The position numbers were made by a program, and so were the translations under genes. Under the pieces are notes generated by a model. The model did not search any database, was not told where the DNA came from, and saw only the letters and a list, made by a program, of their open reading frames with translations. From NCBI GenBank assembly GCA_015067705.1, contig SVLW01000006.1:1-64000 (forward strand): a stretch of 64,000 nt of DNA. The letters run 5' to 3'. Source of the DNA: Oscillospiraceae bacterium. GTDB lineage: Bacteria > Bacillota > Clostridia > Oscillospirales > QAMX01. This document shows, piece by piece, positions 1 through 64,000 of the stretch (position 1 is the stretch's first letter; each line of letters opens with the position of its first letter).

Positions 1-1
1 G

Positions 2-541
2 GTTGCCAAAACCGTGGAGGCATTCGGCGGCATCGACGTGCTGATCAATAATGCCCAGGCCTCCGCCTCCGGCGTGCCGCTTGCCCAGCACACCCTGGAG
101 CAGTTCGACCTGGCCATGTATTCCGGCCTTTACGCCACCTTCCACTATATGAAGGCCTGCTATCCGTATCTCGCCAAGAGCCAGGGCACCGTCATCAACT
201 TCGGTTCCGGCGCCGGTCTTTTCGGCAACTTCGGCCAGTGCTCCTATGCCGCCGCCAAGGAAGGCATCCGCGGTCTCACCCGCGTGGCCGCCACCGAGTG
301 GGCCAAGGACGGCATCACCGTGAACGTCATTGCCCCGCTGGCCTGGACCGTTCAGCTGGAGCAGTTCAAGAACGCCTATCCGGAGGCATTTGAGAAGAAC
401 GTCCACACGCCGCCCATGGGCTATTTCGGCGACCCCGAACTGAGCATCGGCCGAGCCTGCGTCCAGCTGGCACACCCCGATTTCAAGTATATGACCGGCG
501 AAACCATCACCCTGGAAGGCGGTCTGGGTCTGCGTCCGTAA
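2..541 (+). CDS. SDR family oxidoreductase (5' truncated by window edge)
   Basis: Open frame continues to the window start; SDR motifs NNAQ and YAAAK. Confidence 0.85.
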   Translation, partial: VAKTVEAFGGIDVLINNAQASASGVPLAQHTLEQFDLAMYSGLYATFHYMKACYPYLAKSQGTVINFGSGAGLFGNFGQCSYAAAKEGIRGLTRVAATEWAKDGITVNVIAPLAWTVQLEQFKNAYPEAFEKNVHTPPMGYFGDPELSIGRACVQLAHPDFKYMTGETITLEGGLGLRP

Positions 542-558
542 GAATGCGTTATCATTAT

Positions 559-593
559 AAAAAAGCAAGGTGCTGTCGCACCTTGCTTTTTTC
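559..593 (+). terminator. Intrinsic terminator after SDR gene
   Basis: aaaaagcaaggtgc-tgtc-gcaccttgctttttt hairpin with T tract. Confidence 0.85.
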
Positions 594-594
594 A

Positions 595-987
595 TTACTC
601 AATTCTGATTTCTTTCAGATCTTCCACGCGAACGGATACCTGAATATCCTGATCGGTGGGATTTTGCACGGATACGCCTATCCGGAACCAGGCGCCTTTT
701 TCCACTTTCATGGTAACAGGCATACCGGGCGTGAGGTACGCCGGCTCATAGGCGGTTTTTTCTTTCACCTGAACGCCTTTCAGCAGCACCGAAGTGTCCG
801 TCAGGCCGTCTCCCGCGGAAATCCGAATGGTGTCTTTTGCGGGACGAAATTCTTCATCCGAATACACATAATCGGCTGTACTTCCCGCCGGAATGGTAAT
901 TCCGATTTCATAAGTCTTGGCACTGCCGCAGGCTGTCAAAAGGAGCAGGAGCAGCAGGAACGACACACCGATCATTGCTTTTTTCAC
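595..987 (-). CDS. Small lipoprotein, unknown function
   Basis: GTG start after ggaggtg RBS; lipobox LLLLTACGS. Confidence 0.6.
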   Translation of the reverse strand: MKKAMIGVSFLLLLLLLTACGSAKTYEIGITIPAGSTADYVYSDEEFRPAKDTIRISAGDGLTDTSVLLKGVQVKEKTAYEPAYLTPGMPVTMKVEKGAWFRIGVSVQNPTDQDIQVSVRVEDLKEIRIE

Positions 988-1089
988 AGAATGCACCTCC
1001 GCTTCGTTTGGTATCTGCCAGTTAGACGAGAGAATCCGGAAAAAGTTCCGGTGGGAGCTTAAACGCAGCATTCCGTTGTGTTTCCCAGT

Positions 1090-2007
1090 TTACGAGCCAG
1101 GCATACTGCCGGTCAAAGAATGCGTGATCCACACAATCAAGCCGAAGAGTTCGATGATAGTGGCCTGCAGCGAAAAATGATAAATCGCGATCAGGTCATA
1201 GACCGCCGCCTGTTCTGCTGAGGAGAGCGGTATCACCTTGGTATATGTGGAGAGATAGCGTTCGTATACCGCGCGCGTTTTTGCAAAGCCATCCGGCTCC
1301 GGCGTAAAATAGTCCGTCATGTTGCAGATGAGCGCCGCATCATACTGGGAGAACGCCCGACAGAAGGTGTCGAAATCCAGCAGATAATATTTTCCATCTG
1401 TGGTTTTCAGAAGATTGCCCCGGTACAAATCGCCGTGGCAGTACCCGCGCGGAAGCGAATCCACCCGCGCCCACAATTCTTCTCCCAGGGCCGCAAAAGC
1501 ATCCACGCCAGGATAGTTCTTTCTCCGCATGATGTTGAGATAGCGGTCGATCATATACGCCCGATCCCATTCGGGCAGCTGACCGGGATAGTCCTGCATC
1601 ACGCGGTGCAGGTCTCCCACAAAAGTGCCGATCGCCTCCGCATCTGTCTCGGGATCCACTTCTTCCCCGTCAATCCAGTCATAGAGGATCTCATAGCACA
1701 CGCCATCGTCGGTTTTCTGTTGGGCATAGGGCGCACCATCGCTCGTCCGGATCACCGGCGGCACAGGAAAGCCCTGTTCCAGTAAGTAGAGCTGAACGGA
1801 AAGCGCATCCAGTGTGGTTTTTTCAAACAGAGGCTTTGTCACACGCAGGAAATAGGCGCCGTCCGCCGTATCAACGCGATAAGCAAGACATCCGCTGTCC
1901 CGCAGGAGCGTGATCGACTGAACAGAAAGACCGTATGCCGCTTCGATCTGCCGCTGTAATACCCGCTCCTCCATCATTCCATCACTTTCCAAACACATCC
2001 GCGGCAC
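1090..2007 (-). CDS. APH/homoserine-kinase-II-like phosphotransferase
   Basis: CHGDLYRGN and LLDFD kinase motifs. Confidence 0.8.
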   Translation of the reverse strand: MPRMCLESDGMMEERVLQRQIEAAYGLSVQSITLLRDSGCLAYRVDTADGAYFLRVTKPLFEKTTLDALSVQLYLLEQGFPVPPVIRTSDGAPYAQQKTDDGVCYEILYDWIDGEEVDPETDAEAIGTFVGDLHRVMQDYPGQLPEWDRAYMIDRYLNIMRRKNYPGVDAFAALGEELWARVDSLPRGYCHGDLYRGNLLKTTDGKYYLLDFDTFCRAFSQYDAALICNMTDYFTPEPDGFAKTRAVYERYLSTYTKVIPLSSAEQAAVYDLIAIYHFSLQATIIELFGLIVWITHSLTGSMPGS

Positions 2008-3133
2008 GCTTCATCCGTTCGATGACGGGGACGCCGAAGGGGCAGCGGGATTCACAGCCGCCGCAGGCGATGCAGTCGCCCGCGTGGGCAGAGAGCGCGG
2101 CATACTGTTCCCGGATGGCGGCATGGGTTTCCGGCGCACCGGTGAGGATGCCGTCCAGGGCACGATTCACTGCCGCCACGTTGATCTCCATGGGGCAGGG
2201 CAGGCAATGGTTGCAGTAAACGCACTGGCGGGTGCCGGTGAACTGGGCGGTGGCGCCCAGGGTCTCGGCGAAATCGCGCTGTGCATCGGACGCGGTCTCA
2301 TAGCGGAGCGCCGCCTCCACATCCGCAAGGGTCTGGCAGCCGATGAGAGCCGAGGACACGGCAGGACGGGAGAGGGCATAATGGATCAGCTGTTCCGGGC
2401 GCAGGGCGCAGCCAAAGGGCGAAAGCTCCGGATTAAAGAGCACGCCCGCGCCATAGGTTTTCATGACCGTGATGGCGGTACCTGCCGCGGCACAGGCCTC
2501 GTAAAGCGCCATGCGGGAGGGATCGATGCCGGAGAGATCCTCTCTCTTCCAGGTATCCTGTTTGAAAAGCGCGTCCACATCGGTGGCCGGCAGAATGTCA
2601 TAGGCGGGATTGATGGAGAACATCAGGACATCCAGCCATCCGTGCTCCACCGCCAGACGGGCAGTAAGCGGATCATGGCTGGACAGGCCAATGGCGCGGA
2701 TGACGCCCTTTTCCTTCAGTTCTCTGGCATAGTCCAGCACGCCGCCGTGCTCCACCACGTCCAGATCTTCCGGCTGATCCACATAGTGGATCATGCCGAT
2801 ATCAATATAGTCCGTCCCCATACGGGTCAGGAAATCTTCGATAAACTCCCGGCAGAGTCCCACATCCCGGGAGCGCACATACTGCCCGTTCTGCCAGGTG
2901 GCGCCGATATGCCCCTGCAGCACCATGTCCTGCCGTTTCCCCTGCAGGGCGCGGCCAATATTGCTGCGCACCTCCGGCTCCGACATAAAAACATCCATGA
3001 TATTCACGCCGCCTGCAAGCGCGGCATGAATCACCTGCTCTACAGTTTCATAGGGCTTGCCCTGTAAGTGTTCGCCGCCCAGACCGATCTCCGATACCGG
3101 GATGCCGGTTCTGCCCAAAATCCTTGTTTTCAT
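1982..3133 (-). CDS. Aldo/keto reductase with C-terminal 4Fe-4S domain
   Basis: MKTRILGRTGIPVSEIGLG N-terminus; CVYCNHCLPCP and CIACGGCESRCPFGV Cys motifs. Confidence 0.85.
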   Translation of the reverse strand: MKTRILGRTGIPVSEIGLGGEHLQGKPYETVEQVIHAALAGGVNIMDVFMSEPEVRSNIGRALQGKRQDMVLQGHIGATWQNGQYVRSRDVGLCREFIEDFLTRMGTDYIDIGMIHYVDQPEDLDVVEHGGVLDYARELKEKGVIRAIGLSSHDPLTARLAVEHGWLDVLMFSINPAYDILPATDVDALFKQDTWKREDLSGIDPSRMALYEACAAAGTAITVMKTYGAGVLFNPELSPFGCALRPEQLIHYALSRPAVSSALIGCQTLADVEAALRYETASDAQRDFAETLGATAQFTGTRQCVYCNHCLPCPMEINVAAVNRALDGILTGAPETHAAIREQYAALSAHAGDCIACGGCESRCPFGVPVIERMKRAADVFGK

Positions 3134-3157
3134 AGCTACTCTCCTTTTTCCTGTCGA

Positions 3158-4003
3158 TCAATAAGCCGTGTCATAGTCCCAGGGCGTACCGCCGGCCAGA
3201 CAGCCGCCATCGATATGGATCATCATGCCGGACATATAGCTGGAGGCGTCGGAGGCCAGCATCACCACCACGCCCACCACCTCTTCCGGTGTGCCGGGAC
3301 GCTGCATGGCGATGCGCTCCCGGAGATACTGGGCGCGGGTGGGATGCTCCCAGGTGACAGTGGTGAGAGGCGTCAGGATATGGCCGGGAGCCACGGCGTT
3401 GGCGCGGATGCCGTGTTTGGCCCATTCGATGGCCATGGAACGGGTCAGCGCCGTCAGGCCGCTCTTCGTGGCGCCATAAACGGAACAGCCGCCCAGCATC
3501 CCCACTGCATTGTGGGAGGACACATTGATGATGTTGCCGCTCTTATGCGGGATCATCCGCTTCACCACTTCCTGGGTCAGGAAGAAGGCGCCCTTCAGAT
3601 TGATATTCATGATGCGGTCATAGGTCTCTTCATCGTAGTCAAGGAACCCGATGCGCTTATTGACCCCGGCGCAGTTGATCAGCACATCCAGCTTGCCATA
3701 TTTTTTGTCCAGCATATCGACAAAGCCGGGGAAAGAGGCAAACTCCGTCACATCCAGATGATAGGCGTCGGCTTTCCCGCCGCCGGCGCGGATCTCCGCC
3801 TCCAAATCCGCCAGCACCTGATCCGAGGTACCGCAGAGGATCAGATGGCCGCCCGCCGCGGCCAGACCCTTTGCCAGTTCCGATCCGATGCCGCCGGACG
3901 CGCCAGTGAGGATGATGGTCTTTCCCTCCAGGGAAAACATTTTTTCCAGATTTTTACCGATATCCATGATGAATCCTCCGATTTTTCTTTCAATTGGTTT
4001 CAT
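3158..4003 (-). CDS. SDR oxidoreductase (gluconate 5-dehydrogenase-like)
   Basis: TGASGGIG, NVSSHNA, YGATK motifs; start probably at internal MDIGKNLEKMF. Confidence 0.85.
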   Translation of the reverse strand: MKPIERKIGGFIMDIGKNLEKMFSLEGKTIILTGASGGIGSELAKGLAAAGGHLILCGTSDQVLADLEAEIRAGGGKADAYHLDVTEFASFPGFVDMLDKKYGKLDVLINCAGVNKRIGFLDYDEETYDRIMNINLKGAFFLTQEVVKRMIPHKSGNIINVSSHNAVGMLGGCSVYGATKSGLTALTRSMAIEWAKHGIRANAVAPGHILTPLTTVTWEHPTRAQYLRERIAMQRPGTPEEVVGVVVMLASDASSYMSGMMIHIDGGCLAGGTPWDYDTAY

Positions 4004-4134
4004 TTTACCGCATTCCCACTTTTTGTCAAGTGCTTTCCCGTGCTGTCCCGGCCGCTTGACAATGATTTCCAGAATAGTATAATAAAAGTAGTATGATCAC
4101 CCCTCAAAAGAACAAAAACAGGGAGAGTATATTT

Positions 4135-4851
4135 ATGCGTACCGACGCTTTGGTCACTGAAAAACTCTGCGCCGCGGCGCAGCAGCTTCGGCGGGATGTG
4201 GCGGAAATGATGGGGGCCGGGTGCTGTCCCGACGCCTTTTCTGCCGCCGACCTGCTTGCCGCACTCTATTTTGAAAAACTGCGTTATGATGCAAAGGATC
4301 CCCACTGGGCGGAGCGGGATCGCCTGATCCTGAGTAAGAATGCTTTCGCTCCTCTGCTCTATGCCGCGCTGGCCCGGGCAGGATTCTTCCCGGCGGAGGA
4401 GCTTTCCACCTGGAGACAGTTGGAATCCCAGCTGCAGGGCAATCCCGACATGTGGCTTCTGCCGGGTGTGGAGGCCACCACCGGCTCTCCGGGACAGGGT
4501 CTCTCCATCGGACTGGGTCTGGCGCTTGGAATGCGGCTGGATCAGAAATCGTCCCGGGTGTATGTGCTTCTGGGCGGGGACGAACTGGCAGAGGGCCAGG
4601 TCTGGGAGGCCGCCATGGCCGCTGCAGGATATCAGCTTGATCATCTGGTGGCCATCGTGGACTGCGGCTGTGCCGCAGATGACCTTGCCGCCAAATGGAC
4701 TGCCTTCGGCTGGCATGTGATCGGGATCGACGGCCATGATTTCCCGGCGATTCTTGCGGCCTATGACGAAGCCGAAACCGTGCAGGATCGGCCCACGGTG
4801 ATTCTGGCAAGCACCGTTCCGGGCCGCGGACTCCCTGCGGAGCGTTCCTGA
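4135..4851 (+). CDS. Transketolase-like N-terminal subunit (atypical motifs)
   Basis: PGVEATTGSPGQGLS and EGQVWEAAMAAA; start at MRTDALV with upstream gggagag. Confidence 0.75.
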   Translation: MRTDALVTEKLCAAAQQLRRDVAEMMGAGCCPDAFSAADLLAALYFEKLRYDAKDPHWAERDRLILSKNAFAPLLYAALARAGFFPAEELSTWRQLESQLQGNPDMWLLPGVEATTGSPGQGLSIGLGLALGMRLDQKSSRVYVLLGGDELAEGQVWEAAMAAAGYQLDHLVAIVDCGCAADDLAAKWTAFGWHVIGIDGHDFPAILAAYDEAETVQDRPTVILASTVPGRGLPAERS

Positions 4852-4866
4852 AAGGAGGCATGACGG

Positions 4867-5805
4867 ATGAACGAGAAAAACAGTTTACTTGCATACGCCC
4901 AGGCGCTTTTGGACCTGGCAAAAGAGAATCCCGACGTTGTGGCCCTGGAGGCCGGTCGGGGCGACGCCACCATGTCCCGCCTCTTCCGTGAGGCATTCCC
5001 GGAACGCTATTTTGATATGGGCAGCGCGGAGGCCAATATGGCTTCCACCGCCGCCGGTCTGGCACTGGCGGGCAAAATGCCCTTTATCCACTCCTATGCC
5101 GTGCTTTCCACCGGCCGCGCCTATGACCAGCTGCGCCAGGCCGTGGGCCTTGGCAAGCTGAAAGTGCGTATCTGCGGTGCCGCCACGGGCTTTTCCAATT
5201 ACGGCGAGGGCGCCATGTACCAGAGCGTGGAGGACATTTCCCTCATGCGTGCCATCCCCGGCATGACGGTGCTGAGTCCTGCGGACGCCAATGAGGCTGC
5301 CGCCGCCGTGCGGGCCATGGAGAAGATCGAAGGCCCGGCCTATATCCGCCTCTGCGGCAATCCCACAGATGTGATCACCGACGAAAACCGTCCCTTCGTA
5401 GTGGGAATGCCCTATGTGATGAAAGAGGGCAGCGACATCGTCGTATTCGCCACCGGTATCATGGTGGCCCGTGCGCTGGAGGCCGCCCGCGCTCTGGAGG
5501 GCGAGATCTCCGTTCGCGTAGTCAATGTGCCGTCCTTAAAGCCGGTGAACCGCGCCGCCATGATCGAGGCGGCAAAGGGCTGTGTCGGTGTGGTGAGCGC
5601 CGAGGAGGGTAATCTGGTGGGCGGTCTCAACACCATCGTCACGGTGATGCTGTCTGAGGAGTGCAAGCCTGTGGGCTTCATCGGTCTCCACGACCGCTTC
5701 GGGACCAGTGCCGGAAGCTATGAGGAACTTTTGGAATACTATCATCTGACCGCAAACGATATTGCGGACAAAGTCCGCGAAATTTATGGAAAAGCAAAAA
5801 AATAA
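4867..5805 (+). CDS. Transketolase-like C-terminal subunit
   Basis: MGSAEANMASTAAGLALAGK, STGRAYDQLRQA, EDISLMRAIPGMTVLSPADANEA; RBS aaaggagg. Confidence 0.85.
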   Translation: MNEKNSLLAYAQALLDLAKENPDVVALEAGRGDATMSRLFREAFPERYFDMGSAEANMASTAAGLALAGKMPFIHSYAVLSTGRAYDQLRQAVGLGKLKVRICGAATGFSNYGEGAMYQSVEDISLMRAIPGMTVLSPADANEAAAAVRAMEKIEGPAYIRLCGNPTDVITDENRPFVVGMPYVMKEGSDIVVFATGIMVARALEAARALEGEISVRVVNVPSLKPVNRAAMIEAAKGCVGVVSAEEGNLVGGLNTIVTVMLSEECKPVGFIGLHDRFGTSAGSYEELLEYYHLTANDIADKVREIYGKAKK

Positions 5806-5826
5806 CCATAGAAAGGGATAGAAGCT

Positions 5827-6717
5827 ATGAAAATCGGATTTATTGGTCTCGGTATCATGGGCAAGCCCATGGCGCGCAACCTGATGAAGGCAGGACACGA
5901 GCTTTATGTCTATGACATCCTCCCCGCCCCGGTGGCAGAGCTGGCGGCAGAGGGCGCCACGGCGGTTGCCTCCCCGGCAGAAGCCGCCGCACAGGGCGAC
6001 ATGGTCATCACCATGGTCCCCAACGGCCCCCAGGTGAAGGACGCCGTCATGGGCCCGAACGGTGTGCTGGAGGGCGCAAAGCCCGGCCAGCTCATCGTGG
6101 ACATGAGTTCCATCGCCCCCACCGCCGCACAGGAGGTCTATGCCGCCTGTCAGGCAAAGGGCGTGCGCTTCCTGGATGCCCCGGTGTCCGGCGGTGAGCC
6201 CGGCGCCATCAATGCCAAGCTGTCCATCATGGTGGGCGGCGACAAAGCCGACTTTGACGAGGCATACGACGTGCTGATGGTCATGGGCGCCAGTGCAGTT
6301 TACTGCGGCAAGAGCGGCGCCGGCAACACCACGAAGCTGGCCAATCAGATCATCGTGGCACTGAACATTGCGGCAGTGTCCGAGGCATTCATGCTGGCCG
6401 TCAAGGCGGGCGTGGATCCCCAGACCGTATTTGAGGCCATCCGCGGCGGTATGGCAGGCTCTCACGTCATGGAGGCAAAGCTTCCCATGATGATGGACGC
6501 CAACTTCAAGCCCGGCTTTAAGATCGATCTGCATATCAAGGATCTCAACAACGCCATCGAGGCCGCTCATGCGGTGGGCGCTCCCCTGCCTCTCACGGTT
6601 CAGGTGCAGGAGATGATGGAGAACCTCCACTTCAGCGGTCAGGGTCAGTGCGACCATTCCGGCATCGCGCTTTTCTATGAAAAGCTGGCCGGAGAGACCA
6701 TTCATCAGGAAAAATAA
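5827..6717 (+). CDS. garR: 2-hydroxy-3-oxopropionate reductase / 3-hydroxyisobutyrate dehydrogenase family
   Basis: GFIGLGIMGKPMARNL, DAPVSGG, GAGNTTKLANQ. Confidence 0.85.
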   Translation: MKIGFIGLGIMGKPMARNLMKAGHELYVYDILPAPVAELAAEGATAVASPAEAAAQGDMVITMVPNGPQVKDAVMGPNGVLEGAKPGQLIVDMSSIAPTAAQEVYAACQAKGVRFLDAPVSGGEPGAINAKLSIMVGGDKADFDEAYDVLMVMGASAVYCGKSGAGNTTKLANQIIVALNIAAVSEAFMLAVKAGVDPQTVFEAIRGGMAGSHVMEAKLPMMMDANFKPGFKIDLHIKDLNNAIEAAHAVGAPLPLTVQVQEMMENLHFSGQGQCDHSGIALFYEKLAGETIHQEK

Positions 6718-6728
6718 GCAAAAAAGTT

Positions 6729-6764
6729 CCGCCCGGAGCGCTCGCTCCGGGCGGTTTTCTTTTT
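6729..6764. terminator. Bidirectional intrinsic terminator
   Basis: ccgcccggagcg-ct-cgctccgggcgg flanked by A and T tracts. Confidence 0.85.
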
Positions 6765-7380
6765 AGTCGTAATTCACGTTCCAGCGTTTCAACGCTTCCT
6801 GACTGCAGGTGCCGAGATAGCAGAAGGTGCCGGGGAAGTATTCCGGGGCCAGGGCATAGGACGTCATCCGCAGATGCCCCTCCACGATCACATACGGACC
6901 CTTTTCACTCCAAAGCAGGACGATGGGCGGGAACTTGCCGCCCTCCCGCAGGAACTGCTCCCCTGCCAGAAAACGGTCGTGGGGTACCTCGAAGATTCGT
7001 CGATCCGCCCGGATATTCTCCACCGCATCCAGCGGGCAGGAAGTGCCGTTTGAAATCTCGTTCCAGTAGGAATAATCGATATAGCGGATCTTCCGAAGAT
7101 CCTCCGCCTCCAGTTCGGCATAGACCCAAGACGCTTCCCCCACCGGGAAATTCCGGAAGAGTTCCTCGTCCCGGCCATAGCCGCGGAACTGGCCCATCAC
7201 CTCGGCGCGCAGGGCATTCTCCTCCGCGTTTTCGGGATCGCCGGAGAGAATCAAAGACGGTTCTGCATGACACTTCGCCATTGCAGCGTGTAAATCTTCC
7301 GCAAAACGGGGAGAGGTATATTCCGCCTTCAAAAAGCAGAGAATCATCTCCGCCTCCGAAGAAGATCTCAAAATCTTCAT
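6763..7380 (-). CDS. Hypothetical protein
   Basis: 205-codon ORF between conserved genes; no family recognised. Confidence 0.6.
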   Translation of the reverse strand: MKILRSSSEAEMILCFLKAEYTSPRFAEDLHAAMAKCHAEPSLILSGDPENAEENALRAEVMGQFRGYGRDEELFRNFPVGEASWVYAELEAEDLRKIRYIDYSYWNEISNGTSCPLDAVENIRADRRIFEVPHDRFLAGEQFLREGGKFPPIVLLWSEKGPYVIVEGHLRMTSYALAPEYFPGTFCYLGTCSQEALKRWNVNYD

Positions 7381-7391
7381 GATCAGACCTC

Positions 7392-8525
7392 TTACAGAGC
7401 AGAAATTTCAGCAAACATCTTCTTCAGATCTTCGCGGATGGGCAGAGCCTGGGGACAGGCAGCCTCACAGGCGCCGCACTCGGCGCACTTGTTGGCCCAC
7501 TTATCGGCGTCCAGACGGTTCAGATTGTCCTTTGCACGGCCGGCATTATTGTACATGCCGTAGTCGTTCCAGATAGAGAAATTGCGGGGGATGTCCACGC
7601 CGAAGGGGCAGGGCATGCAGTAGTTACAGCCCGTGCAGCCATTGCGGATGCTGCTGCGGATGGCGGCCACCACCTGATCGATGACGCCCTGTTCCTCCGC
7701 ATTCAGCGGGACGTAGTGATTGAAGGTCTCGAGGTTGTCCTTCACCTGTTCCTCGGTGGACATACCGGAGAGCACCACGGCCACGCCGGGATGGGCAGCC
7801 ACCCAGCGCACGGCCCAGGATGCCAGGCTCTTTTCCGGTGCATAATCCTTGAAGATCTTTTCGGCAGCAGGCGCGAAGGAGGCCAGAGAACCGCCCTTCA
7901 CCGGCTCCATGATAATGAGCGGCACCTTGCGCTCTGCGGCAAGTGCCACACCGCGGTCGCCGGCCTGGATCTCGGTATCCATGTAGTTATACTGGATCTG
8001 GCAGAAATCCCAGTCGCAGTAGTTCATGATGTACTCGAAGTCCTCATAGCTGCCGTGGAAGGAGAAGCCCAGATTGCGGATGCGGCCGGATTCTTTCATC
8101 TTCCGCATTTCGTCCAGGAGGCCGAACTTCAGGACCTTCTCGGTAAAGACGGTCTTATTGATGCCGTGGAACATATAGAAATCGATATATTCCACCTGGA
8201 GCTTTTCAAACTGATGATTGAAGATCTCTATGCCCTTTTCATAGGAGTCGATCTGACCCATGGGCAGCTTGGACGCCAGATAAAAGGAGTCGCGGGGATA
8301 CTTCTTGAGGGCCTTGCCCACGAAGATCTCGCTCTGACCATCCAGATAACCGTATGCGGTATCAAAATAGTTCACGCCGTTTGCAATGGCGTCGTCGATC
8401 ATGGACTGTGCGCGGTCATAGTCGATATCACCGCGGCCGCCGCCGGGCAGCAGGGGCAGTCTCATGCAGCCGAAGCCCAGAAGAGACGGTTTTTCTTTCA
8501 TGCCATAAAGCTGTCTGTATTCCAT
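7392..8525 (-). CDS. Aldo/keto reductase with 4Fe-4S domain
   Basis: NYFDTAYGYLDG; CTGCNYCMPCPFGV and CAECGACEAACPQ; start at MEYRQLYG after aggaggg. Confidence 0.88.
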   Translation of the reverse strand: MEYRQLYGMKEKPSLLGFGCMRLPLLPGGGRGDIDYDRAQSMIDDAIANGVNYFDTAYGYLDGQSEIFVGKALKKYPRDSFYLASKLPMGQIDSYEKGIEIFNHQFEKLQVEYIDFYMFHGINKTVFTEKVLKFGLLDEMRKMKESGRIRNLGFSFHGSYEDFEYIMNYCDWDFCQIQYNYMDTEIQAGDRGVALAAERKVPLIIMEPVKGGSLASFAPAAEKIFKDYAPEKSLASWAVRWVAAHPGVAVVLSGMSTEEQVKDNLETFNHYVPLNAEEQGVIDQVVAAIRSSIRNGCTGCNYCMPCPFGVDIPRNFSIWNDYGMYNNAGRAKDNLNRLDADKWANKCAECGACEAACPQALPIREDLKKMFAEISAL

Positions 8526-8591
8526 AGTAAACCCTCCTGAAAGTATATGTATATAGATAGTATAACAGCATGCGGAAATCATTGCAAGTCC

Positions 8592-9632
8592 TCAGTTATT
8601 TTTCACAGTTTCCAAGATACAGCCGGGGTAATAATGCAGGAGAATCTCCCGGTAATCCGCGCCTTCCGCCGCCATGGCCCGGGCGCCGTACTGGCTCATG
8701 CCCACGCCGTGGCCATAGCCCAGCGTGGTGATCTCGATAAGCGCGCCCTGCACCGTCCAGGTGAAGTCCGCAGAATTTAAGTGCAAAAGACTGCGGAGGG
8801 CCGCGCCGTCCGTGGCGACGCCGCCCACCCGGATGGACGTGATCGTGCCGGAGGCGCTGCGTACCACATCCGTAAGCCACTCTTCCGGATCATCGGAGAG
8901 CACCGCATCCGGATAGGCAGAAAGGAGCTGGGTCTTCAGGGCATGGCGGTCGAAGCGCAGGGTCTCCTGATAGCGCCGGGCGTCCTCTTCGCCGGGACTC
9001 TCCACCTCGACAAGATAAGGTACGGCGCTGCCCCAGACGGTTTCGGCGCTCTCGGTGCGTCCGCCGGATACCGCATGAAAGGCCGCCAGAGCCGGTGCCT
9101 CCTCATAGGTGAGGATTTCTCCTGCCGTGGCCGCCACCGCGGCCTCCAGCCGGGCAAGCCAGGTCTCTGCTCCCTCGCCCCAGAGGGCCTCCGCCATGCC
9201 GGGTTCCTCTACCGGGTAATAGCCCTTGCAGTGGGACGCCTGGGTGCAGAGCGACGCGGCGTCATGCACGCCGTCCCGGGGCGGATTCGCCGCCCGGTGG
9301 AGAATAAAGCTGCGGGCCGCCACGGCCTGGGCCTTTAATGCCTCTTCCGGGAAAGAGGCGGGCATCTCCGCCGCCAGCACCCCCACCAGATACGCCTCCA
9401 GGTTCTGCTCCTGCACGGTGCCGTCCTGCCAGACCGGGATCGAAATTGCATACGCAGATACCGGTTCTTGCAGGATTTCCACCTCCCCCGGATCCACAGG
9501 AGCAGGAGAGGCCGTCCCATCCGCCGGATCCCCGCTTCTTTCCGGGAAAATCAAATGAATGTGCAGAAAAAATAAAATTATCAGGACAAACACCCACCAC
9601 ACTGCCCGATTCCGTCTGAATCTTCTTCTCAT
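8592..9632 (-). CDS. spoIID: Stage II sporulation protein D / SpoIID-LytB domain protein
   Basis: EAYLVGVLAAEMPASFPEEALKAQAVAARS; GYGHGVGMSQYGARAMA. Confidence 0.9.
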   Translation of the reverse strand: MRRRFRRNRAVWWVFVLIILFFLHIHLIFPERSGDPADGTASPAPVDPGEVEILQEPVSAYAISIPVWQDGTVQEQNLEAYLVGVLAAEMPASFPEEALKAQAVAARSFILHRAANPPRDGVHDAASLCTQASHCKGYYPVEEPGMAEALWGEGAETWLARLEAAVAATAGEILTYEEAPALAAFHAVSGGRTESAETVWGSAVPYLVEVESPGEEDARRYQETLRFDRHALKTQLLSAYPDAVLSDDPEEWLTDVVRSASGTITSIRVGGVATDGAALRSLLHLNSADFTWTVQGALIEITTLGYGHGVGMSQYGARAMAAEGADYREILLHYYPGCILETVKNN

Positions 9633-9707
9633 ACGCCGCCATCCTTTCTCTTGCCGGATTGTATACATTTACCCATTGCCGCCAGGATATTCTATACAGG
9701 TTGCACA

Positions 9708-9736
9708 TTGACGAACGCGCTTTACCATGCTAAAAT
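9708..9736 (+). promoter_or_regulatory. Sigma-A promoter for citrate synthase
   Basis: TTGACG-17 bp-TAAAAT. Confidence 0.55.
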
Positions 9737-9835
9737 ACTTGCAAGATATCAGCAGGACTCTTTCAACCAGTTTTCCCGGCAGAGCGATCGGCCGATCTCA
9801 AGAGTTCCCTGCGGACATTTTCGGAGGAACAAAGC

Positions 9836-11191
9836 ATGGATGAACGCACCCAGAACGAATTCATATCGAATTTATGTAAGGAATATCTGAAAAATAACCA
9901 GATCGATCCGTCTTATTATTCTGACCCCGCGGTAAAGCGGGGCCTTCGTAACGCAAACGGTACCGGCGTCATCGCCGGTCTCAGCCAGATCGGCGACGTT
10001 GTGGGTTATGAGCTCCGCGACGGCGAACGCATCAGCGTGCCCGGCCGCCTTTATTACCGCGGCTATAACCTGGAGGATCTGATCGACGGCTTTACGAAAG
10101 AGGGCCGCTACGGCTTTGAAGAAGTGTCGTATCTCCTGCTCTTCGGTGCGCTGCCCAGAGCGGATCAGCTGAAATACATCACGGACCAGTTCGGCGTCCT
10201 GCGCCAGCTGCCCCGATTCTTCACGGAAGATCATATTCTCAGCGCACCCAGCCGCAACATCATGAATAAGCTGGCCCGCTCCACTCTGGGTCTTTACTGT
10301 TATGATGATAATCCCGATGATACCAGTCTTGAGAATCTGATGCGTCAGGGCATGGAGCTGATTGCCCGCTTCCCGCTCTTTCTGGCATACGCCTATCAGG
10401 CGAAGCGTCATTTCTTTGACCACAAGAGTCTGCACATCCATTTCCCCCACGATAACCAGTCCACGGCAGAGAGCATTCTCCGCGCCGTTCGTTCCGACAA
10501 GCAGTTCACGGAAGAAGAGGCAAAGCTTCTGGACCTGTGCCTGGTGCTCCATGCCGAGCACGGCGGCGGTAACAACTCCACCTTTGCCTGCCGCGTCTGC
10601 TCCTCCTCCGGCACGGATACCTATGCCGCTATCTCCGCGGCGCTGGCATCCCTGAAGGGCCCCCTCCACGGCGGTGCGAATATCGCGGTGGTTGAGATGT
10701 TCGAGGACATTCAGAAGAATGTGCAGAACTGGAACGACGAGGGTGAAGTGGCGGATTATCTGGCCAAGATGCTGCGGAAAGAAGCCGGCGACCGTTCCGG
10801 CAAGATCTATGGCATGGGCCACCCCATTTATACCGTCAGTGACCCCCGTGCAGTGATCCTGAAGGCCAATGCCCGCCGTCTGGCCGAAAAGAACGGCTAT
10901 GGCGAGGAATTCAAGCTCATCGAGACCGTGGAGCGTCTGTCTCCCGAGGTCTTTGCCCATGTGAAGGGCAGCACCAAGCCCATGTGCGCCAACGTGGATA
11001 TGTACTCCGGTCTGGTCTATAAGACCCTGGGTATCCCCACGGAGTTGTATACCCCCCTCTTTGCCGCGGCCCGCATCTCCGGCTGGATCGCCCACCGCAT
11101 TGAGGAAATCTGCGGCAACTCCCGCATCATCCGTCCCGCCTACCGCGTGGTCTATGATGCCAGAAGCTATGTCCCCATGGACGAGAGATAA
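9836..11191 (+). CDS. gltA: Citrate synthase
   Basis: HAEHGGGNNSTF, GPLHGGAN, GMGHPIYTVSDPRA. Confidence 0.92.
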   Translation: MDERTQNEFISNLCKEYLKNNQIDPSYYSDPAVKRGLRNANGTGVIAGLSQIGDVVGYELRDGERISVPGRLYYRGYNLEDLIDGFTKEGRYGFEEVSYLLLFGALPRADQLKYITDQFGVLRQLPRFFTEDHILSAPSRNIMNKLARSTLGLYCYDDNPDDTSLENLMRQGMELIARFPLFLAYAYQAKRHFFDHKSLHIHFPHDNQSTAESILRAVRSDKQFTEEEAKLLDLCLVLHAEHGGGNNSTFACRVCSSSGTDTYAAISAALASLKGPLHGGANIAVVEMFEDIQKNVQNWNDEGEVADYLAKMLRKEAGDRSGKIYGMGHPIYTVSDPRAVILKANARRLAEKNGYGEEFKLIETVERLSPEVFAHVKGSTKPMCANVDMYSGLVYKTLGIPTELYTPLFAAARISGWIAHRIEEICGNSRIIRPAYRVVYDARSYVPMDER

Positions 11192-11204
11192 AAATACAGA
11201 TTCA

Positions 11205-11241
11205 AACAGGCACTTGCGTCTTTTGCAAGTGCCTGTTCTTT
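11205..11241 (+). terminator. Terminator of citrate synthase gene
   Basis: 13-bp perfect stem aacaggcacttgc/gcaagtgcctgtt then ttcttta. Confidence 0.8.
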
Positions 11242-11283
11242 ATGATATACTGTATCAATCTAATCGAAAAAGGATGTGGCTTC

Positions 11284-11898
11284 ATGTTTTTTGATGCGTA
11301 TGACTATATCGATGTTCCTCGACAAACGGACAATCTGGAAGCGGATGTAAAAGCGCTCTTTTTGAAAAACCAAAAAGAGAAAACATTCACACATGTCATG
11401 AATGTTTCAAAAACCAATCTTCGCATTGCAGAGCAATTTGATCTTCACGCGGAAATCTGTCAAATAAGTGCCTTGCTCCACGATATCAGCGCGGTGATGA
11501 CTCCTGCGGATATGCTTGCTTATGCAGAAACGCATGGCTTTACATTATGCGAAGCAGAATGTAAATACCCGTTTTTGCTCCATCAAAGACTATCCGCAAA
11601 GATTGCAGAAGACTATTTTGCGATCACGGATAAGAGAGTTTTATCTGCCATTTCCTGTCACACCACCTTAAAAGATATGCCTTCGAAGTACGATATGGCA
11701 CTGTTTCTTGCAGATAAGCTTTCCTGGGATCAAGACGGAACACCGCCTTTTTACGCCGAAGTGTCGGAGGCATTACAAGTGTCTCTTGAAAAAGCCTGTC
11801 ATGTGTATATGACGTATATCAATCGATCCGGAACACTTTTATTTCCACATACCAATTGGGAGTTGGCATTTGAGTGGCTGAATCACCGGAATATATAA
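11284..11898 (+). CDS. HD-domain phosphohydrolase (YqeK-like)
   Basis: FTHVMNVSKTNLRIAEQF and ALLHDIS HD motif. Confidence 0.7.
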   Translation: MFFDAYDYIDVPRQTDNLEADVKALFLKNQKEKTFTHVMNVSKTNLRIAEQFDLHAEICQISALLHDISAVMTPADMLAYAETHGFTLCEAECKYPFLLHQRLSAKIAEDYFAITDKRVLSAISCHTTLKDMPSKYDMALFLADKLSWDQDGTPPFYAEVSEALQVSLEKACHVYMTYINRSGTLLFPHTNWELAFEWLNHRNI

Positions 11899-11939
11899 AA
11901 AACCAGGCGTCTGTTATGAGAAAAGACGCCTGGTTTTTT
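11897..11939 (+). terminator. Intrinsic terminator
   Basis: aaaaaccaggcgtc...gacgcctggtttttt. Confidence 0.85.
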
Positions 11940-11955
11940 GTATTTATCTTTCGTT

Positions 11956-12807
11956 TTACAGCTTTGCGCTCTCGCCTGCTTTCAGGCAGATGGTCTTGTC
12001 GCCCATCTGGAACCAGACGGTGAGGGCGGTGGGGTTCTGTACGCGGCTGCCGTCGGCAGAGAAGAGCAGGGCGCGGAAGGCCTCGATATAGTCATAGGCC
12101 TCGATATTGGTGCAGTACCAGACATCGTCGCGGTTGCCCATGCGCTCTGCAAAGTTCTCGATGACGTCCCAGTTATCGTTGCCTTCAAACTCATAGCTGT
12201 GGCCCCACATATAGAAGAACCGGGCGCGCTGGGCGTATTCCGGCAGCTTGGAGTCATCCGCCAGGAACTCATCGATCAGCTCCGGCAGCCTGGGGTCGTT
12301 ATGATGGCAGGTGGCCTTCAGGCGCAGCCAGTCGGTGGGCAGATCAAAGCGGCCGGTGGTCATCACCGTGCGGGCATAGACGATGCCGCAGTTTTTCAGG
12401 ATCTCCACCACGTCGTCATTAAAGGTGCCGAAAGGATAGGCGTGGCCGCGGACGATGGTATCGAACTGGGCCTCCAGATTCTCGCGGTCCTTCATGATCT
12501 CATAGGTGGCCATATTGAGGGGCATCCGCTCCAGGAAGGGATGGGTCAGGGCGTGGGTGGCCACTTCCATGCCGCTGTCGCGGTAAAGGGCGGTCACCTG
12601 GGATTCCGGCATACGGCGATGCACCTGACCGGCGGGGTATACGGTACCCTCGGCGGCATAGGCGCCGGAATTGATGTTGAAGGTGCCCTTGAGGCCGTGC
12701 TTCTTCATAATATCGATCAGGCGGATATCCTGTTCCACACCGTCATCATAGCTGAGGGTCAGGGCTTTTCTCAGGCCGCCGGGGAATAAAATCTTGGCAT
12801 TCGGCAT
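11956..12807 (-). CDS. Polysaccharide deacetylase family protein
   Basis: LTLSYDDGVEQD, HGLKGTFNINSG, ATHALTHP; start MPNAKILF with RBS aaaggagaag. Confidence 0.88.
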   Translation of the reverse strand: MPNAKILFPGGLRKALTLSYDDGVEQDIRLIDIMKKHGLKGTFNINSGAYAAEGTVYPAGQVHRRMPESQVTALYRDSGMEVATHALTHPFLERMPLNMATYEIMKDRENLEAQFDTIVRGHAYPFGTFNDDVVEILKNCGIVYARTVMTTGRFDLPTDWLRLKATCHHNDPRLPELIDEFLADDSKLPEYAQRARFFYMWGHSYEFEGNDNWDVIENFAERMGNRDDVWYCTNIEAYDYIEAFRALLFSADGSRVQNPTALTVWFQMGDKTICLKAGESAKL

Positions 12808-12894
12808 ATTCGCTTCTCCTTTTTTCGATAAAATGTTTCTTGCCCTCAGTATAGCACAAGTAGGTGGGATCAACAAGTATCCGCCGGAAAAAGT

Positions 12895-12931
12895 GAGAAA
12901 AAATCCCGCCGCAACGTGCTGCGGCGGGATC
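12895..12931 (-). terminator. Terminator of MATE gene
   Basis: atcccgccgca-acgtgc-tgcggcgggat with T tract on minus strand. Confidence 0.75.
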
Positions 12932-12935
12932 GTTG

Positions 12936-14396
12936 TTATTCTGCGGGAGCTTCTTCTTTTTTCGGCATCATGCGGGGGCCGCGGACGGCATTTTTCCACT
13001 TGCCGGTGCGGAAGCGGAGATAGAAGAGCACGATGCGTACATAGCTGTCCACCACCATGCAGGCAACTGCGGCCGGGAGACCATAGCCCAGGATGGCAAT
13101 GCAGAGGATGGCGCCGATACCGGCACGGAAGAACCACATACAGGAGGCCGTGATAATCATGGGCCACAGGGTGTCGCCCGCACCGCGGAGACCGCCGGCG
13201 AATACCATGGCGCCGGTCTGGGCAGGCTGGAGAATGGCCGCGATCCGCAGACAGCGTCCGGCCAGCTTGATGACCTCCTGGTCAATGGTGAAGAGCGTCA
13301 CCAATTGGTTTGCGAAGATAAAGAGGCCGAGTCCGGCAACAGTCATGACTGCCATGGAGAGGAGCACGCAGGACTTCATATACCGATCCGCCAGATTCAG
13401 CTTGCGGGCGCCAATGGACTGGCCCACCAGCGTGGTGGAGGCGGCGGCGAAGGCAAAGCCCGGCATGAAGGCGATGGACTCCGCCGTGACATAAACGGAG
13501 TTCGCGGCCACAGAGATGGTGCCGAGGCTGGCGATACAGCGGCTGATGACCACGTTTGCGCCGGACATACACACACGCTCGATCATGGCGGGGATACTGA
13601 TTTTGAAAATCTGTCCCACCACATGGAAATCCAGATGATAATCATCCCGCAGCGTGATATGCATGGGGGAATCCTTTTTGGTGAAGAGGAGCATGATGGC
13701 AGCAATACCGCCCACTGCCATGGCGATCGAGGTGGCGGCGGCGGCACCGGCCACGCCCCAGCCTGCGCCGATGATGGTGAACTCCGCGCCCAGGAAGGAA
13801 ATCTGGCGGGTGGGATAAATCAGGAAGAAGTTGCCCACGACGTTCAGAATATTGACAAACATGTTGATCCGCAGCGGCGTCTTGGTATCGCCGCAGCCGC
13901 GGAGGGCGGAGAAGATCATCATGGAGGCAATACTGAAGGGACGGCCAAAGGCGCAGATCAGATTATACCGGGCAGCATGATCGATGACGTCGGCCTCCGC
14001 GCCCATCCACAAGGGGATCGCGCGATGCAATACACCCAGAATGATGGCAATGGGAACGCCGATGTACAGTAAGATCAGCACCGCATGGCGCACCAGTTTT
14101 TTGGTCAGCGCCCGGTCGCCGGCGCCGATACTCTGGGAGATCAGGGCCGTAACGCCCACGCCGAGGGACATGATGACACCGTTTAAGAGGAACACCACGG
14201 AATTACTGATGGACACCGCCGCATTGGCGTATGCGCCCAGACGGCCCACCATGATGGTATCGGCATAGGATACCAGGGTTGTCAGAACATTCTCCAAAAA
14301 GATCGGCCAGGCCAGCCAGAGAATATTCCGGAGGGGAGAGCGCGACTCATCCAAAAGATCCACGCCGCGGCGTTTCATCGCCTGTGAAGCTGCCAT
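12936..14396 (-). CDS. MATE family efflux transporter
   Basis: 12-TM MATE-like protein; NILWLAWPIFLENVLTTLVSYADTIMVGRLG. Confidence 0.88.
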   Translation of the reverse strand: MAASQAMKRRGVDLLDESRSPLRNILWLAWPIFLENVLTTLVSYADTIMVGRLGAYANAAVSISNSVVFLLNGVIMSLGVGVTALISQSIGAGDRALTKKLVRHAVLILLYIGVPIAIILGVLHRAIPLWMGAEADVIDHAARYNLICAFGRPFSIASMMIFSALRGCGDTKTPLRINMFVNILNVVGNFFLIYPTRQISFLGAEFTIIGAGWGVAGAAAATSIAMAVGGIAAIMLLFTKKDSPMHITLRDDYHLDFHVVGQIFKISIPAMIERVCMSGANVVISRCIASLGTISVAANSVYVTAESIAFMPGFAFAAASTTLVGQSIGARKLNLADRYMKSCVLLSMAVMTVAGLGLFIFANQLVTLFTIDQEVIKLAGRCLRIAAILQPAQTGAMVFAGGLRGAGDTLWPMIITASCMWFFRAGIGAILCIAILGYGLPAAVACMVVDSYVRIVLFYLRFRTGKWKNAVRGPRMMPKKEEAPAE

Positions 14397-14584
14397 GTAA
14401 AATACCACTTCTTTCTCTTCTTTTCTAATACATTCAGTATAGCACAGCTTCCGCACCGTCACAAGAGAAGATTTCGTCAGCTTTTCGGGCAGAAACGCAG
14501 GGACAGCGAAGGGCACTGGCCAGGATGGATAGAAAACGGCGTCCGGCCCTGTCTATTTTAGTATGTTTTTGTCCGCCGATTTTC

Positions 14585-14613
14585 TTGACAGAGACCCCGT
14601 TTTTTCATATAAT
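14585..14613 (+). promoter_or_regulatory. Consensus sigma-A promoter of the pyr operon
   Basis: TTGACA-17 bp-TATAAT, ~25 nt before the RBS/GTG start. Confidence 0.85.
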
Positions 14614-14644
14614 AAGTTAGTTTGATTTGCAGGAGGTAAGATTC

Positions 14645-15922
14645 GTGAAAATCGTTTTGCGTGACGCACAGGTCTTTTCCGGCAATGCTTTCAAGAAGAT
14701 GGACGTTTTGATCGATGACGGTAAAATTTCCGCCATCGCTCCTTGTGTTTCTGTTTCCGGCGACGTTCTTTCCTATGATCTCAATCAGTGTTTCCTTTTC
14801 CCGGGTTTCTCCGATGTGCATGTACATCTGAGAGAGCCGGGTTTTTCATATAAGGAGACCATTGGAACCGGTACGCTGGCCGCCGCACGCGGCGGATATA
14901 CGTCTGTCTGTGCAATGCCGAATCTCTCCCCTGTCCCGGACAGCGTGGAGCATCTTGATGAGGAACTCACCCGGATCCGCGAGGATGCGGTGATTCATGT
15001 ATATCCCTACGGCGCCCTCACCGTGAACGAAGCCGGTGAGGAGCTTGCCGATATTTCCGGCATGAGCGCCCATGTCATCGGCTATTCCGACGACGGACGC
15101 GGCGTGCAGGACGCCGATCTGATGCGGGAGGCCATGCATCAGGTGAAGAAAACCGGCCGGATTCTCTCGGCCCATTGTGAGGACAATTCCCTTCTCCGCG
15201 GCGGATATATCCACGACGGCGACTATGCCCGCGCCCACGGCCACCGGGGCATCTGCTCCGAGAGTGAATGGGGCCCCATCGCCCGCGACCTGAAGCTTGT
15301 CGAGGAAACCGGCTGTCCCTATCATGTCTGCCACATTTCCTGCAAGGAAAGCGTCCGGCTGATCCGGGAGGCCAAGGCACGGGGCGTGGATGTCACCTGT
15401 GAGACCGGGCCGCATTACCTCCTGATGGATGACAGCCAGCTCCAGGAAGAGGGCCGCTTTAAGATGAATCCGCCCATCCGCGGTAAGGAAGACCGGGAGG
15501 CACTGATCGAGGGCCTTCTTGACGGCACTATCGACATGATCGCCACCGACCATGCACCCCACAGCGCCGAGGAAAAGTCCCGGGGACTTGAAAAGAGCGC
15601 CATGGGCATCGTGGGCATCGAGACGGCCTTTGCAGAGCTTTATACCCATCTGGTCAAGCCCGGCATCCTGCCGCTTCAGCGCCTGGTGGAGCTGCTTACG
15701 ACGGCACCGGGACGGCGCTTTGGCATCGGCACGACCCTCGAGGTGGGACAGGACGCAGATCTGACTGCATTTGAACTGGACACGCCCTATGAAATCGATC
15801 CCGCGGAGTTTGTCTCCCTGGGTAAGGCAACGCCTTTTGCAGGCGATACGGTATACGGCAGATGCCGCATGACAATGGTGAATGGGAGGATCGTATGGCA
15901 AGAGCATTTGATCGAAAGCTGA
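14645..15922 (+). CDS. pyrC: Dihydroorotase
   Basis: DVHVHLREPGFSYKE, IATDHAPH; GTG start after aggaggtaag. Confidence 0.95.
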   Translation: MKIVLRDAQVFSGNAFKKMDVLIDDGKISAIAPCVSVSGDVLSYDLNQCFLFPGFSDVHVHLREPGFSYKETIGTGTLAAARGGYTSVCAMPNLSPVPDSVEHLDEELTRIREDAVIHVYPYGALTVNEAGEELADISGMSAHVIGYSDDGRGVQDADLMREAMHQVKKTGRILSAHCEDNSLLRGGYIHDGDYARAHGHRGICSESEWGPIARDLKLVEETGCPYHVCHISCKESVRLIREAKARGVDVTCETGPHYLLMDDSQLQEEGRFKMNPPIRGKEDREALIEGLLDGTIDMIATDHAPHSAEEKSRGLEKSAMGIVGIETAFAELYTHLVKPGILPLQRLVELLTTAPGRRFGIGTTLEVGQDADLTAFELDTPYEIDPAEFVSLGKATPFAGDTVYGRCRMTMVNGRIVWQEHLIES

Positions 15923-16977
15923 TTCTGGAAAACGGCGCAGAGTTCGCGGGCTACGGCTTCGGCGCCGTCTGTGAGCGCATCTGCGAAATCGTGTTCAATA
16001 CCTCCATGGTGGGCTATCAGGAAATCATCTCCGATCCCAGTCATGCCGCCCAGATCGTCTGCATGACCTATCCGGTTATCGGCAGCTATGGCGTCAACGA
16101 CGAGGATGACGAGTCCCGCAATCCCACGATCGGCGGATTAGTGGTGCGCGACTATAACGACGTGCCCTCCAACTTCCGCTATACCAAGACCCTGTCTGAG
16201 GCCATGGAAGAGGACGGCATCCCCGGCATTTACGGCGTGGACACCCGCGCCATCGCCCGCATCATCGGCCGGGAAGGCACCATGCGCGCCATGCTCACCT
16301 CCGCCGACACCGCAAAAGAGGACGCCCTGGCCGCCATTGCCGCCTGGACACCCAATCGGAAAATCGCGGAAAGTGTCAGCTGTAAAAAGCGCTGGTATTC
16401 CCGCACGCCCAATCCCAAGTATAACGTAGTGGCCGTTGACTGCGGCATCAAGCTCTCCAGTGTGCGGGCCTTCAATGCCCACGGCTGCAACGTCACGGTG
16501 GTGCCGATCGGCACCACGGAGGCCGAGATCCTGGCATTAAAGCCCGACGGCCTTTATATCTCAAACGGCCCCGGCGCTGCCGAGGATGTGCCCGGCGTCA
16601 TCGCGCTGATCCGCGCCTTCCGCGGCCGTCTGCCCATCTTTGGCGCAGGCCTTGGACACGAGCTCATCGCGCTGACCTGCGGCGCCCGCGTCTTTAAGAT
16701 GAAGGCCGGCCATCAGGGCGGCAACCATCCGGTGCGGAATCTCGACACCGGCAAGATCGAGATCAATGCCCAGAGCCATGGCTACTGCGTGGATCCCGAG
16801 AGCTTTACCGGCACCGGGCTCCGCATGACCCACCAGAACGTGCTGGACGGCACACTGGAAGCCATGGAAAGCACGGAATATCCCATGTTCTCCTCCCAGT
16901 TCAATCCGGGAGCAGAGCATGAACTGTATGATCGTTTTATCAGGATGATGGAAGAAGGGAGAAAGCGCAATGCCTAA
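15895..16977 (+). CDS. carA: Carbamoyl-phosphate synthase small subunit (degenerate glutaminase triad)
   Basis: [42 protein letters not shown]; triad positions GAGLGHE and QFNPG. Confidence 0.93.
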
Positions 16978-19900
16978 GAGAACGGACATTCATAAAGTCA
17001 TGGTCATCGGCTCCGGCCCCATCGTCATCGGCCAGGCCGCAGAATTCGACTATGCCGGCACCCAGGCCTGTCTGGCGCTGAAAGAAGAGGGCTATGAAGT
17101 AGTGCTCTTAAACTCCAATCCCGCCACCATCATGGCGGATACCCAGATCGCCGACAAGGTGTATATGGAGCCGCTGAATCTCGAATATGTGGCCAAGATC
17201 ATCCGCAAGGAGCGTCCGGACGCCATCGTGCCGGGCCTCGGCGGACAGACCGGCCTGAACCTGGCGGTGCAGCTGGTCCGCAAGGGCGTGCTGGACGAAT
17301 GCCAGGTGGAAATTCTCGGCACCAGCTTTGAATCCATCGAGCGCGCGGAAGACCGCGAGCTCTTCAAGGAGTTGTGCGAAAAGCTGGGCGAGCCCGTGCT
17401 CCCCTCCCTCATTGCCACCACTCTGGAAGAGGGTATCGCCGCAGCCAATGAAATCGGCTATCCCGTGGTGCTGCGTCCTGCCTTTACTCTGGGCGGTACC
17501 GGCGGCGGCTTCGCCGACGATGAGGAAGAGCTGCTGATCCTTCTGGAAAACGGCCTAAAACTCTCTCCGGTGCATCAGGTGCTGGTGGAAAAGAGCATCA
17601 AGGGCTATAAGGAAATCGAATTTGAGGTCATGCGCGACGATAACGACACCGCCATCGCCATCTGCAGCATGGAGAATATCGACCCGGTGGGCATCCATAC
17701 CGGCGACTCCATGGTGGTCGCGCCCAGCCAGACCCTGTCGCCCAAGGAATACGAGATGTTAAAAGGCAGCGCCCTCAAGATCATCCGCGAGCTGAAGATC
17801 GCCGGCGGCTGCAACGTGCAGTTTGCTCTCGACCCCTATTCCTTTGAATACTACCTCATCGAGATCAATCCCCGCGTCTCCCGTTCCTCCGCCCTGGCCT
17901 CTAAGGCCAGCGGTTATCCCATTGCCCGCGTCACCGCCAAGGTGGCTCTGGGTCTGACTCTCGACGAGATCAAAATTGCCAGCACGCCTGCAAGCTTCGA
18001 GCCGTCCATCGACTACATCGTCACGAAGCTGGCCCGCTTCCCCTTTGATAAGTTCACCAGCGCCGACAATCGCCTGTCCACCCAGATGAAGGCCACCGGC
18101 GAGGTCATGAGCATCGGCCGCACCATGGAGGAATCCTTACTCAAGGGCATCCGCGGTCTTGAGATCGGCGTGAACCATATCTATAATAAGAAGTTCGACG
18201 AAAAAACCGACGATGAGCTCCTCTCCTATATCATCGAGGGACGCGATGACCGTCTCTTCGCCATTGCGGAGCTGATGCGCCGCGGCACCGACCTGGGTAT
18301 TCTTTATAATGCCACCAAGATCGATATGTTCTTCCTGGACAAGATCCAGAGCATCGTCCGCTATGAGGACGTGATCCGCGAGAACAAGAATGATCTCACC
18401 GTGCTTCGGGACGCCAAGCGTCTGGGCTTCTCCGACGCCTATATCGGCAGCATCTGGGGCATCAGCGATGTGGACATGTACCGCCTCCGCGAGGCAAACG
18501 ACATCTTCCCAGTTTATAAGATCATCGACACCTGTGCCGGTGAATTTGACAGCTATGTACCGTATTTCTACTCCTCCTATGAGGACGAAAACGAGTCCAT
18601 CGTCACCGATAAGAAGAAGATCCTGGTCCTGGGCTCCGGCCCCATCCGCATCGGCCAGGGCGTGGAGTTCGACTACTCTACCGTTCACTCCATCTGGGCC
18701 ATCCGCGAAGCGGGATACGAGGCCATCATCATCAACAATAACCCCGAAACCGTTTCCACTGACTACACCACCTCCGATAAGCTCTACTTCGAGCCTTTAA
18801 CCATCGAGGACGTGATGAATGTCATCCATCTGGAAAAGCCCGACGGCGTCATCGTCACCCTGGGCGGCCAGACCGCCATCAATCTGGCGGATCGTCTGGA
18901 TCAGCTGGGCGTGCCGGTGGTGGGCACCAGTGTGGCCGCCATCGAGCGTGCGGAGAACCGCGACAGCTTTGAAAAAATGCTGGAGGCACTTCATATCCCC
19001 CAGCCCACCGGCGAAGCCGTCACCGATGTGGAGGCCGGCGTGAAGGTCGCCAACCGCATCGGTTATCCGGTGCTGGTGCGTCCCAGCTATGTGCTGGGCG
19101 GGCGCGCCATGCAGATCGTCTATGACGACGAATCCCTGCGCCAGTATTTCGCCCACGCCATCGTGGCATCCGAGGAGCATCCGGTTCTCGTTGACAAGTA
19201 CATCATGGGCAAGGAACTGGAAGTGGACGCCGTCTGCGACGGCCGCGAGGTGCTGATTCCCGGCATTATGGAGCACGTGGAGCGCACCGGTGTGCACAGC
19301 GGCGACTCCATCAGTGTCTATCCCCACTTCTCCATCAATGACCGTGTCCGCGACACCATCGTCGATTACACCACCCGTCTGGGCGTGGGTCTTGGCATGG
19401 AGGGTCTCTTCAATATCCAGTTCATCGTGGATCCCCAGGATGACGTGTACATCATTGAGGTGAATCCCCGTTCCTCCCGTACCGTGCCCTTCTTAAGCAA
19501 GGCCACCGGCCTGCCGCTGGCCAATATTGCCACCAAGGTGGCGCTGGGCCAGTCCCTGGCCGATCAGGGCTACCAGGGTGGGCTCCAGCCCTCCAAGGAG
19601 CGCTGGTACGTAAAGGTGCCGGTGTTCAGTTCCTCCAAGCTCCGGGGCGCCGATATTGCCCTGTCTCCCGAAATGAAGTCCACCGGCGAGGCCATCGGCT
19701 ATGATGACCGTCTGAACCGCGCCTTCTATAAGGCGCTGCAGGCCGGCGGCACCCGCGTGGATAACTACGGCACTGTGTTCGTCACTGTGGCCGATAAGGA
19801 CAAAGAGGACGCCCTGCCTCTGGTGCGCCGCTTCTATGACCTGGGCTTCAATATCGAGGCCACCGGCGGTACCGCCACCTTCCTCCGGGAGCATGGCATC

Positions 19901-20149
19901 CGCACCCGCCGCCGCAAAAAGCTCACCGAAGGCAGCGAGGAAATTCTCGATTCCCTGCGTCAGGGCCACGTCACCTATGTGCTGAATACCCTGAACCAGG
20001 TCCAGTCCGCCACGAAGGACGGCTTCCTGATCCGTCGTGTGGCTGCAGAGAACAACGTCACCGTCTTTACGTCTCTGGATACCGTGCGCGTCCTTCTGGA
20101 CGTTTTAGAGGAGATCACCTTCAGTGTCTCCACCATCGATGCAAAGTGA
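16970..20149 (+). CDS. carB: Carbamoyl-phosphate synthase large subunit
   Basis: 1059 aa, two ATP-grasp halves; [31 protein letters not shown] and [17 protein letters not shown]. Confidence 0.97.
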
Positions 20150-20156
20150 GGCAGCT

Positions 20157-20900
20157 ATGAAGCAGACGATCTTTACCATTCTGGAAAATACAAAGGTCGC
20201 ACAGGACGTCTATCGGATGCGTCTTTCGGGCGACACCGCGGATTTCACCCATCCCGGTCAGTTTTTGAATATTAAATTGGAGGGTCTTTTCCTCCGCCGC
20301 CCCATCTCCGTCAGCGATTATGACGAAAAGAGCGTGCTGATCTATTATAAGGTCGTGGGCATCGGCACCCGTCAGATGAGCGAAATGAAGTCCGGCGAGA
20401 CCCTCGATATCCTCACGGGTCTCGGCAACGGCTTTGACCCCGCCCTGTCCGGGGAGCAGCCCCTGGTGGTGGGCGGCGGTGTGGGTACGCCTCCCTTATA
20501 CCGCCTGACGAAAGCGCTGCTTGCCGCGGGCAAGCATCCCACGGTGGTGCTGGGATTCAACACCGCCGCGGATCTCTTCCTGACGGAAGAATTCGAGGCC
20601 CTGGGCGTGCCGGTGATCGTGGCCACTGCCGACGGCAGCGTGGGCATCCACGGCTTCGTCACCGACGCCATCCGCGAGGCGGGCATTTCCTATGACTATG
20701 TCTACACCTGCGGCCCGGAACCCATGCTGAAGGCGCTTTACCGCGCCACCGATTGCCCCGGCCAGTACAGCTTTGAGGCCCGCATGGGCTGCGGCTTCGG
20801 CGCCTGCATGGGCTGCAGCTGCAAAACCATCACCGGCTATAAACGTATCTGCAAGGAAGGCCCGGTGCTTTTGAAGGAGGAGATTTTATGGGAAAACTGA
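20157..20900 (+). CDS. pyrK: Dihydroorotate dehydrogenase B electron-transfer subunit
   Basis: FLRRPISVSDYD; CGFGACMGCSCKT 2Fe-2S motif. Confidence 0.93.
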   Translation: MKQTIFTILENTKVAQDVYRMRLSGDTADFTHPGQFLNIKLEGLFLRRPISVSDYDEKSVLIYYKVVGIGTRQMSEMKSGETLDILTGLGNGFDPALSGEQPLVVGGGVGTPPLYRLTKALLAAGKHPTVVLGFNTAADLFLTEEFEALGVPVIVATADGSVGIHGFVTDAIREAGISYDYVYTCGPEPMLKALYRATDCPGQYSFEARMGCGFGACMGCSCKTITGYKRICKEGPVLLKEEILWEN

Positions 20901-21799
20901 ATGTAACGCTCTGCGGCATTGAACTAGATAACCCCGTGATCCCCGCCTCCGGCACCTTTGGCTATGGCTATGAATTTGCAGAGCTTTATGATATCAACTG
21001 CCTCGGCACCTTCTCCTTCAAGGGTACTACGAAGGATCCCCGCTATGGCAATCCCCTGCCCCGTATTGCGGAATGCTCCGCCGGTATGATCAATGCCGTG
21101 GGTCTGCAGAATCCCGGCGTTGAGAAGGTCATCTCCGAAGAACTGCCGAAGCTGAAGCAGTGCTTTGCAAAGCCTGTCATGGCCAATGTATCCGGGTTTT
21201 CCGTGGAGGATTATGCCTACACCTGCGAAAAGCTGGACCGCGAGGAACAGGTGGGCTGGCTTGAGGTGAATGTCAGCTGTCCCAATGTCCACGGCGGCGG
21301 CATGAGCTTTGGCACCAGTCCGGAGGCCGCCGCGGAAGTGACCCGCGCAGTCAAGGCCGTCACCAAAAAGCCGGTGCTCATCAAGCTCTCCCCCAATGTC
21401 ACCGATATCGTGTCCATCGCAAAGGCCTGTGAAGAGGCCGGCGCCGATGGCATCAGCCTGATCAACACCCTCCTGGGTATGCGCATCGATCTGCGCACCA
21501 GAAAGCCCATCATCGCCAACACCATGGGCGGCTTCTCCGGCCCCGCTATCTTCCCGGTGGCGGTACGCATGGTCTATCAGGTGGCCCATGCTGTCAAGAT
21601 CCCGGTGGTGGGTATGGGCGGCGTTTCTACCGCAGAAGATGTGATTGAAATGATGCTGGCGGGCGCCACCGCCGTAGAAGTGGGCGCCGCCAATCTGGTG
21701 AATCCGTATGTCTGCCGTGATATCATCCGGGATCTGCCGGAGGTCATGGCCAAATATAGAATCGACAATTTAAGTGAAATTATAGGAGGCGTAAAGTAA
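20888..21799 (+). CDS. pyrD: Dihydroorotate dehydrogenase, type 1B
   Basis: NPVIPASGTFGYG; NVSCPNVHGGG; GMGGVSTAEDVIEMMLAGA. Confidence 0.94.
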   Translation: MGKLNVTLCGIELDNPVIPASGTFGYGYEFAELYDINCLGTFSFKGTTKDPRYGNPLPRIAECSAGMINAVGLQNPGVEKVISEELPKLKQCFAKPVMANVSGFSVEDYAYTCEKLDREEQVGWLEVNVSCPNVHGGGMSFGTSPEAAAEVTRAVKAVTKKPVLIKLSPNVTDIVSIAKACEEAGADGISLINTLLGMRIDLRTRKPIIANTMGGFSGPAIFPVAVRMVYQVAHAVKIPVVGMGGVSTAEDVIEMMLAGATAVEVGAANLVNPYVCRDIIRDLPEVMAKYRIDNLSEIIGGVK

Positions 21800-22497
21800 T
21801 GGGTAAGGACGTTATCATCGCATGTGATTTTTCCTCTGCTGAGGCAACCTTTGCATTCCTGGACAAGTTCACCGGCCGGAAACCCTTCGTGAAGATCGGC
21901 ATGGAGCTCTACTACGCAGAGGGCCCCTCCATCGTGCGCGAGATCAAGGCCCGCGGCCACAAGATCTTCCTGGATCTGAAACTCCATGACATTCCCAACA
22001 CCGTGAAGAAGGCCATGGCCGTTCTTTCCAATCTGGACGTGGATATTACGAACCTCCACGCCGCTGGTGCTACTGCTATGATGCAGGGCGCTCTCGAGGG
22101 CCTCACCCGCCCGGACGGCACCCGTCCCCTTCTCATCGCCGTGACCCAGCTCACCTCCACCGATCAGGAGACGCTGGAGCGCGACCTGATGATCCACGCT
22201 CCTATTGATGAAGTGGTCATGCATTATGCAGAGACCGCCAAGAATGCCGGTCTCGACGGCATCGTCTGCTCCCCCCTGGAAGCAGGTAAGGTGCACGAGC
22301 GCTGCGGCGAAAACTTCCTCACCATCACTCCCGGCGTTCGCTTTGCCGACGGCGATATCGGCGACCAGAAGCGCGTCATGACCCCCGCCGCCGCAAAGGA
22401 AATCGGCTCTGACTACATCGTGGTGGGCCGTCCCATCACCGCCGCCGCCGATCCCGTTGCCGCCTATGAGCGCTGCGTGACGGAATTTGTGGACTAA
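21799..22497 (+). CDS. pyrF: Orotidine 5'-phosphate decarboxylase
   Basis: FLDLKLHDIPNTV; VVGRPITAAADP. Confidence 0.95.
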   Translation: MGKDVIIACDFSSAEATFAFLDKFTGRKPFVKIGMELYYAEGPSIVREIKARGHKIFLDLKLHDIPNTVKKAMAVLSNLDVDITNLHAAGATAMMQGALEGLTRPDGTRPLLIAVTQLTSTDQETLERDLMIHAPIDEVVMHYAETAKNAGLDGIVCSPLEAGKVHERCGENFLTITPGVRFADGDIGDQKRVMTPAAAKEIGSDYIVVGRPITAAADPVAAYERCVTEFVD

Positions 22498-22502
22498 GCA
22501 CC

Positions 22503-23156
22503 ATGTGGGATGTCATTCTCTTTGATCTGGACGGTACCCTCACCGACCCCAAAGAGGGCATTACCAAATCGGTGGCCCATGCGCTAAAACATTTCGGGAT
22601 TGCCGTTGATGATCCCGACACCCTCACGCCGTTCATCGGCCCGCCGCTGATGGGAAGCTTTCAGAAGATCTACGGACTGAGCGCCGCAGAGGCGCAGGAG
22701 GCGATCCGGGTCTATCGGGAGCGATTCTCCACGGTAGGCTGGGCGGAAAACATCCCCTATCCCGGCATCCACGACTTCCTTGCCGCACTGAAGGCGGCGG
22801 GGAAGACCCTGATGGTGGCCACCTCCAAGCCAGAGGTCTTTGCAGTGCGGATTCTTGAGCACTTCGGCCTCGCCCGGTATTTTGACCTGATCTGCGGCAC
22901 GCCCCTTGACAACCCCCAGCAGACCAAAGCGGATGTGATCCGCACAGCACTTTCCCGCGGGAAAGTTCATGATCTGTCCCGGGCCGTGATGGTGGGCGAC
23001 CGGCTGCACGATATCGAGGGCGCCCACGAGGTGGGCATTCCCGCCATCGGCGTCTTATACGGTTACGGCGACCGGGCAGAACATGAGGCACATGGCGCAG
23101 ACCATATTGCAGAAGACTTATCCCAGCTGCAGGAACTGTTGCTGGGGAATCATTGA
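22503..23156 (+). CDS. HAD hydrolase (phosphoglycolate-phosphatase-like) inside the pyr operon
   Basis: LFDLDGTLTDPKEGI; MVGDRLHDIEGA. Confidence 0.85.
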   Translation: MWDVILFDLDGTLTDPKEGITKSVAHALKHFGIAVDDPDTLTPFIGPPLMGSFQKIYGLSAAEAQEAIRVYRERFSTVGWAENIPYPGIHDFLAALKAAGKTLMVATSKPEVFAVRILEHFGLARYFDLICGTPLDNPQQTKADVIRTALSRGKVHDLSRAVMVGDRLHDIEGAHEVGIPAIGVLYGYGDRAEHEAHGADHIAEDLSQLQELLLGNH

Positions 23157-23178
23157 ATTTAGAAGAAGGAGCAGAAAT

Positions 23179-23835
23179 ATGGAAGCCTATAAGAGAGAGT
23201 TTATCGAATTCCTGCAGAGTGCAGGCGTTCTGAAGTTCGGCGACTTTACTGCAAAGTCCGGCCGCAAGATCCCCTATTTCGTCAACGCCGGTATGATCAA
23301 GACCGGTGACCAGATCACCAAGATGGGCGAGTTCTACGCCAAGGCCTATTTTGACAAGCTGGGCAAGAAGCAGACCGTTCTGTACGGCCCGGCCTATAAG
23401 GGCATCTCCCTGTCCATCTCCGCCGCTGTGGCCCTGTCCAAAAACGGCCTGAATGTGCCCTTCTTCTTCAACCGCAAGGAAGTGAAGGATCACGGCGAGG
23501 GCGGTATGTTCGTGGGCTATGTGCCCCAGGCAGGCGAAGAGATCGTCATCATCGAGGACGTCATCACCGCCGGCACCGCGATTCGTGAATCCATGGAAAT
23601 CCTGAGCCATCTGGACGGCACCAAGGTCGCCGCCACCTTCATCATGGTGGACCGCAAAGAAAAGGGCCAGACCGAGAAGGGCGCCATGCAGGAGATCGAG
23701 GAGCAGTTCGGCTTCCCGGTTTACTCCGTGGTGGATGTCTATGACATCATCGAGTATCTGGAAGAGGATCCGGCAAACGAAGAAAACGTGACCAGAATCC
23801 GCAATTATCTGGCTGTCAATGGTGCAAAAGCATGA
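23179..23835 (+). CDS. pyrE: Orotate phosphoribosyltransferase
   Basis: [19 protein letters not shown]. Confidence 0.95.
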
Positions 23836-24746
23836 GAAGCGTCATCGATATTCTGGATCTGACGGTGGAGGAGATCACAGATCTGATCGCCACCGCCGAT
23901 GATATCATCGCAAACCCCGCAAAATACGCAGAAAAGTGCCATGGCAAAAAGCTGGCCACGCTGTTTTTTGAGCCCTCCACCCGTACCCGTCTGAGCTTTG
24001 AGGCGGCCATGTACGAGCTGGGCGGCCATGTGATCGGCTTCTCCGAGGCTCAGTCCAGCTCCGCCGCCAAGGGCGAGAGCATCGCCGACACCGTCCGCAC
24101 CGTCAGCTGTTACGCCGACATCATCGCCATGCGCCATCCCAAGGAGGGCGCCCCGCTGGTGGCATCCATGAAGTCCGGCGTGCCGGTGATCAATGCCGGT
24201 GACGGCGGCCACAACCACCCCACCCAGACCCTGGCCGACCTGCTTACCATTCATCGGGAGAAGGGCCGCTTCTCCGGTCTCACCGTGGGTCTCTGCGGTG
24301 ACCTGAAGTTCGGCCGTACCGTGCATTCCCTGATCAACGCCCTGTCCCGCTATGAGGATGTGCGCTTTGTGCTGATCTCCCCGAATGAACTGGTGCTGCC
24401 GGAATACATGAAGACCGAGGTGCTGGAACGGAAAAACCTCACCTATCGGGAGACCACCGATCTGGAGGAGGCCATGCCGGAGCTTGATATTCTCTACATG
24501 ACCCGTGTCCAGCGGGAGCGCTTCTTCAACGAAGCCGACTATATCCGCCTGAAGGACAGCTATATCCTGACGCCGGACAAGCTTTTGAATGCCAAGAGCG
24601 ACCTCTGCATCATGCATCCCCTGCCCCGCGTGGGCGAGATCGCCGGTTCCGTGGACGACGATCCCCGCGCCTGCTATTTCAAGCAGGTGCTCTACGGCAA
24701 ATACATGCGCATGGCGCTGATCCTGAAGCTTTTGGAGGTGGCATAA
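23832..24746 (+). CDS. pyrB: Aspartate carbamoyltransferase catalytic subunit
   Basis: [26 protein letters not shown]. Confidence 0.96.
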
Positions 24747-25178
24747 ATGGTCATTGATTCCATCAAAAACGGTATTGTTATCGACCATATCCAGTCCGGC
24801 CGCAGCATGGAGCTGTATCGTCTTTTGAATCTCGACCGTCTCAAGTGCTCTGTGGCCATCATCAAGAACGCCCCCAGCGACAAGATGGGCCGCAAGGACA
24901 TCATCAAGATCGACGAGGTGCTGGACGTAGACCTGGACATGCTGGGCTATATCGATCCCGGCGCCACCGTCAACATCATCCGCGACGGCGTGCTGGTGGA
25001 GAAGCGTCATCTGGAGCTGCCCGAGCAGGTGGAGAACGTGATCTTCTGCAAGAACCCCCGCTGCATCGTCACCTCCGAGCGCGAGATCTCCCACATCTTC
25101 CGTCTCTCCGACCGCGAGCGCGGCGTCTATCGCTGCATCTACTGCGAGACCGAGGGCAAGAGAAGCGAGGAAGAATAA
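24747..25178 (+). CDS. pyrI: Aspartate carbamoyltransferase regulatory subunit
   Basis: ATCase regulatory chain; CKNPRC...CIYC zinc site. Confidence 0.93.
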   Translation: MVIDSIKNGIVIDHIQSGRSMELYRLLNLDRLKCSVAIIKNAPSDKMGRKDIIKIDEVLDVDLDMLGYIDPGATVNIIRDGVLVEKRHLELPEQVENVIFCKNPRCIVTSEREISHIFRLSDRERGVYRCIYCETEGKRSEEE

Positions 25179-25199
25179 CTTCCACCCAAAGCATCAAAA

Positions 25200-25234
25200 G
25201 CGCCGAAGGGGCAATGCCCCTTCGGCGCTTTTTC
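25200..25234 (+). terminator. Terminator of the pyr operon
   Basis: gcgccgaagggg-caat-gccccttcggcgctttttctt. Confidence 0.88.
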
Positions 25235-25263
25235 TTGCAGTTTCTTCCAGTTTGTGGTATTCT
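25235..25263 (+). promoter_or_regulatory. Putative promoter of the attenuated kinase leader
   Basis: TTGCAG-17 bp-TATTCT. Confidence 0.45.
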
Positions 25264-25291
25264 GTAGGCAAGCTGAGGCGGGAGGTGTGAC

Positions 25292-25309
25292 ATGAGAATC
25301 ATCCGCTGA
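25292..25309 (+). CDS. Putative 5-codon leader peptide MRIIR
   Basis: ggaggt RBS 5 nt before ATG; atg aga atc atc cgc tga; directly upstream of a terminator hairpin. Confidence 0.45.
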   Translation: MRIIR

Positions 25310-25313
25310 CATC

Positions 25314-25340
25314 ACCGGAGAACTGGCTCCGGTTTCTTTT
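25314..25340 (+). terminator. Leader terminator (attenuator) upstream of kinase
   Basis: accggag-aactgg-ctccggt 7-bp stem then ttctttt. Confidence 0.55.
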
Positions 25341-25446
25341 CCACATAAACCGGACACACCGGCGCAGATCATTTTAGCCTGAGCCCTCTGTCGTGCAAAT
25401 TCCTCGGCACGTTTCGCCGGTGTGGGAGCAAACAGGAGGAAGTATT

Positions 25447-26259
25447 TTGCATTCACTGATTTTTTTGGAAGGCATCCCCGGCAGCGGGAAATCCACGCTG
25501 CTGCAATTTTTATCCGAACGGTTTCCGTCCGTCCCGGCCTATCGGGAGGGGGATCTCTCCCCCATAGAGCTGGCCTGGTGCAGCGAGCTGTCGATCCCGG
25601 CGTATGAGACGCTGCGTTCCCGCTATCCTGCGCTGGATGCGGAGATCCGCGCCCACAGCCGTCAGGAGGGAGAGCGGATGCACGTGGCCTATACGCAGAT
25701 CCGCACGGACGATCCTGCATTCTACGCCGAATGGGAGCAGTATGAGATCTATTCCGGGCGGCGCGATCCGGCAGAGTTCCGCGACATTCTGCTGCGGCGC
25801 TATCAGGCCTACGCAGAAGAACAGCGCAGGGCATTCACACCCGCCATCTTTGAGTGTTCCCTGTTCCAGAACAGCATTGAGGAATGGATGCTGCATATCT
25901 GCCCGCCGGAGGAGGAGATCTTTCGCTTTTACCGGGAGGTATTTTCCCGGTTTGCGGGCGTCCCGCTGACCCTGATCCGCCTGATCCCTCAAGACATGGC
26001 CCGGAGTATCGACGCCATCTGTCGGGAACGGGTTAATGAACAGGGAGAAGAGATCTGGTATCAGATGATGATGGACTATCTGAACGGTTCCGCTTACGGC
26101 CGACGCCATCCCTTCCGCACCCGGGAGGATCTTCTGGCACACTTCCGCCGCCGCACCGATCTGGAACGGCGCATCATCGCGGACTGTTTCCCCGGAAAAT
26201 ATCTGGAACTGGAAAGCCGCGCCTATGATCCGGAAGCCATCCTGGCAGAACTGCAATAA
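25447..26259 (+). CDS. P-loop kinase, deoxynucleoside/thymidylate-kinase-like
   Basis: LIFLEGIPGSGKSTLLQF Walker A; TTG start after aggagga. Confidence 0.7.
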   Translation: MHSLIFLEGIPGSGKSTLLQFLSERFPSVPAYREGDLSPIELAWCSELSIPAYETLRSRYPALDAEIRAHSRQEGERMHVAYTQIRTDDPAFYAEWEQYEIYSGRRDPAEFRDILLRRYQAYAEEQRRAFTPAIFECSLFQNSIEEWMLHICPPEEEIFRFYREVFSRFAGVPLTLIRLIPQDMARSIDAICRERVNEQGEEIWYQMMMDYLNGSAYGRRHPFRTREDLLAHFRRRTDLERRIIADCFPGKYLELESRAYDPEAILAELQ

Positions 26260-26265
26260 AACGAT

Positions 26266-26302
26266 CCCCGACACAAGGTTTCCTTGTGTCGGGGACTTTT
26301 TT
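26266..26302. terminator. Terminator between convergent genes
   Basis: ccccgacacaagg-ttt-ccttgtgtcgggg then T tract. Confidence 0.85.
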
Positions 26303-28193
26303 ACACGCCTTCCAACAGCTCATAGCATTCAAGCAGGCGCTCTTCCAGTTCGTTTTTCTCCTCCAGGAAGCGGTTCAGGGCCTCGTAGTCGGAGGAATTG
26401 GCCTCGATGGCGGCGTCCAGCTCGGCGATTTTCACCTCCAGCATGGCGGCCTCCTTCGCTGCATTGTCGCGGCGACGCTGCAGGCGGCGCTGTTCCTTGG
26501 CGGGACTGTCGGCGCCGGTTTTGGCACGGGGCGCATCGGTTTTAACAGGCTGCTTCTCCTGCCTGGTCGCGGCAGCCTGGATGGCAGAGCGGATCTTGGC
26601 GGCACGGTATTCCTCAAAGCCCATGCGATAGTCGTTGATCGTCCCGTTTTCCAGTTCCCACACGCGGGTGGCGAAGCGGGTGACGAAATAACGGTCATGG
26701 GAGACGAAGAGCAGCACACCGCTGAAATCTTCCAGAAGATCCTCCAGCCATTCGCGGGAGGCCAGATCCAGATGGTTCGTGGGTTCGTCCAGGATCAGGA
26801 AGTTTAAGTCCTGATACATGAGGATACAGAGTTTTAAGCGGGACAGCTCGCCGCCGGAGAGCACGGACAGGGGCTTGAACACGTCCTCGCCCTGGAACTG
26901 ATAGGTGCCCAGGCGGTTGCGCGCCTCCTTTACATCGATCGGCAGCGCATAGAGCAGCGTATCCAGAATGCTCCGCTCCATGTTGTCAAACTTCACGATC
27001 TGGGGCAGATAGGCCCACTTGGTCTGGACGCCGAAATTCACGCGGCCGCTGTCGGCCTTGAGACCGCCGGTGATGATGTTGAGCAGGGTCGATTTGCCGC
27101 AGCCGTTGGCGCCGTAGATGCACACCCGCTCGCCGCCGGTGATCAGGCCGGAGACGGAGGACAGCACCTGGTTATCCTCATAGCGCTTGCTGACATCAAA
27201 GAATTTCAGGGCTTCATCGGCGCGGAACACCGCCTCGCCCAGCTTGGCGCGCATCACGCGCTGGCGGCGGGGACGGTCGGCGATGGTCATGCGCTCGATC
27301 TTGTGCTCCACCACCTTGGCCTTGTGGATGGCCTGCTCCGTGGCCCAGGAGCGATAGCGCCGGGCCATGGCCTCCATGCGCTCCTTCTCCTCCATCTGGG
27401 CTTCCCAGAGCTTTAAGGCCTCCTGATACCGGCGTTCCTTCTCCACCGCATAATAGCTGTAGTTACCGAAGTATTCAAAGCTGAGACCGTTTTCGATCTC
27501 GATGATGCGATCCACCACCCGGTCCAAGAACCAGCGGTCGTGGGAGATCAGCACCACGGTGCCCTTATAGGTGGTCATATATTCGCCCAGCCATTCCGTG
27601 GACATGATATCCAGATGGTTGGTGGGCTCGTCAAGAAGCAGGATATCGCTCTTTTCAAGGATCACCCGGGCCAGATTCACCCGGGTCTGCTCGCCGCCGG
27701 AGAGGGAGTAGAAAAGCTGCGCCCGCATATCGGCGTCGATGGAGAGACCGTTTGTGACCCGCTCCAGCTCATAATTCACGTCATATCCGCCGGCGTGCTC
27801 GAATTCGGACACCAGTGCGCCGTATTTCGCCATCATGGCCCGGGACTGGTCGTGGGCCATTTCCTGCTCCATGCGGGCGATCTCCGCGCTCATTTCATCA
27901 AAGCGGCGGAAGGCCAGGCGCAGCACCTGTTCCACGGTATACTCCTGGGGAAACACCGGGATCTGGTCGATGAGACCCACCCGCGCCCGGGGATTGATGA
28001 CAATGCTGCCGCCGTCGATATTGGCTTCTCCTGCCGCGGCATCCCGCAAAAGCTTCATCAGCGTGGTCTTGCCCGCGCCGTTTCGACCAATGAGGCCGAT
28101 CTTCTCGCCCTCGTTGATCTCAAAGTTGACGTCCGTCAACAAATCAAATGTACCAAAGGACTTCTTAAGTCCCGTTACCGTGATATCGATCAA
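26301..28193 (-). CDS. ABC-F family ATP-binding protein
   Basis: Two ABC domains; LIGRNGAGKTTLMKLL; LSGGEQTRVNLARVILEKSDILLLDEPTNHLD; LSGGELSRLKLCILM. Confidence 0.93.
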   Translation of the reverse strand: MIDITVTGLKKSFGTFDLLTDVNFEINEGEKIGLIGRNGAGKTTLMKLLRDAAAGEANIDGGSIVINPRARVGLIDQIPVFPQEYTVEQVLRLAFRRFDEMSAEIARMEQEMAHDQSRAMMAKYGALVSEFEHAGGYDVNYELERVTNGLSIDADMRAQLFYSLSGGEQTRVNLARVILEKSDILLLDEPTNHLDIMSTEWLGEYMTTYKGTVVLISHDRWFLDRVVDRIIEIENGLSFEYFGNYSYYAVEKERRYQEALKLWEAQMEEKERMEAMARRYRSWATEQAIHKAKVVEHKIERMTIADRPRRQRVMRAKLGEAVFRADEALKFFDVSKRYEDNQVLSSVSGLITGGERVCIYGANGCGKSTLLNIITGGLKADSGRVNFGVQTKWAYLPQIVKFDNMERSILDTLLYALPIDVKEARNRLGTYQFQGEDVFKPLSVLSGGELSRLKLCILMYQDLNFLILDEPTNHLDLASREWLEDLLEDFSGVLLFVSHDRYFVTRFATRVWELENGTINDYRMGFEEYRAAKIRSAIQAAATRQEKQPVKTDAPRAKTGADSPAKEQRRLQRRRDNAAKEAAMLEVKIAELDAAIEANSSDYEALNRFLEEKNELEERLLECYELLEGV

Positions 28194-28207
28194 AGTTCTG
28201 TTCCTCG

Positions 28208-28987
28208 TTATTCCACGCTCATCAGCGTTCCATCGATTGCGTTGATGTAATAGTCCCCGGTATCAGCAGTCACCTTATAAACCGGTGTCAGGCGAACACC
28301 CACCTCTGCAATGGTGCCGGCCACCCAGCCGGTGTCGATCCGATTCACAAAGCGGGTGCCGTCCTGAATCAGACGGTTCGCCAGATCCACCAGAAGGCCC
28401 ACGGCGTCCCGCTCAGAGCCTGAATTGGTTCTGAGGGTTCTGCCCATGCAGGTGCGGCCGGTGAGCAGCCATACCGCATCCGCTTTTTCTGCCTGTACCT
28501 GGCAGTTGAATACCGGATACTCCGCATAATAGACCTGCAGTTCATACCGGTCGCCGTCCACATTGCTGTGCGCGTCACGGGCCCCCAGATGCCGACAGCG
28601 CTCCACCAGTTCCGCAGGGTTCAGATCCCCGGAGAGACTGCCGTCCAGAAAACCGCCGTTATAAAGCGCCATCTGGCCGGATTCGTTCCGGTACTGTCCG
28701 TTTGAGACAAAGGACAGGTCCGACTGGTCCAGAAGTCCGGACATGGCGCCGAGTTCCGCCGTCACGTCCCGGGTCAGCACCAGCACACTTCTGCCGGGAT
28801 TTTTGCGGGGCACCAGATCGGGATCCAGCGTGATGCCGTTCTCCTCAAGATAAGCGGAGAGTTCGGCAATGGTCTGGCGCTCTGCGGCAGACTGCCGGTA
28901 GGATAAATAGCCCAGATTGCCCAGCAAAAACAAATTGATCAGCACCAGCATCAGAAGTATCAGATTTTTTGCTTTATTCCAATCCAA
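28208..28987 (-). CDS. yycI: YycI-like two-component system regulatory protein
   Basis: MDWNKAKNLILLMLVLINLFLLGNL N-terminus; position in wal operon. Confidence 0.75.
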   Translation of the reverse strand: MDWNKAKNLILLMLVLINLFLLGNLGYLSYRQSAAERQTIAELSAYLEENGITLDPDLVPRKNPGRSVLVLTRDVTAELGAMSGLLDQSDLSFVSNGQYRNESGQMALYNGGFLDGSLSGDLNPAELVERCRHLGARDAHSNVDGDRYELQVYYAEYPVFNCQVQAEKADAVWLLTGRTCMGRTLRTNSGSERDAVGLLVDLANRLIQDGTRFVNRIDTGWVAGTIAEVGVRLTPVYKVTADTGDYYINAIDGTLMSVE

Positions 28988-29002
28988 AAGAGCGTTCCTC
29001 CA

Positions 29003-30355
29003 TCAAGCTGCAGGCTGTTCCAGTACATAATACCACCCGGCGTGATACTCGCCCTGGCGGTTTTCCTGATAGCGCAGTTCAAACACCGCGCAGTTTCCCT
29101 CTGTCACGGCCGCCGCCTGTTCCTCCGGCAGCAGCAGTTCCGTCTGCTGCAGACGCAGGAAGGACTGCAGCGTGAGATACGCGGCGCAAAGCTGTTCGCC
29201 TTCGTACTCGAGACGGGCAAAATATCCATCGTCCTGCACCATGGGGATCCCCTCAACAGAACAACCGAACGTCACCGTCAGACGGCCGGTATCTTCCTCG
29301 CAGGAAATCTCCTGCAAATAGAGCGAGCCATCCCCGATCACATCGGACAGCACCCGATCCAGCAAGGAAGCGGCGTGGTTCACCAGCATCAGGCGGCGCT
29401 CCACATCCGGGATCTCCGGCTGTTCCGTCTTGCCGGGAGAGAGATAACTGAGCTTGCCGTCCGCCTGGATCCGCAGGGTGGAAAGCTCCTCCACGTACAC
29501 GCGGGTATAATCCGATTCCAGATAACCGCCGGTGAGATAGGGACTGAAGCCAAATCCCGTTAATACGGTCTGGATCATGCGCTCACCGGTGGCGCTGGTA
29601 TTCTCAGACACCAAAGACGTGGGCATATAAACCGCCGGAGCTTCCCGATGCGGCACAACAATAAACTCATCGGGCAAATGGGAGAGGTTCTCCTGTTCAA
29701 AGGCAAACATGGCGTCACCCGTGCCGTATTCCGAGAGAAGTGCGGCAAATTCTCCGCTGGTCACCGCGGTATCGGCGGAATAGAGCTTTCCGTCCGCGGT
29801 CTTCCAAAGGAGGGATACCTCCCGCTCGTCCGCCGCCAGCACCAGATACCGGGCCGTGCGCCCGTCAAAGCGCTGGGGATCGGCGTCAAAGGCCGCCGCC
29901 AGAATATCAAGCGGCAGTTCGCCCTCGAAATCAAAGAACAGATGCTGGCCGGAGAGATACCGGCGCCAGTTCTGCCGGGAGAGCGAGCGCGCCTCGGACG
30001 CAGATTCAAAGGCGCCGGTCAGGGCGCTGCCGCTGCGTTCAAACAGCTCCCGCACCTGGTCGCGGTCGGAAAGCGCACACATGCCCTCCCCGCTCCGCAC
30101 GGCGGCACGCACCGGAGCCAGCACCCGCAGCGTATACTCATAGGCCTCATAGTCCACATAAAGTTCTGCCGCGCTGTCCTCGCGGCCCAGAATGCCGCCG
30201 AAGAATTCGCCCATGGCCTCACGGCGGGCCGCATTGCCCGGCAGCATCTTGCCGAACCAGGTGATGAAGGTCAGCACCAGCAGCAGAACGGAGAGAAGCA
30301 GGATCGCTGCATTTTTTGCAATTCGTTTGGTTTGTTCACTCATCATAGCCATCAA
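29003..30355 (-). CDS. yycH: YycH-like two-component system regulatory protein
   Basis: Single N-terminal TM protein between walK and yycI. Confidence 0.65.
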   Translation of the reverse strand: MMAMMSEQTKRIAKNAAILLLSVLLLVLTFITWFGKMLPGNAARREAMGEFFGGILGREDSAAELYVDYEAYEYTLRVLAPVRAAVRSGEGMCALSDRDQVRELFERSGSALTGAFESASEARSLSRQNWRRYLSGQHLFFDFEGELPLDILAAAFDADPQRFDGRTARYLVLAADEREVSLLWKTADGKLYSADTAVTSGEFAALLSEYGTGDAMFAFEQENLSHLPDEFIVVPHREAPAVYMPTSLVSENTSATGERMIQTVLTGFGFSPYLTGGYLESDYTRVYVEELSTLRIQADGKLSYLSPGKTEQPEIPDVERRLMLVNHAASLLDRVLSDVIGDGSLYLQEISCEEDTGRLTVTFGCSVEGIPMVQDDGYFARLEYEGEQLCAAYLTLQSFLRLQQTELLLPEEQAAAVTEGNCAVFELRYQENRQGEYHAGWYYVLEQPAA

Positions 30356-32097
30356 TGTGCAGTTTTTCCCTGACGGGCAGGGAGATAGACAGTCATACGG
30401 GTACCGACGCCCAACTGGGACTCGGCGCGAATGGTGCCGCTGTGGAAACGGACGATCTCCTGTGCGATGGCAAGACCCAGACCGGTTCCGCCCTTCTCCC
30501 GGGAGCGCGCCTTGTCCACGCGGTAAAAGCGCTCGAAGAGGCGGGGCAGATCTTCTTTGGGAATGCCGGAGCCGTTATCGGTAACGCTGATCTCCACGCC
30601 CTTCTCCACATTCCGGGCGGCCATAATGATATTGCCGCCGTCAGGGGTGTATTTTACGGCGTTTGCCACAATATTCACCACCACCTGCTCGATGCGGTCT
30701 CGGTCGCCCTCGATCTCGGGCAGAGGATCATCCAGTTCCAGCGTCAGCTGGTGCCCGTGATTTTTCGCCTCAAAAAGGATGGCGTCATAGACGCCGCCCA
30801 TGAGCTTGCCAATGGGGAACAGGGACATCTTCATATCCAGTCTGCCGTTATCGAGACGGGACAGCGTCAGAAGATCCTTGACGATACGGGCCATGCGGTC
30901 GGATTCGTTATTGATGACCGTCAGGAACTTACTGCGCATCTCCGTGGGCAGGTTCTCGTTTTCCATCAGGGTCTCGGTATAGCTCTTGATACTGGTCAGC
31001 GGGGTACGCAGTTCATGGGAGACATTGGCCACGAACTCGCGGCGGGTCATCTCGAGACGATGCTGTTCCGTCACGTCATGGATCACCGCCATAACGCCCT
31101 GCAGCTCGTCCGGGGTCTGTAAGGTTGCCAGGAAGAGCTGGAAGGTGCGGTCCTCCACGCTGTAGTCCACCATGACGGTGCCGTCGCCCTCGGGGCGCGC
31201 CACCTCATGGAACACATCTTCAAAAAGGAGTTCCTCCGAGAAGGGAATGCCCAGCATTTCCTCTGCGGCGGGATTCATGTGCATGATGCGGCCTTCCGCG
31301 TCAAAGGCGGCCACGCCGTCGGTCATGTGCAGGAAGAGGGTGTTCAGCTTATTGCGCTCCGCCTCCATGTCCTGCATGGTATCGCGGAGGGTCTGGGCCA
31401 TGTTATTGAAGGTCTGGGTCAACACGCCGATCTCGTCGTCAGAGTGGACCTCAATGCGGTTATCAAACTCACCGGAGGCCAGGCGCGCCGCACTCTTGGT
31501 GATATTCTCGATGGGAGTGGTCATGGTCTTTGAGAGCAGGAAGCTCAAGAGCACCGAGAAGAGCAGGCCGAACATGACCACCTGAATGGTGACGGAGAAC
31601 AGCATCCACGTCAGCTCCGTCAGGTCGCTCTTATTGTCCTTGATATAAAGGATATAGGTACCCGCATCGCCGGTGATGGGGATGGCGATATCCATATAGC
31701 TGTTGGCCGAGGAAAGTCCCGTGCCGATCTGGCCGTTTAGGGCCTGGATGATATTGGGGGTGATCTCCAGATTCACGCCCAGCTGGTCATTGGAGCCGGT
31801 GAGATACTCACCGCTGTTGGAGGAGAGGATATAGAAATCCCGGTTGGCGTCAATCCCCAGAGAACCCGTATAGGCATCCAGCATTTCCCGCAGTCTGTCC
31901 GGCGCCAACTCATCCGCGCAGGCGCTGGAGAGCTCCGCCAGGAAGCGCTGGGTGAACACTTCCTCCATCTGTGTGCTGAATTCGTCCAAGAAGTAGGACG
32001 ACACCCGGTTGATGAGTAAAGTACCCACCACGATCATCACGGAGAAGATCAGAAGCACCAGGATCAGCATCAATTTCATATGTAACGATCGAAACAT
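30352..32097 (-). CDS. walK: WalK-like sensor histidine kinase
   Basis: HAMP, PAS, VANVSHELRTPLTSIKSYTETL, NAVKYTPDGG, GTGLGLAI. Confidence 0.9.
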   Translation of the reverse strand: MFRSLHMKLMLILVLLIFSVMIVVGTLLINRVSSYFLDEFSTQMEEVFTQRFLAELSSACADELAPDRLREMLDAYTGSLGIDANRDFYILSSNSGEYLTGSNDQLGVNLEITPNIIQALNGQIGTGLSSANSYMDIAIPITGDAGTYILYIKDNKSDLTELTWMLFSVTIQVVMFGLLFSVLLSFLLSKTMTTPIENITKSAARLASGEFDNRIEVHSDDEIGVLTQTFNNMAQTLRDTMQDMEAERNKLNTLFLHMTDGVAAFDAEGRIMHMNPAAEEMLGIPFSEELLFEDVFHEVARPEGDGTVMVDYSVEDRTFQLFLATLQTPDELQGVMAVIHDVTEQHRLEMTRREFVANVSHELRTPLTSIKSYTETLMENENLPTEMRSKFLTVINNESDRMARIVKDLLTLSRLDNGRLDMKMSLFPIGKLMGGVYDAILFEAKNHGHQLTLELDDPLPEIEGDRDRIEQVVVNIVANAVKYTPDGGNIIMAARNVEKGVEISVTDNGSGIPKEDLPRLFERFYRVDKARSREKGGTGLGLAIAQEIVRFHSGTIRAESQLGVGTRMTVYLPARQGKTAH

Positions 32098-32164
32098 AAG
32101 TTCACCGCATTCGGATGCCGCAGAAAAACCCCGGCATCCCATCCATCAGATTTTGGCTGTCCGC

Positions 32165-32881
32165 TTATGCGTTGCCGGACATGAATACATAGCCCACGCC
32201 GCGCTTGGTGAGAATGAACTTGGGGCTGGAGGCGTCGGCCTCCACTTTTTCGCGCACGCGGCAGATGGCCACGTCCACGGCGCGCAGGTCGCCGTAGTAT
32301 TCATAGCCCCACACCTTTTCCATCAATTCCTCACGGGGGATCACCCGGTCGGCATTGGTGGTCATATAGCGCAGGATCTCGTATTCTCTGGCCGTCAGAT
32401 CCAGAAGCTGGCCATTGCGGCGGATCTCATGGGCATCGAAATAAAGCTCCAGCTCGCCGCATTTCAGATCGGCGCCGGAGGTCTCCGCCGCCGCATCGGC
32501 GGCAGGGGCAGCCGGAGCCACGGCGCTGCGGCGCAGATTGGCATGCACCCGGGCCATCAGTTCCCGCATGGAAAAGGGCTTTGTGATATAATCATCCGCG
32601 CCCAGTTCAAGACCGGTTACTTTGTCGTTTTCTTCTTCTCTTGCGGTCAGCATGATGATGGGCACGTCGCTCTGTTCCCGCACCTTGCCGCAGATGGTAA
32701 AGCCATCCATCCCGGGCAGCATCACGTCCAGCATGATGAGGTCCGGGGAATCGGACAGAGCGTGCTGCAGGCCATCCAGACCGTCATAGGCCGTGGTGAC
32801 CTCGTGTCCGTCCAGCATCAGATTAAACGCCAGAATATCGGCGATTGCGTGTTCGTCTTCTACGACCAATATTTTTGCCAT
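32165..32881 (-). CDS. walR: WalR-like OmpR-family response regulator
   Basis: KILVVEDEHAIADIL; LIMLDVMLPGMDG; winged-helix C-terminus. Confidence 0.9.
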   Translation of the reverse strand: MAKILVVEDEHAIADILAFNLMLDGHEVTTAYDGLDGLQHALSDSPDLIMLDVMLPGMDGFTICGKVREQSDVPIIMLTAREEENDKVTGLELGADDYITKPFSMRELMARVHANLRRSAVAPAAPAADAAAETSGADLKCGELELYFDAHEIRRNGQLLDLTAREYEILRYMTTNADRVIPREELMEKVWGYEYYGDLRAVDVAICRVREKVEADASSPKFILTKRGVGYVFMSGNA

Positions 32882-32906
32882 ACCAGATACCTCCGAAACC
32901 CGGAAC

Positions 32907-33467
32907 TTACAGCTTGTTTTTGATGAGCGTCAGTGCGCAGATGGTCTTGGCGTCCCGGATCTCGCCGGAGGCCACCATTTCCTCAAAGCGGGCCATGGGC
33001 ACGCGCTCCACGTTCAGATATTCGTCCTCATCCAGATCCATCTCGCCCTGAGACAGGCCGGTGGCCAGATAGAGGTAGATTTTTTCCGTAAAGATCGCAA
33101 CGGACGGATAGATCACGGAGAGGAATTCCACATGCTCCGCCGTAAGGCCCGTTTCCTCCCGCAGTTCGCGAATGGCGGCCTCCAGCTGGGCATTCTCCTC
33201 GCCTTCCTCCAGTTTGCCGGCGGGGATCTCCAAAAGTTCCTCATCAAAGGCGTAGCGATACTGGCGCACCAGATAGATACAGCCCTCTTTGTCCACCGCG
33301 GCCACCGCCACAGCGCCCTTGTGCTCCACGATCTCGCGGAAAGCGGGGCTTCCGTTCGGGAAGGCCACGTCGTCATAACGTACTTTTATGATTTTCCCGT
33401 CATAGACGGTGGTTTTTTTCACAGCTTTTTCGTGAGGCAGCATTTCCTTCATCCTTTCGCGGCGCAT
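32907..33467 (-). CDS. NUDIX hydrolase (ADP-ribose pyrophosphatase-like)
   Basis: EIPAGKLEEGEENAQLEAAIRELREETG NUDIX box. Confidence 0.9.
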   Translation of the reverse strand: MRRERMKEMLPHEKAVKKTTVYDGKIIKVRYDDVAFPNGSPAFREIVEHKGAVAVAAVDKEGCIYLVRQYRYAFDEELLEIPAGKLEEGEENAQLEAAIRELREETGLTAEHVEFLSVIYPSVAIFTEKIYLYLATGLSQGEMDLDEDEYLNVERVPMARFEEMVASGEIRDAKTICALTLIKNKL

Positions 33468-33560
33468 TTCTCAAAAAATCCGCCTGAAATATGCATAGAT
33501 ATATCTTATTTTAGCACAGAACCGGTGGATTATCAAGTGGGATATCAAGGCATGAAAAAA

Positions 33561-33592
33561 GCGTCTGCCGGGCGGTTTTCGTCCGGCAGACG
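33561..33592 (-). terminator. Terminator of ilvE
   Basis: gcgtctgccgg/ccggcagacgc with T tract on minus strand. Confidence 0.75.
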
Positions 33593-33621
33593 CGGGAATA
33601 CAAGATAGAAACGATGATCCG

Positions 33622-34701
33622 TTACAGAGGCATGACCCAACCGAAGGGATCAGGACGCTTGCCCCACTGGATACCGGTGAGCTCGTCATAGATCTTCTGG
33701 GTCAGTTCGCCGATCTGGTTATTGCTGACGGTGAACTTCTCGCCGTTATAGCACAGCTCGCCAACCGGGGAGACGACAGCGGCGGTACCGGTGCCGAACA
33801 CTTCCTCCAGCTTGCCGCTGTGTGCGGCGTCCACGATCTCCTGGACGGAGAGGCGGCGCTCAGACACCGGGATGCCCCAGTGCTTCAGAAGCTCCACAGT
33901 GGACTTGCGGGTGATACCGGGCAGGATGCTGCCGGTGAGGGCGGGCGTGATCACTTCGCCGTCGATCTTGAAGAAGATGTTCATAGCGCCCACTTCTTCC
34001 ACGTACTTCTGCTCCACGCTGTCCAGCCACAGAACCTGGGAATAGCCCTTCTCATGGGCTTCCTGCTGGGCCTTCAGGGACTGTGCATAGTTGGCAGCGG
34101 CCTTGGTAGCGCCGGTGCCGCCGCGGGATGCACGGGTGTACTTGTCTTCCACGTAGATCTTAACGGGAGCCAGACCCTCGGCATAGTATGCGCCAACCGG
34201 GGACAGGATGATCACGAAGAGATAGGACTCACTGGGATGCACGCCAACATTGGGCTGGGTGGCAAAGACGAAGGGACGGATGTAGAGAGAGGTCTCGGGC
34301 TGACGCGGCACCCAATCCTGGTCCACGCGAACCAGCTCGCGGATGGCCTGGATGATGTCCTCCTCGGGGATGTAGGGGATGCACAGACGATCATCGGAGG
34401 CATTCAGACGGCGGGCGTTCTCCATGGGACGGAAGAGGGAAATGCTGCCGTCCTCGTGACGGTATGCCTTGAGGCCCTCAAAGGTCTCCTGGGCATAATG
34501 GATGCACATGGCGGAGGGCTCCAGCGCGATGGGGCCATAGGGCACGATGCGGGCATCATGCCAGCCCTGGCCGATGTCATAGTTCATCATGAACATATGG
34601 TCGGTGTAGTACTTACCGAAGCCCAGCTTGCTCTCGTCGGGACGAGCCTTGGGGTTCTGAGTCAGAGTCACAGAAATGTTCACTATAAAACCTTCTTTCA
34701 A
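33622..34701 (-). CDS. ilvE: Branched-chain amino acid aminotransferase
   Basis: ARPDESKLGFGKYYTDHMF; GGTGATKAAANYA; QEIVDAA...EVFGTGTAAVVSPVG. Confidence 0.93.
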   Translation of the reverse strand: MKEGFIVNISVTLTQNPKARPDESKLGFGKYYTDHMFMMNYDIGQGWHDARIVPYGPIALEPSAMCIHYAQETFEGLKAYRHEDGSISLFRPMENARRLNASDDRLCIPYIPEEDIIQAIRELVRVDQDWVPRQPETSLYIRPFVFATQPNVGVHPSESYLFVIILSPVGAYYAEGLAPVKIYVEDKYTRASRGGTGATKAAANYAQSLKAQQEAHEKGYSQVLWLDSVEQKYVEEVGAMNIFFKIDGEVITPALTGSILPGITRKSTVELLKHWGIPVSERRLSVQEIVDAAHSGKLEEVFGTGTAAVVSPVGELCYNGEKFTVSNNQIGELTQKIYDELTGIQWGKRPDPFGWVMPL

Positions 34702-34709
34702 AATAACTG

Positions 34710-35894
34710 TCAGTTTTCTTTTGCCTGCAGATCCTGCTCATGGCGCTCCATCAGCTGATGAATGCGCTGTACAGGGGACAGGAGACTGGAGATGGACATA
34801 TCGTGGTTCAGGACATTCACGATATGTGCGATATACTTGGACATATTCACTTCCTGATACCACGGACGCTCCAGGAGGGCCGGCTCGCGGTAGATCAGGT
34901 TGGTGGTGAAAATCTTATCGAAGAGGCCGTCCTGATAGGCCTTATCAAACTTTTCATAGCCCTCATTGAAGAGGCCGAAGGTGGAGAAGACGAAGATGCG
35001 GCGGGCCTTGCGCTCCTTTAACTGGCGCACCACGTCGATCATGGATTCGCCGGAGGAGATCATGTCGTCCACCACGATCACGTCCTTGCCCTCCACATTG
35101 TCGCCCAGGAAGACGTGCGCCACAATGGGATTGCGGCCATTGACCACGCGGCTGTAGTCGCGGCGCTTATAGAACATACCCAGGTCAACGCCCATCACGG
35201 AGGTGTAGTAAATGCAGCGGTTCATGGCGCCCTCGTCGGGGGAGATGACCATGAGATGGTCGCTGTCGATCTTCACATCCGGCACGGTATTCACCAGCGC
35301 TTTGATCATCTGATAAGTGGGATGGACATTTTCAAAGCCGGAGAGCGGAATGGCATTCTGCACGCGGGGATCGTGTGCGTCAAAGGTGATGATATTCTCA
35401 ACGCCCATGTTCACCAGTTCCTGCAGCATAATGGCGCAGTCCAGGGATTCACGGGTGGCACGCTTATGCTGGCGGCCTTCGTAGAGCATGGTCATAATGA
35501 CCGTGATACGGCGGGCCTTACCGCCAATCGCACCGATGATACGCTTTAAGTCCTGGAAATGCTCGTCCGGGGTCATGCGGGCCTTCTGACCGTAGAAGTC
35601 ATAGGTCAGGCCGTGGTTGAAGAGATCGGCCACAATAAAGATATCCAGACCGCGGACGGAGTCCGGGATCATGGCCTTGCCCTCACCGGTGCCGAAACGG
35701 GGGCAATTGACGGGGATCTGATAGGTATCGCGCATATATCCGCCGGACAGAGACTGCGGAATGGAATGCAGGTCCCGGCGCCAGTTGGTGATATAACAGT
35801 CAACCTGTTCTGCCAGAGCTTCGCTGCCGGGCATTGCAATGATGCCAAGCGCACCTACGGGCATTGTATAAAGATCTTCATAGGCTTCGGCCAT
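34710..35894 (-). CDS. prs: Ribose-phosphate pyrophosphokinase (long form)
   Basis: FDAHDPRVQNAIPLSGFENVHPTY; VIVVDDMISSGESMIDV PRPP loop. Confidence 0.9.
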   Translation of the reverse strand: MAEAYEDLYTMPVGALGIIAMPGSEALAEQVDCYITNWRRDLHSIPQSLSGGYMRDTYQIPVNCPRFGTGEGKAMIPDSVRGLDIFIVADLFNHGLTYDFYGQKARMTPDEHFQDLKRIIGAIGGKARRITVIMTMLYEGRQHKRATRESLDCAIMLQELVNMGVENIITFDAHDPRVQNAIPLSGFENVHPTYQMIKALVNTVPDVKIDSDHLMVISPDEGAMNRCIYYTSVMGVDLGMFYKRRDYSRVVNGRNPIVAHVFLGDNVEGKDVIVVDDMISSGESMIDVVRQLKERKARRIFVFSTFGLFNEGYEKFDKAYQDGLFDKIFTTNLIYREPALLERPWYQEVNMSKYIAHIVNVLNHDMSISSLLSPVQRIHQLMERHEQDLQAKEN

Positions 35895-35962
35895 GTCAAA
35901 CCTCCAAGTATCTCCGGCGGGGCCGGACATTTTTCATGATGTTGGCTCTGTTCCTTTGCTAT

Positions 35963-36601
35963 CTATCCGCCCTTATCATAACACAATCCCTTCCCGCTTT
36001 CAATCGTTTGCCCATGCATCAGAACATCAGAAATACCGCGGCACATTCTGCGGCCTTTTTGTTGATTTTGATGAAACAGGTGATTTTCTAACACATTTGC
36101 CGAATTTCCCGGCAAAAACCGCCGAAAAATGAAAAATCCTCCCGCCAAAACCGGCAGGAGGAAGGCGCTTTTCAATTCACTTTTTTTCCAAAAAAACTCC
36201 TGCGTGGAGGGCTGTGCCCAGAGCTCCGGCAGAATGCCGGGATAAGTAATGGCCACGGGCAGATCGTCGAAGAGGGCCGTCTCCGCCATTTCGCTTTCCG
36301 GAATGGGTCCAAGGGTCTCGATCTCCGCGAAAAAGACCCGGCCGGTGGCGCTGCCGTGTTCGTCCCCCGCTTTGTAATCAAATGCTTCAGAGAGCGTATA
36401 GCGCAGGGCACCGGATTCCTCCCAGAGTTCCCGGCGGGCCGCCTGGGTCACAGTCTCCCCCGCCTCCACATGGCCGCCCTGGGTCTCCCAGGTATCCCGC
36501 TCCTGATGCCGGGAGAGCAGGAGCTTTCCCTGATACCGGGAGAGGATCACCACATACCGGTAGGGCGCCAGTTCCCCGATGGGCGCGACATAACTGTACA
36601 T
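35963..36601 (-). CDS. NUDIX hydrolase; C-terminus possibly frame-shifted
   Basis: GGHVEAGETVTQAARRELWEESG NUDIX box; frame reads through a terminator after A7/T7 runs. Confidence 0.8.
   Translation of the reverse strand: MYSYVAPIGELAPYRYVVILSRYQGKLLLSRHQERDTWETQGGHVEAGETVTQAARRELWEESGALRYTLSEAFDYKAGDEHGSATGRVFFAEIETLGPIPESEMAETALFDDLPVAITYPGILPELWAQPSTQEFFWKKSELKSAFLLPVLAGGFFIFRRFLPGNSANVLENHLFHQNQQKGRRMCRGISDVLMHGQTIESGKGLCYDKGG
36131..36162 (-). terminator. Minus-strand terminator inside the annotated NUDIX frame
   Basis: Minus strand cctcctgcc-ggtttt-ggcgggagg then atttttcattttt. Confidence 0.7.
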
Positions 36602-36614
36602 CCCGTCACCGTCC

Positions 36615-37226
36615 TTAACAGCCAAAATCCCGATAAAGACCCACGACTTTGCCGAGGATCACGGCGCCGCGGGCGGGAATGGGCTGGTACGCATCGTTTT
36701 CCGGCAGAAGGAGCACTTCATCGTTCTGGCAGTGGAGACGCTTCACCGTGGCCTCTTCGCCCAGAAGCGCCACCACGATCTCCCGATGCTCCGCCTCGTT
36801 CTGGCGGCGCACCACAATGGTGTCGCCGTCACAGATGCCGGCGCCGATCATGGAATCGCCCCGGACGCGCAGGGCAAAGAACTCGCCGCCCCGGTTGCCG
36901 GGATCATAGGGCAGATAGCCCTCGATGTCCTCCACCGCCAGAATGGGCTGGCCCGCCGTCACGCGGCCCAGAATCGGCACATTCTGCCAGTGTTCTCCGG
37001 CGGACTCACTGCCGGCGGTGCGGATGGCGCGCATCTTGTGCCCGTCCCGGGTGATATACCCCGCCCGATCCAGCGTTTTCAGATGGGCATGCACCGTGGA
37101 CGGGGAACGCAGACCCACCGCCTCACCGATTTCGCGCACGGAGGGCGGAAAGCCGTTTTCCCGGGAAAAAGCCTGGATATATTCAAAAATTTCCATTTGT
37201 TTTTCAGACAGCTTCGCAAGCGCCAT
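36615..37226 (-). CDS. lexA: LexA repressor
   Basis: GFPPSVREIGEAVGLRSPSTVHAHL; VTAGQPI cleavage site; RGDSMIGAGI; ATVKRL. Confidence 0.95.
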   Translation of the reverse strand: MALAKLSEKQMEIFEYIQAFSRENGFPPSVREIGEAVGLRSPSTVHAHLKTLDRAGYITRDGHKMRAIRTAGSESAGEHWQNVPILGRVTAGQPILAVEDIEGYLPYDPGNRGGEFFALRVRGDSMIGAGICDGDTIVVRRQNEAEHREIVVALLGEEATVKRLHCQNDEVLLLPENDAYQPIPARGAVILGKVVGLYRDFGC

Positions 37227-37316
37227 AGACAAGAGCCTCCTTGTTCCATGCGGCAGGAAAGAGTGCCGCCGTCTCTGACTTCTGCGTTTAGTATAACACA
37301 ATCCTCTCAAAAAAGC

Positions 37317-37328
37317 AAACATTTGTTC
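37317..37328 (-). promoter_or_regulatory. SOS box at the lexA promoter
   Basis: Minus strand GAACAAATGTTT, adjoining TTGCTT-17 bp-TATACT. Confidence 0.7.
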
Positions 37329-37370
37329 AAGTTCTTTTTGTCTTTTCTTGGAAAAATGTATACGGAACCG

Positions 37371-37399
37371 TTGACAGCATAGAAAATCCGTATTATGAT
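37371..37399 (+). promoter_or_regulatory. Promoter of acpP
   Basis: TTGACA-17 bp-TATGAT. Confidence 0.7.
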
Positions 37400-37437
37400 A
37401 ATAGCGATAATCAGGTAAGCAGTTTAGGAGGATGTAC

Positions 37438-37665
37438 ATGATTTTCGAAAAGGTAGCCGGCATTCTGGCCAGCCAGCTTGGCGCAGATGAGAATTCCATC
37501 ACCGAGGACACCGATGTTGTCAGCGATCTGGGTGCAGATTCCCTTGACGTGGTGACGCTTTTGATGTGCATTGAGGATGAATTCGGCGTAACAGTGGAAG
37601 ACGATGAGGCACAGGAGCTTCGTCAGGTCGGCGACATTGTTGCCTATATCGAGGCACACATCTGA
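37438..37665 (+). CDS. acpP: Acyl carrier protein
   Basis: DLGADSLDVVTLLMCIEDEFGVTVEDDEA; start 6 nt after aggagg. Confidence 0.93.
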   Translation: MIFEKVAGILASQLGADENSITEDTDVVSDLGADSLDVVTLLMCIEDEFGVTVEDDEAQELRQVGDIVAYIEAHI

Positions 37666-37690
37666 GTGACTACCAAAATTTCATCATAAA

Positions 37691-37726
37691 AGACGGCACG
37701 GAGCCATTCCGTGCCGTCTTTTTTTC
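37691..37726. terminator. Terminator between acpP and spo0A
   Basis: agacggcacgg/ccgtgccgtct then T tract. Confidence 0.85.
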
Positions 37727-38495
37727 AGCTGGTTTTCAGTTCCAGGCGGAGTTTGTCCGCCAGCATGGAGATGAACTCCGAATTGGTGGGCTTGCCCTTG
37801 GTCTGGGACACCGTATAGCCAAAGACCCGCTGCAAGGTCTCCACGTCGCCCCGATCCCAGGCCACTTCGATGGCATGGCGAATGGCCCGCTCCACCCGGG
37901 AGGAGGTGGTGTCATAGTGCCGCGCCACCGTGGGATAGAGTACCTTCGTGATCGCGTTGATGATGTTCATGTCGCGGACCGTCATCATAATGGCGTCCCG
38001 CAGATACTGATAGCCCTTGATATGAGCGGGAACGCCTACCTCGTGGATCATATTGGTGACGCGCACCTCTAAATCCACTTCCTGCCGCTGGCCAAAGTCC
38101 TGGGGATCCGTCCGGCGTAGCCGGTGATTCGTCACAATGCGCTCTGCCAGGGCGTGCATATCAAAGGGCTTCCGGATGAAATAGCCGACCCCCAGATCCA
38201 CGGCCTCCCGCAGGGCCTCGTCGCTGGAAAACTTCGACATCACATAGACATTGGGCCGGCGGGCATAGCCCTGCTTCTGAATCTCCCGCACTGCGGATAA
38301 TCCATCCAGCGGCGGCAGCATCATGTCGATCATCACAAGATCCGGCTGCCACTCCCCAATGAGCCGCAGCAGGGTCTCCCGATCCAGCGCATATCCCAAA
38401 ACCTCGATCCCGTCATATTCTCCCAACACGGAGAGAAGCGTATCTCTGCATTCACTGTCGCAGTCCGCGACCAGCACTTTTATTTTACTATCCAT
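37725..38495 (-). CDS. spo0A: Sporulation transcription factor Spo0A
   Basis: [17 protein letters not shown] receiver; C-terminal [35 protein letters not shown]. Confidence 0.95.
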
Positions 38496-38611
38496 TCACC
38501 GAACCTCGCCTTTCTCTTATGAATTCCGTACCAATAATTTACCATATTTTTCCAGTTGGAACAAGTGGGAACTGGAAAATTTTACCATCTCAATTTGCAC
38601 GATTTTGCAGC

Positions 38612-38642
38612 CGTCTAGTTGTGCGTTTTGCACAACTAGACG
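38612..38642. repeat. 13-bp perfect inverted repeat in spo0A-spoIVB spacer
   Basis: cgtctagttgtgc-gtttt-gcacaactagacg. Confidence 0.9.
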
Positions 38643-38711
38643 TGGAAACCGTTCCAATTTGCAACAAATTTCCCCCAAAATCATGCAGTTCCCGTCGAAA
38701 CGGCCATGGAA

Positions 38712-38722
38712 TTGTCGAAAAA
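38712..38722 (+). promoter_or_regulatory. Putative Spo0A (0A) box
   Basis: TTGTCGAAAAA matches the 0A-box core TGTCGAA. Confidence 0.6.
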
Positions 38723-38763
38723 TGTGCCCGGAGAAAAGCGGCGGAGCGGTGCCCCGACAGGGC

Positions 38764-39792
38764 TTATCCTGCCAGTTCGGCTTCCAGCATATTGCCAATC
38801 AGGATGCCGTAGCCCTTGGTCGGTTCATTGACCAGCACATGGGTCACCGCGCCCACCAGCTTGCCGTTCTGCAGGATGGGACTGCCGCTCATCCCCTGGA
38901 CGATGCCGCCGCTGATCCCGATGAGCGCCGGATCGGTCACCTCGATGAGCATATCCCGGTGGCCATCCGTCTCCCCGTGATAAAGCGCGGCAATGCGGAT
39001 CGTGTATTCCTGCACCGCTTCGCCCTCCACACAGGAGAGGATCACCGCTTCTCCCAGTTCCACTTCCCCGGCCTTTGCCACGGGACAGCATTTTCCCTCC
39101 GGGATCCCCTCCAGTTGTCCGAAGATCCCGGAAGGGGTATTCTTCTCTACACTGCCGATCCGAGCCTCCGGCTCGAAAGAGCCCTGCAGCTCGCCGGGTT
39201 CTCCGGCGCATCCCCGCTTCACGCCCTCCACGGCGGAGTGCAGCAGATCGCCGCCGGCGATCTCCACCAGTTTCCCGGAATCCTGGTCATTGATCCCATG
39301 GCCCAGGGCGCCGTACTTCCCGCTTTCCGGGTCATAAAAAGTCAGCGTCCCGATGCCCAGAAGATCGTCCCGTACAAAAACGCCGATCCGCAGCCGGCCA
39401 TCCTCTGCGGCCGACGGCTTTACCGTCACTTCCAGTTCCTCGGTACCTCTCCTGACCAGGATCCGCACATCTTCTCCCGCGGCCTGCAGGGCGCTCTGCA
39501 TCTCCTCCGCCCGATCAATGGGATTGCCGTTGATGGAGAGCAGGATGTCGCCCTCCCGGATCCCGGCATCTCTGGCCGGATAGACGGCGCCGCCGGCCGT
39601 CTGTACCGCAGAAAGACCCACCACCCGGACGCCCTCCATGGAAAGGCTGATCCCGGCGGTCTTGCCCAGCGGCACCAGCTGTTCCGCGTCCTGCAGCGCT
39701 GCATGCGCAGTACTGCCCGACCACAGGAACAGCAGACACATCAGGACGGCGCAGAAGCGCCCTCCCCGATATACTCGATCATTCACATTCAC
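38764..39792 (-). CDS. spoIVB: SpoIVB peptidase
   Basis: PDZ region REGDILLSINGNPID; GALGHGIND; GISGGIVQGMSGSPILQNGKLVGAVTHVL. Confidence 0.93.
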   Translation of the reverse strand: MNVNDRVYRGGRFCAVLMCLLFLWSGSTAHAALQDAEQLVPLGKTAGISLSMEGVRVVGLSAVQTAGGAVYPARDAGIREGDILLSINGNPIDRAEEMQSALQAAGEDVRILVRRGTEELEVTVKPSAAEDGRLRIGVFVRDDLLGIGTLTFYDPESGKYGALGHGINDQDSGKLVEIAGGDLLHSAVEGVKRGCAGEPGELQGSFEPEARIGSVEKNTPSGIFGQLEGIPEGKCCPVAKAGEVELGEAVILSCVEGEAVQEYTIRIAALYHGETDGHRDMLIEVTDPALIGISGGIVQGMSGSPILQNGKLVGAVTHVLVNEPTKGYGILIGNMLEAELAG

Positions 39793-40021
39793 ACCTCATC
39801 TTGTCTTTCGCGGTCATCTGCCCATGCAGTATGCCCGCAGAAGGAGGAAATCAAGCGGAGGTGCATCGTCAAAAAATAGGCTGGGTTTCCTGTTCTCACA
39901 TCGAACGGCGGCAGATCTTCTCCCTTTTCCTTTCTAAAGACCTCCGGTATTTCCACGGTTCCCCATGCCATCCAGGCCGCAGCACTGCACAGAGTATACC
40001 ACCGATTGTTGCAAAATACAA

Positions 40022-40059
40022 TACGTGTTGCAATATTTATCAAAAATTTGCAACACGTA
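40022..40059. repeat. 12-bp inverted repeat upstream of SanA/YdcF-like gene
   Basis: tacgtgttgcaa-14 nt-ttgcaacacgta. Confidence 0.9.
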
Positions 40060-40194
40060 ATCCCCCGGAACCGAAGCGGTCGAATTGTATCTTTTTTCTT
40101 AAGATTTTGCAGAATCCGTATCAAATATACAGATCTCATGCTATACTGTCTCTGAGCAGAACCGTATCGTAAAATAACAGCAAAGGAACATAAG

Positions 40195-40884
40195 ATGAAA
40201 AAAACAGGAGTCAGACGACTGATGAAGCTTTTCCTCATTCTGTGCGCCGCGGGAATTCTCGTATACGCGGGCATCAATCTTTTCATGCTCTGGTATTCCG
40301 GCCGGTACATTCTCACGCCGGAGGAGGCCGCCGGAACGGACACGGACTGTGCGCTGGTGTTCGGCGCCAATGTGTGGTCCTCGGGACTGAGCCATATGCT
40401 GGAGGACCGGGTGAAAACCGGCATCGCGCTTTATGAATCCGGTGCGGTGGACCGCATCCTCATGAGCGGCGACCACGGCAGAGAGGACTATGACGAGGTC
40501 AACAGTATGAAGCGCTATGCCGTGGCGGAAGGCGTTCCGGCGGATGCGGTGTTTATGGATCATGCGGGTTTTTCCACTTATGAAACGGCATACCGGGCAC
40601 AGGCAGTATTTCAGGTGGAGAGCACCATTCTGGTGACGCAGAAGTATCATCTCTATCGGGCCATCTTTCTGGCCCGGATGATGGGCATCGAGGCATACGG
40701 CGTCGCGGCCGATCTGCGGCCCTATTATAACGATTTCTATAACCAGCTGCGGGAATCCCTGGCCCGGGTAAAGGACTTCGGCATGGTGATTCTGCGGCCG
40801 GAGCCCACGTACCTGGGCGAGGTGATCCCCATCTCCGGCAGCGGCAGCCAGACGGATGATACCGACGAGTATCGAAAAAACTAA
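40195..40884 (+). CDS. SanA/YdcF-like (DUF218) membrane protein
   Basis: ALVFGANVWSSGLSHMLEDRVKTGIALYESGAVDRILMSGDHG; N-terminal TM. Confidence 0.85.
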   Translation: MKKTGVRRLMKLFLILCAAGILVYAGINLFMLWYSGRYILTPEEAAGTDTDCALVFGANVWSSGLSHMLEDRVKTGIALYESGAVDRILMSGDHGREDYDEVNSMKRYAVAEGVPADAVFMDHAGFSTYETAYRAQAVFQVESTILVTQKYHLYRAIFLARMMGIEAYGVAADLRPYYNDFYNQLRESLARVKDFGMVILRPEPTYLGEVIPISGSGSQTDDTDEYRKN

Positions 40885-40928
40885 GGCAGGATACCAAGCC
40901 TTGCCGCACGAGAGAGGAGCGCAGACGC

Positions 40929-41795
40929 ATGATCCGGATCATTGACACCTTTTCGCAGATCGATATGCTTTTCGGGCCGGATGGATTTGATCCCGAAAAG
41001 TGGGAAGCCTATATTGGTTCCGTTTCCGAAAACGCCGCCCGGATGTTCCGGGACGATCTGCAGGACTGTCTGGACAGCGGGGATCTTACTTATGAAAGCG
41101 ATATCCTGCCGATCCTGAATGCCGTAGAGCGGCATCCGGCCCTGGAGACGCTGCACGCCTCCTTTCTGAAGGTTACCGATCATCTGCAGGAAAAAGTTAT
41201 CGCGTGCTTTGGATGCACCCTTGAGATTGATATTGTGCTCTATGTGGGGCTCTGCAATGCGGCGGGATGGGTGACTGCGCTGGGCGGCAGGGATGTCATT
41301 TTGTTGGGCATTGAGAAGATTCTGGAACTGGGCTGGTGGGACGAGGACGCCATGTACGGGCTGATCTATCACGAGCTGGGGCACGTCTATCACAAGCAGT
41401 GCGGAAAATGGGAGCAGGAAAACCAGGACCGCGCCCATGCCTTTGTCTGGCAGCTATTCACCGAGGGGATCGCCATGGTGTTCGAGCAGACACTGGTGCA
41501 GGATTTCTCCTATTACCATCAGGACAAAGACGGATGGCAGGCATGGTGCAGGGCGCATTTCCGGCAGATTCTCTCAGATTTTGCCGCCGACTGTCCCACG
41601 ATGACCAGAGCCACCCAGCGGTATTTCGGCGACTGGGTATCCTATCACGGGCGGGGCGACGTGGGATATTATCTGGGCGCCAGATTTGTCCAGCACCTGA
41701 TGAAAGAAACGCGCCTTGACCAGCTCATCATGCGGGATGCAGCGCGTGTGTATCAGGACTTTCTCTCTTTTGCGGAACGCGAATCCGCCCTGTAA
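40929..41795 (+). CDS. Putative cytosolic zinc metallopeptidase
   Basis: YHELGHVYH HEXXH motif with downstream FTEGIAM. Confidence 0.65.
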   Translation: MIRIIDTFSQIDMLFGPDGFDPEKWEAYIGSVSENAARMFRDDLQDCLDSGDLTYESDILPILNAVERHPALETLHASFLKVTDHLQEKVIACFGCTLEIDIVLYVGLCNAAGWVTALGGRDVILLGIEKILELGWWDEDAMYGLIYHELGHVYHKQCGKWEQENQDRAHAFVWQLFTEGIAMVFEQTLVQDFSYYHQDKDGWQAWCRAHFRQILSDFAADCPTMTRATQRYFGDWVSYHGRGDVGYYLGARFVQHLMKETRLDQLIMRDAARVYQDFLSFAERESAL

Positions 41796-41803
41796 ACCGA
41801 ATC

Positions 41804-41838
41804 AAAAGCCGCGGATTTCAGAAATCCGCGGCTTTTTT
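41804..41838. terminator. Intrinsic terminator
   Basis: aaaagccgcggatttc-a-gaaatccgcggctttttt. Confidence 0.88.
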
Positions 41839-41870
41839 CTATCGATATCGAATTGAGCAAACATCGCCGG

Positions 41871-42638
41871 TCAATCAGACTTTCTGGCGACCAGGAAAAA
41901 ACGGTGGATGTTTCCCTCCACGCATCCGGCTCTATCCAGGATGTCCTGCGCGGCAAGAAGGCCGGGCATACAGGCGTCAACGGAAAAGCCCGGGAATTCC
42001 CATTCAATGATACGCGCAAACCACACCAGCGCCCCTACATCAAAAAACCGGATGGGACGGAAGCACTCCTGTTCCTCCAGAATCTCAAACCCGCAATCCC
42101 GGAACTTCTTTGACGCGATCCGCAGGTATTGTTCCGGGAACGGCAGAGCTTTTGCCTCCGGCAGGAGAAGCGCCACGAGCTCCCGGTCGTTTTCTGCGCC
42201 CACCTGTTCCGTGATAAACAGCCCGCCCGGCTTCAGTACCCGATGGATCTCATGCGCGCGGAAATCACCATGCCGATTGAGAACCAGGTCAAACGAGGCG
42301 TCCGCAAAAGGCAGCACGTCGCCGCCGTCTGCCGGACGAAAATCGACCCCCAGAGGCAGAAGCGTCTTTTCACACAGCTCCACATTCGGCGGATAGGCCT
42401 CTGTCGCGCTGATGTTGGCGCAGGGATGCCCCAGAGACAGCAAAAACTCCCCGCCGCCGGTATCCACATCCAGGATCTTCCGATCCGGTTTCAGATAGTG
42501 AAGCACCGTACCGCGGTAATCCCAGGGCAGGTCTTCCTCCTCCGTATATCGTCCCGCGATGTGGGAAAAGTCCCACCCATGAATGTGGGCGGCCTCCTCT
42601 TCCGACCGCCAGAACGCGAGTAATTCTTTCTCCTTCAT
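41871..42638 (-). CDS. Class I SAM-dependent methyltransferase
   Basis: ILDVDTGGGEFLLSLGHP; LPFADASFDLVLNRHG. Confidence 0.85.
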   Translation of the reverse strand: MKEKELLAFWRSEEEAAHIHGWDFSHIAGRYTEEEDLPWDYRGTVLHYLKPDRKILDVDTGGGEFLLSLGHPCANISATEAYPPNVELCEKTLLPLGVDFRPADGGDVLPFADASFDLVLNRHGDFRAHEIHRVLKPGGLFITEQVGAENDRELVALLLPEAKALPFPEQYLRIASKKFRDCGFEILEEQECFRPIRFFDVGALVWFARIIEWEFPGFSVDACMPGLLAAQDILDRAGCVEGNIHRFFLVARKSD

Positions 42639-42683
42639 CTATACTGCTCCTTTTCATTCTGTTTTACTTTTTCATCATGATCA

Positions 42684-42751
42684 GGTACAGTAAACTGACA
42701 ACAAGTTTCAAAAATCCCGATCCAATCTGCTGCCAGATTCTTTACTGTACC
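42684..42751. repeat. Nested inverted repeats upstream of methyltransferase
   Basis: ggtacagtaaa...tttactgtacc (11 bp) enclosing aatctg-ctgc-cagatt. Confidence 0.8.
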
Positions 42752-42876
42752 GGGTGATTATCTCGGATTCGCCGCATCCTGTGCGTTCACCGCCTGTCCG
42801 GGTAAGATGCGTATAGTATACCACAGATCCCGCGGCTTGCAAAGCTTCGGTGACAGCATGGCAAAAAGGATGTAAA

Positions 42877-42907
42877 AAGGCAGCGTATCCCTGAGGATAC
42901 GCTGCCT
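42877..42907 (-). terminator. Terminator of DUF47/pit operon
   Basis: ggcagcgtatcc-ctga-ggatacgctgcc with T tract on minus strand. Confidence 0.8.
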
Positions 42908-42928
42908 TCTCATTCGCTATCAAGTTTC

Positions 42929-43552
42929 TCAGGTATTCTTCATGATGACGGTTTCCACCACGTCCGCCACTTCCTCACAGGCGTCCAGGCACTTTTCGAG
43001 ATAGATAAAGATCTCGCGCCAGGCCATGATCTCCAGAGGATCCCGGCATTCGGTGTGCAGCTTTCGCATGGAGGAGATGAACAGGCGGTCGCCCTCCTCT
43101 TCCATGGCGTTCAGCTCGATAATCAACTGGTGGATACCGACATCCTTCTTGAAATTCTGGAACTTCTTCATCACCAGTTCCATGGCTTCACAGCAGCGGA
43201 TCAGAAGCTTTGAGAAGCGCACGGCCTCGGGGTTGATGAAGGTGATATTGTTCATATAAAGATGCAGCAGCACGTCCTCGATGCTGTCGGTGACGTCATC
43301 GATGTTCTGGCTCAGGAGAACAATATCCTCCCGCTCGATGGGCGTGATGAAGGCATGCATCAGGGCTTCCATCATCTCGTGCTTCTTGGTGTCGCCCTCA
43401 TGCTCGATGAGGTGCATCTGCTCCACCAGCTTGGGCAGAGCGCGGGGATCATAGCTGCCGAGGATCTCGTCCAGCATCACGGCCGCACGGCAGGCGCAGG
43501 CAGCGCAGTCCACAAAATTGTCAAAAAACAGCTTATCACTTTTCTTTGCCAT
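42929..43552 (-). CDS. DUF47 family protein (PhoU-like Pit accessory)
   Basis: EHEGDTKKHEMMEALMHAFITPIEREDIVLLSQNIDDVTDSIEDVL. Confidence 0.9.
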   Translation of the reverse strand: MAKKSDKLFFDNFVDCAACACRAAVMLDEILGSYDPRALPKLVEQMHLIEHEGDTKKHEMMEALMHAFITPIEREDIVLLSQNIDDVTDSIEDVLLHLYMNNITFINPEAVRFSKLLIRCCEAMELVMKKFQNFKKDVGIHQLIIELNAMEEEGDRLFISSMRKLHTECRDPLEIMAWREIFIYLEKCLDACEEVADVVETVIMKNT

Positions 43553-43564
43553 AGTATTTACTCC

Positions 43565-44617
43565 TTAAAAGATCAGAATAAAGATCTTTGCCATCAAGAA
43601 TCCAATGAGGCCGCAGCCCGGGAAGGTCAGCACCCAGGTGAGCACCATTTCTTTGACCACCTTGAAATTCACCGCGGACAGGCGGCGCACCGCTCCGACG
43701 CCCATAATGGCGGTGGTTTTCGTATGGGTCGTGCTGACGGGGATGCCGAAGAGCGAGGACAGCAGCAGGCATAAAGACGCCGCCAGATCCGCCGCAAAGC
43801 CCTGGTATTTTTCAAGACGCACCATATCCATGCCCACGGACTTGATGATCTTCTTGCCGCCGATGGAGGTACCCACGCCCATAACCACCGAGCACATAAG
43901 CATCATCCAGACCGGAAGCGCCATGCCGGCGGTGTTGTCGCCGCCGTTTGCCAGAACAATGCCCAGCATCAGAATTCCGATGAATTTCTGGCCGTCCTGT
44001 GCGCCGTGCATGAAGGACATGGCGGCGCCGCCGAAGATCTGTGCGCCCCGGAAGAAGGAATTGGCGTGACGCCGATCCATGCGGCGGAACAGCACCATCA
44101 CCAGCCGGCAAATCAGATAGCCGCTGCCGAAGCCCAGAACGGTGGAGAGCACCAGACCGTAGATGACCTTGACCCACTCGCCGCCGTTGATGCCGGAGAA
44201 GCCGCCCTGCAGCGCAATGGCCGCGCCGGAAATACCGGCGATGAGGGCATGGCTTTCACTGGTGGGAATGCCGAAGTACCAGGCGGCCACGGCCCAGATC
44301 ACAATGGCAAAAAGCGCCGCGCACAGGGCCACCAGCGCCACATCGCTGTGACCGGCGAAGTTCACCATATTGCTGATGGTCATGGCCACGGTGGCATTCA
44401 CCATGGTCATCACCAAAACACCCAGGAAATTGAACACCGCGGACATGATGATCGCCGCCGTCACGTGCATGGAACGGGTGGAGACGCAGGTGGCGATGGC
44501 GTTGGGCGCATCGGTCCAGCCATTGACGAAAATCACACCCAGTGTCAGAAGCACCGTGATCAAAAGTGCCGGATTTGAGAGAATCTGCTGCCACGCAGCA
44601 GCAAATGACAGATCCAT
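43565..44617 (-). CDS. pit: Inorganic phosphate transporter, Pit family
   Basis: GWTDAPNAIATCVSTRSM; SFMHGAQDGQKFIGI. Confidence 0.93.
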   Translation of the reverse strand: MDLSFAAAWQQILSNPALLITVLLTLGVIFVNGWTDAPNAIATCVSTRSMHVTAAIIMSAVFNFLGVLVMTMVNATVAMTISNMVNFAGHSDVALVALCAALFAIVIWAVAAWYFGIPTSESHALIAGISGAAIALQGGFSGINGGEWVKVIYGLVLSTVLGFGSGYLICRLVMVLFRRMDRRHANSFFRGAQIFGGAAMSFMHGAQDGQKFIGILMLGIVLANGGDNTAGMALPVWMMLMCSVVMGVGTSIGGKKIIKSVGMDMVRLEKYQGFAADLAASLCLLLSSLFGIPVSTTHTKTTAIMGVGAVRRLSAVNFKVVKEMVLTWVLTFPGCGLIGFLMAKIFILIF

Positions 44618-44783
44618 TTTGATTACCTCCTGTCGAAATTCATGGGGTCCATATGAAAACGCGGAAAACCCGCCTTGAAATCCAAGTTCATACTAGCATA
44701 AAGGCGGCGTCTTGTAAAGATTTCTGGGAATTCTTTCCGGTTCACTTCCAAAAAATGTCGGTTCGGATGCAGGAACCGGGCGC

Positions 44784-45140
44784 TTAAATCCCGCGTTCCG
44801 CAAATGCCGCGTGGATGGCCGCCTCTTCCCATTCCTCCGGTTCCCATTGCCAGCGGCCGAGATCCACGGTTTCGTCCGGTGAAACCGCAACGCCCTCTGC
44901 CTCCAGCATGGCCCACTGAAGGCCCGGGACGCCAAATGCCGCCGCGCCGGACAGACGGCCGCGGCTGTTCACCACCCGGTGGGCATTCCCGCTGCATCCC
45001 CGTCCCAGGGCAAAGCCCACCATCCGGGCGGCGCGGGGACGGCCGCAGAGCGCGGCGATCTGGCCATAGGTGGCCACTTTTCCCTCCGGGATCCGGGCGC
45101 ACACCACGGCGACCCGCGCAGTCAGACGCATTTCCGGCAC
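44784..45140 (-). CDS. Alkyltransferase-like (MGMT-family) protein lacking catalytic Cys
   Basis: GKVATYGQIAALCGRPRAARMVGFAL; NAHRVVNSRGRL in place of PCHRV. Confidence 0.85.
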   Translation of the reverse strand: MPEMRLTARVAVVCARIPEGKVATYGQIAALCGRPRAARMVGFALGRGCSGNAHRVVNSRGRLSGAAAFGVPGLQWAMLEAEGVAVSPDETVDLGRWQWEPEEWEEAAIHAAFAERGI

Positions 45141-45141
45141 G

Positions 45142-46512
45142 TCAGGCCTCCTCCGGCAGCGAAACGCCCCGGCGGGCAAAGACGCGCATGGTGTGGAGAT
45201 AGCCGGGGATCAGCACCGCATCCGCACCGGCCCAGGCCAGCACCTCTGCAAAGAAGATCCCGGTCTCGCCAAAGAGGGCGGAGAGCAGAATCGCTGCGGC
45301 GGCGCGCATGACGAATTCCGCCACGCCGGAGAGCATGGGCAGCACCGTATTGCCCAGTCCCTGAATGGCGGAGCGGACGATGTGCAGCACATAGAGAATC
45401 GGCAGGCAGACGCTCATGATCGCGAGATAGCGGAAGGCAATGGCCAGGGTCTCCGCCGCCTCCTCCGGTGTACCGGAAATAAAGAGGGAGAGAATCCCCC
45501 GGCCGAAGAGCAGCATGAAGGCCATAATGACCAGAGAGGTCAGAAAACCGATGAAGAGCGCGGCGCGCATTCCGCTGCGGATGCGGTCCAGGCGGGCAGC
45601 GCCCAGATTCTGGCCCACATAGGTGATCATGGCATAGCCATAAGAGGTGGCGGCCACCTCCAAAATACCGTAGAGCTTATTGGTGGCGGTAAATCCGGCG
45701 ATGAACAGCACGCCGAAGCCATTCACCACAAACTGGACGATCATGCCGCCCACGCAGATGATAGCGTTCTGAAAGGCCATGGGCGCGCCCAGGAGCAGGA
45801 GCTGGCGGGCCATGGCGGGTTCCACCCGGAAATCACCGCGATGAAGCTTTAGAATATCCAGTTTCATCAGATACCACAGGCAGAAAAGACTGGATACCAG
45901 CTGGGCAACCAGCGTGGCGGCCGCCGCACCGGCGATGCCCCAATGGAACACCAGCACGAACAAAAGATCCAGCAGGATATTGACGATCGCCGCCACCACC
46001 ATGGCGTAAAGCGGCGTCTTGCCGTCGCCCAGTGAACGGAGAATACAGGCAAAAAGATTATAGGCCATGACGATGGGGATGCCGAAGAACATCACCCGCA
46101 GGTATAAAAGGGCGTCGCCCAGAATGGCGTCGGGCGTCCCCAGGAGCAGGAGCACCGGCCGGGCAATCCCCTGTGCCGCTGCCAACACCACGATACTGCT
46201 GACGATGGCCAGAATCCCGGAGCAGCCCACCACCCGACGCAGCATGGCATAGCGCTTCGCGCCAAATTCCTGGGCCATCAGAATCGCAAATCCCTGGGCC
46301 ATGCCCTGCACCAGACCCATCACCAGCCAGTTCAGCCAGTCCGATGCGCCCAGCGCCGCCAGAGCGCCCACGCCCAGGGCCTTGCCCACCACCATGGTAT
46401 CCACCACGGTATAGAGCTGCTGGAAGATGTTGCCGATCATCAGGGGCAGTGCAAAGGACAAAATGAGGGGCAGCGGTTTTCCCTCCGTCATATTCCGAAT
46501 CCGTGCAGCCAT
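45142..46512 (-). CDS. MATE family efflux transporter
   Basis: MTEGKPLPLILSFALPLMIGNIFQQLYTVVDTMVVGKALG. Confidence 0.9.
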   Translation of the reverse strand: MAARIRNMTEGKPLPLILSFALPLMIGNIFQQLYTVVDTMVVGKALGVGALAALGASDWLNWLVMGLVQGMAQGFAILMAQEFGAKRYAMLRRVVGCSGILAIVSSIVVLAAAQGIARPVLLLLGTPDAILGDALLYLRVMFFGIPIVMAYNLFACILRSLGDGKTPLYAMVVAAIVNILLDLLFVLVFHWGIAGAAAATLVAQLVSSLFCLWYLMKLDILKLHRGDFRVEPAMARQLLLLGAPMAFQNAIICVGGMIVQFVVNGFGVLFIAGFTATNKLYGILEVAATSYGYAMITYVGQNLGAARLDRIRSGMRAALFIGFLTSLVIMAFMLLFGRGILSLFISGTPEEAAETLAIAFRYLAIMSVCLPILYVLHIVRSAIQGLGNTVLPMLSGVAEFVMRAAAAILLSALFGETGIFFAEVLAWAGADAVLIPGYLHTMRVFARRGVSLPEEA

Positions 46513-46711
46513 GTGATTCTCCTCGTCGATTTCTCTGATTTCCGGCTGAGTATAGCACAAATGGAGAAAGAATACAATCTCCGTTCTGTACAGGAAATCC
46601 CGCCGAATTCTCCCGCTTTTCGTTGACAGCGATCTGGGATTATGATAAATTGGAAATAAGCTCCTGCCCACCGTGTCACGGGGCGATCATGACAGAAAAG
46701 AGGATGCAATC

Positions 46712-48010
46712 ATGACAAGAGATTATTCCCATCGTAAGGGACAAAAACGTGTGCGCATCGTGCGCAAGGACGGTTCTCCGGTGATCGGACAGACCGTGCA
46801 GTATGAAATGACCAATCACGAGTTCCTCTGGGGCTCCGCCATCCGCGAGACCATTCCCTATGTCAACAGCCTTCTGGCCGGGGAACAGCAGGATGATCTG
46901 GCCCAGCGTATCGCCCATCTCAATCCCCGCCGCACCAGCACCGCCGGCATGGACAGAGAAAAGATCGAGGAGCGCATCGCGATCTGGATGAAGCTTTTCA
47001 ACAACACCACCTATCCCTTCTACTGGCAGAACTTTGAGCCGGAACAGGGCAAGCCCATGACCTGGGAGACCCTGCAGGGCGCCAAATGGCTGAAGGAGCG
47101 GGGCATCACCCTGAAGGGTCATCCCCTCTGCTGGCACACCCTCTGCGCCGACTGGCTCATGCAGTATGATAATGAAGAGATCCTCCGCCGCCAGCTGGCC
47201 CGTATCCGCCGTGACGTGGGCTATTTTGCCGGCACCATTGATATGTGGGACGTGATCAACGAAGTGGTCATCATGCCCATCTTTGATAAGTACGACAACG
47301 CCATGACCCGCGTCTGTAAGGAGATCGGCCGCGTCAGCCTCATCAAGCAGGTCTTTGACGCCGCAAAGGAGACCAATCCCGACGCCACCCTCTTAATCAA
47401 TGACTTCAATCTCTCCACCAATTACGAGATCCTCATTGACGGCGCGCTGAACGCCGGCACGCCCATTGACGTCATCGGCCTCCAGACCCATCAGCATCAG
47501 GGCTATATGGGCGCCGAGCGGCTTTATGAGATCCTGGAGCGCTTTGAGCACTTCGGTCTGCCGCTGCACTTCACGGAGAACACCCTGATCTCCGGCCACA
47601 TCATGCCGCCGGACATCGTGGACCTGAACGACTATCAGATCCCCGAGTGGCCCTCCACGCCGGAAGGCGAGGACCGTCAGGCCAGAGAGACCGTCGAGAT
47701 GTACGAGATCTTCTTCTCCCATCCTCTGGTGGACAATGCCGTGTCCTGGAACTTCGTGGACGGCGGCTGGCTGGGCGCTCCTGCAGGCTTCATCCGTCAG
47801 GACAACTCCATCAAGCCGGTCTATGACGCAGTCTATGATCTGGTGAAGAACCAGTGGTGGACCCGCGGCGAGGCCGTCACAGATGCAAACGGTGAGATCG
47901 TAGTGGATGGCTTCCGCGGTGACTACAAGATCGCCTGCTGCGGCAACGAGGCCGAACTGGCACTCCGCAAGGGCAAGCTGGACGGTGTGAAAGTCATCAT
48001 TCTGGACTAA
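46712..48010 (+). CDS. GH10 endo-1,4-beta-xylanase, no signal peptide
   Basis: GHPLCWH; DMWDVINEV acid/base; LHFTEN nucleophile region. Confidence 0.9.
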   Translation: MTRDYSHRKGQKRVRIVRKDGSPVIGQTVQYEMTNHEFLWGSAIRETIPYVNSLLAGEQQDDLAQRIAHLNPRRTSTAGMDREKIEERIAIWMKLFNNTTYPFYWQNFEPEQGKPMTWETLQGAKWLKERGITLKGHPLCWHTLCADWLMQYDNEEILRRQLARIRRDVGYFAGTIDMWDVINEVVIMPIFDKYDNAMTRVCKEIGRVSLIKQVFDAAKETNPDATLLINDFNLSTNYEILIDGALNAGTPIDVIGLQTHQHQGYMGAERLYEILERFEHFGLPLHFTENTLISGHIMPPDIVDLNDYQIPEWPSTPEGEDRQARETVEMYEIFFSHPLVDNAVSWNFVDGGWLGAPAGFIRQDNSIKPVYDAVYDLVKNQWWTRGEAVTDANGEIVVDGFRGDYKIACCGNEAELALRKGKLDGVKVIILD

Positions 48011-48022
48011 ATCGTATAAAAT

Positions 48023-48060
48023 AACCGCCGACAGAGCATTCTGTCGGCGGTTTCTTTTTT
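48023..48060. terminator. Intrinsic terminator
   Basis: aaccgccgacag-agcatt-ctgtcggcggtttctttttt. Confidence 0.85.
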
Positions 48061-48775
48061 AATGTATCTGCACCAGATCCTCCACGGGGACGGAGATCAG
48101 CATGGTCTTGGCCTCGCTGCGCAGGCCAAAATGCTCGTTAATGGCGCGCATGATGTTCACACGGTTCTCCGCAGGGGTCAGAATGGAGATAATCTCCTTA
48201 TTGGGCTGGATGGTCAGGGCAAGGAAGTGCTCTGCCGCGCCGTGGCCGAAGCCGCGGGCATGGAGAATGGTGCCGCCGGTGGCGCCGGCGCCTCTGGCCA
48301 CTTCCATAATCTGCTCGGTATAGCCGGGCTCTGCAACTGCCAGAATGAGGCTATAGGGGGTCTCGGTCATCGGGGATTCCTCCTTCTTTTCGTCTTGGTT
48401 CTCGGACTCTTCCGGATCCAGCAGGGGCACCGGAACATCGCCGCCCTGCATCAGCGCCGTGTGCAGCATACTGCCGATGCCGGACAGGCGGATGGTGAAG
48501 GCGATGCCGCGGCCGGAGAATTTCATAAACTTCCGTCCGCTGAGTTCTGCCAGCATATCCGGCAGGACACCCGCATTCACCGCAGAGAAAATCACGTCTT
48601 TATCCGCGGTCTCAAGCCCCAGCATGTCCATCATGGCGGTGCTGGCCGTGCCGACACCCATGGACAGGAAGCTGACGTGGGGATATTTACGGTTAAAGTA
48701 AGTGGAAAGGCTGGAGCCGCGGCCGCGGCTGACAATGGCAACCAGCAGTTTGACCGGGGAAGAATACTCAGCCAC
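48059..48775 (-). CDS. P-II-like regulator, likely tandem domains
   Basis: VAEPGYTEQIMEVARGAGATGGTILHARGFG; N-terminal half looks like a second P-II-like fold. Confidence 0.7.
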   Translation of the reverse strand: MAEYSSPVKLLVAIVSRGRGSSLSTYFNRKYPHVSFLSMGVGTASTAMMDMLGLETADKDVIFSAVNAGVLPDMLAELSGRKFMKFSGRGIAFTIRLSGIGSMLHTALMQGGDVPVPLLDPEESENQDEKKEESPMTETPYSLILAVAEPGYTEQIMEVARGAGATGGTILHARGFGHGAAEHFLALTIQPNKEIISILTPAENRVNIMRAINEHFGLRSEAKTMLISVPVEDLVQIH

Positions 48776-50324
48776 GCGCGCTCACCTCCTTGGAATGTGA
48801 AGACAGAACCTGTGCCTCGTAATCGATGATATCGTCCTCCAGGGCATCCACAGTAGCGCGGGCAGCCGTGAGGCGATCGGACTTGAAGCGGGAATAAAGG
48901 CCCAGCACCTGAATGGTCAGAAGCGGCGTCATGGCCACCATAGCCACCACACCGAAGGCATCGGTCAGGAGATTGCCGCCCAGTGCCTCACAGGCACCCA
49001 TGGTAAAGGGCAGGAGGAAGGTGGCGGTCATCATACCGCTGGCAACGCCGCCGGAGTCGAAGGCGATACCGGTGAAGAGTTTCGGCACGAAGAAGCTGAG
49101 GCCGATGGCAATGGCATAGCCGGGGATCAGGAACCAGAAAATATTGATGCCCGTCACCACGCGGGTCATGGCAAGACCGGCGGAGATGGCGACGCCGATG
49201 GAGAGAGACAGGCTCATGGCCTTCTGCGTCACTGCGCCGTTTGTGATCTCCTCCACCTGCTTATTGAGCACCTGCACCGAGGGCTCCGCCACGACCACGA
49301 AATAGCCGATGGCCATGGCAAGGGGGATCAGCAGGAAGGAGAAGCGGGAGGCGGCCAGGGCCTTGCCCAGATAGGAGCCCACCGGCATAAAGCCGGTATT
49401 GGCGCCGGTCAGGAAAAGCACCAGGCCAATGTACGCATAGAAGAAACCCGCCGTCATACGCACCAGACGGGCATTGCGGAAGCGTCTGGTCAGAATATTA
49501 AAGAGGACAAACACGCCGATAATGGGCAGGATAGACCACGCCACTTCCAGAAGATATTCCGGGAAGGCATGGACAAACGCCGCGCCCACTTCGCGGGTAT
49601 TTGCGGCACTGAGGATCCCGGAGGCCTGGTAATCCGCGCTGGTGGGGCGATAGAACATCCCGAGCAGCAGCACCATCAGAATTGGGCCGATGCTGCACAG
49701 GGCGACGAGACCGAAGGAGTCGTCCTGACTGCCGCGGTCGCCGCGGATCGTGGAAATACCAACACCAAGGGCAAGAATGAAGGGCACGGTAATGGGGCCG
49801 GTGGTGACGCCGCCGGAGTCAAAGGCCAGCGGAATAAAGTCACGGGGCGCCAGAAAGGCCACGAGAAAGGTCAGAAGATAGAATCCCAGAAGCATCCAGC
49901 GTAAGGGAATATGGAAGAGAATACGGAGCACCGCCACCACCAGGAAGAGGCCAACGCCCAGGGCAATGGTGAGGATCAGCACCAGATTCGGAATCGTGGG
50001 CACCTGTTCCGCCAGCACCTGCAGATCCGGCTCCGCAATCGTAATGATCGCGCCGATCAGGAAACAGATGAAGAGCACCAGGCCGACCCTGCGGGTCTTG
50101 GTCATATCAGAGCCGATGGCCTCGCCCATGGGCGTCATGGCCATATCAACGCCGCCGGAAAAGAGCGCCGCACCGAAAACCAGGAGCACCGCGCCCACAA
50201 TGAACATCAGCATAATATCCACGGGCAGCGGCGTGATGGAAAAGCACAGCACCAAAACGATGGCAATAATCGGCGCCACCGACTGCAGCGCTTCCAGGAG
50301 CTTATGCCGTAAACTCTTGAACAA
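48768..50324 (-). CDS. DUF1538 family membrane protein (duplicated domains)
   Basis: Repeated LAFDSGGVTTGPITVPFILALGVG and IAFDSGGVASGMMTATFLLPF. Confidence 0.8.
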   Translation of the reverse strand: MFKSLRHKLLEALQSVAPIIAIVLVLCFSITPLPVDIMLMFIVGAVLLVFGAALFSGGVDMAMTPMGEAIGSDMTKTRRVGLVLFICFLIGAIITIAEPDLQVLAEQVPTIPNLVLILTIALGVGLFLVVAVLRILFHIPLRWMLLGFYLLTFLVAFLAPRDFIPLAFDSGGVTTGPITVPFILALGVGISTIRGDRGSQDDSFGLVALCSIGPILMVLLLGMFYRPTSADYQASGILSAANTREVGAAFVHAFPEYLLEVAWSILPIIGVFVLFNILTRRFRNARLVRMTAGFFYAYIGLVLFLTGANTGFMPVGSYLGKALAASRFSFLLIPLAMAIGYFVVVAEPSVQVLNKQVEEITNGAVTQKAMSLSLSIGVAISAGLAMTRVVTGINIFWFLIPGYAIAIGLSFFVPKLFTGIAFDSGGVASGMMTATFLLPFTMGACEALGGNLLTDAFGVVAMVAMTPLLTIQVLGLYSRFKSDRLTAARATVDALEDDIIDYEAQVLSSHSKEVSARG

Positions 50325-50501
50325 TACGTCCCCACCTTTCTCCCGGCCGAGCAGGATATACCCGGCCCATAGTATCTCATTTTATTTAGTATACAACACG
50401 AAACGGGCACGGTGCAAGATAAATTGTAAAATCTTAACAGGTTCTTGACAGACCCGCCGAATCCGCTCTGGAATATTTTTCGGATTTTTTTGAAAAAGCC
50501 C

Positions 50502-50530
50502 TTGACAAATCTGACAGAATGTTTTATACT
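50502..50530 (+). promoter_or_regulatory. Promoter of the tRNA cluster
   Basis: TTGACA-17 bp-TATACT. Confidence 0.75.
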
Positions 50531-50557
50531 GTACAAGCTTTCGTTGAGAGCGCATTT

Positions 50558-50634
50558 GGCGGCATAGCTCAGTTGGCTAGAGCGTCCGGTTCATACCCGG
50601 CAGGTCGTTGGTTCAAATCCGACTGCCGCTACCA
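50558..50634 (+). tRNA. tRNA-Met(CAT)
   Basis: Full cloverleaf; acceptor GGCGGCA/TGCCGCT; encoded CCA; 27-43 U.C mismatch. Confidence 0.92.
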
Positions 50635-50638
50635 AGCA

Positions 50639-50668
50639 CTGAGAGCAGAGAAACATCTCTGCTCTCAG
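50639..50668 (+). repeat. 13-bp hairpin between tRNA-Met and tRNA-Glu
   Basis: ctgagagcagaga-aaca-tctctgctctcag. Confidence 0.9.
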
Positions 50669-50676
50669 CCATAAAA

Positions 50677-50751
50677 GGCCCGGTGGTCAAGCGGTTAAGA
50701 CACCGCCCTTTCACGGCGGTAACACGAGTTCGATTCTCGTCCGGGTCACCA
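50677..50751 (+). tRNA. tRNA-Glu(TTC)
   Basis: Anticodon loop CTTTCAC in CCGCC/GGCGG stem; encoded CCA. Confidence 0.93.
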
Positions 50752-50756
50752 TTTCT

Positions 50757-50832
50757 GGAGGCATAGCTCAGTTGGTAGAGCACTTGCTCCACACGCAAGG
50801 GGTCACAGGTTCGAGTCCTGTTGTCTCCACCA
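50757..50832 (+). tRNA. tRNA-Val(CAC) with C33
   Basis: Acceptor GGAGGCA/TGTCTCC; CTTGC-TCCACAC-GCAAG; encoded CCA. Confidence 0.85.
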
Positions 50833-50834
50833 GG

Positions 50835-50868
50835 AAAAAAGCCGATTGCAAATGCAATCGGCTTTTTT
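50835..50868 (+). terminator. Terminator of tRNA cluster
   Basis: 16-bp perfect aaaaaagccgattgca-aa-tgcaatcggctttttt. Confidence 0.9.
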
Positions 50869-50871
50869 CAA

Positions 50872-51042
50872 TGAAATAAATCCCTTGCAGGATTTGTGAA
50901 ATAACGCTTGCGCGTTATGAAATAGCTGACGCTATGAAATACGCTGCGGCGTATGAGGGATTTATTTTATTTCACATTCTGCCGCTCCGGCAGAATATTT
51001 CATAATCCGAAGGATTATTTCATATTGCTTCGCAATATTTCA
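50872..51042. repeat. Multi-hairpin palindromic element with TGAAAT/ATTTCA spacers
   Basis: Seven small perfect hairpins, four TGAAAT on the left and four ATTTCA on the right, plus a 12-bp long-range pairing. Confidence 0.85.
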
Positions 51043-51071
51043 TTCCATCCCCCTACCCCGAGGACATCATC

Positions 51072-51521
51072 ATGACAAACGTTATTCGTCCCGCTGTCGC
51101 GGCTGATCTGGCGCGGATTGCGGAGATCATTATTACAAACTATCGACTGAATTTCTATCCCATTTTCCGGGACGACGCCTTTTATTTCGGCGTGCTGACG
51201 GTGCCGGCGCAGATGGAAGTGTACCGGGAAGCGCTGGGCAGTCTCTGGGTGTACGACGACGGCGTGGTGAAGGGTGTCCTGCACGCCGAAGGACAGGAAG
51301 TGAAAAAGCTCTTTGTGGAACCGGTTTTGCAGGGACAGGGCATCGGCGCGGCACTTCTGGAATTTGCAGTGCAGAATTATTCCGCAAACACGCTCTGGGC
51401 GCTGGAAAAGAACGTCCGTGCCATCGCGTTTTATGAGCGCCATGGCTTTCACATAACTGAAGACCGGAAGCCCGAGGAGGATACGGACGAGTATCTGGTG
51501 CGGATGGCGCGCGGCAAATAA
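51072..51521 (+). CDS. GNAT family N-acetyltransferase
   Basis: VKKLFVEPVLQGQGIGAALLEFA; AIAFYERHGF. Confidence 0.88.
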   Translation: MTNVIRPAVAADLARIAEIIITNYRLNFYPIFRDDAFYFGVLTVPAQMEVYREALGSLWVYDDGVVKGVLHAEGQEVKKLFVEPVLQGQGIGAALLEFAVQNYSANTLWALEKNVRAIAFYERHGFHITEDRKPEEDTDEYLVRMARGK

Positions 51522-51580
51522 AAAATTTCCATGCATTTCTTCCCCCGTTTTCCCGCATACTATCCCCGAGGTGATAGCAT

Positions 51581-52009
51581 ATGATTCCGGAAAACGAACT
51601 TTTGCAGTATATTCACAAGACGGCGGAGATTGGATGCGAGGGGATCCTGGCGGTGATGGACGCCGCGGAGGATACCGGACTGAAAAAAGAACTGTCCCGC
51701 CAGCTGGCGGAATACCGCGGCTTTGAGCGGGACGCGGAGGAACTGCTGCGCAGGCGCGGTTCTTTCGGCGGGGATGTCAGTACCATGAGTAAGCTCTCCG
51801 CCCGGGCCATGAGCGCGGGTAAGCTTCTCCTGGACCGCTCCCCTTCCCACATTGCAGAGATGACCATCGAGGGCAACAACATGGGCATCTCGAAAACCCT
51901 GCAGCATCTCCACGACTACGGCGGCGGCCATCCGGAAACGCTGGATCTAGCCAATCGCTTCCTGGCGGCACAGCGTGCCAATGTGGAAAGCCTGCAGCCC
52001 TATCTGTAA
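51581..52009 (+). CDS. Helical-bundle protein of unknown function
   Basis: 142 aa, predicted helical; RBS gaggtg upstream. Confidence 0.6.
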   Translation: MIPENELLQYIHKTAEIGCEGILAVMDAAEDTGLKKELSRQLAEYRGFERDAEELLRRRGSFGGDVSTMSKLSARAMSAGKLLLDRSPSHIAEMTIEGNNMGISKTLQHLHDYGGGHPETLDLANRFLAAQRANVESLQPYL

Positions 52010-52020
52010 AGAATCGTAAA

Positions 52021-52059
52021 AAACGCCGACACGCATTCCGTTTGCGTGTCGGCGTTTTC
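52021..52059. terminator. Intrinsic terminator
   Basis: aaaacgccgacacgca-ttccgtt-tgcgtgtcggcgtttt. Confidence 0.88.
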
Positions 52060-52060
52060 T

Positions 52061-52852
52061 TTATACTTCCAGGAAGTCGCCAGTGTGCAGGGCCCGCACC
52101 CGATCGCCCATGCGGGACTGCAGGAAGGCCAGCTGGGCGCCGCCGGTACAGTGGCAGGTATAGTACTGCGTGGGATAGCGGGAGAGCTCCGCCGCCACGG
52201 TTTCCAGTACCGCACGCCCCGCGGGCGTCCCGGGGTCATGATCCTTCAGATGAAAGCCGCCGATAAACACATCCGGCCGCAGCCAGGCCATGAGATTGCG
52301 GATCCCCTTATGGGAACAGCCGCTGACCGCGATGCGGCGGCCGTTTTCCTCGATCAAAAGCACCTGTTCATGCCGGAAATCCTCCGGGAGGAAGACGTCC
52401 CCTTCCCGCCGGGTCAGGCCGCAGGGATCCACAGGACAAACGGGCTCCTGCTCCTCACAGGTCAGAAGCGTCAGGCCGGGAGCCAGCGCCGTCCGGGCAC
52501 CGGTGAAGCGCAGCTCCTGATAAGACTGCAGCGCAGGCGTCAGGCCGATATAGCGCTCCGCGCCATGATAATGCCCGCCGAAGGCAGCTTCGTGGAGATA
52601 AAGCGGCACGCCGGGATGCTCCCGCAGAAAGCGCGGCATACCGTCGCCGTGGTCATAGTGGCCGTGGGACAGGATCGCCAGCTCCACGCCGGAAAGATCC
52701 ACGCCCAGACGTCCGGCATTGTCCGCGAAATGCCCGCTCTGCCCCGCGTCAAAGAGGATGCGTTTTCCGCAGACCTCCAGGTATAGACTCAGGCCATGCT
52801 CGACGGCAAGCGTCTCCGGCCCGGTGTTTTCCATCAATACAGTAAGACGCAT
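52061..52852 (-). CDS. MBL-fold metallo-hydrolase
   Basis: AILSHGHYDHGDGM; CHCTG. Confidence 0.9.
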   Translation of the reverse strand: MRLTVLMENTGPETLAVEHGLSLYLEVCGKRILFDAGQSGHFADNAGRLGVDLSGVELAILSHGHYDHGDGMPRFLREHPGVPLYLHEAAFGGHYHGAERYIGLTPALQSYQELRFTGARTALAPGLTLLTCEEQEPVCPVDPCGLTRREGDVFLPEDFRHEQVLLIEENGRRIAVSGCSHKGIRNLMAWLRPDVFIGGFHLKDHDPGTPAGRAVLETVAAELSRYPTQYYTCHCTGGAQLAFLQSRMGDRVRALHTGDFLEV

Positions 52853-52959
52853 CGCGCAGCCCCCTTTCCTTTTTCCTTTATTATACGCCCGCCGTCAACC
52901 GCTTGCGCCGCGCGGCGCCCCTGTGCTATACTGAGGAAAAATGAGAGAGGACGGATCCT

Positions 52960-53652
52960 ATGGTAAAGGTAGTTCTTTGGGATATTGACGGCACCCTTCT
53001 GGATTTTCAGGCGGCGGAACAGGCGGCCATCCGGGCCTGCTTCCGGAAGCATGGCCTGGGGGCGTGCAGCGACGTCATGCTGAAAGACTATGCGGCGATC
53101 AATCGCCGGTACTGGGAGCGATTGGAGCGGGGCGAGCTTGAAAAGCGCGAGGTGCTGGTGGAGCGGTTCCGGGAGTTTTTCGGCAAATACGGTCTGCCGC
53201 AGGAGGCTGTAACTGCCTTCAACGACAGCTATCAGCTGGCATTGGGGGACACGGCCTGCTTCCACGAGCATGGGCTTGAGATCGTTACGGCCCTGCGGGG
53301 AACGGTGCGGCAGGTCGCCGTCACCAACGGCACCAAGATCGCCCAGCAGCGAAAGCTGCGTCTGTCCGGCCTGGATCAGCTTTTGGACGGTATTTTCATC
53401 TCCGAGGATCTGGGCGCGGAAAAGCCCTCCCCCGCCTTCTTTGATGCGGTGTTGGCAAAAATCGGGAACATCTCCCGGGCACAGGCCATCATCGTGGGGG
53501 ACTCCCTCACCAGCGATATCCTGGGCGGGAGAAACGCCGGCATCCGCACCTGCTGGTACCGCAAGGACGGAACCGTGAACGATACCGGCGTTCGGCCGGA
53601 TTATGAGATCCATGACCTGGCGGAGCTGCTTCCCCTGCTTTCCCGGCTATAA
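52960..53652 (+). CDS. HAD hydrolase (YjjG-like)
   Basis: LWDIDGTLLDF; VTNGT; IVGDSLTSDILGGRNAGI. Confidence 0.88.
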   Translation: MVKVVLWDIDGTLLDFQAAEQAAIRACFRKHGLGACSDVMLKDYAAINRRYWERLERGELEKREVLVERFREFFGKYGLPQEAVTAFNDSYQLALGDTACFHEHGLEIVTALRGTVRQVAVTNGTKIAQQRKLRLSGLDQLLDGIFISEDLGAEKPSPAFFDAVLAKIGNISRAQAIIVGDSLTSDILGGRNAGIRTCWYRKDGTVNDTGVRPDYEIHDLAELLPLLSRL

Positions 53653-53747
53653 GGCGAAAAAACCGGAATATTTTCCATTTCTTGGGAACTTTGCCACAAT
53701 CCCCTAGGGGTTCGGTATGAAAATATCGGCATCTCTCACAATTTCTA

Positions 53748-53776
53748 TTGCAAGAATGAGGGCTTCCTTTTATACT
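53748..53776 (+). promoter_or_regulatory. Promoter of GH51 gene
   Basis: TTGCAA-17 bp-TATACT. Confidence 0.5.
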
Positions 53777-53805
53777 ATAGATAATCATTGACAGGAGGTG
53801 TTTTC

Positions 53806-55416
53806 ATGCCCAAGAAAGCGAAAATCGCAGTGCATCCCCTTTATCCCATCGGCAAGATCTCTCCGCGCCTGTACGGCGGATTCCTGGAGCCCATCGGCAC
53901 CATGGTCAACGGTAATATGTTTAATCCCAAGCATCCCACCGCTGACGAGCAGGGCTTCCGTAAAGACTGGATCGAAGCGCTGAAAGCAGCCGGCATTCCC
54001 TCTGTGCGTCTGCCGGGCGGCAACTTCATCTCCGGTTGGGACTGGAAGGACTCCATCGGCCCCAAGGATCAGCGCAAGACCCATCTGGATCTGGCCTGGT
54101 TCCAGTACATCACCAACGAAGTCGGTCACGACGAATATCTGCAGTGGGCAGAGAAGGTCGGCTTTGAGCCCATGTACACCATCAACCTGGGCACCGGCGA
54201 CATCAACGACGCCATTTATATCACCGAGTATACCAACCACAAGGGCGGCACCTATTGGTCCGACCTGCGCCGCAAGAACGGTCATGAAGATCCCTACGGC
54301 GTTAAGGTGTGGTATCTGGGCAACGAGGCGGACGGCCCGTGGCAGATCGGCTCCTGGGATAAGGATCCCCGCGGCTACGGCGTGCGCGCCCACGAGGTCT
54401 CCAAGGCCATGAAGTGGGTGGACAGCACCATCGAGACCGCCGTGTGCGTATCCTCTTCTCCGTATCTCGATCATTATCCGGACTGGGACCGTCAGGTTCT
54501 GGAACAGTGCTTTGAGGCGGTGGATTATATTTCCCTGCATCATTATCATACCGTGCCCCTGGGCGAGCTTCCCACCCTGCTGGCCAGCTCCGTCTACTTC
54601 GAGGACTACATCAACACCGAGATCGGTCTGTGCGACTATATCGCCACCAAGAACCGCTCCAACCACAAGATGAAGCTGTCCTTCGACGAGTACGGCAACT
54701 CCATGCGTCCTTCCAAGGGCTATCGCTATGGCATCACCCAGGAATTCAACTTCCAGGGCAGCCATCATCTGAAGCACGATCCGCGTGAGTACATCCTCCA
54801 CGATCCAGACAATATGCCGGTGCGGAACTTCAACCGTCCCTACGGCGACATCGTGGATGTGGCCACCACTGCTTCCACCATGTTCACCTTCCTGCGCCAT
54901 GCAGACCGTGTGGAGATCGGCTGTATGACCGGCGGTCTGAACTCCTATGCTGCCTGCAACCATGACCATGTCTGGAACGGCACCATGTATCACTTCTTCC
55001 AGGCCATGCGCAAGTACGGCGTGGGCATGTCCATGCGTACCGGCGTGGAGTGCGACACCTTTGACGTACCGGGCTACGGCGCAGACAACTTCCACTTCTA
55101 CGATGCACGCGAGGGCCTGCCTTTCATCGAGACCGCCGCTGCATACGACGAAGAGAACGGTGCTCTGAACGTCTTCGTTCTGAACCGCAACTGGGAGAGC
55201 GACAACGAGATCGAACTGGATGCCGCAGGCTTTGCCGGTTATAAGTTCGTGGAGCAGATCCAGCTCTACTCCGACGACATCATGGCCACCAATACTTACG
55301 AGAATCCGAACGCCATCCTGCCCACCGTCAATGCTGACGCCAAGGTCGTGGACGGCAAGGTCGTTGCCAACTGCAAGAAGCTGTCCTTCAACGTGTTCCG
55401 CTTCGAAAAGGCATAA
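53806..55416 (+). CDS. abfA: GH51 alpha-L-arabinofuranosidase, no signal peptide
   Basis: RLYGGFLEPIG; RLPGGNFISGWDWKDSIGP; WYLGNEADG; LSFDEYGN. Confidence 0.92.
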   Translation: MPKKAKIAVHPLYPIGKISPRLYGGFLEPIGTMVNGNMFNPKHPTADEQGFRKDWIEALKAAGIPSVRLPGGNFISGWDWKDSIGPKDQRKTHLDLAWFQYITNEVGHDEYLQWAEKVGFEPMYTINLGTGDINDAIYITEYTNHKGGTYWSDLRRKNGHEDPYGVKVWYLGNEADGPWQIGSWDKDPRGYGVRAHEVSKAMKWVDSTIETAVCVSSSPYLDHYPDWDRQVLEQCFEAVDYISLHHYHTVPLGELPTLLASSVYFEDYINTEIGLCDYIATKNRSNHKMKLSFDEYGNSMRPSKGYRYGITQEFNFQGSHHLKHDPREYILHDPDNMPVRNFNRPYGDIVDVATTASTMFTFLRHADRVEIGCMTGGLNSYAACNHDHVWNGTMYHFFQAMRKYGVGMSMRTGVECDTFDVPGYGADNFHFYDAREGLPFIETAAAYDEENGALNVFVLNRNWESDNEIELDAAGFAGYKFVEQIQLYSDDIMATNTYENPNAILPTVNADAKVVDGKVVANCKKLSFNVFRFEKA

Positions 55417-55449
55417 GGCTCCCGCGAAAAATCTCTTTCTAAAAACAAT

Positions 55450-55485
55450 TCGCCTCCGTATGAAGTTCATACGGAGGCGATTTTT
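55450..55485. terminator. Intrinsic terminator
   Basis: tcgcctccgtatga-agt-tcatacggaggcgattttta. Confidence 0.85.
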
Positions 55486-55867
55486 ATTCTTTTCTGCTGC
55501 CGTCTTCGTGGAATGTCTGTTTCAATGCCCGTTCTGTAGGGAAGATAGAGGCAATCAGGACGATCAAATGGACAGTCACAATCAGAAGCCCGGCGATGGA
55601 GACCGGATTTTCTCCGCGACCATAGACAGGCAGCATGGCAAGCGCCGTCGGGAGGAGCAAAATCCACCCGATGCGCCACCAAAGACGGCCGCAATGCTCA
55701 TGCGCGAAGCGCCAGGTATCCGCGTTTTTCATGGACCGCGTCGTGCGGTAGCCATAGACCCAGTTGATCTTTTGCGGGCAGCGTTTCCACATGATCCGCC
55801 CTGCAATGATCATAATCACAGGAATCAACATCGATACCGCCAACATATACCACCAGAACCAGGTCAT
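55484..55867 (-). CDS. SdpI family membrane protein
   Basis: INWVYGYRTTRSMKNADTWRFAHEHCGR; multiple TM segments. Confidence 0.8.
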   Translation of the reverse strand: MTWFWWYMLAVSMLIPVIMIIAGRIMWKRCPQKINWVYGYRTTRSMKNADTWRFAHEHCGRLWWRIGWILLLPTALAMLPVYGRGENPVSIAGLLIVTVHLIVLIASIFPTERALKQTFHEDGSRKE

Positions 55868-55871
55868 CTCC

Positions 55872-56828
55872 TCATTCCTCCATTCGCGCCATCACATCCG
55901 CAAGTTCCGGCACGCTGGAGATACCGCCGGGGCGGGTGGTGGAGAGGCCTGCCGCCGTGCAGGCAAAGCGCACCGCGTCCCGCAGCTGCGCGTCTGACAA
56001 AGTGGCCGGGTCGCCGGGGAGATCCAGAATGCGATGCACCACGCTGCCGCCGAAGATATCACCGGCGCCGGTGGTGTCCATGACGGCCAGACCGGAAAGC
56101 CCCGGCACATGGCCGGAGGCCACGGCATTCTGATACACACAGCCGTCGGCACCGCAGGTGACAAAGACCAGCGGGACGCCGCAGGTCTCGTGGATATACT
56201 TTGCGCCCGCCTCCGGGGCGAGGCCGAAGAGGAAGTCCACCTCTTCATCGCTGATTTTCACAACATCCGCCTGGGAAAGGCCCCAGAGCATCTGTTCTTT
56301 GGCATCCGCAAGGTTCTTCCAGAGCGGCTTGCGGAGATTGGGGTCAAAGGTGATCCGCTTGCCCTGTGCCTTTGCATAGGCCACGGCCTTCTGCGTGGCG
56401 GTGCGGGCAGGATCATCCGTCAGGGACAGCGTGCCGAAATGGAACACCCGCGCCTCGTCGATCAGGGAGAGATCCAGCTCTTCAAAGCTGAGGCAGGTGT
56501 CCGCGCCGGGCTTTCGGGCGAAGGAGAATTCCCGGTCACCGGCAGCATCCAGGGTGACGAATGCCAGGGTCGTGAACTGATCCTCGGCCATGAGAAGTCC
56601 CCGAGTCTCGATCCCGGCCTTTTCCAAAGTGCCGGCCAGCAGCCGGCCAAAGGCATCCGTGCCCACTTTGCCCAGCAGGGCGGTCTTTTTTCCGTATTTT
56701 GCCAGCGCCGCCAGAAAGTTCGCCGGCGCGCCGCCGGGATGGGCGGCCATGGTGGGATATCCGTCGGCGTCCGTGCTCTGACAGGTGAAATCAATCAAAA
56801 GTTCACCCAGTGCGACCACATCGATCAT
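55872..56828 (-). CDS. PfkB-family carbohydrate kinase (fructokinase-like)
   Basis: GGAPANFLAALAKYG; DTTGAGDIFGG. Confidence 0.9.
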   Translation of the reverse strand: MIDVVALGELLIDFTCQSTDADGYPTMAAHPGGAPANFLAALAKYGKKTALLGKVGTDAFGRLLAGTLEKAGIETRGLLMAEDQFTTLAFVTLDAAGDREFSFARKPGADTCLSFEELDLSLIDEARVFHFGTLSLTDDPARTATQKAVAYAKAQGKRITFDPNLRKPLWKNLADAKEQMLWGLSQADVVKISDEEVDFLFGLAPEAGAKYIHETCGVPLVFVTCGADGCVYQNAVASGHVPGLSGLAVMDTTGAGDIFGGSVVHRILDLPGDPATLSDAQLRDAVRFACTAAGLSTTRPGGISSVPELADVMARMEE

Positions 56829-57018
56829 ACTGTTTCCTCTTTTCTCTGCAAAGTCAGAAGACAGCCGCAACGGCGCGATCTTCTCTTTTGAACATAGCAC
56901 AAATCCGAAAAAAGGTCAAGAAGCGATGTTTTTCTCCCGTCGGCTCTTGTCAGGGCGGGAGGATGTTTTGTATAATGAAGGCAGGAAACAACCCGCAGAA
57001 AGAGAAAGGAGAATCCCT

Positions 57019-57990
57019 ATGTCTCAGGCAAGAGAGCCCATTGTCACCCACGTTTTTACCGCAGACCCCTCTGCTCACGTTTTTGACGGCAGACTCTATG
57101 TGTATCCCTCCCATGACCTTCCCCACGACGGCAAGAATTCCGAGGAGGGCGGACAGTATATTATGGAGGACTATCATGTATTCTCCATGACCCGGCCCGG
57201 CGAGGACGTCATGGATCACGGCGAAGCCCTGCACGTCCGGGACGTTCCCTGGGCGGAGCGCATGATGTGGGCGCCGGACGCCGCCTGCAAGAATGGCAAA
57301 TACTATCTTTACTTCCCCGCCAAGGATGCCGACGGCATTTTCCGCATCGGCGTGGCCGTGTCCGACTCCCCCACCGGCCCCTTTACGCCGGATGCAGCAC
57401 CCATCCCGGAGAGCTGCAGCATCGACCCCGCAGTATTCACCGATGACGACGGCAGAAGCTATCTCTATTTCGGCGGTATCTGGGGCGGCCAGCTGGACCG
57501 CTGGGTAGACGGCGTGTATGATCCCTCGAGAAAGACGCCTGTCGGCGATGAGATCGCCGTGACGCCGCTCTTTGCAGAGCTTAGTGACGACATGCATTCC
57601 TTCCGCGCCGCACCGGTGCATGTGGTGATCCAGGATGAAAACGGAGAGCCCATCCGTGTCTGTGACGAGGAGCGCCGCTTCTTCGAGGGCAGCTGGATGA
57701 ACAAAATCGGCGATACCTATTACCTCTCCTACTCCACCGGCACCACCCACTATGTGGCCTATGCCACCTCCGATAAGCCCCAGGGCCCCTTCACCTATCG
57801 CGGCATCATTCTGAAGCCCGTGGTGGGCTGGACCACCCAGCACTCCATTGTGGAATTTGAAGGCAAGTGGTATCTCTTCTACCACGACTGTGAGTTCTCC
57901 GGCGGCATTGACCATCGCCGCACCGTGAAGTGGACGGAGCTCACCATCCATGAGGACGGCAGCATCGAGACCCTGGACGTCCGGCACTGA
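57019..57990 (+). CDS. GH43 family glycoside hydrolase
   Basis: DPSAHVFDGRLYVYPSHD; WAPDAACKNGKYYLYFPAKD; SIDPAVFTDDDGRSYLYFG. Confidence 0.9.
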   Translation: MSQAREPIVTHVFTADPSAHVFDGRLYVYPSHDLPHDGKNSEEGGQYIMEDYHVFSMTRPGEDVMDHGEALHVRDVPWAERMMWAPDAACKNGKYYLYFPAKDADGIFRIGVAVSDSPTGPFTPDAAPIPESCSIDPAVFTDDDGRSYLYFGGIWGGQLDRWVDGVYDPSRKTPVGDEIAVTPLFAELSDDMHSFRAAPVHVVIQDENGEPIRVCDEERRFFEGSWMNKIGDTYYLSYSTGTTHYVAYATSDKPQGPFTYRGIILKPVVGWTTQHSIVEFEGKWYLFYHDCEFSGGIDHRRTVKWTELTIHEDGSIETLDVRH

Positions 57991-57994
57991 GTCT

Positions 57995-58399
57995 ATGTGG
58001 AAAGCTTTGATGCTTTGGATCCTGCACCTCACCTGGTGCGGGCTCCAGAATCTGGTGGGCGCGGTGCTCTGCCTCTGTCTGCGTCACTGCCCGCACACGC
58101 GCTATCGGGCGGCCATTGTGACCCAGTGGCGGCGGCGGGACGGCCTTTCGCTGGGTGCGTTTCTCTTCGTACCGGAGGGGACACCCGTGCAGAACCCCGC
58201 GCTTTTGCGGCATGAATACGGCCACACCATCCAGTCGTTTTTTCTGGGGCCGTGGTATCTGCTGCTGATCGGGCTGCCCTCCATGATTTGGGCAAAGCTT
58301 CCCTGCTTCCGCCGCCTGCGGCGGGAGCGGGGCATTTCCTACTACGCCGTCTATCCCGAGAATTGGGCCACGCGGCTGGGAGATCGTTTTTCAGAATAA
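57995..58399 (+). CDS. Small membrane protein with HEYGH motif
   Basis: LLRHEYGHTIQSFFLGPWYLLLIGLPS. Confidence 0.65.
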   Translation: MWKALMLWILHLTWCGLQNLVGAVLCLCLRHCPHTRYRAAIVTQWRRRDGLSLGAFLFVPEGTPVQNPALLRHEYGHTIQSFFLGPWYLLLIGLPSMIWAKLPCFRRLRRERGISYYAVYPENWATRLGDRFSE

Positions 58400-58450
58400 A
58401 CGGATTTTGCCCGGTTTTTCCCAATAGCGGGCAGCGGAAAGGACAGCATC

Positions 58451-59281
58451 ATGCGGCGATACACCGTGGAAAAACGAAACATCCCGTCCACCGGACGGGA
58501 CATCAAAATTCTGGTTTTCCGCCCCACGGCGGCGAAAAAGGTGCCCGCGCAGACGCCCGGCGTCCTTTGGATCCACGGCGGCGGCTATGCCACCGGCATG
58601 GCGGAGATGGCTTACTTCTCCCGCCCGCTGGCGCTGGTGAAAAAGTACGGTGCGGTGGTGGTGTGTGTGGATTACCGGCTGTCGGTTGAAGCGCCCTATC
58701 CTGCGGCGTTGGAGGACTGTCATGCGGCGCTTTGCTGGATCAGGGAACACGCCGCAGAGCTTGGGATCAACGACAGCCAGATCATGGTGGGCGGCGAGAG
58801 CGCAGGCGGAGGGCTGACGGCGGCGCTGTGCATGTACGCCCGCGATAAAGGCAGCGTCAACATCGCCTATCAGATGCCGCTCTATCCCATGCTGGATGAC
58901 CGCGACACCGAGTCCTCCCGGGATAATCATGCACCCATCTGGAACACCAAGCGCAACCATGCCGCGTGGAAGCTGTATCTGAAAGGGCTTGAAGATATCC
59001 CGCCATACGCGGCTCCCGCACGGGAGACGGATTATTCGAATTTGCCGCCAGCCTACACCTTCGTGGGTGATATCGAGCCCTTCTACCGCGAAACGCTGAC
59101 CTATATTGAAAACCTCCGCGCAGCGGGCGTGGAGGCCAGCGTGGACGTGTATCCCAACTGGTTTCACGCCTACGATATGTTTTTCCCCTTTAAGGCCGTG
59201 GTAAAAAAGGCCATCGCCAAGTTTGAGGAGCAGTTCTGTTACGCCGCGGCGCACTACTTCGCCCCGCAGAATAAGGAGTAA
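58451..59281 (+). CDS. Alpha/beta hydrolase (HSL-type esterase)
   Basis: WIHGGGYATG; VGGESAGGGL; catalytic H in NWFHAYD. Confidence 0.88.
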   Translation: MRRYTVEKRNIPSTGRDIKILVFRPTAAKKVPAQTPGVLWIHGGGYATGMAEMAYFSRPLALVKKYGAVVVCVDYRLSVEAPYPAALEDCHAALCWIREHAAELGINDSQIMVGGESAGGGLTAALCMYARDKGSVNIAYQMPLYPMLDDRDTESSRDNHAPIWNTKRNHAAWKLYLKGLEDIPPYAAPARETDYSNLPPAYTFVGDIEPFYRETLTYIENLRAAGVEASVDVYPNWFHAYDMFFPFKAVVKKAIAKFEEQFCYAAAHYFAPQNKE

Positions 59282-59284
59282 ACT

Positions 59285-59638
59285 ATGCTGAAATTCATTT
59301 GCTATCCCAAGTGCACCACCTGCCAGAAGGCCCGCAAGTGGCTGGACGAGAACAACATCGAATATGAGTTCCGCGATATCAAGACCGAGAACCCTACCCT
59401 TGAAGAGCTGACCGCATGGTACAAGCGGAGCGGGCTGCCCCTGCGCAAGTTCTTCAACACCAGCGGTCTGCTGTATAAGTCCATGGAGCTGAAGACCAAG
59501 CTGCCCAACATGACCGACGAGGAAATGCTCTCACTTCTCGCCACCGACGGCATGCTGGTGAAGCGGCCCCTCGCCATCGGCGAGGACTTCGTGCTGGTGG
59601 GCTTCAAGGAAGCAGAATGGGTGGAGAAACTGAAATGA
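59285..59638 (+). CDS. ArsC/Spx-family protein
   Basis: CYPKCTTCQKARKWLDENNIEYEFRDI. Confidence 0.88.
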   Translation: MLKFICYPKCTTCQKARKWLDENNIEYEFRDIKTENPTLEELTAWYKRSGLPLRKFFNTSGLLYKSMELKTKLPNMTDEEMLSLLATDGMLVKRPLAIGEDFVLVGFKEAEWVEKLK

Positions 59639-59949
59639 AAAAGTGCAGAATTACGGTGATGAAGGTCGCCCGCTACGATGACCTCATCGAGAAATATGAA
59701 AACCCCATCGAGCACGCCTGCGACATGAAAGAGGGCCAGGTATTCATTGCCAACGGATGGGAGCGGCCCGAGGGCTTCTGTCTCAGCGCGTGGGAGAGTA
59801 TGTCCGCCTTTGTGCTGGCACTGTCCCACGGCGGCGGGGATTTCTATGACGGTTGGATGAAAAACAAGAAGTCTGCCATGATCTCCTGCAACGACGGTTT
59901 CCGCCCGGTGAGCTTTCTCATCGAGGCACTGGACGAGGACGCGGAATGA
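59635..59949 (+). CDS. TIGR04076-like small protein
   Basis: MKKCRITVMKVARYDDLIEKY...GQVFIANGWERPEGFC; 4-nt overlap with upstream gene. Confidence 0.65.
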   Translation: MKKCRITVMKVARYDDLIEKYENPIEHACDMKEGQVFIANGWERPEGFCLSAWESMSAFVLALSHGGGDFYDGWMKNKKSAMISCNDGFRPVSFLIEALDEDAE

Positions 59950-60668
59950 TGAAAAAACTTTACGACAAAAGTGAACTGGCCTTTGCGCTGGTGTGGATCG
60001 GCGTTTACTGCGTGGGGATGTCCCTCTTTGATGAGATCTCCCGCAGGATCGGTGTGGAGAGCGCGGCCTCGGCGGTGTTTGGGGCGGCAGTCTGTCTCTA
60101 TCTGTATTGTTGGCTCAAGAGGAACGGCAGACTGGTGCGCTATGGCTTGTGCAGACCGACGGCGCCTGCGCGGGCATTTCTGTTCTATATCCCGCTCATT
60201 GTCCTCACCGGGAAGAATCTCTGGGGCGGCGTGGCCATGCAGTATGATGCCGTGGGCACCGTGTGCTTTATCGTCAAGATGCTCTGCGTCGGATTTCTGG
60301 AGGAGCTGATCTTCCGCGGATTCCTGTTCCGCGCCATGTCCCGGGACAGCATCCGGTGGGCGGTGGTGGTCTCAAGCGTCACCTTCGGCCTGGGGCATAT
60401 CCTCAATCTCTTAAACGGCAGCGGCATGGGCGTGGCGGAAAATCTGGTGCAGATTTTCTTCGCGGTGCTCATCGGCTTCTTGTACGTCATCCTCTTCTGG
60501 CGGGGCGGCTCTCTGTGGCCCTGCGTGATCTCCCACGGCGTATTCAATTCCCTGTCCGCGTTTTCCGCCGATGGAGAGGGCGTGATCCCCCTCGCCATCC
60601 TGTGCGTGCTCACCGTGGGGTATGCACTGGTGCTGCTGAAAACACTGCCAAAACGGCAGGAGGAGTGA
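59946..60668 (+). CDS. CPBP family intramembrane glutamic endopeptidase
   Basis: EELIFRGFLFRA; FGLGHILN; SHGVFNSL. Confidence 0.88.
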   Translation: MMKKLYDKSELAFALVWIGVYCVGMSLFDEISRRIGVESAASAVFGAAVCLYLYCWLKRNGRLVRYGLCRPTAPARAFLFYIPLIVLTGKNLWGGVAMQYDAVGTVCFIVKMLCVGFLEELIFRGFLFRAMSRDSIRWAVVVSSVTFGLGHILNLLNGSGMGVAENLVQIFFAVLIGFLYVILFWRGGSLWPCVISHGVFNSLSAFSADGEGVIPLAILCVLTVGYALVLLKTLPKRQEE

Positions 60669-60680
60669 TAAGATAAAACC

Positions 60681-60727
60681 AACCCCCACGCGGAGCACCG
60701 TTTTCGGTTCTCCGCGGGGGGGTTATT
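60681..60727. terminator. Terminator between convergent genes
   Basis: aacccccacgcggag...ctccgcgggggggtt. Confidence 0.75.
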
Positions 60728-61510
60728 TTATGCCCGGATCGGTACGGCGATCTGGGTGATGTAGTCTCCGCTGTTTTCGCCGCGGTTGGGCGGGCCTTCC
60801 AGATAGATCGAGCGGAACGGCCCCGTGGTCTCGATCCCGTTTTCCCGGATATATGCGGCCAGCGCCCGGATCGCGTCGGCGGTTCCTTCATAGGGGCCGC
60901 GGTAATAGATGCAAAGAGCGGGCGTTTCGCAGAATTCCATGCGTTCTGTCCCCGCAAAGCTCTCCTCTACCGGGATGCAGCACATGAGATCCAGCTCGTC
61001 CGGATCCTGCGTCATACGCATGGTGAACATCCGCGCGAGCATGGACATTTTCCCCGTGCGCGCCGCGGCAATATAGGTGTCCCGCAGGCAGTTCGCGGCC
61101 TCAGCAGTATCCCGGCATGGGTACTGACGGCAGAAACAGACCTGCTGGGGCAGAGTCGTTCTGTGAACCGTCAGGTCGCCGCGCTTTGCCGAGCGCACCT
61201 GGAGCATCTGGATATTCCGGTCCAGCGTGGCCCGCAGCTCATAAAGCCGCGCAAGATGCCGGTCCAGATTATCGGTATCGTAATAGTATTCCCGGACCTC
61301 CTTCAGGGAAAGGCCCAGCTCCTGCAGAGAGCGGATCGAGCGGATCTGCGTCATATTGTCCGCGGAATAATAGCGGTATCCACTCTCCTCGTCCTTCACC
61401 GCGGGGGTCAAAAGCCCCATTTCCTCAAATCCCAGGATCGCTTTCCGCGTGACGCCCAGGATTTTGGCCACTTCTCCGATCTGGAACAGTTCTTCATTGT
61501 GTTTTTTCAT
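60728..61510 (-). CDS. MerR family regulator with GyrI-like effector domain
   Basis: FQIGEVAKILGVTRKAILGFEEMGLLTPAVKDEESGYRYYSADN. Confidence 0.88.
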   Translation of the reverse strand: MKKHNEELFQIGEVAKILGVTRKAILGFEEMGLLTPAVKDEESGYRYYSADNMTQIRSIRSLQELGLSLKEVREYYYDTDNLDRHLARLYELRATLDRNIQMLQVRSAKRGDLTVHRTTLPQQVCFCRQYPCRDTAEAANCLRDTYIAAARTGKMSMLARMFTMRMTQDPDELDLMCCIPVEESFAGTERMEFCETPALCIYYRGPYEGTADAIRALAAYIRENGIETTGPFRSIYLEGPPNRGENSGDYITQIAVPIRA

Positions 61511-61553
61511 TGTGCTCTACCCCAAAAGAATACAATATCTTGCGTCTGGCCTA

Positions 61554-61584
61554 TCGACTCGTCCCCCGGGGGACGACTTATAAT
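61554..61584 (+). promoter_or_regulatory. MerR-type promoter/operator (19-bp spacer with palindrome)
   Basis: TCGACT-19 bp-TATAAT; spacer has tcgtcccccgggggacga. Confidence 0.65.
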
Positions 61585-61706
61585 CATACTATACCAGAAT
61601 CACGCCCGTCCTGCAAGAGGAAACGGGCGGCTGCGCCGGAAAAGAGGGACGCGCCGGGCTTTTCCCGATGGATCCCGCCGGCAGTATCAAATAAGGAGTA
61701 GATGCA

Positions 61707-62333
61707 ATGAAGAAACGAATTCTGAGCGTTATTGCAGCGTTCATTATGCTTTTAACGCTATTGCCCACGACAGCGATGGCAGCGGGCACGGACACCGCAC
61801 GGGCGGTTTCCTGGGCGGTTGACTACGGCGTGACCAAGAGAACCGGCGGAACGACCTTCTCCCCCAAAAGCACCTGCACCCGTGCCGAGATCGTCACGTT
61901 CCTCTACCGCTATTTTGTGGAGCCTCTGACGGATACTTATGTTCCCGCGCCCGACCCGATCCCCGCGCCCTCTGTGGATGTGGGCGAGCTGGATCCCCTG
62001 CCGCCTGCGGACTACAAAAAGCATGCCGACTGGTACATTTCTCTGACGTCTGTGGGCGAAATGAGCAATGCCCGTCTGGTGGCGGAATCCGACTCCTTTG
62101 CGGCGGTCATTGCCGACTACAGAGCCCGTGACGCCTTTATCACTGACTCGATCTATATCCGCCGCGACGATATCAGGTATCAGATCATGGAGCGCGCCGA
62201 GACCGTCCGGCAGTACGACGAGGCCGTGAGCCAGAAGCAAAAGTATGGCTGGGAAATCCCCGATTACATTCTGGAAGACTATGAAGATCTGATCGCCAAA
62301 TGGGGCGACCCCGAACCCCTGCGCGACAGATAA
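61707..62333 (+). CDS. Secreted protein with partial SLH domain
   Basis: Signal peptide MKKRILSVIAAFIMLLTLLPTTAMAAG; AVSWAVDYGVTKRTGGTTFSPKSTCTRAEIVTFLYRYF. Confidence 0.75.
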   Translation: MKKRILSVIAAFIMLLTLLPTTAMAAGTDTARAVSWAVDYGVTKRTGGTTFSPKSTCTRAEIVTFLYRYFVEPLTDTYVPAPDPIPAPSVDVGELDPLPPADYKKHADWYISLTSVGEMSNARLVAESDSFAAVIADYRARDAFITDSIYIRRDDIRYQIMERAETVRQYDEAVSQKQKYGWEIPDYILEDYEDLIAKWGDPEPLRDR

Positions 62334-62340
62334 AAAAAGG

Positions 62341-62384
62341 ACCAAACCGCCTCTGAAACCTATGGTTTCAGAGGCGGTTTGGTC
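62341..62384 (-). terminator. 20-bp-stem terminator overlapping the tRNA-Pro CCA
   Basis: accaaaccgcctctgaaacc-tat-ggtttcagaggcggtttggt; T tract on minus strand. Confidence 0.85.
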
Positions 62385-62426
62385 CGAGTGACAGGATTCG
62401 AACCTGCGGCATCCTGCTCCCAAAGC
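62380..62426 (-). other. Truncated tRNA-Pro(TGG) 3' half = putative att site
   Basis: Minus strand CTTTGGGAGCAGGATGCCGCAGGTTCGAATCCTGTCACTCGGACCA. Confidence 0.8.
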
Positions 62427-64000
62427 CCAAAATCGTTGTGCTACTATGTGATAAGTAGTGATTTTGCGTGATATTGTGTAACTTTCAGAACTTTTGAAGG
62501 TATTTCGTGTGCCTTGTATCCACGTGTTTCTGTTTGTCTGTAGTATTCCTGTGGTATTAAAACCGCCCTGCTGCAAGAGTGAAATGCAGCAGGGCGTTCG
62601 TCATCTCTGGGAGTCCCCAGGTTGGTGGTATGGTAACTTAGGTTTGCCAGGAAGTCAACGTTTTTCTGCGGTGAACAGCGGACAAAATTTGGGCTGCTGT
62701 ATCAAAGAATATCGGCTTTGTCCTCGGTACAAGACGATGGGAATCCTTCATGCGAAGGATTCCCATCTATGATTAGTGGCGGCTCTGAAGCAGTTTGCGA
62801 AGGCTCTGTGTTTCAACGATTCGATAATTCGCGAGCCACAGCTGTTTGTCCTTGCCTGCCATCTGAGGATTACTGGAAGTTTCAAAGGTGTTCTGAACTA
62901 GGCTGGTGCCGATTTCATTCCACATATCGATCGGATCAAACAGCCACGACACTTCTCCAGTAGTCTCATCATACTTCAGCAGACTGCGGAAGGCACCAAA
63001 AATCGGGTAGATATAGCCACTGGAAATTTGATACTTAGTAGGAGTAGCAAAGATAGCAGAGGGAACCGCTTTGTCCAGGCTTTCAATTCCACGCACATGT
63101 CCGAAGCGCGGTTTCACACCTTGAGCTTCTTTATACTCTTTGTACTTCTGAGGCAGTTCAATCTCGATGAGGTCGTACAGCTTGGCCAGCTTGGGAAGCT
63201 GCTTGGTAAGGGACTTATAGAACTGGGTATCGTAAGCAGCGCTATAGCGTTTGAATACCTGAGCTTTTCCAGAAAAACTCTGCACTGGTGCAGTGGAATC
63301 GTCAGGATAGCGCTCGATGTCAAAAGCGTATAAAAGACGGAGCAAAGCGGATACATGGATATCCTTATCCTCGTTGTCTTTGTACGCAATTCTGTCAGCA
63401 AACGGCTGCTCACTAATTGAGTTGCGAACATCCTCAAATTTCTCATCCAGGTTAAAAAGGGCGATGTCAGAAACCTGCATGGATGTATTGCGCGCGTCAG
63501 AAAGGCGAGTAATGTTTTGGACATTCGTGATGACTTCTACACGAACATATTTGTCCAAATCCGAAGGAATTTCGTCGCGACTCCTAATGATGGCGGTATA
63601 TGTATGGCCACCATCCAGGATACCGTACAGATCCTGATCAAGTCCGTTATCCTGATCACCGATATCGATTGTAACGACAGAATTTGAAGGATCGAATGCC
63701 AGAGATTTAGCGGAAATAACAATTCCGCGGTTGTTGATGTAAAAATCAGTCTCTGGTTCTTTTACCGCTGCGATCAATCCCTTGCCAACATTGGTGTTCA
63801 TTTTGGGTTTCCTGGGATTTACGTCCAAGGGAATCCCTTCCGGAAGATCTCGCATATTCACCAAGAGGTAGTAAATGGTTTCTAGCGTGCTTTCGTCCTT
63901 GTCTTCTTTGCTATAAGGGGAGGACATTGTGCGTACGGAGTGAACTTTGAATTGCAGTTTTTCTTTACTCATGTTTTATTTCTCCTTTGTTTTATCTACA
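62427..64000. mobile_element. Left part of a putative tRNA-Pro-integrated island (continues past window)
   Basis: Starts at tRNA 3' fragment; apparently lower GC; carries AIPR-like gene; no integrase in view. Confidence 0.6.
62773..63972 (-). CDS. AIPR-like (abortive-infection phage-resistance family) protein
   Basis: FYINNRGIVISAKSLAF; LYGILDGGHTYTAIIRSR; RBS aaaggaga. Confidence 0.75.
   Translation of the reverse strand: MSKEKLQFKVHSVRTMSSPYSKEDKDESTLETIYYLLVNMRDLPEGIPLDVNPRKPKMNTNVGKGLIAAVKEPETDFYINNRGIVISAKSLAFDPSNSVVTIDIGDQDNGLDQDLYGILDGGHTYTAIIRSRDEIPSDLDKYVRVEVITNVQNITRLSDARNTSMQVSDIALFNLDEKFEDVRNSISEQPFADRIAYKDNEDKDIHVSALLRLLYAFDIERYPDDSTAPVQSFSGKAQVFKRYSAAYDTQFYKSLTKQLPKLAKLYDLIEIELPQKYKEYKEAQGVKPRFGHVRGIESLDKAVPSAIFATPTKYQISSGYIYPIFGAFRSLLKYDETTGEVSWLFDPIDMWNEIGTSLVQNTFETSSNPQMAGKDKQLWLANYRIVETQSLRKLLQSRH

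What the first reader, a model, noticed from the sequence alone, without database searches (positions are those of the whole stretch)
50872..51042. Multi-hairpin element with mirror-oriented TGAAAT/ATTTCA spacers next to the tRNA array
About 171 bp with four TGAAAT (50872, 50897, 50918, 50935) then four ATTTCA (50969, 50997, 51017, 51037). Most spacers separate tiny perfect hairpins of unrelated sequence: aaatcc/ggattt, ataacgc-ttgc-gcgttat, atagc-tgac-gctat, atacgc-tgcg-gcgtat, attctgccg-ctc-cggcagaat, ataatcc-gaa-ggattat, atattgc-ttc-gcaatat. aaataaatccct (50874-50885) also pairs with agggatttattt (50956-50967) around the left hairpins. Spacers are conserved and stems differ but stay self-complementary, suggesting selection on structure or a replicating/rearranging element. 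It is noncoding and I know no named family for it.
Basis: seen in the sequence. Interest (0 to 1): 0.8.

Follow-up and report, generated by a model that had tools for sequence, protein, structure and literature searches.

The report
Mobile hairpin-array element beside tRNA genes
The odd run of small hairpins is a copy of a short mobile DNA element, filed until now as the mystery RNA "Gut-1", whose longer versions carry a gene of the old and unexplained 23S-rRNA-intervening-sequence protein family, so that family's role becomes testable.

Summary
Window 50869-51045 holds seven hairpins with TGAAAT spacers on the left and ATTTCA on the right. It folds far better than its shuffles (z -5.9). The left half is Rfam RF01706, Gut-1 (57.7 bits, cut-off 50), published as a non-coding RNA of unknown function. 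The evidence here points to a mobile DNA element. About 16 copies lie in this genome, on 13 of 26 tRNA-operon ends. Same-genus relatives lack it at this tRNA array. Copies in other genera are 92-98% identical with unrelated flanks. Hairpin stems change but stay paired, and the first arm also pairs with a covarying strand at the centre. Longer versions continue into a gene for a bS23/IVP-type four-helix-bundle protein (PF05635, TIGR02436). PF05635 is present in 20 of 22 Gut-1 genomes against 3 of 18 others, and in 26 of 29 against 37 of 167 in a wider survey. Array spacer type follows the protein's family tree without exception (7 changes, the minimum). Reverse transcriptase and Y1 transposase show no significant association. 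Loops on the ATTTCA strand are mostly c(GNA)g or c(GNNA)g, the DNA mini-hairpin motif. Best reading: the window holds a non-coding derivative of a bS23-linked element. How it moves is not shown.

The parts
50558..50832 (+). tRNA-Met, tRNA-Glu, tRNA-Val array upstream of the element
   Evidence: ARAGORN; the orthologous array in same-genus G001 and G002 is 82-84% identical and has no element behind it
50835..50868 (+). hp0: terminator hairpin GCCGATTGC-AAAT-GCAATCGGC with T-run, directly abutting the array; possibly part of the element
   Evidence: Sequence. An hp0-type hairpin precedes nearly all copies. Other copies carry hp0 with them, but this hp0 sequence is not shared with the 92-98% identical copies.
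50869..51045 (+). mirror hairpin-array element (Gut-1 type, TGAAAT subtype), non-coding copy
   Evidence: Rfam hits; boundaries from 92-98% identical copies in G013 and G011 that end at 50860/50865 and 51042/51048
50869..50945 (+). RF01706 Gut-1 match, left half
   Evidence: 57.7 bits, gathering cut-off 50
50992..51050 (-). RF01706 Gut-1 match, right half in mirror orientation, below cut-off
   Evidence: 42.7 bits
50874..50885 (+). X: AAATAAATCCCT; its AAATCC forms the 5' arm of hairpin 1 and the whole pairs with the centre
50878..50895 (+). hairpin 1 (local partner X')
50901..50918 (+). hairpin 2, loop TTGC
50922..50935 (+). hairpin 3, loop TGAC
50939..50954 (+). hairpin 4, loop TGCG
50956..50967 (+). 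X'': AGGGATTTATTT, central strand complementary to X
50976..50996 (+). hairpin 5, loop CTC
51002..51018 (+). hairpin 6, loop GAA
51022..51038 (+). hairpin 7, loop TTC
51072..51521 (+). GNAT acetyltransferase gene, possibly cargo; stands where longer versions have the bS23-like gene
   Evidence: PF13508 E 8.9e-13; in G001 the homology resumes only at about 51547, so array and GNAT are both missing there

Best explanation
The segment is a non-coding copy of a small, horizontally mobile DNA element of the Rfam Gut-1 type. The full element is hairpin 0 (usually a terminator), a mirror array of 4 + 3 mini-hairpins, a sigma70-like promoter that starts at the array's right end, and a gene of about 120 codons for a bS23/IVP-type four-helix-bundle protein. 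The protein and array subtypes descend together, so I infer that the protein binds its own kind of hairpin array, as folded single-stranded DNA, and helps to copy or insert the element behind terminators of tRNA and tmRNA genes. Non-coding arrays such as this one would be served in trans. Shown: family, boundaries, copies, empty site, array-gene linkage, co-descent, loop bias. Inferred: binding, single-stranded DNA substrate, the protein's part in movement. Not known: which enzyme cuts and joins.
For: Mobility: same-genus G001 and G002 have the tRNA array and no element; 92-98% identical copies in G013 and G011 with other flanks, while the syntenic tRNA array of other genera is 67-84% identical. 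Target: 13 of 26 tRNA-operon ends in this genome. Linkage: gene directly behind the array in 19 of 30 PF05635 loci and more. Co-occurrence 20/22 against 3/18, p 2e-6, and 26/29 against 37/167, p 4e-12. Co-descent: spacer type on the protein tree needs 7 changes, the minimum, against 35.8 when shuffled, across many host families. Controls: RT 4/22 against 5/18, Y1 11/22 against 5/18, neither significant. Structure: X'' complementary to X in 41/47 against 18/354. Loops: left half 116/150 TNC or TNNC, right half 56/110 GNA or GNNA on the same strand, C-G closing in 230 of 260; background hairpins only 15 of 112. Own promoter behind the array: 21/35 against 80/700.
Against: No catalytic function is known for PF05635 proteins; PMC4990558 says no known function. 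Two of 22 and 3 of 29 Gut-1 genomes lack a detectable PF05635 gene, though some assemblies are incomplete. This genome has TGAAAT arrays and no TGAAAT-type gene was found (94% complete). No insertion polymorphism between strains was seen. The gene could be a passenger. Transcription of the array was not tested.
Confidence: 0.62

Rival explanations
1. Gut-1 is a transcribed small RNA, or a regulatory leader, as Rfam and Weinberg et al. 2010 file it.
For: Covarying stems; RF01706 is curated as sRNA; PMC2864571 lists it as a likely non-coding RNA.
Against: Mirror halves on opposite strands; loops follow the strand of the half and not one transcript; GNYA 34 to GNRA 28 and no UUCG loop; copies start behind a terminator; the linked gene has its own promoter after the array; presence is patchy between sister species.
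Confidence: 0.15
2. REPIN/BIME-like elements moved by a Y1 (RAYT or IS200-type) transposase.
For: Mirror pairs of hairpins with a conserved foot look like REPINs; this genome has one Y1 gene.
Against: No such arrays beside that Y1 gene; Y1 not significantly associated (11/22 against 5/18) and absent from genomes with 33 and 27 hits, G023 and G031; stems are not conserved in sequence.
Confidence: 0.05
3. Retro-element: the array RNA is copied by a reverse transcriptase with the Avd-like protein as partner, as in diversity-generating retroelements.
For: PF05635 resembles the DGR protein Avd (PMC10053308); insertion behind terminators recalls group IIC introns (own knowledge).
Against: RT absent from most Gut-1 genomes including this one, no association.
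Confidence: 0.07
4. The arrays only serve as bidirectional terminators or insulators behind tRNA operons and spread passively; the bS23-like gene is a passenger.
For: Position behind tRNA terminators and between genes.
Against: Most units already have a terminator in front; spacer type and protein clade co-descend without exception; near-identical copies in different families and sites.
Confidence: 0.1

Closest known systems
Gut-1 RNA (Rfam RF01706; Weinberg et al. 2010, PMC2864571)
   Same: Left half of the window element scores above the family cut-off; same spacer-hairpin plan.
   Different: Rfam models one half as a strand-specific sRNA; the element here is a mirror pair, mobile, with DNA-type loops, and linked to a protein gene. 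Published as known only from human-gut environmental sequence.
23S rRNA intervening sequences (IVS) with S23 protein gene (PF05635, TIGR02436; PMC4990558)
   Same: Same protein family; small mobile-looking elements with paired flanks inside stable-RNA operons. True IVS copies were seen in 23S rRNA of G244.
   Different: Array-linked proteins form a separate clade; they lie behind tRNA/tmRNA terminators, not inside rRNA, and carry 7-8 mini-hairpins in place of one long terminal stem.
REPIN/BIME elements with RAYT transposases (PMC3116915)
   Same: Non-coding mirror hairpins with a conserved foot, many copies, low-copy gene as suspected mover.
   Different: No Y1 transposase required; stem sequences not conserved; 7 hairpins; linked protein is a four-helix bundle.
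Avd of diversity-generating retroelements
   Same: Four-helix-bundle fold related to PF05635 (PMC10053308).
   Different: No reverse transcriptase was found to be associated; template and variable repeats were not searched for.
Type III toxin-antitoxin loci (repeat RNA before a small gene; own knowledge)
   Same: Repeat array in front of a small gene.
   Different: Repeats are mirrored, promoter lies between array and gene, and arrays without the gene are the majority.

Membership tests
Rfam RF01706 Gut-1 | covariance-model score at or above the gathering score of 50 bits | tested here: met
   57.7 bits for 50869-50945 +
Rfam RF01706 Gut-1 | expressed as a non-coding RNA | not testable with these tools
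   no RNA-seq on hand; loop make-up and mirror symmetry speak against a one-strand RNA
REPIN/RAYT | cognate Y1 transposase (PF01797) with the hairpins beside it | tested here: not met
REPIN/RAYT | hairpin sequence conserved between copies | tested here: not met
   stems differ within and between copies while staying paired
23S rRNA IVS | S23/IVP protein family gene | tested here: met
   for the longer versions only: PF05635 1.4e-23, TIGR02436 2e-26, PDB 2rld 6.3e-38; the window copy has none
23S rRNA IVS | insertion inside a 23S (or 16S) rRNA helix, excised by RNase III | tested here: not met
   array copies lie behind tRNA/tmRNA and other terminators
Diversity-generating retroelement | reverse transcriptase with template and variable repeats | tested here: not met
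   RT test only: none in this genome, no association; template/variable repeats were not searched for

The most novel reading that the evidence does not exclude
A new class of mobile element in gut bacteria: cassette-like units in which a bS23-type protein recognises its cognate array of single-stranded DNA mini-hairpins and places it, with or without its gene and passenger genes such as the GNAT here, behind terminators of tRNA operons, without any known transposase, integrase or reverse transcriptase. This would also give the long-unexplained S23 protein of rRNA intervening sequences a role in mobility.
Probability: 0.35. Interest if true: 0.92.

Novelty: new variant of a known kind. Interest (0 to 1): 0.74.

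Why it matters
S23 proteins have been known since the early 1990s from rRNA intervening sequences and have no known function; a role in mobility was proposed then and is cited again in PMC4990558. The strict pairing of protein clades with array types gives concrete cognate and non-cognate pairs to test. It also turns an Rfam RNA family of unknown function into a probable DNA element, which affects annotation of many gut genomes, and it points to tRNA-operon ends as its insertion sites.

Tried and rejected
Y1/RAYT mobiliser and RT-based copying: no significant association. Integrase-type att site: tmRNA 3'-end fragments before some copies and a T-arm-like motif at the right end of one subfamily suggested it, but that motif is element-specific and I saw no integrase gene in the one region whose ORFs I listed (L229, by eye). 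Strand test by G-T against A-C mismatches: too few mismatches (4) to decide. Loose TGAAAT pattern in viral contigs: too many matches to be informative, probably AT-rich chance. Phages: one scaffold labelled phage with an array followed by a bS23-like gene (gene recognised by eye). Plasmids: none. Naming the host: the one genome scan returned only two Lachnospiraceae at about 60% protein identity, so the host is left unnamed. Paper searches found nothing that links PF05635 to hairpin arrays.

Full report
WHAT IS THERE. Hairpin parsing gives seven hairpins at 50878, 50901, 50922, 50939, 50976, 51002 and 51022. The segment folds with z = -5.9 as single-stranded DNA. The array starts at 50869, directly behind the terminator of tRNA-Val, and ends at about 51045. 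Rfam calls the left half RF01706 Gut-1 (57.7 bits, cut-off 50) and the right half the same on the other strand (42.7 bits, below cut-off). Gut-1 was published in 2010 as a likely non-coding RNA found only in human-gut environmental sequence (PMC2864571). I found no function reported.

IT IS REPEATED AND MOBILE. The genome (2.2 Mb draft) has 12 matches over cut-off and 24 with E below 0.001, largely as + and - pairs about 170-240 bp long, i.e. mirror elements. Nearly all start right after a hairpin or terminator, mostly of tRNA genes. Counting ends of tRNA transcription units, 13 of 26 carry an element (counted by eye). Two genomes of the same genus have no match and lack the element at the orthologous tRNA-Met/Glu/Val array. 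The window element is 92-94% identical to copies in G013 and 98% over the left part to copies in G011, other genera of the family. Similarity stops at 50860/50865 and 51042/51048. Among 59 genomes (this one and its relatives), 30 have matches, up to 58 per genome, in a patchy pattern.

THE LONGER VERSION CARRIES A GENE. Several copies continue, 30-60 bp after the array, into a gene of about 120 codons. In this genome it is at G000:C34 (locus L241:12401-12754): PF05635 1.4e-23, TIGR02436 2e-26. A profile of the array-linked proteins matches PDB 2rld (6e-38) and 2gsc (2e-4). In 30 PF05635 loci taken by score, 19 have a mirror array directly upstream, with spacers that differ between elements (TGAAAT, TGATAT, TGAAGT, TGATGT, GCTAAAT, AGTTATATT and others) but agree within one. 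The other loci have short tandem repeats that form an inverted repeat around the gene, or are at contig edges. More array-gene loci appear. The gene's right end is the end of the element: what follows its last codons is unrelated between copies. A sigma70-like promoter (often TTGAAA-17-TATAAT) begins at the array's right end in 21 of 35 against 80 of 700 shuffles (a few of the 21 are weak matches), so the array is not the leader of that promoter's transcript.

STATISTICAL LINKS. Over 40 genomes, Gut-1 and PF05635 co-occur in 20, with 2 and 3 exceptions and 15 without either (p 2e-6). The three PF05635-only genomes have only non-array loci among those inspected. In 196 genomes of the class, 26 of 29 Gut-1 genomes have PF05635 against 37 of 167 others (p 4e-12). 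The two surveys share a few genomes, and genomes are related to one another, so the p values are nominal. The same test gives nothing for RT (4/22 against 5/18) or Y1 transposase (11/22 against 5/18). On a tree of 55 proteins, five array types with 4 to 12 members are each one clade (support 98-100). All labels together need 7 changes, the minimum, against 35.8 shuffled, while host families are mixed within clades. Labels were assigned by me from the spacer scan, two groups were lumped (TGAWGY and AGTKATATT), and related sequences inflate such tests, so the exact figure should be read with that in mind.

STRUCTURE. The first hairpin's 5' arm also pairs with a strand at the centre of the array: exact complementarity of 8 nt or more in 41 of 47 elements against 18 of 354 swapped pairs, with several different arm sequences. 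Two alternative pairings are thus kept. Loops are strikingly regular: in left halves 116 of 150 are TNC or TNNC, in right halves 56 of 110 are GNA or GNNA on the same strand, closing pair C-G in 230 of 260. Background hairpins show these loops in 15 of 112. So the ATTTCA strand of each half tends to carry c(GNA)g or c(GNNA)g, the motif of extraordinarily stable DNA mini-hairpins (PMC4686876). GNYA is as common as GNRA (34 to 28), which does not look like selection for RNA GNRA loops. In the window copy itself hairpin 6 (GAA) fits, hairpins 5 and 7 do not.

READING. Shown: a repeated, horizontally mobile, mirror hairpin element with a linked bS23-type gene in its longer versions, co-descending with array type. 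Inferred: the protein recognises the array; the active form is single-stranded DNA; the window copy is a non-coding derivative served in trans. Unknown: the chemistry. The idea that the S23 gene serves mobility is old (Ralph and McClelland 1993, as cited in PMC4990558); what is new here, as far as the papers on hand show, is the array, its link to Gut-1, and the cognate pairing.

HAIRPIN 0 AND CARGO. The hairpin before the array seems to travel with it in some copies: three G011 copies at different sites and one G013 copy share it, and a TTGTC..GACAA core occurs in 7 of 13 element-bearing tRNA ends and 0 of 12 element-free ones with a terminator. In the window it differs from its nearest relatives. 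Behind the window array stands a GNAT gene that is missing with the array in G001. GNAT, NUDIX, TfoX-like, methyltransferase and DUF genes follow other copies. Whether these are cargo is open; no background rate for genes behind tRNAs was measured.

Noticed in passing
window 51072-51521: GNAT acetyltransferase gene absent, together with the array, from the orthologous site in G001; may be a passenger of the element.
   Followed up: partly
L273, L274, L275, L276, L277, L278, L287, L293, L297, L351, L355, L358, L379: A second kind of PF05635 locus: the gene is flanked by imprecise short tandem repeats (e.g. aatgcagaatgcagagtgcag) that form an inverted repeat around it.
   Followed up: partly
L043, L237, L238, L239, L231 right ends: One array subfamily ends in a T-arm-like motif (gagRGTTCGAATYC) followed by a second terminator, nearly identical in four host families.
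   Followed up: no
L229, L231: Repeated tmRNA 3'-end fragments behind the tmRNA gene, some with their own terminator and array, and small inverted-repeat units between them.
   Followed up: partly
L233, L234, L235 (G003): Array copies preceded by a hairpin (gcgcagtgtcctaaaggacactgcg) that recurs inverted at the far right in L235, as if inside a MITE-like element with terminal inverted repeats.
   Followed up: no
L360-L363 (G244): Four identical PF05635 genes inside 23S rRNA genes: true intervening sequences.
   Followed up: no
L396 (IMGVR_UViG_3300031555_007195): Tandem arrays and a bS23-like gene near the end of a 73.8 kb contig filed as viral; also MT835590.1 (L222), a phage-labelled scaffold. 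Could be host DNA.
   Followed up: partly
L225:15210-15290: A skipping-rope RNA (RF02924) lies about 120 bp from a Gut-1 copy in G011.
   Followed up: no
L003 (G000:C68:27296-27652): Single Y1 transposase gene of IS200 type, flanked by its own hairpins, unrelated to the arrays.
   Followed up: yes
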